64,000 nt of DNA, taken from positions 40,754,420-40,818,419 of the forward strand of contig CM073321.1 in assembly GCA_037043015.1 (NCBI GenBank), in the 5' to 3' direction. Shown piece after piece: positions 1-64,000 of the stretch (position 1 is its first letter; each line of letters opens with the position of its first letter). Both the position numbers and the translations under genes were made by a program. The stretch is from Bryum argenteum (lineage: Eukaryota; Streptophyta; Bryopsida; Bryales; Bryaceae). Below the pieces are notes generated by a model that saw only the letters and a list, made by a program, of their open reading frames with translations, was not told the DNA's origin and did no database searches.

Positions 1-1095
1 TCAGCGTATCGCAAGGTGATGACGATTGCAATTTGCGACATGATGTCCGAAACCCAAGATGCACAATTATACTTGTGGAGAGGGATCAATGCCGTCATGG
101 CTGAGCACGGGGTTGACAACATCAATTTCGCCGGATTCATGGCTGACAGCGTGCAGACTTATTGGAATGTTGTCCGAAAGATGTACGGTTCAGGTAATAA
201 ATCCGTTCCAATGCCAAATAAGGAACGCTCTTGTCTTCTACATTGGACTACTTGCATGCAGAGAGCAACAAACTCTTACATTAAGCCTGAACTTCGAGAC
301 GAGCACAAGCGAATCTGCACCCAGTACAAGGACGCGCGGTCAACTGATGAAGCGGAATTTCGATGCATGGCGATTCAATCATAGTGGTCTACAAGTGGAG
401 CAGCAAGTGACTCTGACATCCGTGCGCTGGACAACTGGTTGGCATGGTGGCACTTTCGATATTGGTAGAGGGGCAGATACATGAACATGGTACGATCTAT
501 CGCAATTCATTATTTAATTTTGAAACTGTGGATAATTCTTATTCTTAGAGCAGTCATTTCATACATCACTAAGAAATATGGTCCCAGATTAACGTCTTGG
601 ATTTGATGATGCAGGATCTCACGGAGGATCAAAGGGCGGAGATGCCGATGTGCAGTTTGTTAGAGATTGTGCATGCCTCATGGAGCGAGCAATCTGGCAA
701 AGCGTGATAACATTTTTGAGGCTACTATTGAAGACTATTGCCGTGCCTTTGTTAAGCGCACCAGGTACAATGCCTACGACAAAAGGTCAAGGATCATGTA
801 CTAATCCCACCAAAGAGGAGGTTCGCTTCCGCACGGCTACTTGCTCTGGTACTACGACCCGTAATTTGAAGTCAGTATATCGGGCAATGGACCTCATCCC
901 CGGAGCGAGGAAATTTCTCAGCGGAGCAGCATCGTTTGCAGGAGAAGAGATTTTTTGGATCCACGAAGCTGAGGCTCGATGCTCAATCTGGCTGCAACGA
1001 CGACTCTCACTTGTTCAACAAGGTCAACTTTTCGCAACCAAAGACAATAAAGACCGGGCAGTAAGGTTTGTCTTCTACTCCGATTCGCCTTGAGG
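1..1095 (+). pseudogene. decayed transposase-like gene, open at the left edge
   Basis: The frame is open from base 1 and reads coding-like to about base 355 (motifs GFMADSVQTYWNVVRKMYG and NKERSCLLHW). It resumes after a shift near 405-461 as a Trp-rich stretch (DNWLAWWHFRYW). A plausible donor follows near 489 (ATG-GTACGA) and an acceptor near 613 (gatgatgcag), followed by DLTEDQRAEMPMCSLLEIV and, one frame over, NIFEATIEDYCRAFVKRTR up to about 790. The combination reminds me, from memory only, of transposase-like proteins abundant in bryophyte genomes. At least two frame changes and several stops make it a pseudogene. The 790-1095 tail is uncertain. I cannot name the superfamily. Confidence 0.45.
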
Positions 1096-2182
1096 ATAAC
1101 GGTGACGACAACAATGATGTCCATGTAGTAGTGAAGACAACACTTGTTCGATCACGACCGGTGCACCACTTCACGAAGGTTTTTTAAGAGGATTGCTCAC
1201 CAAAGATGTGGCACATTCGCCGCATGCCTTCAGTGCGTTCGCGAATTTGTATCGCCATAATTTCCAAATTCAACCAAAAGTGCAATCATGGGCTTCAAAA
1301 TGGTGATCCTGCTCCAGCATACCACAGCGTAAAGCATGTCCGCTCTAAGAACAAGAATTATCCACAGTTCTTCTATTTCTGTGCAGACAATGCTGCAGGG
1401 TGATGAGCGGGGAAGCGGCGGAGGTGGTTCCCTGATTCGCCCAGGGTTCCATGTATCTAGCCGGTGTTAAAGGGAACTAACCTCACGACGCGGGAGATTT
1501 TGACTTTGGAGGAGGCAGGATTCCAGCTGCAACAGAGACCACCTATGCCGAGCGAGAGGCAATTTGGAGATGACATGGCGTTTTTCGCCAGTATTGCAAG
1601 CATTCCGGCACCAAAAAAAACCCGACAAGTTCCTCAACATACGAAGCTCTCGTCCTTGGTGTCGCAACGCTACAAAGAGGGTAGCACCTGAGCAATTAAA
1701 CAAGTGGGAATTGGCAATGCTACTCGATGTCCAGCTAACACGGATTATGTTGGTGCCAAGCCCAGGACTCGGAGCCGTCATTGATTTCATTTCCAAGAAG
1801 GGACCTTAAAAGGATGCTTAGAAATACAAGGTCAGCATTGGTACATTCCCTGAGTGTACTTGCCCTAGCTTTACAAGCATGTACGTCAAGTTCAAGTCGC
1901 GTGGATCCTATACTAATTGCAAGCACGTGTACCACATTTACCGAGTGGTTTGTGGTCTTGATTGAGAGAGAGATCGGTTTGTCCATGCTCCAACTCTTAG
2001 CTTCAACGAGATCAAGCGACTTCTCCTAGGTGGAATTGTCCAATGTGTTCCAGGCGCTTAATGCTCTTCTAGAGATTACGTACAACAACGTTGAATGCTT
2101 TAAGTTGATATTGTGGTTTTAATAACATTCCACATTAAAAGTAAAATGTTGCGCCTGTTTTGATACCGAGTCAACTTATACC

Positions 2183-2184
<2 letters not shown>
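1096..2184. other. stretch without a recognisable gene
   Basis: Only short open frames on both strands, none with a motif I recognise. It may be the rest of the decayed gene to the left, because composition does not change at the boundary. Confidence 0.3.

Positions 2185-2241
<57 letters not shown>
2185..2241. repeat. (TA)n microsatellite
   Basis: About 57 bases of uninterrupted AT dinucleotides. Such tracts are length-variable and often misassembled. Confidence 0.97.
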
Positions 2242-2243
<2 letters not shown>

Positions 2244-4764
2244 ATATATCTAGCGATACTATTTTATGTCGACTGACATACTTCACACCTCTACATTCAC
2301 ATTCAAATTGTACTCACTAACGAAAACTATTATCTTCATTACATTCCTCTACGACATCTTCCCAAATGGATGGTGGTAGTGGAGGGTCGTAGTTCTTTGC
2401 TCTGTCACGGAACTCTTCCATGCCTTGGTCGATTCGGTGTACGTGGTGTTGTCACGACTGAATCACTTTCAAATCTTTGCAGAGCGTTGGATCTTTAGTA
2501 TGTAGTCGTCACCTTTGTTGTTCGATACACAACTAGTATACCACACCTTCAGGCACATTCCACAGCTTTGTAGTGATGGTCGAAGCACCAACTGCGGTAC
2601 TCTTCCTTCCCAGCCTCATTCTGCCGAACACAAGTCGAACACGAATTAGACCAGTTGTGAGCGTTCTTTAATCTGAACGGAAACTTTAACATCAGACAGC
2701 AGGACGTCTACAACACATTCCATTTTTTAACATTCCTACCTTTGTCCACTTCTTCGTTGCATAGTCTGCACCGCATTGACAACAGAGACCAACTGCGAGA
2801 CGCGGGTGCTACTGACAGGAAATCGAAAAGCTGGTATTCCCACAGACGAAACAATTGTAGGTCGGACCACTGAGAGTGACCGAAGTCATACTAAAGAATC
2901 CCAGCGTTCTTGCAGCAATGACATCGGAAAATGAACATTCCATTGCCACTCTATATACTCATGTAATATGGTCTCTCAACTTACTACTCCTTGCTCAAAC
3001 TATATCTATTTGTCAGAAGAAGATCATGATCCCCCACGAAAAATTCTTCAATTTTCAAGTGCGCTAGGTCTACAACGTTGTGCGCCGGCTCCACCAACAT
3101 GTGCTAGGTCCACCGCGTTGTTCGCCGGCCCCTCCAACAGTCCCAGCCGTGGCCACCATGGGATTTGCCGGGGCAAGCTATGGTCCGCCGATGCAACAGA
3201 TGGTGAGCCGGCGCCGGTGGGTGTCCCATTTAGGTTCTTCCCGCACTTTGCCGGCCCACGATCACTGGCCGCGGGTGCCGGGGCTGGTTGTAAGGGACAT
3301 TTGGACGGTGCCGGCGGTAGATGCGTGGCCCCTTTGATGGCCACTGCCGGGACTTTGCGGGAGTTCCAGGTTCTCAGACGGCCCTAAATCGGGAGTTGGC
3401 AAGGTACTTTGTGCCACTCCTGCGCCGTTACCTCGCGCCATCACCCCGCGCCGCGCGGTCCGCCCTCACTTCGCGTCACGCATCCGCGCCTCAGAATCCG
3501 GCGCATCAACACGCCGTGACTCAACACGTTGTCTCTTAACAGCCTATGCATCTAACACGATTGTGTGACATTGGCATCCATGTATGCGTCTTGGTTATTG
3601 CCCTGTTTGGCTCTGCACACAGAGTGTATTGCAAGAATCACACCGCAGGATGGAGGAGTCACGGGTTGGGATCTCATACGTGGCTTGAGGTAATGTGGCC
3701 TTGATCAATTTTCTTTAATCACTCTGGCAGCGGTTTGTTCTTTGCTACTCAGTTCTAGTGTTGCTCACTATATTCAGATTAAGTTCATTTTGTGTTGGGC
3801 TGATTCTTGTGCACCTCTTGTATTTCAAAAGACAACTCATAACCTCTTCTAATATTGCAGGTGTTCTCTGATAGCCTAGGGAGTGATGGTAAGGGATTAT
3901 CCATCCGAGCTTTTCATTGTCCTTGTGCTGTGCATCGAGGTTTTTGTAACGTGGATACTTACAGAAATGCGGATATTCATTATGATTGGTTACTACAGAT
4001 GAGAACTCTCCGGATACAGGATTCCGACATTAGATCACAAAGGTCCAGGACTATATGTCCTGCAGTTATTCTTAAAATAATGTTCGTTAAATCCTTACAC
4101 GTCTTCCACTTCATCACCTGGGAATGGATGTGCTCAATGGAATTGATTGGGATAGCGAGCGAGATAGACTCTTCGGTGAGCACTCCTGATACTGTAAATT
4201 TGGTTCATGTCATTGGAAAGGCTTTGTTATCATGTTAGAGATGATTGACATGAGCCTATAACCTTCAGTACTCTTTTTCTAGTTGTGCTCATTCGCTTAT
4301 TTTGAATGTACAGAAATGAGACATTTGTAGCTTTGAAACTGGGAAACTTTGGCCAAAGGTTTATGTAATCACATTGCTTGATCGAACAAGCAATCACAAA
4401 GCCTTGAGGACCGTCCGGCAAATATGCATAGGGGAGCAGATGATGTGGCCTGGCGCAAGCTAAAGTAACAAGATTGTAAAGTCTCTAATTTGTATTCAAT
4501 AATTCCAGCACATTCAAAGGCAACTCCCATCTCAAACGTGAGAACACCATATTCATTATTTTGAAGGTTAATAATCCTCTCAAAATGAAATTGAGAGGTT
4601 TTAGAATGATGTTTTGTTGTACACAAATAACTTAGAAAGTTATGAATCTTAAAGTTTCCATTCAAATTATAGTATAATATGGGGGAAAGTTTGTGCACCG
4701 TGGCGTTTCTAAGCGGGACTTCCAATTGATTAATATAAAGACCGGAGTAATTTTGAAATGGACA
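2242..4764. other. stretch without a recognisable gene; GC-rich island at 3050-3540
   Basis: Bases 3050-3540 are strongly GC-rich with many GCCGG/CCGGC words and an imperfect direct repeat (gctaggtc-ac-cgttg...gccggc) near 3062 and 3103. Open frames there exist on both strands and look compositional. A frame at 3855-4238 follows an acceptor-like tattgcag but has no motif I recognise. Confidence 0.35.
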
Positions 4765-4870
4765 CCAAGTCATGAGCTCAGTGGTTGGATGAGAAGGAGT
4801 CTCTTTATAACGTAGGTGGTCCGAGTTCGATTCCGGTCGGACTCGTTTGAGCAGCTAAAATGTACACATG
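4765..4870 (+). repeat. tRNA-derived SINE-like element, copy 1
   Basis: A pol III A-box-like sequence (TGAGCTCAGTGG, 4773-4784) is followed 50 bp later by a B-box-like sequence (GAGTTCGATTCC, 4823-4834) and the tail TCGGACTCGTTTGAGCA (4837-4853). The same tail and B-box arrangement recurs near 53.2 kb. Spacing and boxes are those of a tRNA-derived SINE head; the body and 3' end are not defined. Confidence 0.55.
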
Positions 4871-5392
4871 GCTTGGTACTGCTAAGTGAGCTTCAGCGGG
4901 CAGGAAAATATTTGCTACCAACCAACCACGTACCCTTAATTGTGACATGTATGACACACACAAACATCAGTGGTGCTAACCACTACTACCTTTTATAACA
5001 AATTAAATACATGTTATCATTTTTTTCACATAAATCAATCGACAAAAGTACTAATTGGAAAGAACAAATCAATACTATAATATAGTATAGAAATATATTT
5101 TCATAAATGCGTACAATGTATTTTTGATTTCAAATGAAACCCAATACCACAAACAAAGTGTTGCTCGAAGTGAGCTAAGTGACTTGAAAATATTCCATAT
5201 TCCATTGATACTACCAACATCCTAAACCACACATCCTTGTAGATCATTTGGTCTAACATATCTTCTATATTTCTAAATGCCTATAATCTTTTGAGTTTGA
5301 AACAAAAGATTATTATTTCTAAGTCGGAAGACAAAGCCATGACTATGTAGTTGTTACAATACACAAATACAATTGCAATACATATAAGACCT
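4871..5392. other. AT-rich intergenic sequence
   Basis: No coding signal seen. It is the 3' flank of the minus-strand gene that ends at 5393. Confidence 0.4.
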
Positions 5393-8234
5393 TCAAGCAT
5401 TTGAAAATTCAACTATAGTATCGTGAATGACTTTAATTTGATCCACCGGAATTTTTAAAGTGCACTCGGTTGTATCCTTCTTGACCTTTGACTTCCATGA
5501 AGTCATCAATAAAGCTGTATTCTCCCACAAAGGAGGTTGAGTATTGTCAACCTTCCAACGCAATCCTTTGACCGAATCCCATCCATTGTAGGTCTCTTGC
5601 ACATCTCGATCCCTTGATGTAGGCCGAAAGAATTGAATAAGGATGCAATTTGGCTGCTCGGGGTTTATGTTCGGATCTGACAACGCTCGAGCAATCCACA
5701 CCGGTCGTGAGTCACCATCTGCAGGCCGAATAGCAAGAAAGTATCCTTCATAAACATCACGAGCTACATGAAAAGATGGTTGAGGGCGATCTCGGATCTC
5801 TCCAACATATGCCTCATCTTCCCCAAACTCCTCACGAAGTTCGCCATCTTCAGCAAATTGGTCCTCCAAAGTCGCATCTATCCTGGACAATGGCCAAAAT
5901 CCGTCCCGAAGAACATTTGATGGTTCAATGGGAACCTCTAGTGCTGCCTTCACAGCGCGCCAATAGAACACAAGATGTTCATAGCGTCTTCTATACTCTC
6001 CAGTTCTATCTTCATCAGACATTGCCTCCCAGTACTTGATAAATCCAGAAATGCCCTTCACAATGTCCTCCACACCCCTCATTGCACGATGCGTCGTAGG
6101 AGTTGGATCACCACGTGGCCACAAAGAACGACCTTCCGAGTCTTCTCTCCACAACTTAATTCCGTTTGTATCATTTGGCAACCAATCTTCTGCTGTGCAC
6201 GAAGCCTTGTACTTCATTACAGGACAACCTGTAGAATCCAAAAAGAACTTGAATTGTTGTGCCTTCGTATGACCAACAAGTGCTTCCCCTCCATCCCTGA
6301 TAAACCCATCGATAAATCCTTTAAAATCCGGCACCTCTTCAACAAGGTGGGGGATGGCTGGAATAAATTCCACGTCCATGAAAGATTTCATGAGTAACGG
6401 AATAGTGGGGAAATTGTCTTTCCTCAACAGCATGCTCCACCTTCCAAACATTGCATCGATGTCATCATGGGTATGCCCAACCAACATGAAATTCACAAAT
6501 ACCTCGCGGAAGATCTTCTTTGCGACAAGGAGAGACCAAAAACTGAATACATATCTATTCTTGTTGTCCCCTGCTGCATTGTCCATCTGAACATTGAGAA
6601 TTGGCGGAAGAGAAATCCCTCGAAGTGGAACAGCTGGTGCTGGACGGAGTGACGATACGCAAGTCTCCGCACCTTGGAGAACAGCATCAAAGATAGGTGC
6701 CGACCTCGACCGAAGAAAAAGCTCCCTCGAAGAATACTTTGGTGGCAGCTCTATATCTCGGAGGAGCTTAGCAAAAGAGCCTACCGTGTAATTTGAATCG
6801 TGTGTGAAAATATCTAGACCGTAATGTGCGTAGCGTACATCTCCGTGGCCATGAGCGATCATTCCTGTGACGGATACTGGTAGCTTCACGAGACCATCGA
6901 GCTCCTTACTCTTGTGAGAAAAGACAGGGGAAGCAGTCTTCGCATGATCCATTTTGTCATGCATAATGGTCAAACACACATGCGGGTAGGTTTTCGACCT
7001 ATACCTGATGGCATAATATAACTCCCGATGAGCACGGGCTGCAGCCAAGTGTACCTCGAGCTTCTTTGCCCAAAGTAGTGCTTGTTGCGACCCAGAAATA
7101 GAGCGACGACGGAGTGTGTGCAACCGATCACATTTGGAGCACCGAGCAAAGTTATCCCCGGGTTTCTTCGCATCAAATTCAGGAAAGTGTAACTTCTGAA
7201 TTCTACTCAGAGAAGATGGTGAGACCATCTTCAAACCAAAGCCTTCGTTTGCGGCGTTGATTTCCGGGATGGTACTCTTCCATTTCCATGTAGCGGGAAG
7301 AATCATGGATACAACCTTCTCTCCAGATTTTAGTGTCCTCGTTCGGTGCGGCATGTGATCGGCAGAGTTCTCCAGGATGCAACGCAGGGTTGCAGTTGCC
7401 TGCGACGTGTGCTTGCGCGGTTTAAGCAAAGACGTATTTCCATGGGGATGCGCCATGACGCCATCGGCCACGTACGTTTGAAACCGATGAAAGGTCGCCT
7501 CGGACACTCCAGCAAATATGTCTCCACGCAGGCAAGCAAACATTGATTCCCTCAACCGTGACTACCCTCTTCCCGCCAGCATTTCGATGAACCTGCCTGT
7601 GAACGTCAAGCTTCATGTGAAACCTGAATTGGTAGGTTGTACCACTATACATCCGCTCTCGGAAACATCGGATCTTTTTCCTCGGGAAGGGTTGAACGCA
7701 GTTCCTGGTGCAGCAAACTTTGCTGGAGACAGAATTGATAGACTCCTGAGTTAATAAGCCTTTGGACTTGACGGATGTTTCAGGACGCGGGTTCCTAGAT
7801 GTATTGTTGTAACTCCGGCTACACGATGACTGAGGTCTCGCAAGACGTGCAACACGAGAGTCATGATCGTGTCGTATCTCATGGTCTCTGACACTAGCCC
7901 CATTATAGAAGACTTTATCGATCGGCCACGCCCTGACAGAATATCTCCACTCATCTGGCACCATTGTGGAATCAAGGGTTCTCGAGATTTGAACTGCGAC
8001 TCGGGAGTGCCCAAGTGGACCATTGCTTCCGAGGATGAGATCGTAACTGATGCTGTGACAAAGGCCCTCCGCTACAGGGCGACCCTCGTCACCGTAAAGG
8101 GTAACGAACTTTGTAGCCCAAAGACGCCGAGGGATACCTTCACACATTGGAACGTCTTTTGGAACTTCGGGTTGCTCCACAACCTCCTCATCAGAGGAAA
8201 AATCACCAAGCAATTGAACATCTTGATCAGCCAT
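5393..8234 (-). pseudogene. DUF7869-type transposase-like protein, one frameshift
   Basis: Reading leftwards, the likely start is the ATG at 8234 (MADQDVQLLGDFSSDEE), about 947 codons in all. The N-terminal part (to about 7510) has a Cys pair (VCCTRNCVQPFP). The C-terminal 720-codon frame has a CSKC pair (residues 139-142), HDKMDHAKT (199-207), NVQMDNAAGDNKNR (321-334) and LVGHTHDDIDAMF (358-370). The last three resemble DUF7869 proteins, and their spaced acidic residues suggest an RNase-H-fold DDE/D transposase core (inference). Near 7505-7535 the reading must change frame: the upper frame reads VEGINVCLPAWRHI and the lower frame continues FAGVSEATFHRF, consistent with a one-base indel. This is a recent lesion or a sequencing error. 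Its promoter side carries a palindrome cluster. Confidence 0.65.
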
Positions 8235-8292
8235 GGTAGAGTCTGCAAATTGATCACGAACGGGACTTGAGGAACAGAAGAATATGTGGCGG

Positions 8293-9004
8293 TTCAACTC
8301 GACTCGAGTTGAATACAATAATGACAGAAATCGAATAGAATTATTTACACGTAGACAAGATGTTGGAATAAATTCTCTGCCAGCTAAGACGTCTATGAAT
8401 TCAACTCGATTCGAGTTGAATACCCACAGATAATTGAAGCGAATCTACTTCATGAAAACGCATATCTCAAAATATGTGCTAATTCTGATTTAACTCGGAT
8501 CGAGTCAAATCATCCTGTTATCCTGTTACGTAAATAATAATATCACGTATCTGAGCCCGATATCGAAACCACAACATTCGACAAGACTACAGTATACCAC
8601 CTGAATAGTTTGGTGATAACCATTTCAACTCGAGTCGAGTTGAATGTGAATATCCTTTAATACAGCATATCGGATTCTATGAAATTCATTTAGGCATATT
8701 GATTGTATCTCCTATCCACATTTAACTCGATTCGAGTTTAATCCAATTTTGCTGTTGTAATCTGTCTGATATCCACACCGTGATTCAACCCGACCCGAGT
8801 TGAATATCCGTACCGTAAAGGGAAGAACCCCCCATGAAATCGGATAATTTCCATTTCAACTCGACTCGAGTTGAATATCACCACCTATAAGACTAAAATC
8901 CTAATTACGTAATCAGGACTGAATTACAATTTAACTCGACTCGAGTTGAAATTGGACAGACCTATATACACCGGCACAATTATTTCAACTCGAGTCGAGT
9001 TAAA
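8293..9004. repeat. palindrome cluster A (9 copies of CAACTCGA-N-TCGAGTTG)
   Basis: About 21-bp dyads start near 8293, 8400, 8489, 8624, 8721, 8784, 8855, 8930 and 8984. Arms are TTYAACTCGA and TCGAGTTRAA around a single variable centre base (C, T or G here). Copies at 8489 and 8784 are degenerate. Spacing is irregular (54-135 bp) and the DNA between them is not repeated, so this is not a tandem satellite. The first copy is 59 bp upstream of the start codon of the minus-strand gene, so the cluster lies over its promoter. Confidence 0.95.
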
Positions 9005-10100
9005 TGATTTAAATATGGAGCCCTGTGATGAACACATTCACCCGGAAATACCGGCGGAATTCCCGGAACTCGTAATCAGCTCGAAATCAAAATTCAGTAA
9101 CTGCTGAAACACTGAGGAATTCCGAAGAACGCTCACCTACGAATTGCAGATTTTGCGAGGAATACTAAGGCTCGCAACTGAAAAAAGCACGCACAACAAT
9201 CAGCAATTCGTATGCGGAAGACAAACAATACAGCACGAGCAACTCCGATAACCTGAAACACAATCAAAGTATAAGAGGATGCGCCTCTTCTACAATACTA
9301 GAACCTCAAAATGGGAAACTACTTTAAACTCCGTCAGCACAAACTCAATACAATCTAAACTGACACGCAACTTTGAACAAGGACAACGGAACGAAATCAA
9401 GGTAAGCGCACCTTCAAAGCACGGACGAGAGTGAGAGAAATCGAAATGAAACATGAGGGACTGCGTTAGCACCCCAACCTAACCTCAACGGTTGAATCGG
9501 TCGAGTATCCTCGACTCCCGATATCGTGCAAAAAGCCGACCTCTTTTTGTCGCAACCTGCATAATGTCTTGATTGGGCTTCGAAATAGGAATCTACTTTT
9601 TAATTCTGAATTTTGAAAATATTTGGCGGCAAAGATGTTTCGGCGGGAAACTGATTTTGGAGGGAAACCCATTCGTAAGTATGCAATTTTAATTTTTAAC
9701 AAAGAAATGTGTTTTCATGTTTTCTCCATAAAATTAAACAGCAATACACATGTATGAGTTGTGGAAAAAAATACAAATTCGTACACGTAAATTTATTGAA
9801 TAAGATATAATATTTACAAAATTAGAGTAACTAGAGTAATTGAGAACATTCCATTAACAATACTTTACCTAGTAACTCAAAATCAATGGAATCATATATA
9901 TGGTACACTACTAATAAAAAATACCAAAAAAAAACATAAAATACTAACATAGAATAAAATCACTACAAATAAATGGATCTATGAATACATTTAAATATAC
10001 ATCAATATATACATAATATGTTAAATACATACTATGATAAATACATAATATTTTAATTCATGTATATACGAGTACAAATGTATATGAATAGATATATAAG
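9005..10100. other. stretch without a recognisable gene
   Basis: No palindromes and no recognisable coding sequence. Composition becomes AT-rich after 9700. Confidence 0.4.
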
Positions 10101-10520
10101 TACGTATATATACATAAATACGGATATAGATGTTAAATACATAATATTTCAACTCAATGATGAATGATTATAAGATAAATTTGACTACGTATTGAGCATT
10201 TATTGTACTATCTTAATATAGAACAATGAAAGCGCGATTATATGACCATACGAGTTAAAATTGGTATACATGGATATATACCCGAGTACAAATGAATATT
10301 AACTTAGATAAATAAGTACGTATATGTACATAAATACGGGTATAGATGTTAAATACATAATATTTCAACTCAGTCAGCTAATATGTTATAAGATAAATTT
10401 GAATATATGTTGAGCATTTATTGTGCTATCTTAATTTAGAGAAGGAAAGCCCAATTATATGCGCATACAAGTTCAAATATGTATATACATGAATATATAA
10501 ATAAATTAACATACGTATAT
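10101..10520. repeat. imperfect tandem duplication, about 216 bp, AT-rich
   Basis: The stretch beginning tacgtatatatacataaata at 10101 recurs beginning tacgtatatgtacataaata at 10317. Both copies run through gttaaatacataatattt and a shared gagcatttattgt segment. It is a diverged two-copy duplication in AT-rich DNA. Confidence 0.75.
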
Positions 10521-11327
10521 AGAGATATATATAAGGTTTGTAGTGAGTAATCTACTTCTCAAACATAAAACTGTTGGACGATCTTTTGGTATGTATGATG
10601 TATGGCTATGGTATGAATGATGTACGTCGATGATATTTGTGATGTATGGCCATGATATGTGTGGTGCATGTCTATAGTATACATGATGTTTGTTAAAGAT
10701 ATCTTCTATCTATATACTCTCATAGTCTTATTTATATTGTCCAATTCGTTCTCTCAAACCTTCCTATTTGATTATATAGCTATCCACTAATATTTTTAAT
10801 TTGTAGCTGTTTATATTATTAATAAAATTTTATGATTTGACAACATCTTAGAAATTAATAGAGAGGGGATAATTTTTCAGCTTCCTTTTCGAGTGAATGA
10901 TGACCTTATTGGATTGGAGAACGATAACTAATTGGAAAGTTGGATATGACATAATCAAAGTTGAATTAGTGCTTGGGTATTGCCGATTGAATAATGTATT
11001 TTTTTTCCAAGTTTGTATCTTCTTTCAATATAAAACTACACACAAATTTTTAGTAATTAAAACATGGTATTTTCGCAGACACGTTTTATCTAATACTACA
11101 CTTACTACTGTAAAGTGTTGTGGAGTCTAAAATTTTACGATTACAATACATATAGTGTTGGAATAGGCATTTATTGAACTTATCTTCTTTTCAAAAAAAT
11201 TACTTAGAAAAAAAATTTAGATGTAAATGAAAAATATAATGGAATTTAGTGTAGTGTAGAGACGGGCAGACATGAAAAGGGCAAGAAATTGCTGCCCGAA
11301 GCAATATACGGTGGGGGCAGCGTATAA
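10521..11327. other. AT-rich intergenic sequence
   Basis: No coding signal. Short gatgtatgg/gatgtacg words repeat at 10595-10690. Confidence 0.35.
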
Positions 11328-11435
11328 GGCGGCCCGGGTAGGCACGGGCAGTGCAAAAGGCGGCCCGGGTAGGCACGGGCAGTGCAAAAGGCGGCCCGGG
11401 TAGGCACGGGCAGTGCAAAAGGTGGCCCGGGCAAT
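11328..11435. repeat. 31-bp GC-rich tandem repeat, three copies plus a partial
   Basis: The unit ggcggcccgggtaggcacgg followed by gcagtgcaaaa starts at 11328, 11359 and 11390, then a diverged partial. The copies are almost identical. Open frames here (Pro/Gly/Ala-rich on either strand) are products of the repeat. Confidence 0.95.
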
Positions 11436-12828
11436 ATTGCGGGCAGCCCGCTCGAAAGTTGGCCGGGAACGGAGAGTGGGGGGGCTAGGGTTTGGCCCCC
11501 ATTGTTTTCCTCGTCTTCCATGTTTTCTGTGCTCCGCTTGCTGGATTTGGCCGTCGTCCTCGCATTCTTGCGAGAGCTCGTGTTTTCTTGCATTCTCGCT
11601 ATCGCGTAGTTACGCCTCGGCGAGTCGCTAGCTCGTAGCCTCGAAAGTAGCTATCTCCTGGCCTCGAAGGTCGTGTTCGTTCATGTTTATATAGTCTCTT
11701 TTGTATCTACTCTTTTTTTTGCTTCTTTTCTTGCTTCTTGCTCGCCCCGGACGCTTTTCGCTTCTCTTAGCTCTGCGCCTCGACCTGTTAGCTTAGAGTC
11801 GCGCCGAGATAAGCGCGGCATCAAGTGCGTGGTGGTTTGTTTGACGGCGCTTGCGTGGGCTGGTTTGAGGGCGCTTTTGCGGCTTTCGCAGCCCGATCAT
11901 CGAAGTTCCGGACTTGAACCTCTCTGTAAGTTAACCGACACTTTTTGTTATGCAATTTCATTTACGTGGTGGTGCAAGTTTTAGGTCATTTCTATCGTTT
12001 TCCGGACTTTGAGAGTTGAATTTTACTAGCTTTAGGGAGCCTTGAAATTCGAGTGATTACATTGGAAAAGATGAGGAGGAATTTTAAGTGTAGATGTACG
12101 ATTTAGGAAAGCGAGAGAAAACTCGCGCCTCTCGGAGTGGTTCATAAAATTTCGAACCCCGATTTTTAAGAGCAGATCGGAATGTGAATGTTGAAACAAA
12201 AGAGGTGGTACATTTTTGAGTTGTTTAGGGTTGATTCGAGGAAGTTAATGAATTTGAATTGGTGAGAGTTGTCAATGAGGTTTTTGCCGGTGATTTTAGA
12301 TCATTAGAATCTTGGTGTTCACTTCCGAGCATCGGTTTGTGAATCAATTGCAATTGAATTGGGCTACTATGTGATTCGTTCATACTTGAATCTGCGTTAG
12401 TGTTGAAAATTTCACTTTGAATCGAGTCATAGTAAATTTTTTGTTCTAATCATTCATTGTTTACAATTATTCATTGTTTGCTTTGAGAGTAGGACGCAAT
12501 GAGGCTTGTCCGATTAATTTCGGTATCCGAGTGTCTAGTAGGGAAGCGAGGGAAAGAATGGGTGAGTATTCAATACTTAACTCTCATTTGAATGTGACTA
12601 AGTTTCCGCGGAATAGTTTGGCATTGGATATATGTCTTTGGCGTGTTTTTCAAAATACTAGTTTTGTACATACTTAGCGTAGAGAACGATTGATCGATTA
12701 AACCGTAGCCGAGTTGTGTTGATGTTCGAAAGATTCAATAAAGATAAGCAGTTCGAATGGATCGGAGTTGAATTGGAAACACAGTTTTTTACCTTTGCAT
12801 GCCACCGACATCATAGACTACAGTCAGA
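11436..12828. other. stretch without a recognisable gene; GC-rich to about 11.95 kb
   Basis: A GC-rich stretch to about 11950 is followed by ordinary sequence. It could contain the 5' end of the plus-strand gene that starts further right, but I see no exon I can support. Confidence 0.3.
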
Positions 12829-13837
12829 TTCAACTCGGCCGAGTTGAATTCTCCATCCATTCGTTTTTGGCGAGTTGAACAGTCCATCCAATTTGTTTCT
12901 GAGAGTTAAAACGCGAGTTCACAGACAAGGGGAAATTCAACTCGACCCGTGTTAAATCTCTGCCTTAGAATCCCTTTAAAAGTGAATGATAGCTTAGGCT
13001 TAAACGATTCAACTCGATTCGAGTTGAATTCAGACAAGACGAGATATAAGGGTACTGATCTATATCCCCCACATGCGCTACTTACTTACCGCAGCTCGAA
13101 CAATTTAACTCGACTCGAGTTAAATCAAAAAATTACTGTTAAAGTTTTAGTAAAATATTCAACTCGACACGAGTTGAATTAGTTCTGCGCATGTGCTATA
13201 AAGACAATTATTCAACTCGAGTCGAGTTGAATCGCTATTATACGAGATTTATAACTGGTGTACATATTCAACTCGACTCGAGTTGAAATGTTGTAGCGCA
13301 TAATAAAGCAGAAAGATTATCCAACTGGTATCGATTTAAAATAGGGAGAGACTTATAAAAATATCATGCAGTTTAATGAGATCTATAATATTCAACTCGA
13401 GTCGAGTTGAATTATTCGATGATAGAAATTACTCAACATAACATAAGTATTCATTTGGCTGAAAACTGAGATGACAAAATCAACTAGTGTAATGCAAAAT
13501 TCTCTGACTAAAATTGATTAAATACATGGGTTCATACGAACGCCTTGATTTGAGTTAAAATGATGAACGTTCAGTCTCAGCAGTAATTCAACTCGAGTCG
13601 AGTTGAAAGTAACTAGGTTCTGTATTATGAAACCACAAAACGCTGTGATGGGTACTTTCAACTCGAATCGAGTTGAATCCCACTTCCTTGCTAATGATAA
13701 TCGTTGACGAACAGAGAGAGACGAGATGCAAGTTCAACTCGACTCGAGTTGAATAACACTTACCTAGAAAGTTTCTACTGATAATCGTAGATTAACAGAG
13801 ACAATTAGAATGCAATTTCAACTCGACTCGAGTTGAA
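12829..13837. repeat. palindrome cluster B (12 copies)
   Basis: Dyads start near 12829, 12936, 13008, 13104, 13158, 13211, 13267, 13391, 13587, 13657, 13733 and 13817. The first lacks the centre base (CAACTCGGCCGAGTTG) and is an exact even palindrome. At 13104 both arms carry T instead of C at the third base (TTTAACTCGA / TCGAGTTAAA), so symmetry is kept despite the change. Spacing is 53-196 bp. The last copy ends about 40 bp before coding sequence of the ParB-like gene begins. I do not see this motif outside 8.3-17.7 kb of the window. Confidence 0.95.
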
Positions 13838-15320
13838 TACTAATCCTTGAAATTCGAATACATGAATACTAAGTTTGCTTCTCTTTCTCATCGGGAGAAA
13901 ATCCCAAAGAGAGGCTCTCAGCCTTCTTCGATCTCTATGTTCCTGAAAATGATAGCGAGGTCGCAGATCCCGAAATATTTGGGGACATGTGGGTGCACAG
14001 TAATCCTGCGGATGTCGAATGGTGGAGTATGCTCCTCACACCGCACACGGACAAGCTGGCTGTAGTCACCAAGTACACGGGTGGGGAGTGCAACCTTCCT
14101 GTGAATTTGGAAGAGAACATCATCGACGTTGTAGTCCACAACACGAATTGGATATGCGTGACGTGCATCGTGGACGACCCCAACGACGACACGGCTGTGG
14201 ACCAAGACGACAGGTTCACTTACATGATCGACACAACGAAGATGGATTTCGACATCTTGGCACATGTCGACAGTATAAAAAATACCCCTTACGAACCTTT
14301 GGCAAAGAATGTCGAGCAACACATTCGTGAGTTTCGATTCACAAAAGATGGCGGTGAACAGCAGCCACCAAGTATTCTCGCGCCTCGTCTTCGATCACTC
14401 GTCACTGCCATGGTGAACTTCAAGGCAAAGCTGCAACGCAAGAAGATGCAAATGACGCCTCTTCGTCTGACGCAGGAAGTAAGCATGCAAAGCGGCAGCC
14501 ACGAGTCTATCCTATACCAGACTCCTGAGGCGACGGGATCGAAGAGGCGCAAGGCAAATCCGTCCACAGCTCAGCGGAGGCCGACACAGAAGAAGCTCAA
14601 TCAGTCACGACGAAGAAGTCGACCCTGGCCGACCCCACTGAGATTGAACAGGCGAGCTTAGTGTCGGCTTTGACGGAGGTACCCATCGACAATGTAGACA
14701 AAGTTGTCGATTACAAGGAGTCGATGAATGTCTTCAAGAACTACTGGGGGCTTTGCCAGGACTCATACATCTTCGGCTCAGATGTGACTTTCGAGATTCC
14801 AATCGAGCGTCTCTTTACCCCCTCTGCGGACCTGAACATCCGAAACCTCGAGCAGGAGAAAGTCAAGCACACGAGGCATTTCCTAATTGAGATGTCCGAT
14901 AAGAGCAAGAAGAACACCCTCTGCGTCTACCCAAAGAATCAGCTTGTGAAACCCCGATCATGGGAGGACATAAAGGACGGGGAGTTCTACATGGTCAACG
15001 GACAGCATTGCATCGAGGCATCCAAGCAGTTGCAAAACATGCTTGATGTAGACCAAAGCATCAGGGATGCATTCAAGACATGGGACTGCTTCGTGGTATG
15101 GAACGAAGAAAAGCCCATCATTTGGAGAATCTCCGCGTTCTACAACAGGGTCAACCACTTCATGAATACAAATCCGACGTGGGCGACAAACATCATTGGG
15201 GCGCGGGAGCTGTGGATAAGCCTCGGTAGACCGGAGAATCCGAAGGAGGCTCTTGAGGTTGGCAGGGTCGTCACACAGAGGCCCGGCAAGGGCAAGAAGC
15301 CTGCAAAGGACAATTTCAAC

Positions 15321-15465
15321 GTATGTGTACCTCCATTCAACTCGATTCGAGTTGAATAATGTCCTACACTACTAACGATAATTTCTGAATTTCTATCCCG
15401 TTGTATCCTATTTCAACTCGATTCGAGTTAAATATCTAACTCAATACCGTACTCGGATGATACAG
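15321..15465 (+). other. intron 1 of the ParB-like gene, with two palindromes
   Basis: Donor gtatgtg at 15321 and acceptor tacag ending at 15465; splicing joins KDNFN to EFMEA in phase 0. Two palindromes (starts 15336 and 15412) make up about 30% of the 145-bp intron. Reading through the intron gives a stop within the first palindrome region. Confidence 0.8.
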
Positions 15466-15601
15466 GAGTTCATGGAAGCTGTCAGGACAAGATTTGCTCT
15501 CATCGACGTCAAGAACGCCCAGAGAGCAGTGACAACAAGCAAGGCGGCCAGAGAGAAGCTCACCATCGCAAATGAGCTAAAAATCATCACTGCTCCAGAT
15601 G

Positions 15602-15693
15602 ACTACAAGATAGAGTATGCTGAGTACTTCAGATGCTTCCTCGCCAACAAGGGGAAGTTCTTCAGATGCTTCCTCGCCAACAAGGGGAAGTTC
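15602..15693 (+). repeat. exact 33-bp tandem duplication in exon 2
   Basis: The 33-bp unit at 15628-15660 is repeated exactly at 15661-15693, duplicating FRCFLANKGKF. In addition the 26 bp just before it (15602-15627) recur exactly at 16019-16044. The coding frame is preserved. This is a recent local duplication or an assembly artefact. Confidence 0.95.
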
Positions 15694-16350
15694 CAGGTTC
15701 CGAAGGGCGAAACAAACTTCAGGGCCTACAACCTGGAGGATGATGTTCTAGGGGAATGGCACGAGAACTCTTGGAATGATCAGTCCGCTAAGCGAATCAA
15801 GGTCGGAATTATAGACTTCAGAAATCTCCCCGGAGCACATGAGGAATCAGCGTCATCGAGCTCGTTAGCAGGCTCCTACTTCTACAACGTCCTCCAAGTC
15901 CTGAAGTCTATCACGGACCCCGTGGTAACTGAAATCCCAGTTTGGGTTTGGATCTGCGGAAGTAAGGATGCTGAGGCGAAGATCAAGAATCACCTCGACA
16001 GTTGCGAGTTCGGAGCAAACTACAAGATAGAGTATGCTGAGTACGTTCCGGCTCCTTACGAGCGACTCGAGGACCAAAACTCGTCGAAGACAAGGGCCAA
16101 GGATCATGTCCAGATCCTTTTCTTGTTTCGAAAAAATCAGAAGTTGAGGATTTCAAATCTTCCCAAGTTCTTCGAGGCCCCCGACACTCCACAGTTCAAG
16201 ATCTGCGGGAGATACAACGAGCTCGAGTACCATATCTATAATACGGAATTGAGGATGGAGTTCTACCTGAAGCTGCTTGACATCTTCTGCAAGGAAGGGG
16301 ATGCGATCCTCAGTGTTTTTGGAGGCGGGAAGCTCTACTGTGCGGCCTGG

Positions 16351-16706
16351 GTAAGGATGTCCTCTATATTTCAACTCGATTCGAGTTGAATACTTTGCCA
16401 TGGCTCTGTTTGCCAGGGATCGTTTTACACTTACTTGCATTCTATTCAACTCAACTCGAGTTGAATGGAATACTAAGTATGATACGAAATCTTGTTCTTG
16501 CTTGAGTCATTATATTTAACTCGACTCGAGTTAAATTTGGTGTTTGATGGTAAATAGAGTGTATAGTTGGTATTCAACTCGACTCGAGTTGAATGCACAT
16601 AGATGAGTAGTCTTGTCATTCTCTCAAACGCCACCTACATTCCAGCTCGACTGGAGTTGAACTTTCATGTGATTGACGTTGCATCTCGTGATGTGTCTAC
16701 TTGCAG
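16351..16706 (+). other. intron 2 of the ParB-like gene, with five palindromes
   Basis: Donor gtaagg at 16351 and acceptor cttgcag ending at 16706; phase 0. Palindromes start near 16371, 16445, 16515, 16573 and 16640; the last is degenerate. That is five copies in 356 bp, the same density as in clusters A and B. Confidence 0.8.
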
Positions 16707-17687
16707 ATGTGTTCCCTGATGAATTACACGATCAGCTCCAGCGAAGAGCATGACGAAGTTGTCAGACTTTCCTTGGATGTCTTCAACTTGGATCATCGAG
16801 ATTTCGAAGAAGGGTACGCGATCGATGAGCCTTCCTTATCTAGAGAGAGACTGGAAGCACCGCCACCCCCGACGAAGTCAGAGAAGGGAAAGGGGAAGAA
16901 GAAGGTCAGGGGAGTAGAGTTACCACTTGACGTGCATGATCCAAGACCGATCGCAATCGGGTCAAGTGATGACGATGACGATCCTCTCCAGGATGTTGAG
17001 GCCTACGGTTCCCAACACCCGGTAATACCCCAGACTGGACGAGGCTCATCTTCTCATCTTCCTCATCCCCAGGAACAAGGCTACTCGGATACCTCTCTTC
17101 GGGCTTCCACGCCATCGCCACAGAAGAGGAAAAGGGAGTCACTATCCGTTGATACCCTTATGGAGAAGCTCGTCAAAATGCAGGAGGATGCGCAGACTCG
17201 ACATAGGATCGAAGTTGAAGCAATGCTTGCTCAAGAGCGCGAGGAACGCAAAGTCCAGAGACACGAGGATGAGCAACGATGGAAGTTTATGTTCACAGAG
17301 GCCATCGCGAGAATGCCTAATATGGTAGTCCAAGCAATCTCGCACCTGAATGCAAAGCCTCTCCTCTCCCTCGAACCAGGTCAGAGTGAACCTCTCCTCC
17401 TCACCCACGGGCCTACTCAGTCTTCCGACAGCGGTGCAGCTCGACATGCATCTCCCCGACGTTCCCTCCACGGCACGCCTCCTCAGTCGACTGCAGCTCC
17501 CTCACCTGCAGGCAACATCACGCAAGTTGTTTCTAGGGATCAAGGCCCATCAAGTCGCTCCACACCATCGGACCCAGTCGAGTCGGAACGGAAGGCCGTG
17601 GATGAGGAAGAGCAGATAAGAACACAGGATCAGACTCCCGATCCGAACATTACCGAATCAGGTTGAACTCCATGATCTAGTCTTTCA

Positions 17688-17708
17688 ATTAACTCGACTC
17701 GAGTTGAA
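17688..17708. repeat. single palindrome just after the ParB-like gene
   Basis: TTAACTCGA-C-TCGAGTTGAA lies 22 bp past the stop codon (17664-17666). It is the last copy in the window; none is seen in the FCP1-like gene that follows or in its introns. Confidence 0.95.
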
Positions 17709-17915
17709 TTTCTCCTTCGGTTAATGGAAGTTCGCCTGTTGAAGCCTTCGGCAGTTGTTGATAGACTAGTATATATATTCCCGTAGGGCAATTTTGTTAG
17801 ATTGGACTTGGTGTTCATCGTGTAAATACTTTCTGTATATGACGCTCAATTTTGAACTCAGAGTTTGGAATACAATCATCTTCTTACACATTTTCTCCCT
17901 CTGATATCTACGCAG

Positions 17916-19035
17916 GCTCTATTGATTTGCAAAGTGTTCCGAATGTTTGTGTGTCTCATGACGTCCCCCCTATGGAAGACACCAGTCCTATGAGTCCGTT
18001 TCACGGCGCAAGATGATCACAATGAAGGTCACATTCCTGATTCCATACTGCTCGAGGTTCACATTCCTCTTCCATCCTCGACCGCTGTACGAGATTCACA
18101 AACAGCTGAAACTCAATCAGATATGCCGGTAAGCTGCTTCTTCTCCAAAATTTATTCAATCCTTTCCTTATTGGTTCGGTGTAATCGCATTGTTTGGATT
18201 CGGGATTTCTTAGTGTTATAGAAAGGGTCAGTCTCGAAATGTGGCAGTGCAGTACTTAACTGTATACACATTTGTCTGCCCCCCTTCTGAACAGGGGATG
18301 AGTCATTCGCACAGTCCGGTAGTTGCAGCCGAGGAGGATATCCCTCGTTCTATTCCTTCAAGGGTGCCATGCAAGTGGCTCAATGTCATCCTGGACTTGA
18401 ACGGTATCCTCTGTGTCTGCAAGGAGAAGAGATTCATGCCAAAGGACCAAGTTTACAACATGGTCGCGAGTGCACATTCCTCTGTCCTACCCGCTCCGAT
18501 TGGTCCCAAGGCTGTTTTCGTTCGGCCCTTCTGCCATGATTTCCTTCGTGAGTTGAGTGAAGTTGCATACGTCTCCGTATGGAGTTCGATGGTTCATGCG
18601 ACCACGAAGTCCATATGTGACTACTTGTTCCGGGGTGTGCCATACCCGTGCCTTGTTTGGGCGAGAACTCTTGTGAGGTTGTCAAGGTTCGTGGACCGCG
18701 GAATAAGTTGTCCAACTTCAAGTTGAAGGGGACTAATAAGGATCTCTTCCTCAAACCACCGGATATGCTTTTTGGTGGTCTAAACTTAAAGTTTAATGAG
18801 CATGACACGATCATCATCGGCGATAGCCGTGAGAAGCACGTCGTGAATGAACCAGAGAATGTCGTCTTGCCCGGTCTCGTGGTCGAGCATGATGTATCCG
18901 GATGATTCTTGGTGGACGAGCTCCTCCCTTGGATTCGACGCGTCTACATCAAAGCCGCGGTCGGGGCTTGTTGTCTTTCCGTAGGGAAGACAACATTGGG
19001 CGTAGAATGCTCTCTCGAAGAGCTTGATACTTGAA
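17916..19035 (+). pseudogene. FCP1/NIF-type (HAD-fold) phosphatase-like gene, broken
   Basis: Exon 17916-18128 (acceptor cgcag, donor gtaagc) encodes SIDLQSVPNVCVSHDV and, after a one-base frame change near 18010, DHNEGHIPDSILLEV. Exon two starts at 18295 and carries WLNVILDLNGILC (HAD motif I; the second Asp is Asn, as in the DLNG variants common in plants), VFVRPFCHDFLREL, YVSVWSSM (motif II), then TNKDLFLKP and DTIIIGDSREKH (motif III/IV region). A one-base loss in the G run at about 18658 shifts the frame between PYPCLVW and GENSCEVV. A TGA at 18903-18905 precedes FLVDELLPWIRRV, a usual FCP1 C-terminal motif. Two frame changes and a stop indicate a pseudogene. Confidence 0.7.
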
Positions 19036-19351
19036 TACGAAGAGCTTATTAACGCCGTAGAGGCTTCTAGAAAGCTAGTGCTTGATTAGGCTAGTTATCC
19101 AAGATTGGCCTCACCAGACAAGATTCAAATTTGTCATGTATATTGTGTAGATTATAATAAATGATTCAATATTAATGTCTCCTCCTGGACTGATGTCATT
19201 TCAGAGCGGGCTTGTGTCCGACCCTTTATTTTATTGTAGTGTTTGATGATGCTAGTTCTCTCAGCATTGGTTTAATTAGCGAGTTGATTTGGTTATATCA
19301 TATTGCATATCATCCTTGTTGATGATTCCTCTAAAATGAATTCGTATCCAG

Positions 19352-20264
19352 GTGTCCAATTCCGTCTCGGTTTCGGACAATGATTTTGATTTCCGTTGCG
19401 CTGCTTCTGCTGATTCGATTTTGGACTACGGACAATACTCAATTTCGCAGAGTGGAATGGGCCACATAATGTACTCAGCAGCTACTGCACAATCAACTAT
19501 GGACTACTCGACAATGGCAATTGATGATGGTGTTGTGGATAGTCCTCCTTTTGGCGGTAAGCGACCACACTGTGCATGTTCTCCTTCCCCTCTGAAGACC
19601 CGTACCCTAATTGACGAATCAAGTCGAGGTGGCGCTCCGCAAAGAAAGCTTTACGATGATTCTGAGTTAGTTGATGATGCACTTCCCGTACAGGTATGAC
19701 ATACTTGAAGCAGTTCTTTTATGAGTTTTTCCTAGTTTTTAACTTCCATTGTAGTTTGATTTACTTACATTTCTCTATGTCTTTTCATGCACTTAGGCGA
19801 CAACTGCAGCAGTCGTGCCCATACCGGTCATTTTCGAGTCTCCGGCTCTTCGTTTATCACCTCATAAGGCATCGTCGCTGAAAATATCTCGTGGTGCGTC
19901 GACCCATTCTCTCTCTACGCCTTGTCCATTGAAGTCTTTGGAGCCAGCAACAGAACTTGGAGACTGCCGGACGGAACTAACGGGGCCACCTAATCCGTCT
20001 GTTGCCCATGCTGTTGATACCTCGCGTTCGCGTTTCCGTACTATGCGCCCGCCATTACACGAGGGTCACTGCCAGACTCAGCCACACGATGGATTTCAAT
20101 CCAGAGTTAGTTGTCCTCCTGTTTGCGATGCATTGGAGCAACGAATTTTGAAGCTTCAGCGACGTGAAAATTCAAGTTCGCGTTCGTCACCATACACAGG
20201 CTACAGTCGTGGACCAGAAGTGTGGAAGGCACTAGCTGAAATTCGAAGCCGTTCGCACTTGTGA
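19352..20264 (+). CDS. two-exon Ser/Pro-rich protein of unknown function
   Basis: Exon 19352-19693 follows an acceptor (gtatccag) and ends at a donor (cag-gtatga). Exon 19797-20264 follows acttag and ends with TGA. Both are phase 0 and join as DDALPVQ-ATTAAVVPIP. The product (about 269 residues visible) is Ser/Thr/Pro-rich with a basic C-terminus (EVWKALAEIRSRSHL) and a short charged helix (ALEQRILKLQRRENSS). It has no domain I recognise. It starts at a splice acceptor, so it may be the 3' part of the preceding phosphatase-like gene; no stop or frameshift is seen inside it. Confidence 0.45.
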
Positions 20265-20684
20265 TACGGCAACAGTCTTGATATGATTTAGAATACATTG
20301 ATCGGTATGGTTCTCCAGGGATAGCCCACATTCAACACCATACTGTATTGTACTATTGGTATAGAAATATCGTATTTACCATCGTACATTCGTATCATTC
20401 ATATGTAACTAGAGCTCACATTTTTATCTGGATGAGCATATTTCCTTTGACGCAGTCAATTCTTGTATACAATGTCTATAAATAAACATACATTCATGTA
20501 TATTCCAGTCTGGCATACAATTATTCATCCATCTATATCTACTTTATACCATTTTTTACAGACTATTTGTACTTTTATCATTACCTCAGGGCCTCAACAA
20601 TACTCTCATTCTTGAGGGATACTCTCAAAATAATGAATATGGTGTTTGAGTCGTAGCCATACAAGTACTATAACTATCAAACAA
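20265..20684. other. 3' flank between convergent genes
   Basis: AT-rich, with an aataaa polyadenylation-like word near 20480 for the plus-strand gene. Nothing else seen. Confidence 0.4.
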
Positions 20685-21041
20685 CTAGTCATAGTTGGAA
20701 TCACTCTCAGAATCACTGCTGTTGCTATCACGAGCTTCACCTGAAGTGAATTCTACAAAATCCTCCCCAATCGTCTGTAGTGGCATTATTTCATATGTAC
20801 AGCAGCTGAAGCACCCCCAATTCTTGCCCGTCATCTCCTTCAGGTAGTCGTCTCCCGTGTTTTGTGCCATACACGCTGCACACCACACCTTGTTACAATA
20901 ATCACAGGGGATCACAAACTCAACTCGCCCACACCAATTGCATTGCTCATCATCGTACTGGGCGTTCTTCATGAATACAACGTCGTCCAATACAAGTTTG
21001 CACGAAATGCAAATTCCAACAACGAGACAAGGATGCTCCAT
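20685..21041 (-). CDS. ADD/PHD-like zinc-finger protein
   Basis: From ATG 21041 the protein (about 118 residues) reads GICISCKLVLDD, then YDDEQCNWCG, IPCDYCNKVWCAACMAQNTG and KNWGCFSC. Cys spacing (CxxC-x20-CxxC-x8-CxxC-x4-CxxC-x21-CxxC) and the DDEQCNWC motif closely resemble the ADD finger of ATRX and DNMT3 proteins, which reads the histone H3 tail. The C-terminus is acidic (EARDSNSSDSESDSNYD). The GATA-like N-terminal finger of a full ADD is not seen; it could lie in an unrecognised upstream exon. It may be a fragment of a larger chromatin protein or part of a mobile element. Convergent with the gene at 19.4-20.3 kb. Confidence 0.6.
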   Translation of the reverse strand: MEHPCLVVGICISCKLVLDDVVFMKNAQYDDEQCNWCGRVEFVIPCDYCNKVWCAACMAQNTGDDYLKEMTGKNWGCFSCCTYEIMPLQTIGEDFVEFTSGEARDSNSSDSESDSNYD

Positions 21042-22464
21042 CAAACAAGCACAGATGTTTCTCCCTCCACGAGCAGTCAGGAATACAAATACAAAGGATT
21101 AAAATCGCCTAAATGCCCCACCATTTGATCCACCTTAACGTTGCAAGAGAAACAAATTTTGAATAAGAGGTGGCCAAAGAATTGCTTTGAGATGGTGGCT
21201 TTCCTGCTCCTCCATTCTTGTATAAAAGGAGAGCACACCGGATTTCCTTGATCTCACCTTGGAGTCCCATCCAACCTCACCAACCCGTCTTCCCATCACC
21301 GGCAGCGCTGACAGCACTGGCAGCTTTAGCAGCACTGTACTCTTGAAGGTACTAACATTCCAATAAATAAGAAACCGACAGTGCACTTCCCTTACATTCT
21401 CATGACAATCGACATGAGTTCTCAGGGAAACGGACACTGCACTTCTCTTATATTCTCATAAGAAGTCAAATCACTCCAGCATCCTTACCTCCCATCTCTA
21501 CCAGCACATCACAATGAGCACCGACATGGCACAGCTACATAAGACGTATTCACCAACACTCCGACACTCCTTATGACACAACCCATTCCCATCTAGTTTG
21601 ACACAGCCCATCCCCTCTTCCGTACGAAAACTTGTATTCACAAATTAGCTAAACCATTTACCCCTTTAGGGCCGAGGGCGCCCTTCCTTGATCCGGCAGT
21701 ATTTGGAAACCACGGTTTACAACATGGAGAATTGAATGAGTTCTCCGAGGATCCCATCGATGGAATCTCAACAGCTTGATCTCTCAATAGACAGAATTCA
21801 CTAACGTTGGGTCACATGGATCAGAATATTGAAACCTTTTTGAGGACGCTACGACTGTCACAAACTCAGAATGTACCATGACATACGGTTCTACGAGGGC
21901 ACATTTAGCCGGTTTGATCGACGAGATAGATTTTTTAGAAACGATGATGCTGGGACCGGCCTCCATACGGAGCATATGAAATTTGTTTCAGCTCAAGGAC
22001 CCTCCAATTGAACACTTTAGGGGTGCCGAAGTGTGAGCTTGCCGATAGATTGTATAAATTGAAAAATTTCTATACCGAGGCAAACCGCTTTGCAGCAATG
22101 TGTTTGACAAGATCTGAACGGTAGGTGGTTTTGTATGATACGGATGGCAAGACTCGTATTGGGTCGTACGAAATTCGAGACTGGAAACAACATAGATGCA
22201 TCGAACTACGGCCGTGGGAAGGGTGTGTACGCAGGTTGTCATTTTCTTTCCTGATAACCATCTTGTTGTCATTGTGGGGCCAAGTAGGCTCCAAATTCAC
22301 CGTGCATAGGCTCATTAGTTGCTCACTTTCAGTGCCCTCCACTTTCATTCACCCTGAAAATCAGATGAGCCCCAAAACGTTCAGTGCCCTCCACTTTCAT
22401 TCAGCCCTCAAAATCAGGCTCGGCCTTAAAGGGTTAAGAGGCAAACATCGGATTCATCAAGGCA
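21042..22464. other. decayed coding remnants, unrecognised
   Basis: On the plus strand 21780-22450 reads coding-like with stops (for example RFYEGTFSRFDRRDRFF and KNFYTEANRFAAMCLTRSER in different frames). A transposase origin is possible but I see no diagnostic motif. The block agtgccctccactttcattca occurs twice around 22330-22400. Confidence 0.3.
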
Positions 22465-22570
22465 ATTCGCCACGGTTGTAGAGTCTAAATTCCAATTGAG
22501 ACCTTACAACCGTGGCGAATGACCAATTGGTCTAAATTCCAATTCCAATTCACCACGGTTGTAGGGTCTA
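22465..22570. repeat. inverted repeat with 16-bp perfect stem, plus a third partial copy
   Basis: ATTCGCCACGGTTGTA (22465-22480) and its reverse complement TACAACCGTGGCGAAT (22505-22520) flank a 24-nt loop. A related direct copy (CACCACGGTTGTAGGGTCTA) follows near 22552. Looks like the ends of a small foldback or MITE copy. Confidence 0.9.
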
Positions 22571-22639
22571 AATTGTTATGTATTGGCAGCTTTCCCACGA
22601 CTTTAAGGGCACACAAATATTGAATTTGTTCGAATAAAA

Positions 22640-22740
22640 TCATCTAATATTCACTTTTGGACCAGAATATTCCCTCGATATCTGCTCACTGCTCATGAAA
22701 ATCTGCTCACGGCTCAAGGCTCACGGCACACCGCTCGCAC
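22640..22740 (-). repeat. inverted copy of a repeat end rich in GTGAGC/GAGCGGTG
   Basis: Read on the minus strand, 22735-22685 gives ggtgcgagcggtgtgccgtg and further GTGAGCAG words. This resembles the blocks starting at 25844, 52514 and 63120 but in the opposite orientation. Probably a terminus of the same element family. Confidence 0.5.
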
Positions 22741-23520
22741 CATAATCACATTGCCGTCCTGCTCTTGATCCTCCTGCTCTGGGTCCTCTTGCTTTTGGCG
22801 CTCGGGCTTTTGGAGCGGTGTGGGTTGCTTGGGCTCTGGGCGTTGTGCTCTTGTTTTTGGCGCTTGGGCTCTTGGAGGTGCACCTGCTATTTTGAGTGCT
22901 GCCAGTAAGACTCGGGCAGTTACAGGGACTCTCATCACGGAAATTGGTTCCCCTGTGAAGACGTCCCTCCTCTTTTGCATTTGTAGGCGCACTAAGGTTG
23001 ACTCTTCAAGGTAAGGCAATCAGACTGGGCGTACATGTGATATAGGAAGAGTCCTAGGGGTCAGCCCTTCTTGTTGCTCATCTTGTTCACCACCTTAGGA
23101 GAGTTATTCTTCCAAAATAATATTTCATCTGATCACCCGTCGGCCTTCGTATGACTCCACAATGGCGTTAAGGAGTTGGTTGGCAATGAAGGCCGGCTTC
23201 TTCCGGTTCAAGGTAGGCACCAGGAACCTCAACAGCCCTTGCATCCAAACTTTGGTGCTTTGCTCTCCATGGAAACCGTCGTGCTCGTTTGTTGCGTTGT
23301 AGAATCCAGCGGCCAAGGTGGGATTGTTGCGCATCTTGATGTACCACGTGTTCAAAGCCAGGAAGTTGTATGTCATCCGCCAGCAGCTCTTCTCCAAGAA
23401 TTTGGATTTTACCCCAATTGAATTGCGGTGGCGTTGTTCTAGTCAACACCTCCACGATAATCGCCACTTCGTGGATGTCGCAGGTGACGTTGTAGAGACC
23501 GGCGCAGCCCATGCGCCTTA
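22741..23520 (-). pseudogene. decayed gene of an unknown family, copy 1
   Basis: The minus-strand frame 23397-23125 reads LALNTWYIKMRNNPTLAAGF, FYNATNEHDGFHGEQ, then FLVPTLNRKKPAFIANQLL and IVESYEGRRV. The continuation in another frame holds MQKRRDVFTGEPISVMRVP and a Gln/Pro/Glu-rich tail. A paralogous, more decayed copy lies at 24.95-25.79 kb (FYHSAHEHNHFKGAQ, IINKLLRAILKAYEDNQV in shifting frames). I do not recognise the family; frames are broken in both copies. Confidence 0.4.
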
Positions 23521-24949
23521 GGTCGTGCTAGAGCTCTGTTTGGACTCCCGCATTCGCAGGTATCTCTTGGCGGGCCTCGTTGCGATTTTCATCCCGTACC
23601 TGAAAACCATTGTGCTGGCGTGCGCTCTCCTAGTACTCTGATCCTTCTGTAGAACAAGGCGCTTCATTAATCGCGCAGACAAATGCAAGGTCACGCAGAG
23701 ATGAACGTTGGGCGCTGACAATGAATGCGAGAGCGCGGAGATGAAACAAAGGTGCGCGCGGAAAACAGTGAAGGATGAAAAGAGAATTGTAAAACACAAG
23801 CGTTCTACAATGGGGGGTAATAAGGAGGGAGATAGTAGAGGTAAGAAATGGCAACGCCTCACAAGGACATACGTGTCAATCCGGGTCCGGCGACGTCGCC
23901 ATCAACGCCCGACTTGCGTCCGGTTCAGTTTGTACTCGAGCTTCACTGTATCTAGGAACGCATGTATACGGAAGTGACCATATCCGGGAACGCTCGTATT
24001 TGGACCGTGCAATTGTACTAGGGTTCAGTTGTACTCGGATTTAGTCGTATCCGATTCAGCTATTGTCCGGCTGAATCTTGTCCTTTTGATCCTTGCCCAA
24101 CTAAATTCTATTCATGCATTGGTTATATATAATTTAAAAAACCCCTTAAACTACACTAATCCTTACGCTTAACCATCAGCCCTGAGGGGGACCCTTCAAG
24201 CTACTCAATTTTTATCCTAACACTAACAGGATAGGCCGGTATACATACCTTTATTTGTTCAATTTTTTTTTTCTACTCCTAAGTACTATTCGGACCCAAT
24301 TTACTTGATTATAGGAAAACACGGTTTGACATCAGCTTCCTTGTGCCCTTTGGAAACGCAATACTAGATCCGGAGAGTCCATATCCTATTCTTCATCTCG
24401 CCTCTTCTCATCGACATCGACGAGGTCATAATCCTTTTTGCCCTCATCTAGGTCGTCGAAGACGAGGTCCAACCTCAACCTTCTCCAAGATGCCCTCGTC
24501 CTCCGTGGCACGAGCTCATCTTTCGGGTTGTCCATCGAGGATTTGTCCTAATTTGATGCTGCTTAAGCTAACTCACATTCTTGCGTACGCCTTTTGTTCC
24601 AAGGAGGGCGCCTCTCTGCCCCTTGTTCCGTGGCACTAGGAGGGTCTAGAGTCCTCTTTGGTTCATTCGCTCTAGTCTAAGCTCGAGACCTCCAAAAGTA
24701 GGTGCCACCTCCTTCTTCTTCATCCTTGCTTTCCTAAACGGGAATTGAAGGAGGTAGTGGAGTCCCTTTCGGGGAAGTATAGAGATCTCTGGCCTGGGGA
24801 GTCTTGCCTTAGTTGAGGTAGCGCCCGGCCGCTCGATGGTGTCTCTTGCATTAAACTACTCCAGGTAGCCATCTCTTGAGTTGGTGCAACTTGTCTAGGA
24901 GTCGTCACTACTCATCGGGGGGCTGCTAGACTCCTTACTTGGGCTGCTT
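23521..24949. other. stretch without a recognisable gene
   Basis: Short frames on both strands without motifs. Part may be decayed 5' or 3' sequence of the two paralogous remnants on either side. Confidence 0.3.
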
Positions 24950-25790
24950 ACCTCAAGCTTCCTATCCCTAGCATTGCTTCTTTCGCTTCCGATGTTGAGC
25001 CTCCCGCCATTGCCTCTCCCTCCACCATCCAGGCGGCTACAGGGATATCTTCTGCAAGTATGTGGTCCCTAGGAAACAATTTCCTCCTCTTTTTGAAGAA
25101 GAGGCACAACTTGGTAACCTCTCTTGGAGTAAAGCATTTGCATTGTGCATAGAGATGGTAAAAAAAGGAAGCAAGGAGACAACCTTTCTTCTTGTACACC
25201 TTTTTTACCTCCTTTGCGATGATGTCTTTTAGAATAAGGCTCCATCCACTCAGTCACTTGATTGTCTTCGTAGGCCTTGAGAATGGCCCTCAACAATTTG
25301 TTTATAATGGTTGCTGGATTCTTGGAGTTTAGAATCCGTACCAGGAACTTAAGTACGTGCCGCTCCGTAGCATTGATGCAGTTACTTTGTTCCTCTTTAA
25401 CAGATTAGATGCTTGTAAGTAGTTATCACGCACATGTAATATTATCATGCACTGCGCCCCTTTGAAGTGGTTGTGCTCGTGCGCCGAGTGGTAGAACCTG
25501 GCTAATAAGGTCCACTCTCCTCACACTTTGATGTACGGGGTCTCTAACGCTGGAAACCCATGGGTCATCCTCGAGCAGCCCTCCTTCCAGAAATCTCCTC
25601 CTCTCGACTAGATTGCCAAGAAATCTTTGAATCCCGGTTAAGATCTCCTCAATGATTTCTGCGTTGTAGATCTTTCAACAAACGTAAAAGAACCTAGCGC
25701 ACGATATGCGCTCGAGGTCTTCGAGCAACAGTGGCCGGGCTGCAACCCTCGCCGATATCTCCGAGGTAGCGGACAATCTTCTAGTTGATC
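24950..25790 (-). pseudogene. decayed gene of the same unknown family, copy 2
   Basis: Minus-strand pieces match copy 1 in order: FYHSAHEHNHFKGAQ near 25490, NNKLL/LLRAILKAYEDNQVTEW near 25260-25300, FFKKRRKLFPRDHI near 25080. Many stops and shifts. The 62 bp at 25384-25446 (coding HVRDNYLQASNLLKRNK here) recurs inverted at 26100-26162. Confidence 0.4.
25384..25446. repeat. left arm of a 62-bp inverted repeat
   Basis: Its reverse complement lies at 26100-26162 with a single mismatch visible (agcatct versus agcatat). The arms are about 650 bp apart. Confidence 0.9.
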
Positions 25791-25843
25791 TACAAACCGG
25801 CTAGAATGCACATTGGTGTCGGTGGAGAAGACAAGGACGTAGC

Positions 25844-26050
25844 CGGGGTGTGAGCGTAGAACGTAGAGCGGTCAGCGGTGAGGGCAGAATTTCTAATTTT
25901 AGAGCGGTGATTTCGTATTTTTAGTAAGAAAATTTTAAAATTTGTTTTTTTTAATTTTTAAAAAGAATATTCCTGAGAATATTCTAATATTCTTGACTTA
26001 TTACAGTGGATTTTGGACCCTAAACTCGTGGAATTGGGAGATAGAATTTT
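25844..26050 (+). repeat. repeat end block: GAGCGGTGAG array then conserved flank
   Basis: ggtgtgagcgtagaacgtag and agcggtcagcggtgag are followed about 150 bp later by a ggaccctaaact-cgtgg-att word. The same order occurs after 52514 and 63120 (gggtccctaattccgtggtt; ccaaatccgtggatttagat). Three direct copies and one inverted copy suggest transposon termini. Confidence 0.6.
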
Positions 26051-26099
26051 GAAATTATGCATTCTTGAAATGCATACAAAGACATTCCTGAACTCAAAC

Positions 26100-26162
26100 G
26101 ATAATATTACATGTGCGTGATAACTACTTACAAGCATATAATCTGTTAAAGAGGAACAAAGT
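26100..26162. repeat. right arm of the 62-bp inverted repeat
   Basis: Reverse complement of 25384-25446 with one mismatch. It is a fragment of the decayed gene family at 24.95-25.79 kb in opposite orientation. Confidence 0.9.
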
Positions 26163-26670
26163 TTTTGGAACATGTATAATTATATATATTGATTTTCACT
26201 AAATTGTGAAATCATACTACGTTTGATAGGAAAGATACAATTGTATAGTATAACATATAGAGTTTGTGTAGGGTCACTCTCTTCTACGTCGTCTAGTCTG
26301 TTCGATAGTCTAGCACTCCACTCTCAAGAATCCTTTTTACCTCATCAAAACTGAAGGTAGCCGCCTGGATAAAAAGGTCTCTATCAGCATGAAATGTACA
26401 GATAATAATAGAGACATAGTATTGGTGCTTACAGGGTTTATATAGACATCTTTTCCTGCCCAATTTAGCAATTGTGTCCTTCATCACTAGGCAAGTACAA
26501 TTAGGCAATGCACTTGTTGAAAGTTTAAATACTGACTCCGAATCTGACTACAGATCGACATTATAACCAGGCTGCAGTATCATGTTCACCTTAAATATGC
26601 TTGCTTGCAAAGCTCGAGCATAATTAATTCCCTTCATATGCTTCGGAATCGTAGTAGAGACGCGCCAAAA

Positions 26671-27105
26671 TTATATGGATTTTCTTAATTTGGGGAAGAC
26701 GTTGGCATCATCCGGCACCAGAATGTGTGACAAGTCTTGTGGAGGGACAACATTCTTGAATGTGCGGTTTAGAAGAAGGCGTTCATTCCGTGGAAGTTGA
26801 AATCGTACATTCTCTAACGTCTCGATTTTGCTACGTCTCTGATTTTTTCCTGTTTTCATGGGCCATACTAAAGGGATAGGTGGTTGATTTTGGGTCCGAG
26901 AAAACTGCTCAACCCATCTCAAACGAGTACCCTTTATACACCTCTCAATATCGTCTGCACAGAAAAAGAATTGTTCTTCTAATTTGCGTCTGCGTTGAGG
27001 AGACTGCCATATTTTTAGCGTAAGTAGGAGTCGGGGTAGCCTTCCTGTTACCCGACTCACGTCACATGGTAACCACAGCGGCCAAAACAAGAGCAGCAGC
27101 AACAA
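26671..27105 (-). CDS. unrecognised open frame, likely gene remnant
   Basis: The 144-codon frame holds WQSPQRRRKLEEQFFFCADD and RLRWVEQFSRTQNQPPIPLV, followed by FKNVVPPQDLSHILVPDDA. It looks more coding-like than its surroundings but has no motif I know. It lies to the left of the hAT-like insertion; minus-strand coding-like sequence also flanks the insertion on its right, so both may belong to one older gene. Confidence 0.3.
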   Translation of the reverse strand: MLLLLLFWPLWLPCDVSRVTGRLPRLLLTLKIWQSPQRRRKLEEQFFFCADDIERCIKGTRLRWVEQFSRTQNQPPIPLVWPMKTGKNQRRSKIETLENVRFQLPRNERLLLNRTFKNVVPPQDLSHILVPDDANVFPKLRKSI

Positions 27106-27488
27106 CAGGGCAACCGCGGCACATTTAGCGGTGGCGATAGCACCTGACTGAAGTCACCACGATAGTTGATAAGGGCACCGCCCGATTTCCAGGACCTCAG
27201 CGGTAGCCGTAGTATATGAAACAGTAGAAAATAGAAGAGAGGCACTCGTTGTAGTCACTATAGAAGCACACATTCGGCATAGCTCTAGACTCTCGAATGT
27301 ACTGTGATTCCATGACATGATTCCAAAGGCCAAAGAGCCAAAACACTCCTCCCAATTTTGTATTCATCTTGTACTCCTCCACTTCTCCTATCTGCTGGCT
27401 GTGATTCCATGGATGACCATAGCTGAAAACCTAACTCCTCTTCTATGCTTCTCCCGCTCTATCTCTGCACTCACACGGTCTCCGCGGT

Positions 27489-27496
27489 ATCAGAAT
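27489..27496. repeat. 8-bp target duplication, left copy (ATCAGAAT)
   Basis: Matches ATCGGAAT at 34668-34675 in 7 of 8 bases, immediately outside the CAGGG termini. Eight-base duplications are the hallmark of hAT elements. Confidence 0.7.
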
Positions 27497-27699
27497 CAGG
27501 GTTGTCTTATTAGACACACTTTTCGGAATGTCTGTCTGAATTGTCGTATTGGACATGTCTGTTAGACGTCCGATCGACGGGAATGTCGACCGTACCAAAA
27601 ATTGTATAGTAAAAAACTTGTTGAGATTGACATTGAGGTAAAAAGCTATTTTCCTACGTGGCGTAGGGTCAATAATAACGTGGAAAATAAAAATACACA

Positions 27700-28235
27700 T
27701 CACAGTGGGCGACCGCGGGTGGGCGACCTCGCTAGGCAACCGACGGTAGCATAGGGGCAAACGTCGGTCGCCTACGGCGATCGCCGATTGCCCTACGCTG
27801 CCGCGCGTAGGCGACCAGCGGTTCAGTAGGGAGACCGGGCGGTCGCCCTGACAACCACTTCTAGGCGACCTGATGGGCATAGACAAAGTGTCCGCGATCC
27901 TATTTGTACCCCTCTTGTTGGGGCAAACGCCGACACAGCCGATGGGCAAACGTCGCTCAGTGGGGCGACCGCCGATACAGCTGATGGGCGAACCTAGCTG
28001 AGAGGGCGACCAACGGTCTACTTGATGGGCAAGGACAAAGTGTCAGCGTGACTATCCGTACCCCTCCTCTTAGGGCGACCGCTAATACACCCGATGGGCG
28101 AACGTCGCTCAGTGGGGCAACCGCCGATATAGCCGATGGGCGAACGTCGCTCAGTGGGGCGACCGCCGATCCAGCTGATGGGGAACGTAGCTCAGAGGGC
28201 GACCGGCGGTCTACCTCTTTGAACAAAGGACATGA
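27700..28235. repeat. GC-rich subterminal array with GACCG-S-CGGTC words, left end
   Basis: A roughly 50-bp unit (ggcgaacgtcgctcagtggg then gcgaccgccgat) recurs several times with variations. The core GCGACCG-S-CGGTCGC is an odd-length palindrome. The opposite end of the element has a shorter version. Confidence 0.85.
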
Positions 28236-28660
28236 ACTTTGAAGAGCCATAACTTTTTCACTTGGACTCTGTTCTGGACAAAATCACTTGGGTTGGGTCC
28301 CAAATTAAGTCTTGTTTATGTTGTAAAAATTGCAGACTCATACAATTAAGTATAAAAAAGTGGCATGCATTTTAGTGAAGGGAGTATTTGTTTTTTGGGT
28401 TTTTAAACATTTGGCATGTTTTACCATAATTGCAAGCCTATTATGTGACATCAAAAATGTTTTTGCATGATTTGTTTTACGCAAGTGTGATCTTTAGATG
28501 CATCCCACAATCTTTGTAGTTGGAAGTATTTTGATCCAGATATTTTTAGTATTGGCTTTGCAATGATATTTGTACGATGAAAAAAGTGAAAAAGTGGATG
28601 ATTTTTGAAGAGATAGATCTCCTTCAACCATCTTTAGATTTTGAGTTTATTTTCCTAATC
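28120..28660. repeat. left long inverted arm
   Basis: Reverse complement of 33843-34330 with high identity over more than 450 bp; for example ggaagtattttgatccagat near 28521 pairs with atctggatcaaaatacttcc near 33936. With arms this long, the single-stranded element could form a large foldback. Confidence 0.9.
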
Positions 28661-30053
28661 TAGTCCAACTAGATTAGCAAGATGTAAAATTTGAATTCTT
28701 ATTTAGTTTCCTTAGCATAATATATAGAGACAAAATCAAAATGGATATACAAGGTCTTGTCATATTCATAAATATGATGAAGGTCCCATAACTTTTAGGC
28801 TAGATTTTTGTAGCAAGATCTGAGCTGTAAAGTCCTTGTGAATAAAAGTGTTCAAAGTATATATATGCATGGGTCTTTTGAGTTTAAAGTGAGATGTTAG
28901 GTTTATTCCTTTTACCTTTAAGACTTGTAAAAGCGCAAAATGTTTCCTCCAAAACTGGAAGTGAGATATAAGGTGCAGCAAAAGGCCAAATGCAGTGGAG
29001 ATAGGGTCAGTGGGGTTGTTTTAGGGTACATTCAACATACCTTCAAAAGGCAGCAGCAATGGAGTTTGATGCTGCAAGGGGGTACTGCAAAACTTGAGTG
29101 TCCTTTTTTTTTTGTGGTTGGGTTGATGGTACCTTCCCACCAGTAGGTGCAAGCCTACTTCATTTAATGGTTGCACGCCATTTTCCAGTTTACATTTCCA
29201 TTCATTTTAAGCATTGCAAAAACAATGTCATCTCAATCAGTGCGATGGATCTATTCAAATTTGAAAAAAAGCATGTCTTTAGGCACATTATTTTTCCAAA
29301 GGCAACTTGGATTTCGAAATGTCTCCCTTACGCAGTCATATGCGACAAGGGCAATGTGGGAAATCATCTCCGATGAGGAAGGCCGAGTTCGACAAGGAGA
29401 AGGGTGATTTTCAGCATTGACGGGGAGCAAGTGGTTGACAAACATAAACATTTGTGAGAGTTCATCAAAATAAAATTCTGTAATTTGGATGGATGAATTT
29501 TCCATAATCCCCGATTGTTGGGGAAATATCGTGTAACATGGGATTATCCGCTGTAATTGGTTTACTATTTGAACGCAAATATTTTGAGCATGTCTTTACG
29601 GAGACCAAGCCTACCTTTCTCTGGAAGCTATTGCACCATTTAGCAGAGTAGCGTCGCCTTGTGCAAGTAGAGGTGAGACAAAGTTTTGAAATCTACTCTC
29701 CAACACGACAAAATTTTTAACCCATGGGCTTGTTTTTTCTTCTACAAATCGGCCTCAAGGGCTTTACACATGGGGGAATTGGCTACCACTTTCTTAATTG
29801 TTGAATTTGTTCTCCAAGTGGCCCATGGACTCAGAATGTGAGTGGATTCCCTTGCAGCTTTGTTAGGGCCTCTTTACACTAGAGGCGAGATGCCGTGAGG
29901 AGAGAAATTTCAGCCAATGGGAGGCGTAGAAACCGAGAAGACCAAAGAATATCACTTTACACTCGAAATTTTCAGCCCAAGGGACATAAGGAGGAGAAAA
30001 TGACATGGACAACACTTTTGTCCTTCGTGGCAGCAAAAAGGCACCTATTTGAT

Positions 30054-30116
30054 GGCCTCCGGATTTTGCGTCAGGCCCACCTCAAGAGGTGGGCCTGACG
30101 CAAATTCCGGGAGGCC
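30054..30116. repeat. near-perfect long palindrome
   Basis: Two 19-bp arms (30065-30083 and 30086-30104), perfect complements around a 2-nt AA loop, extended by ggcctcc-gg and ccgg-gaggcc with small mismatches. It lies inside the MITE and would form a strong cruciform. Confidence 0.95.
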
Positions 30117-30176
30117 GTTTGGCCAAAATTCTCACAGCCAATCAATTTCATTATTTTAAGAATATTTCAGAACAGT

Positions 30177-30292
30177 GTGAACAGTGAAATCAGCACTTTA
30201 TTTTGTGAACAGTGAAATCAGCACTTTATTTGTGAACAGTGAAATCAGCACTTTATTTTGTGAACAGTGAAATCAGCACTTTATTTTGTGGC
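30177..30292. repeat. 27-28-bp tandem repeat, four copies
   Basis: gtgaacagtgaaatcagcac followed by tttattt(t) repeats four times in the MITE interior; one copy lacks a T. Confidence 0.95.
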
Positions 30293-30904
30293 CCCTTCTC
30301 ACTTTACACTATAACCAAAGGCCGTCAAGTTCAAAGGTTGGCTTCTCAAGGATGAGCCACGGCCCATGTGAGGTTTTCTCCACGGCCTCTCTCCTCTAGT
30401 GTAAAGAGGCCCTTAGCCTTGACTCCCCATGTAAAGCGTCCCTTATTATTAAGCAAATTATTAAGTGATGCTAGGGCATTTATTAGTGAGGTATAGATCT
30501 GTACAGAGAGCCATCCCCGGTGGACACAGAAGAAGAGTGGGTTAGATCAGTTGCTCTAAAAAAAGCCAAGGCTTAATAAAGCAAAAAGGAATGAAAAAAA
30601 TGATGAAAATGAAACCTTGGCTTCTAAATGAATGCTTGGCTTCCCAAGGAAGCCCCATTCCCATTCATCAAATCTAGGGCAGGGCAGCTAATCAAAGACC
30701 CAATCAGGAAAATTGCAGCCTGATTTGTTTGTTTTGATCGTGGACCCAAAATTAAGCATCTGACTGGGGTTAACTTAAAAGAGGAGGATTGAGTCCAGCC
30801 CTGGATTAACTTAACCTATCTTAACCCGTACAACACAAATCAACCCCAACGATCACGACGGAGCCTTAATCCTAATTAGTCAGACCCTGCCCCCTGCTTA
30901 GCTA

Positions 30905-31528
30905 CCGTAGTAGGAAGGCAGGGTCCGCAAAAAATAATTCCCAAAAAAATTGTCGAAAAATAAAATAAATTAATGGAGTAATTTGTCGAAGTCAACAAAA
31001 ATTAATGCAATGAAAAGCCTAAAAAGAAGAAAAAAAAATTTATCAGGGGGTTGTGATATTATATATTCTAGCCCCATACGTGTTTCCCAAGGCACTGACA
31101 ACTGTACACTGAGTAGGGGGAGGTCATATATGAGAAGTGCCGAGCGCCATGCTCATCACATTTGTTATTTGGTGTCGCTTTATGCTTAAAACAGCAAATG
31201 GTATTGTGCTGTCAGAGGGTGTAAAGGAAGAAATTCCTCACGGCAAATTTGGATTATTCCACGAAACAAACACTCATAGAAGGAGAAATGCACGTTCGAC
31301 GCATGTTTCAAATTGAACCATTTTCAGCGAAAATGGATGAAAATCGAGCATTCAATGAATAGTATGGACGAAAATCAAACAAAACAGTTAGTTAGCCGCC
31401 GGAAAAAATTAATGATGGCTATAAATAGCCGATTTTTTAATAATTGTTTTTGAGTTTGCCGACCCCTACTTTTTGAACTTTAATTAATTATTCGGCACAA
31501 AAGTGCCGACCTTGCCTTCCTACTACGG
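30905..31528. mobile_element. MITE-like element with TA at both borders
   Basis: Tips CCGTAGTAGGAAGGCAGGGT (30905) and reversed CCTTCCTACTACGG (ending 31528) form an inverted repeat of about 21 bp with one mismatch. TA lies outside each tip (30903-30904, 31529-31530), as for Tc1/mariner-type elements. The family is not identified. Confidence 0.55.
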
Positions 31529-31699
31529 TATTCTTAACCCCAGGTTAAGTAATAAGGCAACATTCCCTTTCTCAACAAATCTGGCTTAGCCATTCCTAGA
31601 TAACTCAAATAAATAAAATTTTTATTTTTGCCATCCCCCCATATGTTCCTTTTCTAGCTTGGACTTCGTTTTCCATGCAATACAATCACCCTCCTTTCG

Positions 31700-31885
31700 G
31701 CAAATATACTAGTTTAAACTTCAAAAGTGCTCCTTGTTAACTCTTGATATCTATGCATTTTTGTGGTAAGAATTTATTGTAAAGTGTCTTAGGCAAATAT
31801 ACTAGTTTAACTCTAAAAGTGCGCCTTGTTTACTCTTGATATCTATGCAAGTATCAAGGCATGTTTATTGTAAAGTGAGAGCACT
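31700..31885. repeat. imperfect tandem duplication of about 95 bp
   Basis: gcaaatatactagtttaa and ctcttgatatctatgca followed by ttattgtaaagtg occur in the same order twice, starting near 31700 and 31794. Confidence 0.8.
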
Positions 31886-32022
31886 ATTATAGTACAAGCG
31901 ATGGACAGTTCAAATGCTTGAGGAGAACTCTCTACATTTTAAAACAACATTTATGTTTCTACGTGTAGTGATTTTTTGACACAAAACATGACAGTCTTTG
32001 TCGTAGGACACTTGTCGTGCAA

Positions 32023-32096
32023 TTTCTTAGTTACAAGAGATGCAGAAAATTGGCAGTTTTCTGCATCTTGAGTAAATAACTAAGAACACCAAGTCT
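32023..32096. repeat. two-step hairpin
   Basis: TTCTTAGTTA/TAACTAAGAA (outer arms) and AGATGCAGAAAA/TTTTCTGCATCT (inner arms, 32038-32049 and 32057-32068) enclose a 7-nt loop. Probably a small foldback repeat; no coding context. Confidence 0.85.
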
Positions 32097-32099
32097 TTT

Positions 32100-33836
32100 T
32101 TGGGTGTGGCGTGAATAAAGTGTTAGCTTGACCTTATGCATGTAAGAGCGATTAACTTTATACTTTTAATGAGATAGAATATCAACACCTTGCACACTAC
32201 TATTTCTCACCGATTGCTCAAGCAATTGCTTTGGTTCTTGAAGTATTCTTGAAATGTTTCTTGTTTTGAAATTAATCACCCCCATCTTGATAAATTAATA
32301 TCCGACATCCCCCTTCATCCCCTTAATATACACTCTTCTTGTTGCGAACTATAAACTTACCCCCTTTTTTTATGTTTTAGAATATTAAAAATAAGCATGC
32401 AGCAAACTAATCAGGTGACAACATACAAGAAATATGAGTTCCAAGGGTGGGCTTTGTGCCAAAATTAAATAAGAATAGGATGCCAAGCAGTTGGGTTTTG
32501 TGCATACTTGTCCATTATTAAACCAATAAAAGATATAGGGCACTCTTTTCTCAGAATGCTTCAATTCCAATCCTATACCAAGGTTGCTTATATGGAGAAT
32601 TTCAAGGTTGGATCATCAACGTGTTAGTTCTAATTTATGATTTTCAAGCTTTGAGCCAAAGTTTTCCAAGATGTATAAAAGATCATACTACTTTGCAAAG
32701 AAAAAAATTGCTAGAGAAAAGTTGTTTTTATCTATTACTTCCAAATGATGTAATTTTTTAATAAAATTTCTCGATGTAAGCCTACCAATGTTGTTAAAAT
32801 GAACTTATCATTTATTTCAAAAGTGGGTTATTTATTCAATAAAAGCTCACACCGTTGTAACCTATAATGATTTCCAAACTTCTAGCTAAAGCTTTCCTAG
32901 ATGTTTAAAAAATCATACTTGTTTGGAAAGTAATAAGGAAATAAATGAGGGAACATGACTATTGCTCAAAGTAATATTCGGAGAGGGATAAATTGAGCTA
33001 TTACGTTATTAGTTCATTGATAGTTACTACTCACATCTGCCTAATTTTGTTGCTTGTTAGAGATACTATTCAAGAACAACCAACTATTGACCAAACAAGG
33101 CCAATAAATATTATAGGGATTTCAATATTTCATACTTTGAGTTCGAATTACTTGCCATAGTTCTAGTGGATTTGAATACACACAGAAATTTACGCATTTA
33201 TGCTATTGTAGATAAAAGGCAATTTTGCTTGGCGGAGTTGATCATTGCTAAATTGATTGAATGGACTTGTTGGAGAAGTGAGGAAGACGAGAGCAACTCC
33301 TACCAATTTGCAATTAGTGGAAGACCTTGCTCAAGCCAATTTTTGGGTGTCTCATAATCTACCTCCACAATCCGACAAAAGTAAGCTCGGGCTTTTTCTA
33401 AGATTAGCTTTCGTATCTTAATGGACTAGATTTAATGCTAATATTCAGAACCTAGTTGTTGAACCATCTCTTCCCTCCTTTTATACACACACCTCATTTC
33501 AACAAAATTAATTAATCTCAAGTATTTAACAGAAACTACTTACCTTCCTCTCATAGTCCAAAACTTCTAATCATGTTTCATATAAATTACATAGGAAAAG
33601 TATAAATACTACTCTCCCTCTCTATTTCCCTATACAACTTGCACTTTCCCATGGCTCAAATAGTAGCCTTGCAATGATAAAAACTGACAAATATTTTACA
33701 AAGTAATTAATATAGTCCTAAACTAGACCCCTTGCACTCAAATTATACCTTACCTTCAATATATCTTCGAATGAATCGAGGTTTCTATCACCAATACGAC
33801 ACTCTAATTGGAATCCATTCTAAAATAAAAATTCAA
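32100..33836. other. AT-rich interior of the hAT-like element
   Basis: No recognisable gene. A 63-codon frame at 33166-33357 has no motif I know. Confidence 0.35.
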
Positions 33837-33842
33837 AATCTA

Positions 33843-34330
33843 ACGATGGTTGAAGGAGATCTATCTCTTCAAAAATCATCCACTTTGTCACTTTTTTCAT
33901 TGTAGAAATATCATTGCAAAGCCCATACTAAAATTATCTGGATCAAAATACTTCCAACTACAAAGATTGTGGGATGCATCTAAAGATCACACTTGAGTAA
34001 AACAAATCATGCAAAAACCTTTTTGATGTCACATAATAGGCTTGCAATGGTAAAACATGCCAAATGTTTAAAAACCCAAAAAACAAATACTCCCTTCACT
34101 AAAATGCATGCCACTTTTTTATACTTAATTGTATGAGTCTGCAATTTTTACAACATAAACAAGACTTAATTTGGGACCCAACCCAAGTGATTTTGTCCAG
34201 AACAGAGTCCAAGTGAAAAAGTTATGGCTCTTCAAAGTTCATGTCCTTTGTTCAAAGAGGTAGACCGCCGGTCGCCCTCTGAGCTACGTTCCCCATCAGC
34301 TCGATCGGCGGTCGCCCCACTGAGCGATGT
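33843..34330. repeat. right long inverted arm
   Basis: Reverse complement of the left arm. The match runs through the junction with the GC-rich array (agaggtagaccgccggtcgc near 34255). Confidence 0.9.
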
Positions 34331-34667
34331 TTGCCCATCGGCTGTATCGACGGTCGCCCAGGGGCGAACGTCGGTAGCTCATGGGTGAACGTCGGTAGTT
34401 CATGGGCAAACGTCGGTAGCTCAGGCGACCGCCAGTCTAGACGAGACGACCGCCGGTCTAGTCCTACGTGGCGCAGTCGCGCACCGTATTGCTGAGTTGT
34501 ATGGGCCACATGGCAGCCACGTAGGATTCAATGTGGACAGGGTAAACCAAGGGTAACTTTTCTGTAAAAAAAGATTCAGTAGATTCTATTAGACATTCTG
34601 AGGCTCAATGTCTGTCTGACATGTCGTGTCTGTTTGACGTTCGACAGTGTCTAATAAAACAACCCTG

Positions 34668-34675
34668 ATCGGAAT
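34668..34675. repeat. 8-bp target duplication, right copy (ATCGGAAT)
   Basis: See left copy at 27489-27496; one mismatch. Confidence 0.7.
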
Positions 34676-35292
34676 AAGCACAGTTAGATCCTCCGACCTA
34701 AGTACTGGGCCTTCGGCGACCTTCAACGGTTCCGATTCGCAGAACCTCTTCTTTTGTCTCCGTCTTACAGCACGGGTCTGACCCGGCTGAACTCCCTCGA
34801 TATCCCTGTTCACACTTACGACAACGTAGAAAGATAATATAGAACTTCGTCTCTCTTGACTGTAACGACTCCACCAAAGTCAACCCCTGCTCTCCATAGG
34901 CCGAGTTTACCTCGGTCTCTTTGCCAGCCCTGCTATCATACAAAAGCGTCCGTGGATGTACTCGTAAAGCATTCCATCCGTGCTAACCCAGGCTAACACT
35001 TCCCGTTCTGGAGTATGCGTGATTCACATTTCTTCTTAGTCATAGCCATATTTGTCCAACAAGCCTTTGATGATGTCTCTTTCAGTGGAGAAATGTGCCA
35101 CAACCTCTCCTTCACTTTTGTTCCTTCGACCGTGGTGACGCATTGGATACTTGGTCCAAGAGAAGTAGATGGATCCCGTGGGCATTCTTAAACTTCCTCT
35201 TCCTCGTAGATAGTACCAAAACTCTTAGCACAAGCTCAGGTAACCTTTCTCCGAATTTAAGGAGGTGAAAAGCTAACGGTGTTAAATTGATG
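34676..35292 (-). other. interrupted older coding sequence, minus strand
   Basis: Between two hAT-like ends. Minus-strand pieces such as KKRFCESEPLKVAEGPVLRS and FGERLPELVLRVLVLSTRK look coding-like; the first runs in frame into the other side of the 7.2-kb insertion once the insertion is removed. No family recognised. Confidence 0.3.
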
Positions 35293-35645
35293 CAGGGTTG
35301 TCTTATTAGACACTGCCGAACGTCAGACAGACACGACATGTCAGACAGACATTGAGCCTCAGAATGTCTAATAGAATCTACTGAATCTTTTTTTACAGAA
35401 AAGTTACCCTTGATTTACCCTGTCCACGTTGAATCCTACGTGGCTGCCACGTGGCTTGTACAACTCAGCAATACGGTGCGCGACTGCGCCACGTAGGACT
35501 GGACCGGCGGTCGCGTGAGCTACCGACGTTCGCCCATGAGCTACCGACGTTTGCCCCTATGCTACTGACGTTCGCCCCTGGGCAACCGACGGTCTTGCTG
35601 GACCGGCGGTTTCGGTGGACCGGCGGTCGCCTAGGGTCGCCTTAC
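35293..35645 (+). mobile_element. truncated hAT-like end, same family
   Basis: Starts CAGGGTTGTCTTATTAGACA and matches, inverted, the right end of the 7.2-kb element for about 200 bp (for example gcgcgactgcgccacgtagg at 35477 against the reversed 34464 region). It runs into a short GACCG-S-CGGTC array and then stops; no matching right end is seen. Confidence 0.75.
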
Positions 35646-36064
35646 ATTGGAGGCTTCCCTTGAGTAGAATAAGTCATTTAGCTATCCAACATTACCCAAA
35701 ATTCTTCCGTTCGCGTTATTCAATCGTAGATGAAGCATTAAGAATTTAAGATGAAACAAATTACAACAATACATGAACCCTTGAAGAAAAGGCTAACATC
35801 AACCATGAGGTTTGAAACTCATGTAACAAAAAATGTGGTGACATACATATGTGACTAGTGTAAAAAGGGAACATAATTATAAGAGTTGCAAAAATCTATT
35901 AAAACTGGAACAATATGTCAAATAGCAGAATGTATATATTGTAAGTATAATTTGTGAATTACATGGCTAACTGAGCACTCAATGACGTGAGATGGTCATC
36001 CATAGGAGCCTATGAATTGCAAGAAGAAATACTGATATTATATACTAATTATTGTCCTCTCTAA
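35646..36064. other. AT-rich intergenic sequence
   Basis: Nothing recognised; 3' flank of the kinase pseudogene. Confidence 0.4.
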
Positions 36065-36824
36065 ATACAGACTTTGGTGAAAGAATATGATACGGTTTTC
36101 CCATCAAGCGGTTCAGCACCTCCCCTTAAGTCATTTTCTTCTCCGATTCATGCCTGGTCAATGATAACACTTCTGATAGGAATGATTCTCGCACCGTCGA
36201 ATTCGGGAATAATTCTTCGTTGAATTCGTTTTGTACACCAATCGGTTGGATGAGCTTGCCAACCGCATACAAATCTGATGCTACTGTGGGTGGATGTCGG
36301 AGTTCCTGGACGTTCAAATTTGTATCAGAACTTTATGGTCCGTAAGTATAGAACATCTCGGGCGCCACCCACTATCAACGTGCCGTATCTTCATCTTTTT
36401 TCTTCTCCGACTGGTATCCATAACGTGAAGGTTGTTGTTCTACTATACGAGATGCCATCCCCCAGTCACACACTCCAATACAAATCTTGTCTTCTCCGAC
36501 AGTTGGGAAATGCAATAGTATGTTTGAGGGAGATAGGTCGTTGTGAAGTACTCCTGTCTTATGCACCAGATTCATGATGTACACTAAACCCCAAGCTAAC
36601 TTCATCCTATGACAACGGAAAGGCTAATTCTGAAAGCCTCCTGTGTAGTGAGACTCGGAACTTCCTTTACTTTCGACCACTGAAGATGTTTGTCACCGAC
36701 CTTCTCATCCAACTTTAGCATTTCGTGTAGTGATCCTCCATTCAACCAATATGAGTAAGCTTCTAATGTTCTTGTATGCAACGCCCAAAACTTGATAATA
36801 CCTAGGTAATTCAAAGGACATACA

Positions 36825-36829
36825 AGAGC
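36825..36829. repeat. copia target duplication AGAGC, left copy
   Basis: Exact match to 41761-41765 directly outside the other LTR; both lie in kinase coding sequence. Confidence 0.9.
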
Positions 36830-37234
36830 TATTGAGATTCAATAGAGGGAGAGAGAGAATACAACACACTCAAATCTTACAAGTAGTAGAGCAAAGAATG
36901 CTTGAATGAGATACTCACTCATTCCAAGTACTTACTTATATATCCAAGTGAAGGCACTAGGTGCTACAACAAAGATAAGGTTTGAGTGATCAAGATCACT
37001 CTACAAAGGTAGACCACTAGAAGACCTTCTCTCTCTACATACGATAAGGCTCTAGTGGTCCATCCTTCTCTACACACGATAAGGCTCTTGTGGACAAGCC
37101 CTCTTCATATACGATAAGACTCTATTCATCCAACACTCTCCATATACGATAAGACTCTATTCATCCAACCCTCTCCACATACTCTAATCAACTCTAGTTA
37201 CCCTTAGTAACTACGAGCAATCTAATCTTCAACA
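36830..37234 (-). repeat. copia 3' LTR (405 bp)
   Basis: Identical to 41356-41760 except for two bases near its left end (tattgag versus tataaag). Contains five acgataagRctct words and ends ...cttcaaca (TGTTGAAG on the element strand). Near-identity of the pair indicates a recent insertion. Confidence 0.95.
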
Positions 37235-40200
37235 CTCTCACTTTGCGAGTAGTTACCACCTCGCAATACCATCGCCTTTGTTAGCTTCTCGTGCGTCACT
37301 CTAGCAAGCGCCTTTGTCAACACATCCGCCACCATGTCCTCCGTTGGGCAATACCACAAGCTCACCTCTCCATCTTCTAACTTCTCGCGAATGAAGTGAT
37401 GTTGCACATCTATGTGCTTTGTACGAGAGTGATGTTTGGGGTCCTTTGCAAGCGCAATGCACCCTTGGTTGTCACACATGATCCTTGTGGCCTCCGCTTG
37501 CACAAACCCAACATCCTCAAATAGTTGCTGTAGCCACAACGCCTCCTTCAAGCAATGGCTAGTTGCCATGTACTCCGCCTCCGTAGTAGACACCGCTAGC
37601 GTAGGTTGCCTCTTGCAATTCCACGAGATTGCACCATCTCCTACAAAGAACACATACCCACTCGTGGATTGGCGCTCATTCACATCACCCGCCCAATCCG
37701 CATCAAAATATCCCTTTAAATCAAGGTTGTTACCACCAAGGCACAATTTGTAGTCAATGGTGCCTTTCAAGTACCTCAAGATGCGTTTAACCGTCATCCA
37801 ATGTTGAGGACTAGCGATTGCCATGAATTGACTCACCATGCTCACCGGAAATGCAAGGTCAGTTCTTGTGGCCACCATTGCATACATCAACGACCCCACT
37901 GCAGCCTTGTATGGAATAGCCTTCATCTCCTCTTCAACCTCCTTAAACTCCTCATCCGAAAGCTTCAACAACAACCCCTTTACATCAAGCGGCGTGCCAA
38001 TCGGCTTACACTCCTCCATGCTGAAGCGCTTGAGCACCTCCTCAATGTATTTGTCTTGGCTCATGGTGATGCGTGCGCTGCGATTCCTCTTAAACGCAAC
38101 ACCAAGGCAAAACTCCAAAGGCCCAAGATCACTCATCTCAAACTCCTTCTCAAGCTTGGCCTTCAACCACCCCAAAACCGCATCATCACTGACCAAGATA
38201 ATCAAATCATCCACATAGATGATTACAATCAACAACAACTCTCTTAATTGCTTCACATACAAGGAGTGATCCGCATGGCTTCTAAAGAAGCCTTCTTTGG
38301 TGAAAAACATGTCAATCCTTTGGTACCATGCCCTTGGTGATTGCTTGAGCCCTTACAACGACTTCTTGAGCTTGCAAACAAGGTGTTGAGTGCCTTCCTC
38401 CACAAAACCAAGGGGCTGGTCCATGTAGATGTCCTCCTCCAACTCACCATTCACAAACGCCGTCTTGACATCCATTTGGTGAAACTCCAAGTCCATGGCT
38501 GCCCCAATCCCCAACATGCAACGAATGGTGGTAAACTTTGCCACAGGTGCAAAGGTCTCATGGAAATCCACACCTTCCACTTGAGAGAAGCCCCTCGCCA
38601 CCAACCGTGCCTTGTAGCGCACCACATTGCCTTGTGCATCCCTCTTGGTCCTAAACACCCACTTGCAACCAACACTCTTGCGGTCTTTTGGCAATGGAGC
38701 CAGCTCCCATGTGCCATTGGCCATTAGAGATGCATACTCCTCTTGCATGGTCAACTCCCACTTGCTTGCATCCACACTTTGCAAAGCATCACCCAAACTC
38801 AAAAGATCATCAAAAAAAGCCACATTTGCACGTTCTACCTCGTTAGTGGGTGGAAGAACGTGATTCAACCACCACTCACCCGGCGGCCTCCTCTCCCTTC
38901 TTGGATACCTTAAGCTTTGTGCACGTTGCCCTTCATCATTCTCCTCCCGTGGACCTAGCTTTTCTTCCACTACTTCCTCCTCGTCTTTCTCTTGTGGATT
39001 TTGCACACTTTTAAACTCCTCTCCAAATTGTGCCTCTTGTACAACGGGCGCTGAAATTGGAGGTGTATCCACCAAAATCACCGTAGGTGGCTCCAAACTC
39101 CCACTTGGATGCATCTCCACATTTGCAACTCCACAAATAGCATCCTCCACAAATACCACATCACGACACTTGAGGATCTTCTTGGTCTCCAAACACATCA
39201 ACCTATAAGCCTTGGTTCCTTCACAATAACCAAGAAACACACACTTTGTGCCCTTTGCATCAAGTTTAGTCCTCTTCTCATCCGGCACCTTTGCATATGC
39301 AACACACCCAATCACACGCATGTGTGTCACAAAGGGCTTTTTACGACTCCATGCCTCTTCGGGTGTCTTACCAACAAGTGCACTAGTTGGGCACCTATTG
39401 GGTGTGTACACCGCTGTAACCACCGCTTCCGCCCAAAGGTTCTTGTTGAGGTTCTGGTGATGTAGCATGCTCCTTGCTATCTCCACAATGGTGCGATTTG
39501 CTCTCTCCTCCACTCCCTTTTGTTGTGGTGTGTATGGTATTGATAGTTGTCTCTCAATGCCATGTGCTTGCAAGAAGCGTTCAAAGGCCTTGGAAGTGAA
39601 CTCCCCTCCATTGTCGGACCGAAATGCCTTGATCTTGTGCTCCGATTGCTTCTCCACAAGGACCTTAAACTCTACAAACTTGGCAAACACCTCTCCCTTG
39701 GACTTCAACACATACACCCACACCTTTTTAGAAAAATCATCAATGAAAGTGACAAAGTACAAGCAACCGCCCATAGAAATGGTCTTAAATGAACCACACA
39801 CATCCGAGTGGACTAACTCCAAAGGCTTGCTTGCACGTTGACCACCCTCACTTAGAAATAGAGTTCTTGAGAGCTTGCCTTCAACGCACCCCTCACAAAC
39901 CGCCGAATTCGATGCTCCATCCTTGATTTGCATGCCATTCACCATGCTTTGAAGCGCCTTGATACTCTTCAAATTCAAATGCCCAAGGCGTCTATGCCAT
40001 AGCTCCAAAGGGGCTAATTGTGGCGTTTGGTGTGCTACATTGGCCATTTCATGCATAGAGAAGGGCATTTCATACAAGCTCCCTACTCTTGACAATCTAG
40101 CAATCACCGTGATCAAACTCTCAAATGAAGGTGGCAAACTATCAAGTAATGTCATGACAATGTCATCCTCCCTCATGGGTACATTCAAGCATGCGAGTTG

Positions 40201-40611
40201 ATCCGCAAGTGTCTTGATGTTGTTGATGTGCTCCAACAAGTCCGCCCCTTCCTCCATCTTGATTGTGAAGAACTTGCGCCTTAAATAGAGTATGTTGGAT
40301 AAGCTTCTTGTCTTGTGGATGTTACAAAGCACGCTTCATGCTTCCGCCGGACCCTTGCAACTCTTGATGTGCGCAAGTTGCGCATCCACCAAGTTGAGCC
40401 CAATCATGGACATCGCCTTGCGCACCCTCTTTTGGTAGTCCTTCTTGTCCTTCTCACTTGCTTCGGATGGTGGAGCCTCCTCCGTGCCTTCAACAATCTC
40501 CCACAAGTCCATGGAAGAAAGTGCCAAGTTCATCTTGAACTTTCACAAGTTGAAGTTGGTGCCATTGAACCTTTCAAGCACTCTAACACTCTCACCTTCC
40601 AAAGAAGCCAT
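37222..40611 (-). pseudogene. copia gag-pol, protease deleted, three nonsense codons
   Basis: Starts at ATG 40611. Gag (to about 40095) includes LERFNGTNFNL, then a stop where Trp is expected, NLALSSMDLWEIVEG, a second stop after CKGPAEA, and DDIVMTLLDSLPPSFESLI. The frame then jumps directly into SRVGSLYEMP and WHRRLGHLN, the integrase zinc region (H113, H118, C146, C149 of the 659-codon frame), skipping the rest of gag, the CCHC knuckle and the protease. Integrase core Asp lies in HSDVCG and FRSDNGGEF and Glu in QQKGVEERANR. Reverse transcriptase starts KWVFRTKRDAQGNVVRYKAR; a TAA near 38309 replaces a usual Tyr before GLKQSPRAWYQ; YVDD is at about 38217-38206. RNase H residues lie in YFDADWAGD, TTEAEYMA and CDNQG. 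The last codons overlap the LTR. Confidence 0.92.
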
Positions 40612-41336
40612 GGCAAAGCTCGAATGTTGCCCCTTCAACACTCAAACAAGCAAGATACACTTGCTCCTACTTAAATTTGATCTTCTTCAAGCTATTTGAC
40701 CTCCAAATAGAATATCTAGATCTCTTACACACACACACAAGGTGTGGTTGCACTTCAAAGCACTCACATCAACCCTCATTGCATGCAAATGAGCACTTTG
40801 TGCACTCTTTACAATAGATCAACTCTCAAACTATGTCAACAAAGCTTGTAGATTCACAAATCACTCAAATCTAAGCTTAGGAGTCTCAAAACACCTACTT
40901 TTGCACCTCAAATGCTTAAATCAGCCCTATGTGTGCACATATGCACTCCAAATGCTAGATTCGGCTCTCTCAACTCTAAGTGCACTCAAGTAAACATTAC
41001 AACACACACTCTTAAGGCCTAAGCTCAAAACACTTCAAACAATGGATTTGAGAGCCCTTAATGCAAAGAAGCACCTTCAATGTGCAAAGAGGACTCAAAC
41101 AACAAGCATACAATCTTACAAGTGTTTGAGTCACCTCCAACACCTCCAAATTGCTTCTATTGCTTCCAATGCTCCAAACCTCCTTCAAAATGGTTGCAAA
41201 CACCTCCGAATGACTCCAAGTGCACCTCCAAATTTCCAAGAGACTCCAAGTAGTGCAAATGAGCCCTACATGTGCATACAACACCTCCTTGACCTCTCCA
41301 AGCCTCCAAAAGTACTCAAACTCAACCTCACTACAA

Positions 41337-41355
41337 GAGTAGTGGGCCCATAACC
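41337..41355 (-). promoter_or_regulatory. primer-binding site matching the initiator tRNA anticodon arm
   Basis: On the element strand GGTTATGGGCCCACTAC directly follows the 5' LTR. It is complementary to the anticodon stem-loop of plant initiator tRNA-Met (GTGGTGGGCCCATAACC) at 16 of 17 bases as I recall that tRNA. Copia-type elements that prime from a cleaved half of this tRNA are known, the Drosophila copia element being the classic case. It is not the usual TGGTATCAGAGC site of many plant copia elements. Confidence 0.8.
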
Positions 41356-41760
41356 TATAAAGATTCAATAGAGGGAGAGAGAGAATACAACACACTCAAA
41401 TCTTACAAGTAGTAGAGCAAAGAATGCTTGAATGAGATACTCACTCATTCCAAGTACTTACTTATATATCCAAGTGAAGGCACTAGGTGCTACAACAAAG
41501 ATAAGGTTTGAGTGATCAAGATCACTCTACAAAGGTAGACCACTAGAAGACCTTCTCTCTCTACATACGATAAGGCTCTAGTGGTCCATCCTTCTCTACA
41601 CACGATAAGGCTCTTGTGGACAAGCCCTCTTCATATACGATAAGACTCTATTCATCCAACACTCTCCATATACGATAAGACTCTATTCATCCAACCCTCT
41701 CCACATACTCTAATCAACTCTAGTTACCCTTAGTAACTACGAGCAATCTAATCTTCAACA
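41356..41760 (-). repeat. copia 5' LTR (405 bp)
   Basis: Pair of 36830-37234; see there. Confidence 0.95.
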
Positions 41761-41765
41761 AGAGC
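41761..41765. repeat. copia target duplication AGAGC, right copy
   Basis: Exact match to 36825-36829. Confidence 0.9.
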
Positions 41766-42553
41766 TTCTGCTGTAGTCTCTATCCTCCTCTTCTAAATAT
41801 TCATATTCTTGGAAAGCTTTGCTGCAAACTCGATATGATCTGGAACGTGGTCTACTCCAACAATCCACACCTTCCGCACCAGTCCATGGCCTCCTTCCAT
41901 GTCGCGGGCTGATAGAGCTTCTATGCTAGCGTCTTGAGGAATTGACACCACTCCCGACCCTGTGTCTCGTTCAAATGTGGCGCGCAAAGCGGTTTTTTCC
42001 CATGACATCCCTCGGCTTTTATTTTTGCTAAGCTTTTGGACATAGTGTTGCGACCAATCCATCTTGCGTTTAAACTGGTCCTCCTCTTGTGTTAGACGCC
42101 TCTGTCCAAATCGCTTATTCCACAACTCTTTTAAATAGAAGATGCATTGTTCAATTCTATTCTCCATCCACAATTGGTACTGCGAATGATAATCCACATC
42201 TTGGAATTCTTCCAATTCCGCCATGGCCTTCATATTACCGCCTCCAATTTTTGCTTCAGTCTTGCTTTACCCGTGCTAACATTCTTCAAGTAGTTGTGCT
42301 CTAGGAATTGAGCCTCCGTTTCCTCATACCAATCCAAACACGCTTTTTCCGCAAACCTAGTATAATCTAATGTTGGGAATCCGGGAGCTACTTCTTTTTG
42401 GTTTCTCCTTTTCCTCCAATGGCCTCCGCTTCCACTAGGTTGTGGCAAACCAAGGTCCGGTGCAAATGCTTCGGGGGCATCAAGATCCCATGTTTGCTCT
42501 CCCTGGTGCTTTTTGGATCCACTCATCGTTGTACTTCTTGAAAAAACCGGCAA

Positions 42554-43166
42554 AAAATTTCCCCCTTGCTATCAATTTGCACCAAACCCCAAAAACTCCT
42601 CTGACGACCCGGTAGTGCGCATTTACCCAAACAAGGACACAGGGCGGAGGAGAGTTCATCAGCGGTTTGGGAAAAAGTAATATGAAACCCGCGCGTTCGG
42701 GTTTATATATCCCTGGAGACCGGCGGTCGCCTCACAGTCGTCCACCGCCGGTTGCCTCACAGTCGCCCACCGCCAGTCGCCCCACGTCCCGCTGTCGCGA
42801 CAGCTGCAACGGCGGTCGCCCCACGTCCCGCTGTTGCAACAGCTGCACCGGCGGTCGCCCCACATCCCGCTGTCGCGACAGCTGCACCAGCGGTCGCCCC
42901 ACCTCTTGCTGTCGCGACAGCTGTACCTGCGATAGCGCCTTCAGTGAACCGCCGGTCGCCCACGCAACGTCCTAGCACTATCTGGACCGCCGGTTGCCTT
43001 GCTTCTGTGGTCGCCCCGACGCGAGGTTGCCCTATATATTCTCCCATCGTATCAGAACTTCTTATTTGGGTTTACTGGCCTAGCGCGCTGTCTTACATCC
43101 ATTAAATTGGCTGCATTCTCGTTCCGGGTAGGTAATAACTATTTGCCATTTTTGGCTATTTCATCC
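42554..43166. promoter_or_regulatory. divergent promoter region with a GC-rich palindrome array
   Basis: Lies between the start of the kinase-like gene (minus) and the RING-like gene (plus). TATA-like words sit on each side facing outwards: ATATATAAAC on the minus strand at 42710-42701 and cctatatatt at 43031-43040, each about 130-150 bp from its start codon. The array at 42715-43030 fills the space between them. That symmetry suggests a bidirectional promoter with shared upstream sites. Confidence 0.5.
42715..43030. repeat. GC-rich array with GACCG-S-CGGTC words
   Basis: About ten CGGTCGCC or CGGTTGCC words, with a 39-bp sub-repeat (gccccacgtcccgctgtcgc then gacagctgca) in four copies. Ala/Pro-rich open frames on both strands here come from the repeat. 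Confidence 0.9.
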
Positions 43167-45314
43167 ATGGCTACTCTCGGGCAACTTAGGAAGGAAGAGA
43201 ACGACAAGAAGAGGAAGAGAAAGGGCGCTCCACAACGGAAAAGATTACACGTGCTTCAAAATCCAAATAAGCTTGCCTTCAGAGTTTGGGAAGATGAACC
43301 TGATATGTGGACGATGGCCACTTGCGAATTGTTCATTGAATGGTGTCACATTGACAAGAACTTCCCTCTGTCTCGTCACCATTTTCATCGGTGCACCAAC
43401 AAGGCAAATCTTAAGTTTTGCAATTGCCCAAACTTCAAACAACAATGCATTGAGGTTTACCAAGTCTTGTATGGCACGCCATGTGTGGAGCGCAACGAGG
43501 TTCCATTGTTTCTTGCTCATGGAGTATACGCCGAGGTTGCTCTTGGTAAATGAGTGGATTGGACAATTGTCAAAGAGGGGAAGCATGTAACACGACCTTC
43601 AACGAGTGACATTCCGACAGACATTCTAAGATTCCCTGACGCTCCTAATGGTGGCATGGCAGTGACGAGGTCTATTACCACGGCTATGGAAGAGGCTTCC
43701 TATCATAGTGCTACATCGGAAGAGGACGATGACTCGGATGGTTTGCGGCCTCGTAAGGCGGTGCGTCAAGTACAACAACCTCTTCCTCCCTCCAGCGTTG
43801 TGATTGATGCGGATCATCGTCGTAATTTACCTGGCCGCGTTCCTAAAATTGGTGGCTCTCGCCCTCCAATAGCAAGTAATCATCCACCCGTAGTAGAGCC
43901 CCATGGTACTAGCATCTTACCATTGGAAGAACTTGACACATCTTCTGATCTCAAAGCTCTTCTGAAGAGCAAAGATGACGTGAGAGCAAGATTGCAAGCG
44001 GATCTCGAAAAAACACGAGCAATGTATGAGGAGAAGGTGAAAGAAGGGGACCAGCTTTCCGTGGAATATGCACGCATGCGCGAGAAGATGCAAGAATTAT
44101 CTCACCCACGTAACATTCGTGGAGATAAAGAGAAATCGGACATGGCGGATGTTGATAGAGTTGTCTTCAACCTTACAGACGACTTGGCATTTGGAGAAAT
44201 GTCACCGCAAAGCCCTATATTGCGCCGTCCTGTGAAAGCTCAGCCATGTGTTGTTAATATGTTGGGCCTCGAACGAGAAGAAGATGTACGATGTGATTCT
44301 CAAGATTCTATACCTTTACCGTTGTTCTCCCCTATTCGTAATCCCCCTTTCATGTCCTCCGATGGATACAACTCCTTACTAAAGGAAAAGCAGCAACTGC
44401 AAGCTCGTTTGGAGCAGTTGTCTGCTACTTACTACCATTGGAAGGTGGCATGTATACTTTCGGTGGACAGAGTCAGACAAGTTGCAGCGGAGCTGGAGAA
44501 GATTGATAAGAATTTTACTAGTGGAGCTGGTGGACGACCGTTCGGTATGACCTCGAGGCCGAGTGTGGATACATTGTTTGATAATCTTCCTATGATGGAC
44601 ATCAAGATGAAAGATGATACTTCTACAGAGGTTGTAGATTGGAGCAAGGCTGGGTGGAATTTCAAACACTACATGTCGGCACATGTTGATGTAGCATCGA
44701 GGACATTATTGTGGCCCAACCCTCCGCAGTTTGTATTGGATCACTCTACGTGTCCTATATGCCTAAATCCATTTGGACCTGAGGGTAGATGGGCTTTAGG
44801 CTCCTGTGTCCATGTGTATCATCCGCAGTGTCTCTTAGTTCATTGTTTGACTCAAAGTCGTTGTGCTATATGCAAAGCGCCTTTTCACGAGCGGTTCTAC
44901 GAGATGTTCAATCTAAGAACTTATATGCCGCCCTCTTGGGAATACAATCCTGAGACTACTGACGAGGTTCGATTCTGGGGTAAAGACCTTATTTGGAGTT
45001 GGCGTAGAGGTGAACATGATCTCGAGAAGAGTACTCCTAGCTCCCAATTGAATTGGGAGACTGACCCAAACGAGATTCTAAGAGTTGCTCCAATACTTGC
45101 CGGACAAGGTCCACAACATGAGGGTAATCGGATGTTCTTCTTCCAATGCCTTGGAGGCTATTTTGATGTGAGCTCTAATACATTCAAGTGGGGGCCCCAT
45201 CCAATGGGACATCGATGGAATCAATATGGGAAGAGACTAACCGACGGTGAAGGTCATGCCTCCATGGAAGATTTGGAAGAGTGTCAATATGCTGAGTCTA
45301 CTTGGGGGCCATGA
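43167..45314 (+). pseudogene. RING-finger-like protein, paralog 1, one nonsense codon
   Basis: One frame from ATG 43167 to 45314 (715 codons) interrupted only by TGA at 43551-43553. The N-terminus is basic (KKRKRKGAPQRKR), followed by a domain shared with the next two paralogs (TMATCELFIEWCHIDKN, FKQQCIEVYQVLYG, AHGVYAEVALGK then VDW). The middle has a long charged, helical region (DDVRARLQADLEKTRAMYEE). The C-terminal part has CPICLNPF, WALGSCVHVYHPQCLLV and CAICKAPFHERFYEMF: a C3HC-type RING-like finger, probably an E3 ligase fold. The stop could derive from CGA. A similar combination is, from memory, widespread in moss and liverwort genomes. Confidence 0.7.
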
Positions 45315-45738
45315 TACTAGTCTCAAGCTCTAGACTATTTACTGGATGTACATAGTCCCCCCACAAGAAGGAATAATAATTACGATATTGTGAATCCATA
45401 CACTCCAGTATAGCGTATGGTTTTAGCTATATATGACTATATTTGATTATAGTATTATCGAGTGGTAGCTTTTTGCAACAATGTATCTCATTTCCTATTG
45501 TACTATTTTTTGCACCGATTAAATCAATGGTATGTATTTGGTTCGCTCTTTTGCTCATGGTCTATCGTTTGTACTTTGTCAGCTTTTATTGTATCTTACA
45601 TCTCCATAGTCCATCGTTTCTACGTTAAAAATCTTCAACTTTGTCTTTGCCCTTTGAAAAATGTGATCGTTGCGGTTCCAAATGAGAGTCGATTGCGTTT
45701 ATGTTGATGTCAACTTTTGCCGTATTTTTACGATGAGC
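45315..45738. other. 3' flank between convergent genes
   Basis: AT-rich; nothing recognised. Confidence 0.4.
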
Positions 45739-46305
45739 CTACTCTGCCCATGCGTCCTCGAATCGAGCATCCTCCTCAGCTACACGTAGTTGCTTCGCGA
45801 GTTTTACATTCTGGTGTTCACTCCATTTCACCAGCCTATTTAATTTGTCAACTTCCTCTGGAGTTTTGCCATACTTACACGCAAATGCCAAATCACAAAT
45901 GCGCATCTCTTTATCTACCTCTAGAGCAATAGATTCTTCAATATCCGTCAACCGATTCCTCCTCTCAGCTAGGACCCCTTCCAGGTAAGTATGTTTCGCT
46001 GTCCACAACTCTACGTAGTCTTCTATGGAAAGGTTGTTTGAATGTTTCTTCTCAAAAAACTTCTCACGAGCCTCTTTTCGTAGCACAAGTATGGTCTCCA
46101 TATAAGCTATACAGTCTACAACTTTTTCCAAAGTCTCCCGACAATCTTGTAAATTGTATGGTTTAGTGGCAGAAAGGGCTCTTTCTTTGAGGGCTTCCAA
46201 TTCCTTTCTATGCTGCATTACTTCCTCCAATTGCATGCATTTCTCTATACTGAAATTGTACAACATGATAAAATTATCCATGTATGCGGATAATCTTCCA
46301 CCCAC
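45739..46305 (-). CDS. coiled-coil protein of unknown function
   Basis: The 188-codon frame is Glu/Lys/Leu-rich throughout (MQLEEVMQHRKELEALKER, ILVLRKEAREKFFEKKHSN, RRNRLTDIEESIALEVDKE) and is probably helical, likely coiled-coil. It ends with ARFEDAWAE. A short frame just upstream (46596-46309, ending INWTEGISYEANPL) may be its N-terminus, separated by a stop. It is divergent from paralog 2 across a region with GACCG-type words, repeating the divergent layout at 42.5-43.2 kb. No family recognised. Confidence 0.45.
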   Translation of the reverse strand: MGGRLSAYMDNFIMLYNFSIEKCMQLEEVMQHRKELEALKERALSATKPYNLQDCRETLEKVVDCIAYMETILVLRKEAREKFFEKKHSNNLSIEDYVELWTAKHTYLEGVLAERRNRLTDIEESIALEVDKEMRICDLAFACKYGKTPEEVDKLNRLVKWSEHQNVKLAKQLRVAEEDARFEDAWAE

Positions 46306-46419
46306 TTTTCAGAGTGGATTTGCCTCATAGGAAATCCCCTCCGTCCAATTTATTGGAGGACCGATTGGTTCACTCAGTTCACTGAGCTTGTATTCGTGTG
46401 TGTGTTCATCCTCCGGCGG

Positions 46420-46475
46420 TCGCTCTAACAATGTCGCCCTGACACCGCCGGTCGCCCTGCCACAGGAGGTTAAAT
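46420..46475. repeat. short GC-rich array (three CGGTCGC words)
   Basis: ctccggcggtcgctctaaca and caccgccggtcgccctgcca. It lies upstream of paralog 2, at the equivalent place to the array before paralog 1, but is much shorter. Confidence 0.7.
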
Positions 46476-46658
46476 ACAATCGTAATTGGCCGTAGTCGTC
46501 ACTTTTCAGTCCACGTGTTGTGCTGCTGCGCATTGTCTGGTGTCGACTCAAAGTTGCCACTTGCTTGCTCGATTGGTCGGCCAATGTGGACTGCACTATT
46601 TTTGGTGTTTTGTATCAAATATCACATCATAGCCGCATTTCCGTGATCGGAGGTAACA

Positions 46659-48239
46659 ATGACTACAATTGCGGAACGTAAAATAGTACTCGGCGAACGA
46701 CGCAATAGGAGAGGAAATAAACACAAGAGGAATCACCGTATTTTCCAAGATGCCACTCAACGCGCTTTTCCGGGGTGGTAGACCAAAGAGAGTGTGTGGA
46801 GTCAGAAAACAGTGAAGAATTACATCGCCTGGTGCCACATCAGCAAGTTGTTTCTACACTTTCGACATGAGACGCACTGGAAATTAAATGCTGCAAATCT
46901 GCAGTAATGTAAGCATGAAGAATTTGTACAACGATGTATTGAAGTGTGGAGGTTCCTTTATAAAGGCAAGAATGTCACCAAGAACGAGGTTTCGTATTAT
47001 ATTGCTCAAATGGTGTATGCAGAGGTAATATTGGAGAAAGTGGTGGATTGGAGCTCATTGAATAAAACGCCTCAAATCTTCCTTTCAACCAGGCAAGACA
47101 TTCCAAGAGCTCCATTGTCAGAAAACCCACAAGAAGGTCTTACGGCAGCAAGGCATCGGAAAGATGGGGATGCCGATGATGTGTATGTTTGGAAAAATCC
47201 TAATTCTGATGAAGAAGAGGTTCACGAGAGGGAGCATCATACTCCTCTTTTAGAAGGTTCTATTGGTGACGTAGAACACTTTCATGTGGGTGAAACAAGT
47301 GTGCGGGATTCGGATGTGATTGATGCACCTGCGAAGCACATCGACGACCTACGAACAGAAGGAGAAGCCGATGTCATTGAACACATGGAGGTTGAAGGAA
47401 TGTTTGGTGCTTGTACTTTGGGTCCACCCGAAGTTATAGTTGGGCCTATTATGAGCGCCCCTCCTCAAACAAATGTTAGCTTAGAGGAGGAGACTCAAGA
47501 ATATCCGATGGAAACGACTGAACGGCCAGAAAGAGAAGGAAATGAAGAAGTAGAGCTGGAGAAGGAAGTTCAAGTGGTCTTCAAAGGGAAACGCCCGAAG
47601 GAAGTCGAAGATTCGTGCATAAAGGAGATGAAGAGGGCTTCTGAGGATTATGAATATTTGTTTCATGCTTTGTCATCGGAATGGAGAAAGTGTGCTAAAC
47701 TCCAACATGACATTTAGGAAATCAAGGATGCAAAAAAGAAGATCCAAGACGTGGCGACGAATGTTTTTCCAGCTCTGGATGCATCGGATCAGGTCGATTA
47801 TGAGAAAGAGCTCATAAAGCAGGAAAAACATTTTGAAGATGTGCGAAGGAGATATAATCACGTCGACGAATGCTTTGTAGTCAATGATTGGGGTCGCGAG
47901 AAGGATATTATGGTTGAAGGAGCCAAGGACCAAGGTCATTGCAAAAAGAAGCAAAAGGAATTAATTTCGGCATGCGATGCCTTGAGAGCTGAGATTAAAA
48001 GGATGAACCTAGCTTCGAGAAGATTGAAGGAGAACAAGGAAAAGCTAGTACTCAATACAATAGATGGAACTGTGGATATTGCGGAAGAGGGTCAAAGTTC
48101 ACAGCGCAATGAAACAACTCAGGAGTTGGTCAAACAGCTACTTGTGTCTGCAGAAGAGAAGAGGTTCTTAAAAGCAAGGATCGAAGATCTATGTACTGCA
48201 AATAAGGCAAAGGAGAAATATCGGAGCTGGTACCATTGA
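46659..48239 (+). pseudogene. paralog 2 of the RING-like family, without RING, three nonsense codons
   Basis: One frame from ATG 46659 to 48239 with stops at 46779-46781 (TAG), 46905-46907 (TAA) and 47715-47717 (TAG) and no frameshift. The shared domain is clear: VKNYIAWCHISKLFLHF, FVQRCIEVWRFLYKGK, IAQMVYAEVILEKVVDW. An acidic middle is followed by a long Lys/Glu coiled-coil region (KRMNLASRRLKENKEKLVL) to the end (EKYRSWYH). Unlike paralog 1 there is no C-terminal RING. All three stops can arise from CAG or CAA by C to T. Confidence 0.65.
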
Positions 48240-49734
48240 GAAAAAATCGGAAGTACAATGGAAGAAGATTAGAGTAAGCGGAATCAAATTTTAGAAAGAC
48301 GTTCGTGTGTTGGTTATATCCATTTACTTTATTTTATTTTTGAATTGAAAGTTGGGAGATATGTGCAAGGCTGGATGTTATACAGTGTACCTTTTTGATT
48401 ATATGATATGTTTGTACTAGTAAGATACCCGCTGAATGATGTTATGTTTATTATTTGTATATATGCCCAAGGTGTTAGTTTTATCATCGTGTTTATTCTT
48501 TTTATTTTTTTATTTCTTCTTTTAAATGCATGAATTACAAATATGTAAAAAAAGGTTGGTAGAATGGTATGCAGGTTGGTAATTATTTAACTTGGTAGGT
48601 TTGTATGTTGGTAAGTTGGTGGATACTTTTATGATTCAATATATTTATTAGGGTTAGAGAAAATAAAAAAACTTCCTCCTCCCCCCTTTAGTATAACTTC
48701 CTCTATTAATCAGCATCCTACAAAGTCAAAGTAAATCATGACATGTAGATACATATCTCTTACAGGAAATTTTATTCTTCCATAATTTTTATAAGGTCTT
48801 TTTTAGTTAACACAAGTTTTAAGATCGTTATCCCTTTCCACTAATCTATTTTCCCTATATTATTCAATATTCTGCTGATTCAAAAGACTTGCAAGTAAAT
48901 GATGACCTCTAGATGCGTTATCCCCACGATTTTCTAAATAACACCATCATTTCCATAGGGTAATAATTAGCTAGTCTAAGGATTTAGATTGTCCCCGTAC
49001 CCCCTTTATCTATTTTTTCTTATTTTAAAAAGTTCTGGTGTTTCTAAGTACTTGCAACCAAAATCCACCCTATAAATCCTTTACTCCTACGATTTTTTTT
49101 TATAGCTCCATCATGTTCATAAGGTACTTATTAAATAGTCTAAGATTTAAAATTATTTTTTCTCTCCATTTAACTATTTTTTGTCTATTATTTAAAGCTC
49201 TACTTACTTCGAACATTCTAGATTAATTTGGGAAAAATAGTACAGGTTGTCCTATAATATTTTTGATGGTTCCATCATTTTTATATGATCCATATTAGCT
49301 AGTCCAAATGTTCAAATTACATTCCCCACTTTGTTTTCGTATGCATCTGCGCACACTCCCTACTTTCACATGACTATTTAATTTTTAGAAATTTGGAAAA
49401 AATACTTCTGTTCCTCCCGTGGCCGTAAGACGTTTACCTTTTATTCTCATTTCCCTTATCATTTGAAGTTGTGGTGGGTGCACCTAAATTAGGACTTATG
49501 GATGCGATTTCCCTATGGTTATTTTTATGATTCCATCATTTTCATAGGGTCATTAGTAGAAAGTCCAATTATTAAAATCACATTATTGCCCCATTTATCT
49601 ATTTTATCTCCTTTTTTTATAGTTTTGATGGTTCCAAATACTTGCAACCAAAATCCATCATATAAATTCGTTACTCCTTTGATAATTTTTACAAATACGC
49701 CGGGAGGAAGGTTAGTCTTTGCCCATCATCTATA
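48240..49734. repeat. AT-rich stretch with diffuse repeats
   Basis: cttgcaaccaaaatccaccc (49050) recurs as cttgcaaccaaaatccatca (49640) with similar flanks. Words such as tccatcattttcatagggt and tagtccaa recur several times from 48.7 to 49.7 kb. No gene seen. Confidence 0.6.
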
Positions 49735-49970
49735 CTGCCGGTCGCCCTCTCACCTACGTTCGCCCACCAGCTGGATCGGCGGTCGCCCGTCCGCTGCATC
49801 GGCGGTCGCGCGATCTGGACGTCGCGCCTCCAAACTGACGTCGCGCCCTCTCATCTGGAGGTCGCGCCCTCTGACCGACGGTCGCCCACTAGGTGGATCG
49901 GCGGTCGCCCATCGGCTGGATCGGTGGTCGCCCTGGCACCAGGGTTACAGATACGCGCGGGGACACCGGC
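49735..49970. repeat. GC-rich array before paralog 3
   Basis: About nine GGTCGC words, including gatcggcggtcgccc three times, plus gacgtcgcgcc words. It is followed at 50005 by gcgcattgtctggtgtcgac, which also follows the array before paralog 2 (46530). The upstream region is therefore duplicated together with the gene. Confidence 0.9.
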
Positions 49971-50217
49971 AGTCGCCATTTTTCACCTCCACGAGTCGGG
50001 CCTTGCGCATTGTCTGGTGTCGACCTCCGGTTGCCGCCTGCTTGTTTGAGCGCTAGAACGTGCGGTGATTGGCGCACACGTGCCACACATTTACATTTTA
50101 CACATACGTGCTGCCCGATTTTTGAGTTTTTCAAATTGTGTGTTAGTCCACGGAATAGATATAACTTTGTTTTGAGGTCTTTTTTAAGTTTCTTCGTTGG
50201 TTAGCATTTGGGTGACA

Positions 50218-50949
50218 ATAACGCCTAGCCAGGAGCGGAAGATAGCGAGAGACAAGGACCGCAAGAGGAAAGGAAAGAAGCAAAGGAGATTTCACAATAT
50301 TCTCATAGATCCCACGCAACATGCTTTTCCGGGGTAGGCGACAGTAGAGGGACCGTGGACCCTTAAGACTTGCAAGTGGTACATTGCTTGGTGCCACATT
50401 GGCCATTTGTTTCTACACTATTGTCACGAGTTTCATTGCCGCTTGAATTGCGCAAATTTGCACTATAGCAATCACGATGAATTTGTGCAACGATACATTG
50501 AAGTGTGGAAGTTCCTCTATGTCGGTGTGCATGTGGTGAGCAACGAGGTTTCGTACAACATAGCACAAATGGTGTACGCGGAGATAATTTTGGAGAGGGA
50601 GGTGGATTGGAGGACGTTAAAAAACTCCCCTCAAACAATTAAGCCAACAGAACCCCATATTCCGCGAGCTCCTTATCCAGCGGCCAACCCAGGAGAAGGT
50701 CTTACAACGCCTAGGGGTTACAGAGGAGGAATCCCTGATGAGGACATAGTTTGGTCAGATTCGGAAGAAGAAACGACCGAAAGGCGAGAAGTGGATGAAG
50801 GGGAGCCGAACGAAACCATGGAGGAAGATGAAGCACATTTGGATGAAGTGGGGCCAAGCCAAGTTTGTACAGAAGGGGGGCCAAGCCAAGTTTGTACAGA
50901 AGGGGGGCCAAGCCAAGTTTATAATGAAGGGGGCCCAAGCGAAGAATGA
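50218..50949 (+). pseudogene. paralog 3 of the RING-like family, short
   Basis: One frame, with ATA at the place of the start (50218-50220; paralog 2 has ACAATG at the equivalent place). A TAG lies at 50335-50337. Shared domain: CKWYIAWCHIGHLFLHY, FVQRYIEVWKFLYVG, IAQMVYAEIILEREVDW. An acidic tail ends in three to four copies of a 9-residue repeat (GPSQVCTEG). It has no RING and no coiled coil. Start loss and nonsense both fit G-to-A or C-to-T changes. Confidence 0.6.
50851..50940 (+). repeat. 27-bp tandem repeat at the 3' end of paralog 3
   Basis: ggccaagccaagtttgtaca followed by gaaggg repeats in frame three times, the last diverged. Confidence 0.95.
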
Positions 50950-51545
50950 CTGGTAGTTAGTTAATCACGTTTTTTTAGCAGTTGTAGGAAAAGTAGTGTA
51001 CGCAATATCAAACACTAAGTGCAATTGCCATTTTGTATGCAAAAACGTTGAATGTGAATATGAAGTTTTTGATTTTCTTCAATTTAAATATTCTTGGTGA
51101 ATGAAATCTCACTATTGCATTTGGTATAAGCATAAGGGAAAAACCTTCAATGTCCAAGGTACCTTCATTAATATATGGCAATTTTTATCATTCTTAATTA
51201 TTTAGGGAATGTGGATTAAGCAATATTGATCTCTTTATTTTTTGGATTTGGAGCAAGAGAAGTTAAAACTCTATTTTCTAATAGGAGTCCTTATTGTTCT
51301 CTCTCTTGCCTTTCCTTGTTCCCTTTATTTTATTTTTTATTTTTTATTTTTTATTTTTCAATTTTTTTTTTAAATTTTTTTAAAAAAAAAGAAAAGCACA
51401 ATTGCCAATAAAACATTTTTGAGCCGCATGGTCTCCGGGACTGTAGTCCAGGGTCGCTGTACTCCGTGGACTATGGATATTGACCATGGCCCCCTACAAA
51501 TTTGTGGTTGGGGAGTAAAGTGCTCTTTGTCGAAAAAATCTGTCA
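50950..51545. other. AT-rich 3' flank with poly-T/A tract at 51315-51400
   Basis: The tract contains several tttttattttt units. No gene. Confidence 0.5.
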
Positions 51546-51547
51546 TT

Positions 51548-51700
51548 GCTAGGGCGACCGGCGGTCCAACTGGGTCAGAGCTAGGGCGACCGGCGGTCCA
51601 CCTAGCGCGATGAAGTCAAGGCCAGGGCGACCGGCAGTTCATATGGCGCGACAGCGTTGTTGTTAGGACGACCTAGCCGAACTGCCGGTCGCCTTCTATG
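51548..51700. repeat. GC-rich array, GACCGGCGGTC words, before the hAT fragment
   Basis: gggcgaccggcggtcca twice, then gggcgaccggcagttca and aactgccggtcgcc. This is the same motif as at the ends of the 7.2-kb hAT-like element. A TATA-like word (tatataag, 51733-51740) follows 33 bp later. Confidence 0.85.
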
Positions 51701-51910
51701 CGCATTTGCCCCCGACTTACAGAAGTATGGAGTATATAAGGAGTCGTTCACGGGCTTGAAGCCACTTTCCTTTGTGCTTTGCCCGTTGTCTTGGGTCTCC
51801 CCATGAGAAGCCCCCTGCTCGGTCTATATGTGCAAAGAGTAACTTGAGTCCTTGTAGTGTGCGTTGTCGTCACCAGTTTCATTGCACCGGCGGGGGTGCG
51901 ATTCCGGAAC

Positions 51911-52516
51911 ATGGAGCACTCTTCCTAGTCCAACGGGGTAGCAGATAATAGAAGAGACACTCGCAAATGGGACGATTGGCTACAAGTATCCACGGAACGG
52001 AACAACAAGTCAAGTACTCGTGTGTGCTTATTCTGTGGGAAAAGCACAGTCTTTGTAAGGCAACGAGTATTTGCTCATTTTGGAAATCCTCAGAATTCCC
52101 CATTACCCCGGTGTACGAGGTTACCCTGTGGAGTTCTCGAGCTATTCCGTGACTGTGGAGGGATGGTTCCAGAGAACAACATTCCTTATGCGGATGTTGT
52201 TCCTCAGTCAGGAGTGGATGCCGGCATACTGTATGTGGCAAGGAAAACTATAGAGAACATAGATTCCCCTCGCATAAAGTCTGTACAAGTGCCATCCCCT
52301 AACCTAAGGTCTATTCAGGTGCCATCGTCTAACAAGGGGAGTCATGGCAGCAATGGACAAAGGATCTCTACACTCTCTAGTGGACGGCGACATGGACAAA
52401 GGAGTATGGAGGATAGTTTTGATCTTGCCACTAGGCAAAATTTGAATGCAAAGTGGGCTTCATTTTTCTATGAGGCAAACATTGCATTCAATGTCATACG
52501 ACATCGGAGAACGTAG
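51911..52516 (+). pseudogene. 5' part of a hAT-type transposase
   Basis: One frame from ATG 51911 with a stop at 51926-51928. It shows RVCLFCGKSTVFVRQRVFAH (BED-like CxxC...H finger, binding terminal repeats in hAT transposases), a Ser-rich linker, and ATRQNLNAKWASFFYEANIA then FNVIRH, which fits the conserved Trp/Phe-rich segment after the finger in hAT proteins. The sequence stops at a repeat end (52514), so the DDE core is missing. Given the GC-rich motif upstream, it may be a remnant of the autonomous partner of the 7.2-kb element; this is inference. Confidence 0.55.
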
Positions 52517-52945
52517 AGGCGTGAGCGTAGAGCATAGAGCGTAGAGCGGTGAGCGGTGAGCGTAGAGCAGTGACGGGACAATTTTGACTATTTTATAACA
52601 ATTTTTTTTCAAAGTAAAGTACTCTATTACCACTTAATTTTGTACTGTACTATCTTAAAATGTCTATTTTTAGGGTTTAGGGTCCCTAATTCCGTGGTTT
52701 TGGGTCTACTTTAAATGTGGGTTCTACCTCACAAAAATATTTCATTTGTATTGTCTTGAAGATTTTATGTGAATATATTGAAAATAGGGCTGATGTCATT
52801 ATATTGATGAACGTGTAAATTGGAGCCATGACTATTTAAAGGTAAGATTGAACATATGTTTTAGGTAATTCTAAAAATTGTTATTGGGTTTAGGATTTAG
52901 AGATAAATTAGGGCTGACGTCATCATGAAAATACAACAAAAATTC
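52514..52945 (+). repeat. repeat end block, copy at the start of the large gene region
   Basis: tagaggcgtgagcgtagagc and several gagcggtgagc words are followed by gggtccctaattccgtggtt and aaattagggctgacgtcatc (52906-52925). The same order is at 63120-63580. Confidence 0.75.
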
Positions 52946-53137
52946 AACAAAAGCAAAGAACCCTCGAGATCTATACTACATCCTTAGATAGTTGCTTCTT
53001 ATGTAACGCGCTGCTCACACGAGTTCGTCGAAGAATACTGCGCATGTTGTGAAACAATACTGATAAAGGAAAAAATATAAATGACAATAAGATATATAAT
53101 TCAATTTTCAGTAATAGAAACTGTCTCATCGTTTAAT

Positions 53138-53215
53138 CTAATGTAGTGGACGGTTTAGACATAATGATGGCATAGCGGAGGTCCGGGTTCGATCCCCATC
53201 GGACTCGTTTGAGCA
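53138..53215 (+). repeat. tRNA-derived SINE-like element, copy 2
   Basis: A-box-like CTAATGTAGTGG (53138-53149), B-box GGGTTCGATCCCC (53185-53197) and the tail TCGGACTCGTTTGAGCA (53199-53215) shared exactly with copy 1 at 4.8 kb. Confidence 0.55.
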
Positions 53216-56200
53216 TCGCGTTGTGCACAAGGCAGCTATCCTGAGCTAATAGGGAAAAACTAGAAGCTCCTATAGACATTGACAAATATAGAGTAGCAGT
53301 GACCTATAAGAACTTGTATACGTTTTAAAATTTTAAATGTCATTTGAAATAGTCGGGTGTGACAAGTAAACCCAACATATAGATCGAGTACAGAATTGCA
53401 CATTGAAATTGTTCAATACGGTTGAAGGTTTCGATACTGACAAACACACATATATGTAAAATAATGTAAATCATATGAAAGTAATGAGTTGTAGGGTAAG
53501 GCAACTCATGAGAGTTGGCCCTACATAGTCATCTCTGAAATAGTAAAAAAAATAAACACACTACGATGAAGGTGAAGCACCATTAAAATGATGGTCACAC
53601 TGATCTGCCTCTAAATCAATGTACCTAAGCACACCAGCTCTAAAGCGACGGCGTGAAGAATTCGGTACAGGAGAAGTTGGAGCTGCGACGAAGGCCCGAG
53701 CAACATGCTCCGCATAAGAGGGTAGAACAAGTGTGGGAGGTGGGCTATTGAAGAGATGAGCGTTTCGGGTCAAATGTCTTGACATGCTTGCATATCTAAA
53801 TAATCATAACCAGTCAATGCTATGAATGTAGTACGGACTTTGAAATCACAAAAAGTCATTGAGTTGAATTGACTACACACCAATTTAATTGTGACGCTTC
53901 TTTAGATACGGTTCATCGGAGTCGTAATCGTCACCAAAGGCTGATTCCCGACTTTCTTCTTCCAACGGTTTAGGGTGTTTGAAGGTGGCCAAGAGTCCAT
54001 CAAAAATTTCCTCATCTGCCTCAAAAGCAATGAGGTGACGATTGGAGCGTGCACATGCAATGATTGAAGCACCTGCAGATTAGGAAATTCACATGAGTAC
54101 CGAACTTGAAATTTGCAAACTGCTTATAAATGGGAACTTGAAGTTTTACCGGTACTAGCGCTGAAGTCAAACACGATTCCCCCATCGTCCGTGAGGCAAT
54201 CCACAAAGCACTGCAAAAACGATGGATCCTTCTCACGTGAGCCGCGCCACGGCTTCGCGTTAGTGCGGTAGGTATTGGAACTCGCGTCAGCAAAGTTACT
54301 GACCATGTCATCCTCGTCAGGTATGATCGCGACTCCTGCGTATGCTTGCGCCACCTGTCGTATATTGAACATCTTCACGAAGTCCTTACGAGCAAAGACC
54401 TTGATGCTAAAGTTATGGGTGTGCAATAAGCAATTCGAAATAAGAGAACATAATGTTGAAATGAGAGATTAAACCAAGTGCAATATTCGAAGTATACCTC
54501 TCTTGCGGTAGCGCCAGGTTTAACCAAAGGAAGGAAGTTATAGGCTTACCACTCTCGCACAAGCCGGAAATTGTAAATACTAGCATGATCGTGGAGGATG
54601 CGGTCAATTTTGACGTCCTTGGAGTGCATAATAAGGATAGTTCCAAGGTCAGTCAAATCGTATGAGGCGAAGACAAAAATGGACTCGAAGTAATACGAAG
54701 CACGCTTGTTCCATACGAGAACTGCGTCCGGCGAGACACCAAGCACGGGCAAGTTCTCGGAAACGTCTGCAGAGATAAGGTCAATCCCGGGATGTTTGGG
54801 CTTGTACTCCATCTTCTCGCAAGGGTAGTCCCTACCCTTTCCAATCTGTGGATCAGACACAAAGTATTTGGAAACCAATAAACATAATAGAGTAACTTTA
54901 GTAGGAAAGCAATCCATAGTTAGAGAGGGATTTACCTTCTTAATGTGTTGATCCATAGCCTGAATAGCGTCTACCCAGCCTGCACCCTTTGTAGACTGCT
55001 CAACCAAGGCGCCCGTGTCTCCTTTCTCTAGGAACATAGGGAGCGTCACAGTTGTAGGAGAAGATGAGGTACTACCACATTTTTGGGAATAACTGTGGGA
55101 CACATGGGTCCATTAGATTGCGTCGGTCCATGTGACAGAGGGGATTCACGAGGGGCTGACGACGATGGAGGAGTAGATCCCACATTCGAAATTCCACCCT
55201 CAGATGCTTGTGTTTACCCCCGTGCATGCCTTTGTGGCACAACCGCTTGCATGTCTGAGGCAGCTAGACCTCTTACACCACGCCCACCGTTGTTGACAAC
55301 CGTCCCTTGAGAAGCTTGTATCATATCAACTTCTCTTTGAACTTTAATGTATACAGAAGCGCACATGTTAGATAAATAACAAAGTACACAAGGAAAAGGT
55401 AACTTACATACATTTCAATCTGCACCACCTGCAAGCTCATCGAGAATGGGAACATCTCCATGCTCTCCCTCGTTGTCTTCGTCATTCTATTTGTGCTCCT
55501 CAACCTCCTCTCCTTGTTCCTCCTCCTCTGGCTCAGGGGTAGGCTCTTTTTTGTGACGTTTGCGGCTTCCACCTGCATGTCCTCTACCTTTCGGTGCAGC
55601 CACGGGGGGGTGGTGGTGGAGCACCCGGAAGCATGCAGAAGTCGTCGTCATTATCATCAACCTGTAGTGCCACAGGAGCGGCGTTGATCGATTCCGCTAT
55701 CTGCACAAGATGCTTCTCTTCCTTGTGAACATGGTGGGTTTGAGACTCTAGAAACCAACCACCAGTCAACAGTAAAGCCATCTTGAACCGCTGCCTCCGA
55801 TCATTGGAAAAAATCGACATCGGTTTCTTCTTCAAGTACGGGACTTGGAACTCAGATGGAATGCCCAATGTAGCGAGACCACCCTTAGCAACGAGCTCTT
55901 GTTTGATATACCTACAATGAGTATAAGCAATTAGAATCACTTGGAAGAATTTGATGATAAGAAAATAGACAATACAAAACGGCGTGCTCGAACCTGAACA
56001 TCAATCGTTTCTTAGTTTAAGCACCCCTGCCAATCTTGTCGATGTGAGAGCCTTCAAGGAACTTAGGGCTGGCTTTGGGCCCTACGTAAGCATCAAAAGT
56101 CTTATCTCATAAAAGAAGTCGCCATTTTTCGACGTACTCTTCGGGCATCAAAATTGCGTCAAGGTTCGGGATTGGGGAATCTCTTGTTTAAAGAACTTGT

Positions 56201-58639
56201 CCACCTCCTCCTTAAGATACGTCGCTAATTGCGGTCAACGATTGAAGTTAGTAAAAAACATCATAAATTGGTATGGAGAAAAAAGTGTAAGTAATGTGAT
56301 TGAGTGGATATTAAGTACTTGCGACCACAGTGCTGCACGAGCAAGCCATGCCTCCAACACCCTGTCTTTCATCTCGACCGGGTCCGGAAAGCGAACACTT
56401 CGTCGGAATGCCGGAGTGTTCCACCAACAAAGCCACATGGTTTTCACTTGAGTTCCTTTGAAACGTTGGTGGTGGCGACCTTCTGGAGGCGCTCCAGAGA
56501 CATCTCAGGATCCTTCTGATGGCTATACTGAAGATTGATCTACATCGAAATACAACAAAGAGATTAAAAATTTAAATAGAGGGGTGTCGACAAGGGATCG
56601 AGAGAAAACAGTAAGTTTGGTCGACAGAATTCATTCCTCTTGCTCAAATGCTTTTCCTAACTCTGGATTAGCAATGGCAAGCATTTTGTCGAAATCCTTT
56701 TGTCAAATTTGTTTAATCTCAGCCTTGAGAGCCTCGTCCATTGCCGTCCAAACTCCTTGTGCTGTCCTCTCGTTTACGGGAGTGTCCTCGTAGTACTGGG
56801 CTTGGGCTTTGTCGGCGACCTCAGCACATTGCCTCTGGACGATCAAAGAACGCATGTTAGAGAACGTAAAAAGCCTAGTTGAAAATGAATTCATATAGAA
56901 GATATGATTACTGACGCACCGCGTAGAGGAACTTGATGAAGACGTCTTTAGTCACAAAGTACCAAGTTTACCTCAGCTTATCTTTTGCAGCGTAACAGTA
57001 CTTCTAGTCCTCAGCAAAGATCAGGGGTTTTCATTCTTCAAGTGGCATCTTGCGAAACTTGCGCATGCGATGCAACCTCGATGGCAGACTATCTTCTACA
57101 TGATCATGCTTTGTGGACCTATTCATGAAGTGATTTCATAAATATATATAGTGTGTATAATACACTACAGTCAAAGAATATTATACAAAATTAAACTAAC
57201 CAGTTGAAGTCATTCATCACGTTGATTAGTACTTTGTATTCCGCACGTCCGTCGAGGACAATGCTGTCGCCAAGAAATACCAATCCAGATCATCTCTGCG
57301 CATTTGCTCAATGTACCGCATCCAAGCAGTGACGCGATGATTCTACTCATAGACGTAGAAGTATTTGCCACTGAGTTGGCAAAGGTCCGGATCGGCTTGC
57401 AATGAGATTTTGAACCGATCATTTGCCGCTTTCCAATGAGGGTTATTCCAAACTGCATCATCGTCCTTCACCAACCGTTGCTTTCCGTTCTTGCTAAAGG
57501 GAGAAACATATAGAACGCGATCGTCCTCTCGGTAACCTTTAACAACGCCAATTTGTAAACATCTGTTTCTATAATGGGACGGACCTTGGGGTAACAGAAG
57601 AGGCGACAAAGGGGGATACGAAGTCGAGATTTCTCGATAGGTTTGATTCTCAACCTAGATATAGTGTTGATAGAGTTTCCCTTTTATTGAGCTCGTAACT
57701 CGTCGGCGCTCCACATAGGATCCATCTCAGCCAAATGACTTAGCATTTCAACAACCCCAACCTCGACAATATCTGGGAAAGAAGGAGTTTCTCCGGGAGA
57801 TCTAACATTTGGAGACGCTGCTACCATAAATGTATTCTTTTCGTCAGCATCGACATTATTGCGCAAAGGCTGTGTATCCGAAATTATCTCTTGAGTATCG
57901 TCATCTTCATCTTCGACCATGGCAGATTGTGAGGTGAGTTGAGGGCGTTGCGCGGTATGAGTCTGAGCGGTAGTCGATGGCGGACCTGACTGCTGTCCCC
58001 ATCACGACCTTCAGTTGTTGCCATGTCGATAGGATCGCTCTCAGATGACAGCGAGGCATTCGATAGTGGGGTCTGCGCAAGAGTACCGATGAAATTTAGT
58101 AATAAATAATGATAAATCATATAGAAATAGAGTTGTACAAAAATTTACAATTGAAGACCACATGAACTGTGTCATGTGGTCTGATAATGTATCATGTGAG
58201 AATATTGTCACAAAAGTAGAATGTATTATTCTAGCTAGACTTTGCCGCAATCCTCTTAGAACGTCGTGGGCCAAGTCTAGCTCAAGCTTCAGCTTCTAAG
58301 CGCAATTGCTTATTATGCGCCCTCCAGCACTTCATGTAAGTAGCTCGTTGATCTTCAACAACAGTTACAGGAGCAGTCAATGTTGATTGAGCACAGTCCG
58401 TGTTAGTATCTGAAGTAGCAGCTGGAAGTGCCCGAACCAATGTGCGTTTACCCTCTATGTCTAAGACTCTAGCTCGCATGCTAGACAAATCGCTATCGCT
58501 CTTTGACTCTAGATAGGAGTCCTCTGGCTCGAAGTCAATCGATTCCTACATGAGCAAACACAATAAGAATTCAGGGCGTCAGTATAATATTCTCAATGAG
58601 ATGAGAGAAGAAATATTGGTGTTATTATTGAAATGACGG

Positions 58640-59310
58640 AAGGTATAGATTTAAATCAACTCATATTTTCCTACATAACGTCCCTGATAACAATATCCCA
58701 CCAAAAAAGAAGATACCAAATGCGGATAGTCCATCAGCAATTTGAAGCAGGCACCATCCAATTCAATGTCAGTTTCGGAGCTCATAGAATATCAATTTCG
58801 TTGAAGAAACCGACCGAGCTTCTCCTCGTGTTCTAGTGATCGATCACTGATACACCTTGGCAGAGTCACATCAAATTGGATGCACACAGCGTCCACCAAG
58901 AACTTACCAAACTTGCTAGGCCTCATCGCGCGATCAAAGACAGAATCGTGCATGAGAACGCGAGCTTCGGCTATGCATGTATGGGTCCGAACCCCGCTCG
59001 CTCGAAGTGCGCTTGCTAACCGGGCTATGCATTCAAATTGGCGCGTCAAAAACGAGGATCCCAGAGCCAGATTCTACAAGGCTCCGATCGGATTCTAACC
59101 ACACAGATCTTCCACATGCCCACCACATGAGTACCGCAAGGCAGTTTCGTTGACGAATGCTACCGAGGTAAGTAGGTTCTAAGCATGCTGATCGGATTCT
59201 GAAACTCTACGAGGCTGCCGAATTCGTGCTCCTACATCAGCTGTTCAAGCTGCAAGAGCTCAAGCACTTTCGTTGACGAATGTTGATAACACCACAATCA
59301 AAAACGAGGA
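58640..59310 (-). repeat. exon-like repeat unit, copy 1
   Basis: Frame 59049-58792 encodes FECIARLASALRASGVRTHT and DAVCIQFDVTLPRCISDRS. Followed on the plus strand by actctacgaggctgccgaat and aatgttgataacaccacaat. Two further copies start near 59.31 and 62.22 kb. Confidence 0.85.
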
Positions 59311-59833
59311 TCCCAAATGCGGAATTTTGATCCTCAAAAAATAAGATACCAAACGCGGACAGTCCATCTGAATTGAAGCATGCACCATCCAGTTCAATGC
59401 TAGTTTTCGAGCTCATAGAATATCAGTTTCGTTGACGAAAGCGACCGAGCTTCTCCTCGTATTCAGGTGATCGATCACTCATACACCCTAGCAGAGTCAC
59501 ATCAAATTGGATGCAGACAGCGTCCACCATGAACTTACCAAACTTGCTAGGCCTCACCGCATGATCAAAGACAGAATCGTGCATGAGAACCCGAGCTTCG
59601 GCTATGCCTGTATGGGTCCGAATCTCGCTCGCTCGAAGTGCGCTTGCTAACCGGGCTATGCATTCAAACTTGCGCGTCAAAAACGAGGATCCCGGAGCCG
59701 GATTCTATAGGGCTCCGATCAGATTCTAACCACACTGATCTTCCACATGCCCACGACACGAGTACCGCAAGGCACTTTCGTTGACGAATGCTACCAAGGT
59801 GAGCAGGTTCTAAGCGTGCTGATCGAAGACTGT
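59311..59833 (-). repeat. exon-like repeat unit, copy 2, interrupted
   Basis: Frame 59680-59423 is almost identical to copy 1 (residues change at about 10 of 85 places). The unit breaks off at 59833 and resumes at 62125, where the solo LTR was inserted. Confidence 0.85.
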
Positions 59834-60561
59834 TGTGAGCCCAAATCCCGGTGACTCGGTTTTTTAAGCCACAAGTTTGGGCCATGGGGGTGGAGTGCAA
59901 CGCAATTTGGCCTTCCAAGCAATGGACACCCTAGTGCACAATCTAGCTAATCCTTTCAACTCAAACCCAAAAGTCGGGAGTGAATCGGACAGCGCTTCCG
60001 CGCTTGATCCCAAATTCTTGATTTTTTAATCCAATTTCATAAATTCGGCTACAAATTGGGCAGCGCTTCCGCGCTACCCTCACACGCGGTATACTCTAAC
60101 TACTCAACACAGCATTCCAGCAAGGTGCACTCATTCAACAACCAACCATCACACCTTTGAAAGGTAACATAAATCACAAACAAAGACAACCCATCAGTTT
60201 TTTGGCAATTATTCTTGCCATTTTTAATATGAAAGTTCATGAACTCAGGCAAACAATTGAATAACGCAAATATGAATAGGTTCAAGCAAGAAGGGGAGAG
60301 AGGGGCTCCCTCTCTAATGTCCCCTGTCAACCCTCCGTATTATCACACGGAGGGGCAGGGGTTTGGCCGCTGTCGCACTCGTCCACCGGCGCCGGTGCTG
60401 ATTCAGGCCGTTTAGGCCTCCACTGCTGCTGTGCTCGGAGTTGCTGGTATTGGTCGGGGAGGCGCTGCTGGGGCCGAGGCCGATTTTTCACTCGCCCTAC
60501 GCCTAATCGCCGCTCGCCATAGGTTCGTCGTCTCCGTGTTGATGGTGTTGGTTCGGTTGCC

Positions 60562-60909
60562 GAGACTCTGGCTGCCGGGGCGGATCAGCTTCCTGCTGTA
60601 GGCCGTCGATGCGGCGAGTCGGCGTTGACCGCCGTCCTCCCTCTCCTCGGCAGGTTCCGGTGCTCCGGCGTGTTGCCGGTCCCCCTCGTGACTTGGCATC
60701 GTCGTCGTCCTGCCCTGTTGGTTGACCTGGTTGCTGAGACTCTGGCTGCCGGGGCGGATCAGCTTCCTGCTGTAAGTCGTCGATGCGGCGAATTGGCGTT
60801 GACCGCCGTCCTCCCTCTCCTCGGCAGGTTCCGGTGCTCCGACGTATTGCCGGTCCCCCTCGTGACCCGGCTTCGTCGTCGTCCTGCCCTGTTGGTGACT
60901 TGGTTACCG
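60562..60909. repeat. 174-bp tandem duplication, GC-rich
   Basis: gagactctggctgccggggc at 60562 recurs at 60736; both copies continue with cggatcagcttcctgctgta. Arg/Pro-rich open frames on both strands come from this repeat. Confidence 0.9.
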
Positions 60910-61199
60910 AACTGGGCTGCCTTGGATCGCCGATACTCCGGCGGCTTGGCTCGCTAGTCGGTGTCGCTGCCACTCCGCTGCACCGGCACCGTGTGTCGAT
61001 TCTGCTACTGTTCGGCGCCTTCCCGCCTTCCCTGCTCGCAATTGCCGTCGATGCGGTTGTTGCTGCCGGCTCGGTGGGATCGCCGAGATCCCTCGTGATC
61101 GCCTTCGGGTCACTGGCCAGGTTCACTGCCGATCAGTGGTAGCTGGTACGCCGACCTTCGGCTGGCGGTGCCCCGCGCTTGTCTGATCCGTGGCTGCTG

Positions 61200-62100
61200 G
61201 TATCCGAGTGTCGAAGCTGCTGCTGCTGCTGCAGTTGTCGATGACGGCCTTCGGCGTGGGCTTTGCCGATGCAACCTCGGCTGGGCTCCACTCCCTCGGT
61301 AGGATCGATGCTGATCGTCGTCTCCTTCAACTGCTGCCGCTACTGTATCGCCACGATGGTCCTTGTCGGTGCTGCGTTGACCCGCTTCCGAACCTGCCGC
61401 CGCTGAAGCCTGAGCTCCGAATCTGCTCTCACACTCCCTCCAACATGAACCTTTTCCACGTCACACAAACATGCATTCCTTACAGTCACGCCAATTCTAT
61501 ACTTCGCACCACCAACAAACGTGATCCAAACCTAATCCTAGATCTTTCCCTGCATGCACACACCTCCCGCACACTTCTTTTCCCCCAAAAAACTTCTAAT
61601 CTTAACTCTCATGCACACACAATTCCAAAACATACCACCAACACGTAAGAAAACGAAAATCTAGATCTCTTCTTCCGCACACTCTTTCCACACACCTCTC
61701 CCAAAAACTAAAACCCTGACTCTTTTTCCTCTCCCTAGTTGTGCACTTGGATGGGGTAGAATTTCATTCGGTTCAACCGGATGAGACTTGGTTCCTCCAG
61801 CAATTCATCCGCAGTGTTTTCAATTATTTACTTGGATTATGGCTATTTATTAGGATGGATCTTGGTAGTTATGAATAATACTAAATTCCTAAAACATAAC
61901 CAAAAACCCGTCATACAACTTTGACACAATTTAATACTACTAATTTAGAATAGACTAAACAACTACCGGGCCCTTGCGGCAAAACCCTTCCAATTATCAT
62001 AGAATTTCTATAAACCGAGGGAATTAACCTAAATGTCCCAATTGGGGTTTTTGAACGTAAAAACATTAGACTAAAGCTTGTAGATAATATTTCATACAAG
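61200..62100. other. remainder of the solo LTR, no gene seen
   Basis: Short frames only; a tctccctctccctag-like pyrimidine stretch lies near 61.7 kb. Confidence 0.4.
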
Positions 62101-62124
62101 CGTGAACCGTTTTGGCGGTTCACA

Positions 62125-62890
62125 ACTGTGCGGATTCTGAAACTCTACGAGGCTGCCGAATTCATGCTCCTACATCAGCTGTTCAAGCTGCAAGAGCTCA
62201 AGCAGTTTCGTTGACGAATGTTGATAACACCACAATCAAAAACGAGGATCCCAAATGCGGAATTTTGATCCTCAAAAAATAAGATACCAAACGCGGATAG
62301 TCCATCTGAATTGAAGCATGCACCATCCAGTTCAATGCTAGTTTTCGAGCTCATAGAATATCAGTTTCGTTGACGAAACCGACCTAGCTTCTCCCCGTGT
62401 TCAGGTGATCGATCACTGATACACCCTAGCAGAGTCACATCAAATTGGATGCACACAGCGTCCACCATGAACTTACCGAACTTGCTGGGCGTCACCGCGT
62501 GATCGAAGACAGAATCGTGCATGAGAACGCGAGCTTCGGCTATGCCTGTATGGGTCCGAACCCCGCTCGCTCGAAGTGCGCTTGCTAACCGGGCTATGCA
62601 TTCAAACTTGCGCGTCAAAAACGAGGATCCCAGAGCCGGATTCTACAGGGCTCCGATCAGATTCTAACCACACCGATCTTCTACATGCCCACCACACGAG
62701 TACCGCAAGGCAGTTTTGTTGACGAATGCTACCGAGGTGAGCAGGTTCTAAGCGTGCTGATCAAAGACTGTGCGGATTCTAAAACTCTACAAGGCTGCCG
62801 AATTCGTACTCCTACATCAGCAATTCAAACTGCAAGAGCTCAAGCAGTTTCGTTGACGAATGTTGATAACACCACAATCAAAAACGAGAA
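62125..62890 (-). repeat. exon-like repeat unit, end of copy 2 and copy 3
   Basis: Frame 62618-62361 repeats FECIARLASALRASGVRTHT and SKFGKFMVDAVCIQFDVTL. The unit ends near the donor side of the first exon. Confidence 0.85.
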
Positions 62891-63119
62891 TTCCAAACGA
62901 CGATTCCGTACAACGATTCTAAATGAGGATTAAGTGACATTATGAGAAGAGAACAAACACATACCTGCTGAGGAATGCGAAAGTCCGTCGAAGCGATTAT
63001 CTCATCTTCGGTCACCGCCAACTTCCCAGTCGTTTCCCAATACATCTTTTTCCACCCAGAGATCAAGAACGGGGAGGGGAACGAAATCACTTGGGTTGGG
63101 TCTCAAATCAAGGGGAATG

Positions 63120-63580
63120 TAGAGGTGTGAGCGGTGAGCGTAGAGCGGTGAGCTGTGAGGTTCAAGATGGCATGGGTGGACTTGAACATTTTAAAAAATT
63201 TCTGTGAAAGATAGGGACCCTATGACCATTGATTTAAGCGTTTTCAAAATTTGTAAGGATTAATTTTGTCCAATTGAGTACCCCAAATCCGTGGATTTAG
63301 ATCCTATTTCCATGTGAATATGATCGTCGCCCCACTTTATAGATCATTAAGGAGGGAATTTTGGCCCCGTATTTTACTGTCGTATAGAAATTAGGGCTGA
63401 CGTCATCGTTCCCAAATCATATGAAATTGGGGGTCACCATTGTCTCTCAATATAGTTTAATATTTTTTACACACTTTTATTTGAATTGCGGTTTTTAGAT
63501 TATATTTTATTTAGTGACATTTAATTTGGAGTAGTGATTTGTACATTAGAATTAGGGCTGACGTCATCATTTCCATTACA
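63120..63580 (+). repeat. repeat end block, second copy
   Basis: tagaggtgtgagcggtgagc, then accccaaatccgtggattta, then aattagggctgacgtcatc twice (63388 and 63550). Same order as at 52514-52945; the TGACGTCA inside is a CRE-like palindrome. Confidence 0.8.
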
Positions 63581-64000
63581 GTATATTTTCTTTCGTGAAC
63601 CAGTTAATGTATGCTGAAGGTGTAGTACCATTGAAGTGCAGGTCACACTCATCAGCCTCGAAGTCTATATACTTAAGCACACTACTACGATAACGTAGAC
63701 GTGTAGTGTCAGACAAGATGGGAGATGGAGCTTCAACAAACTCTTGTGCAAGACGCTCAGCATAGGAAGGTAGGGTGAACGTTGACGGAGGGCTATTGTA
63801 GAGATGAGCGTTGCGAGCCAAACGCTCTTTCAGACCTGCGATGCTAAAATCACATAGAAAGTCAGTACAATATACTTGTAAGAGCAGAATACGGATAATG
63901 AGAAAAAAGTAGACTAAGTTACAACGCACCAATAAACTTCCGTGGCTTCTTCACGGGCGGTTCGTCAGAGTCATAATCTGCAGGTGGGGCCGATTCTCCA
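63576..64000 (-). CDS. 3' end of a second ParB/methyltransferase-like gene copy
   Basis: The last exon (about 63838-63609) encodes LKERLARNAHLYNSPPSTF and VLKYIDFEADECDLHFNG, matching the last exon of the gene at 53.6 kb. The previous exon (64000 to about 63932) ends DYDSDEPPVKKPRKFIG at a GTGCG donor; the first copy reads DYDSDEPYLKK and then a stop at the matching place. The gene continues beyond the window. No stop is seen in the visible part, so this copy may be intact. Confidence 0.55.

Follow-up and report, generated by a model that had tools for sequence, protein, structure and literature searches.

What purpose is served by a 21-bp palindrome that recurs throughout one part of a 64-kb stretch of moss DNA (the window, i.e., all of the sequence analyzed) and stays within a single element there? 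The palindrome is built as TTCAACTCGA-N-TCGAGTTGAA. Scanning the window with the 21-mer TTCAACTCGANTCGAGTTGAA (≤4 mismatches) revealed 28 non-overlapping sites between positions 8293 and 17708, 15 of them perfect copies, and no site elsewhere in the window. A preliminary description had counted 29 copies, a number that is recovered once a spacerless palindrome at 12828–12849, ATTCAACTCGGCCGAGTTGAAT, is added to the 28 spaced ones. The same description correctly limited the copies to 8.3–17.7 kb of the window and reported all four bases at the center, which we found to be C in 15 sites, T in 6, G in 5, and A in 2. The conserved bases reach past its 17-bp core, out to TT...AA. It had further called for a shuffled-sequence comparison, and this bears the motif out: CAACTCGANTCGAGTTG (≤3 mismatches) yielded 28 rows in the window, including a shifted match at 16452 that overlaps another, versus 0.25 expected, and 0 of 100 shuffled sequences contained 28 or more. 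Confinement of the motif, however, holds inside the window and fails genome-wide, where the exact 17-mer core occurs 947 times (reversed control, 0). The 50 of these 947 places that were listed fall into eight stretches of contig C1, and all eight contain DNA matching the element.

The preliminary description had missed that both flanking genes and every site belong to one transposon. Copies A, B, and D match the window from 4543 to 20646, where their similarity stops, and the terminal inverted repeat reads AACACCATATTCATTATTTTGA..., with AACACC at the ends. The 4-bp target-site duplication reads TGAG for the window element, and those of the copies are TACA (A), TTAA (B), and TAAC/TAAT (D), so that three of the four are exact. 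The element holds three genes, namely, a DUF7869 transposase, a fast-evolving gene 2, and a NIF-type phosphatase. In Pfam, the transposase matches PF25273 (DUF7869; E = 1.2e-42) and nothing else, and one of its relatives (P0008) is Ceratodon KC19_3G000300 (947 aa, 84%). The features of the window copy are as follows.

4539–4542, plus strand: left target-site duplication TGAG, from element ends compared with copies
4543–20646, unstranded: DUF7869-type DNA transposon of the alpha family, 16.1 kb, from homology edges to copies A, B, and D, terminal inverted repeat, and target-site duplication
5393–8234, minus strand: transposase gene (DUF7869), overlapping frames 8234–7422 and 7555–5393, frame-broken in this copy
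8293–9004, unstranded: palindrome cluster 1, 9 sites, directly upstream of the transposase start
12828–12849, unstranded: spacerless palindrome, from the sequence scan
12936–13837, unstranded: palindrome cluster 2, 11 sites, upstream of gene 2
13873–15321, plus strand: gene 2 exon 1, frame-broken in this copy, predicted start provisional, weak ParB-like GQH region near the 3′ end
15322–15465: gene 2 predicted intron 1
15336–15432, unstranded: palindrome cluster 3, 2 sites, in gene 2 intron 1
15466–16350, plus strand: gene 2 exon 2, about 0.5 kb absent relative to copy A
16351–16706: gene 2 predicted intron 2
16370–16661, unstranded: palindrome cluster 4, 5 sites, in gene 2 intron 2
16707–17666, plus strand: gene 2 exon 3, low-complexity, acidic end
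17688–17708, unstranded: last palindrome, directly past the gene 2 stop
18241–18726, plus strand: gene 3, NIF/CTD-type phosphatase (PF03031, E = 1.5e-8), frame-broken in this copy
20647–20650, plus strand: right target-site duplication TGAG, from element ends compared with copies

None of the 28 palindromes overlaps an exon; the site-placement scan gave p = 5e-8, a value that assumes independent sites and exon limits set by the analyst. The linkage of clusters to homologs of the two flanking genes, which the preliminary description had proposed as a test, held up: palindromes were present in all 20 transposase-upstream regions examined (20 of 67 matches). Gene starts and gene 2 introns are the positions occupied in three families (alpha, beta, and gamma), with the beta copy on C5 carrying 51 sites versus 28 in the window copy, as well as a stronger PF03031 match in gene 3 (E = 2e-14). 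At the gamma sites at 4101 and 5599 of L045, the frame stays open across both, and their assignment to introns rests on where matches to the C5 exons break off and resume.

In each of the two sister families, a different palindrome occupies equivalent positions, and the 10-1-10 build is unchanged. Specifically, TTTAGCTCGA has 5,878 and TTATCCCCGG 693 exact copies genome-wide, versus 947 for the 17-mer core of the window. Between families, the palindromes differ symmetrically with the build kept, and a form intermediate between them occurs once genome-wide. The six palindrome types seen or inferred share the consensus nTnnnnnCGR-N-YCGnnnnnAn, i.e., one fixed CpG per arm. Spacings in the beta arrays are mostly 46, 55, 59, and 100 bp, with spacers duplicated and inverted, and intron 1 of the C5 copy displays six 38-bp steps between palindromes; the alpha copy in the window shows no clear sign of growth by tandem repetition. 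That each related family has a different palindrome suggests that a family protein recognizes its own DNA alone.

Palindromes could also be read back from the proteins of relatives, a procedure that presumes palindromy, and the DNA was inspected as well. Among 81 gene 2 proteins, there were 9 read-through matches and 13 scored as exonic, 10 of which actually lie past the exon end, where the end pattern had failed (judged by position, tails, and DNA). The three true exon matches (P0135, P0138, and P0166) resemble none of the family motifs. Shuffled tails gave a mean of 0.22 matches and a maximum of 2 (100 rounds, pattern-found tails alone). The outermost base was read back as A rather than T in ATTAGCTCGA (P0142 and P0146) and ATCAGCTCGA (P0161, P0191, and P0201), which were typed by their inner bases. 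Of 120 transposase relatives (79,572 aa), six contained a match: one motif-like, near the N-terminus (P0067), and five in coding sequence and not motif-like.

Among families, gene 2 diverges faster than the transposase (25–37% identity versus 54%). Exon 2 of a gene 2 relative was modeled as a helical region plus a degenerate N6-adenine-methyltransferase fold; the Rossmann methyltransferase fold of the N6-adenine type, a beta-class feature, is present in this structure model. Catalytic motif IV, [DNS]PP[YFW], was found in 0 of the 65 rows with letters at that position (68-row gene 2 alignment). The GQH region resembles ParB at levels below significance, both for PHROG 1033 (E = 0.077 and 0.2, in two diverged families) and for Pfam DUF6551 (E = 0.06–0.076). 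An NCBIfam search of gene 2 for a ParB-type domain returned no match, and a Pfam search returned nothing above the curated cut-off.

In the region upstream of the transposase, diverged copies are 83–88% identical in the palindromes versus 36–48% in the spacers (6 copies, 9 sites, gaps scored as differences, motif columns defined by the window copy), although an aligner that anchors on motifs flatters the palindromes. It is the sequence itself that is conserved, beyond pairing, which argues against a role as RNA hairpins in transcripts. Perfect palindromes can fold, and some are intronic; moreover, among 222 context-distinct alpha sites, double changes were in excess at arm positions 3 (25 versus 15.9 expected) and 10 (5 versus 1.5). 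However, with position 3 set aside, the remaining nine arm positions had 12 double changes versus 7.0 expected, and because the two arms mostly mutate independently, a hairpin is poorly suited and extremely improbable. Sites for a host transcription factor used by the transposon would fit the upstream clusters, by promoter capture, but each family has a separate sequence, the intermediate form occurs once genome-wide, and all 50 alpha places listed among the 947 are in stretches homologous to the element, making this very unlikely.

If the palindromes served transposition as accessory sites, recognized by the transposase or by a TNPA-like helper during assembly of the ends, this would explain why they stood beside the transposase in every region examined, and CACTA/Spm elements likewise have element-encoded, repeated, family-specific sites. 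Yet the window sites nearest to the ends are 3,750 bp away on the left and 2,938 bp away on the right, and the positions shared by the three families are gene starts and gene 2 introns, so we consider this unlikely. Plain autoregulation, in which the palindromes serve a repressor or activator of the element without an anti-silencing role, suits clusters at both divergent gene starts and a palindrome fit for a dimeric regulator; it too seems unlikely, as 28 sites (51 in the C5 copy), some in introns and one past gene 2, are more than a promoter switch would require. A ParB-parS-like role, in which a spreading clamp would nucleate at the sites and the DNA of the element would thereby be clustered or tethered, draws on the ParB matches in two families and on the likeness of the palindromes to parS. 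It is improbable to a similar degree as the host factor, given that every match is below significance, a partition context is absent, and the sites far outnumber those of parS.

The reading as dispersed protein-binding sites, already put forward in the preliminary description, fits best with the conserved islands, exon avoidance, symmetric family differences, and mostly independent arms. The protein that binds them is probably a product of the transposon. We somewhat favor the view that the palindromes are predicted binding sites for a transposon-encoded homodimer, most likely the gene 2 product, serving anti-silencing of its own family; the identity of the binder, dimeric binding, and this outcome are what we infer. 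The gene 2 protein, with its weak ParB-like region followed by the degenerate methyltransferase fold, would bind as a dimer, each subunit contacting a half-site of ~10 bp and the halves lying 1 bp apart. Within its own element family, it would coat introns and control regions, and coated elements would stay expressed, most likely through opposed host silencing in the manner of Arabidopsis VANC, with autoregulation a possible addition. Cross-talk between families would be avoided because protein and palindrome both differ by family.

More tentatively, the protein may represent a new self-recognition system, in which a ParB-like/pseudo-adenine-methyltransferase reads CpG-bearing palindromes and perhaps senses cytosine methylation, the private palindrome acting as a family zip code for self-only de-silencing; such a system could be independent of VANC and widespread in mosses. 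To our knowledge, sequence-specific transposon anti-silencing is understood in detail from Arabidopsis VANDALs alone. If anti-silencing is indeed the role, the moss element would add another example, far from Arabidopsis among plants, that relies on unrelated proteins and has a dimer-type code readable from sequence, and private self-recognition would be a recurrent route of transposon escape from silencing. The proteins and palindromes of the three families in this genome would then form a natural series for studying how DNA specificity changes, and might offer tools for locus-specific epigenome editing.

Among known systems, CACTA/Spm elements encode TNPA, which binds subterminal repeats and has many sites in its own element. 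The moss transposon is similar in pairing an element protein (here a candidate) with many repeated sites of its own, but these are internal, at regulatory positions at least 2,938 bp from the ends, and its ends (AACACC, 4-bp duplication) differ from CACTA ends with a 3-bp duplication. parS sites are palindromic, and ParB-methyltransferase proteins occur in phages and plasmids; the moss element shares palindromes and a weakly ParB-similar GQH region followed by an adenine-type methyltransferase fold, but is a eukaryotic transposon with the catalytic motif lost and tens of sites. Fungal DNA transposons carrying TET/JBP dioxygenases also combine a transposon with a DNA-modification-related protein, although the enzyme is another one, and the excerpted text makes no mention of family-specific site arrays (PMC12730594). 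The Arabidopsis Mutator-like VANDAL21 and VANDAL6 have short family-specific motifs dense in noncoding DNA, upstream and in introns, target arrays that expand by tandem repetition, and an element protein, VANC, with altered target specificity (PMC5735166, PMC10398659). The moss element is alike in its family-specific motifs dense in noncoding regions, introns included, and in the tandem growth of arrays in the beta family. It differs in that its motif is a 21-bp dimer-type palindrome, whereas VANC motifs have one orientation, its transposase is of the DUF7869 type with a 4-bp duplication rather than Mutator-like (MULE), and its candidate protein has a methyltransferase-like fold and is probably unrelated to VANC.

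The palindrome of the window is real and far beyond chance: at three or fewer mismatches, 28 rows were found against 0.25 expected, and 0 of 100 shuffles reached 28. For the motif extended to 21 bp, TTCAACTCGA-N-TCGAGTTGAA, at four or fewer mismatches, a scan of the window yielded 28 separate sites (15 perfect, the central base varying freely), with none outside 8293 to 17708; a spacerless copy at 12828 brings the total to 29, the number originally described as confined to one region. This whole region is a single DNA transposon, homologous copies of which begin and end on the same contig at its limits (4543 and 20646). The element ends are inverted repeats with first bases AACACC, and 4-bp target duplications were found in the window (TGAG), copy A (TACA), and copy B (TTAA), with copy D flanked by TAAC/TAAT. 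Its genes and sites are listed below.

DUF7869 transposase, minus strand, E = 1.2e-42, broken into two frames in the window copy
Gene 2, plus strand, two predicted introns
18241 to 18726, NIF-type phosphatase (PF03031), third gene, E = 1.5e-8 in the window
Cluster just upstream of the transposase start, 9 sites
Cluster upstream of gene 2, 11 sites
Gene 2 intron 1, 2 sites
Gene 2 intron 2, 5 sites
After gene 2, 1 site

With exon limits set by us, none of the 28 sites overlaps an exon, and the sites closest to the element ends are 3,750 bp (left) and 2,938 bp (right) away from them. Relatives of the element proteins that bear organism names come from mosses, namely, Ceratodon purpureus and Physcomitrium patens; in Ceratodon, the relatives of gene 2 (KC19_3G000200) and the transposase (KC19_3G000300) have adjacent locus tags.

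A transposase search of the genome returned at least 67 matches, and those listed comprised close copies (73–100% identity) and others at 53–60%. One relative (59%), on contig C5, has the same gene order as the window element and carries another palindrome, TTTAGCTCGA-N-TCGAGCTAAA, at 51 sites in comparable positions. Among 20 further transposase-upstream regions (of the at least 67 matches), 6 contained the window's (alpha) palindrome, 12 contained this second (beta) palindrome, and 2, both from 53% relatives, contained a third (gamma), TTATCCCCGG-N-CCGGGGATAA; all 20 thus hold a family palindrome, confirming that, in these regions, palindromes accompany transposase homologs. In one gamma copy, gene 2 forms an open frame of 996 residues; 8 sites precede it, and 3 more fall at the expected intron places. 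All three palindromes consist of 10-bp arms and one central base, and they have been amplified with their elements: exact genome copies numbered 947 (alpha 17-mer), 5,878 (beta 21-mer), and 693 (gamma 21-mer), with 0 for each reversed control. The phosphatase gene is common to the alpha and beta copies inspected (in the C5 copy, NIF/CTD-type, PF03031, E = 2e-14, L024:597-1328). About 40 of 47 close (≥73%) transposase copies among the matches listed, lower bounds tallied by hand with neighbouring fragments joined, lie on contig C1 (44 Mb, 17% of the genome), which could be a sex chromosome or be rich in repeats for another reason.

Across the transposase-upstream region (9 sites, six copies), identity was higher in palindromes than in spacers in all 15 copy pairs, a contrast somewhat flattered by an aligner that may anchor on motifs. 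Specifically, the most diverged pairs (copies E and C, each against the window copy, A, B, and D) showed 83–88% in palindromes and 36–48% in spacers, compared with 94% and 68% for the window copy and D, 86% and 66% for E and C, and 100% and 96% for the near-identical A and B. Among 222 context-distinct alpha sites, double changes numbered 25 versus 15.9 expected at arm position 3, 5 versus 1.5 at position 10, and 7 versus about 5.5 at the other positions. Since the two arms vary mostly independently, a pair of protein half-sites fits better than RNA pairing, which favours the protein-binding sites suggested in the preliminary description.

Database relatives of gene 2, the faster-evolving gene, frequently read through past an exon, so that their final residues encode intron DNA. 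In 81 gene 2 proteins, 19 places in read-through ends (10 assigned by our own sorting) and one N-terminal place could be converted back into perfect palindromes of 10-1-10 build that share a TCGA-N-TCGA core, against an average of 0.22 for shuffled ends. The types were TTCAACTCGA, TTTAGCTCGA (or ATTAGCTCGA), TTCAGCTCGA (or ATCAGCTCGA), TTTTCCTCGA, and TTTAAGTCGA. The alpha/beta halfway form TTCAGCTCGA occurs once in the genome, and a genome search for two forms inferred from other sources gave 0 occurrences. The CpG at arm positions 8–9 is kept in all types, including gamma. Alpha positions 8–10 are the most frequently changed after position 3, a pattern that methylation of the CpG in old copies might produce.

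On a tree of gene 2 exon 2 (45 rows), palindrome types did not sort cleanly, nor did the tree establish strict co-divergence with gene 2. The TTTAGCTCGA type required 4 changes (217 of 500 shuffles needed no more), the TTCAGCTCGA type 2 (24 of 500), and all five types 5, the least possible being 4 (17 of 200). Because of this unclean sorting, and because the C5 copy and protein P0140 are sisters (100/100 support) yet differ in type, motif switching is likely.

The commonest site spacings were 46, 55, 59, and 100 bp in beta and mostly 43–47 bp in gamma, and spacers in part duplicate one another, in direct or inverted orientation. This pattern resembles the tandem growth described for target arrays of VANC, the anti-silencing protein of Arabidopsis VANDAL elements (PMC5735166). 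Sites follow six consecutive 38-bp steps in gene 2 intron 1 of the beta C5 copy (L024/L023) and steps of 61–63 bp, with one of 42 bp, upstream of gene 2 in a gamma copy (L045). By eye, spacers between palindromes reappear in reverse-complement form, exactly or nearly so, in three stretches (L028, L037, and L035), so arrays seem to grow through inversion besides tandem duplication.

We propose that the gene 2 product would bind, as a dimer, the palindromes of its own family, cover the element promoters and introns, and thereby keep the element expressed against host silencing. That the binder is encoded by the element itself is highly probable, and that it is the gene 2 product is reasonably likely; anti-silencing as the purpose of binding is put forward tentatively, at an even chance or somewhat less. 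Judged by motif, gene 2 does not encode a conventional active methyltransferase.

In this way the element would work much as VANC does for VANDAL elements (PMC5735166, PMC10398659). The element is not a VANDAL, since its transposase, target duplication, and motif build all differ, nor is it a CACTA element with its TNPA protein, because the palindrome sites are not subterminal. There is a fair chance that its proposed self-recognition system is an invention independent of VANC.
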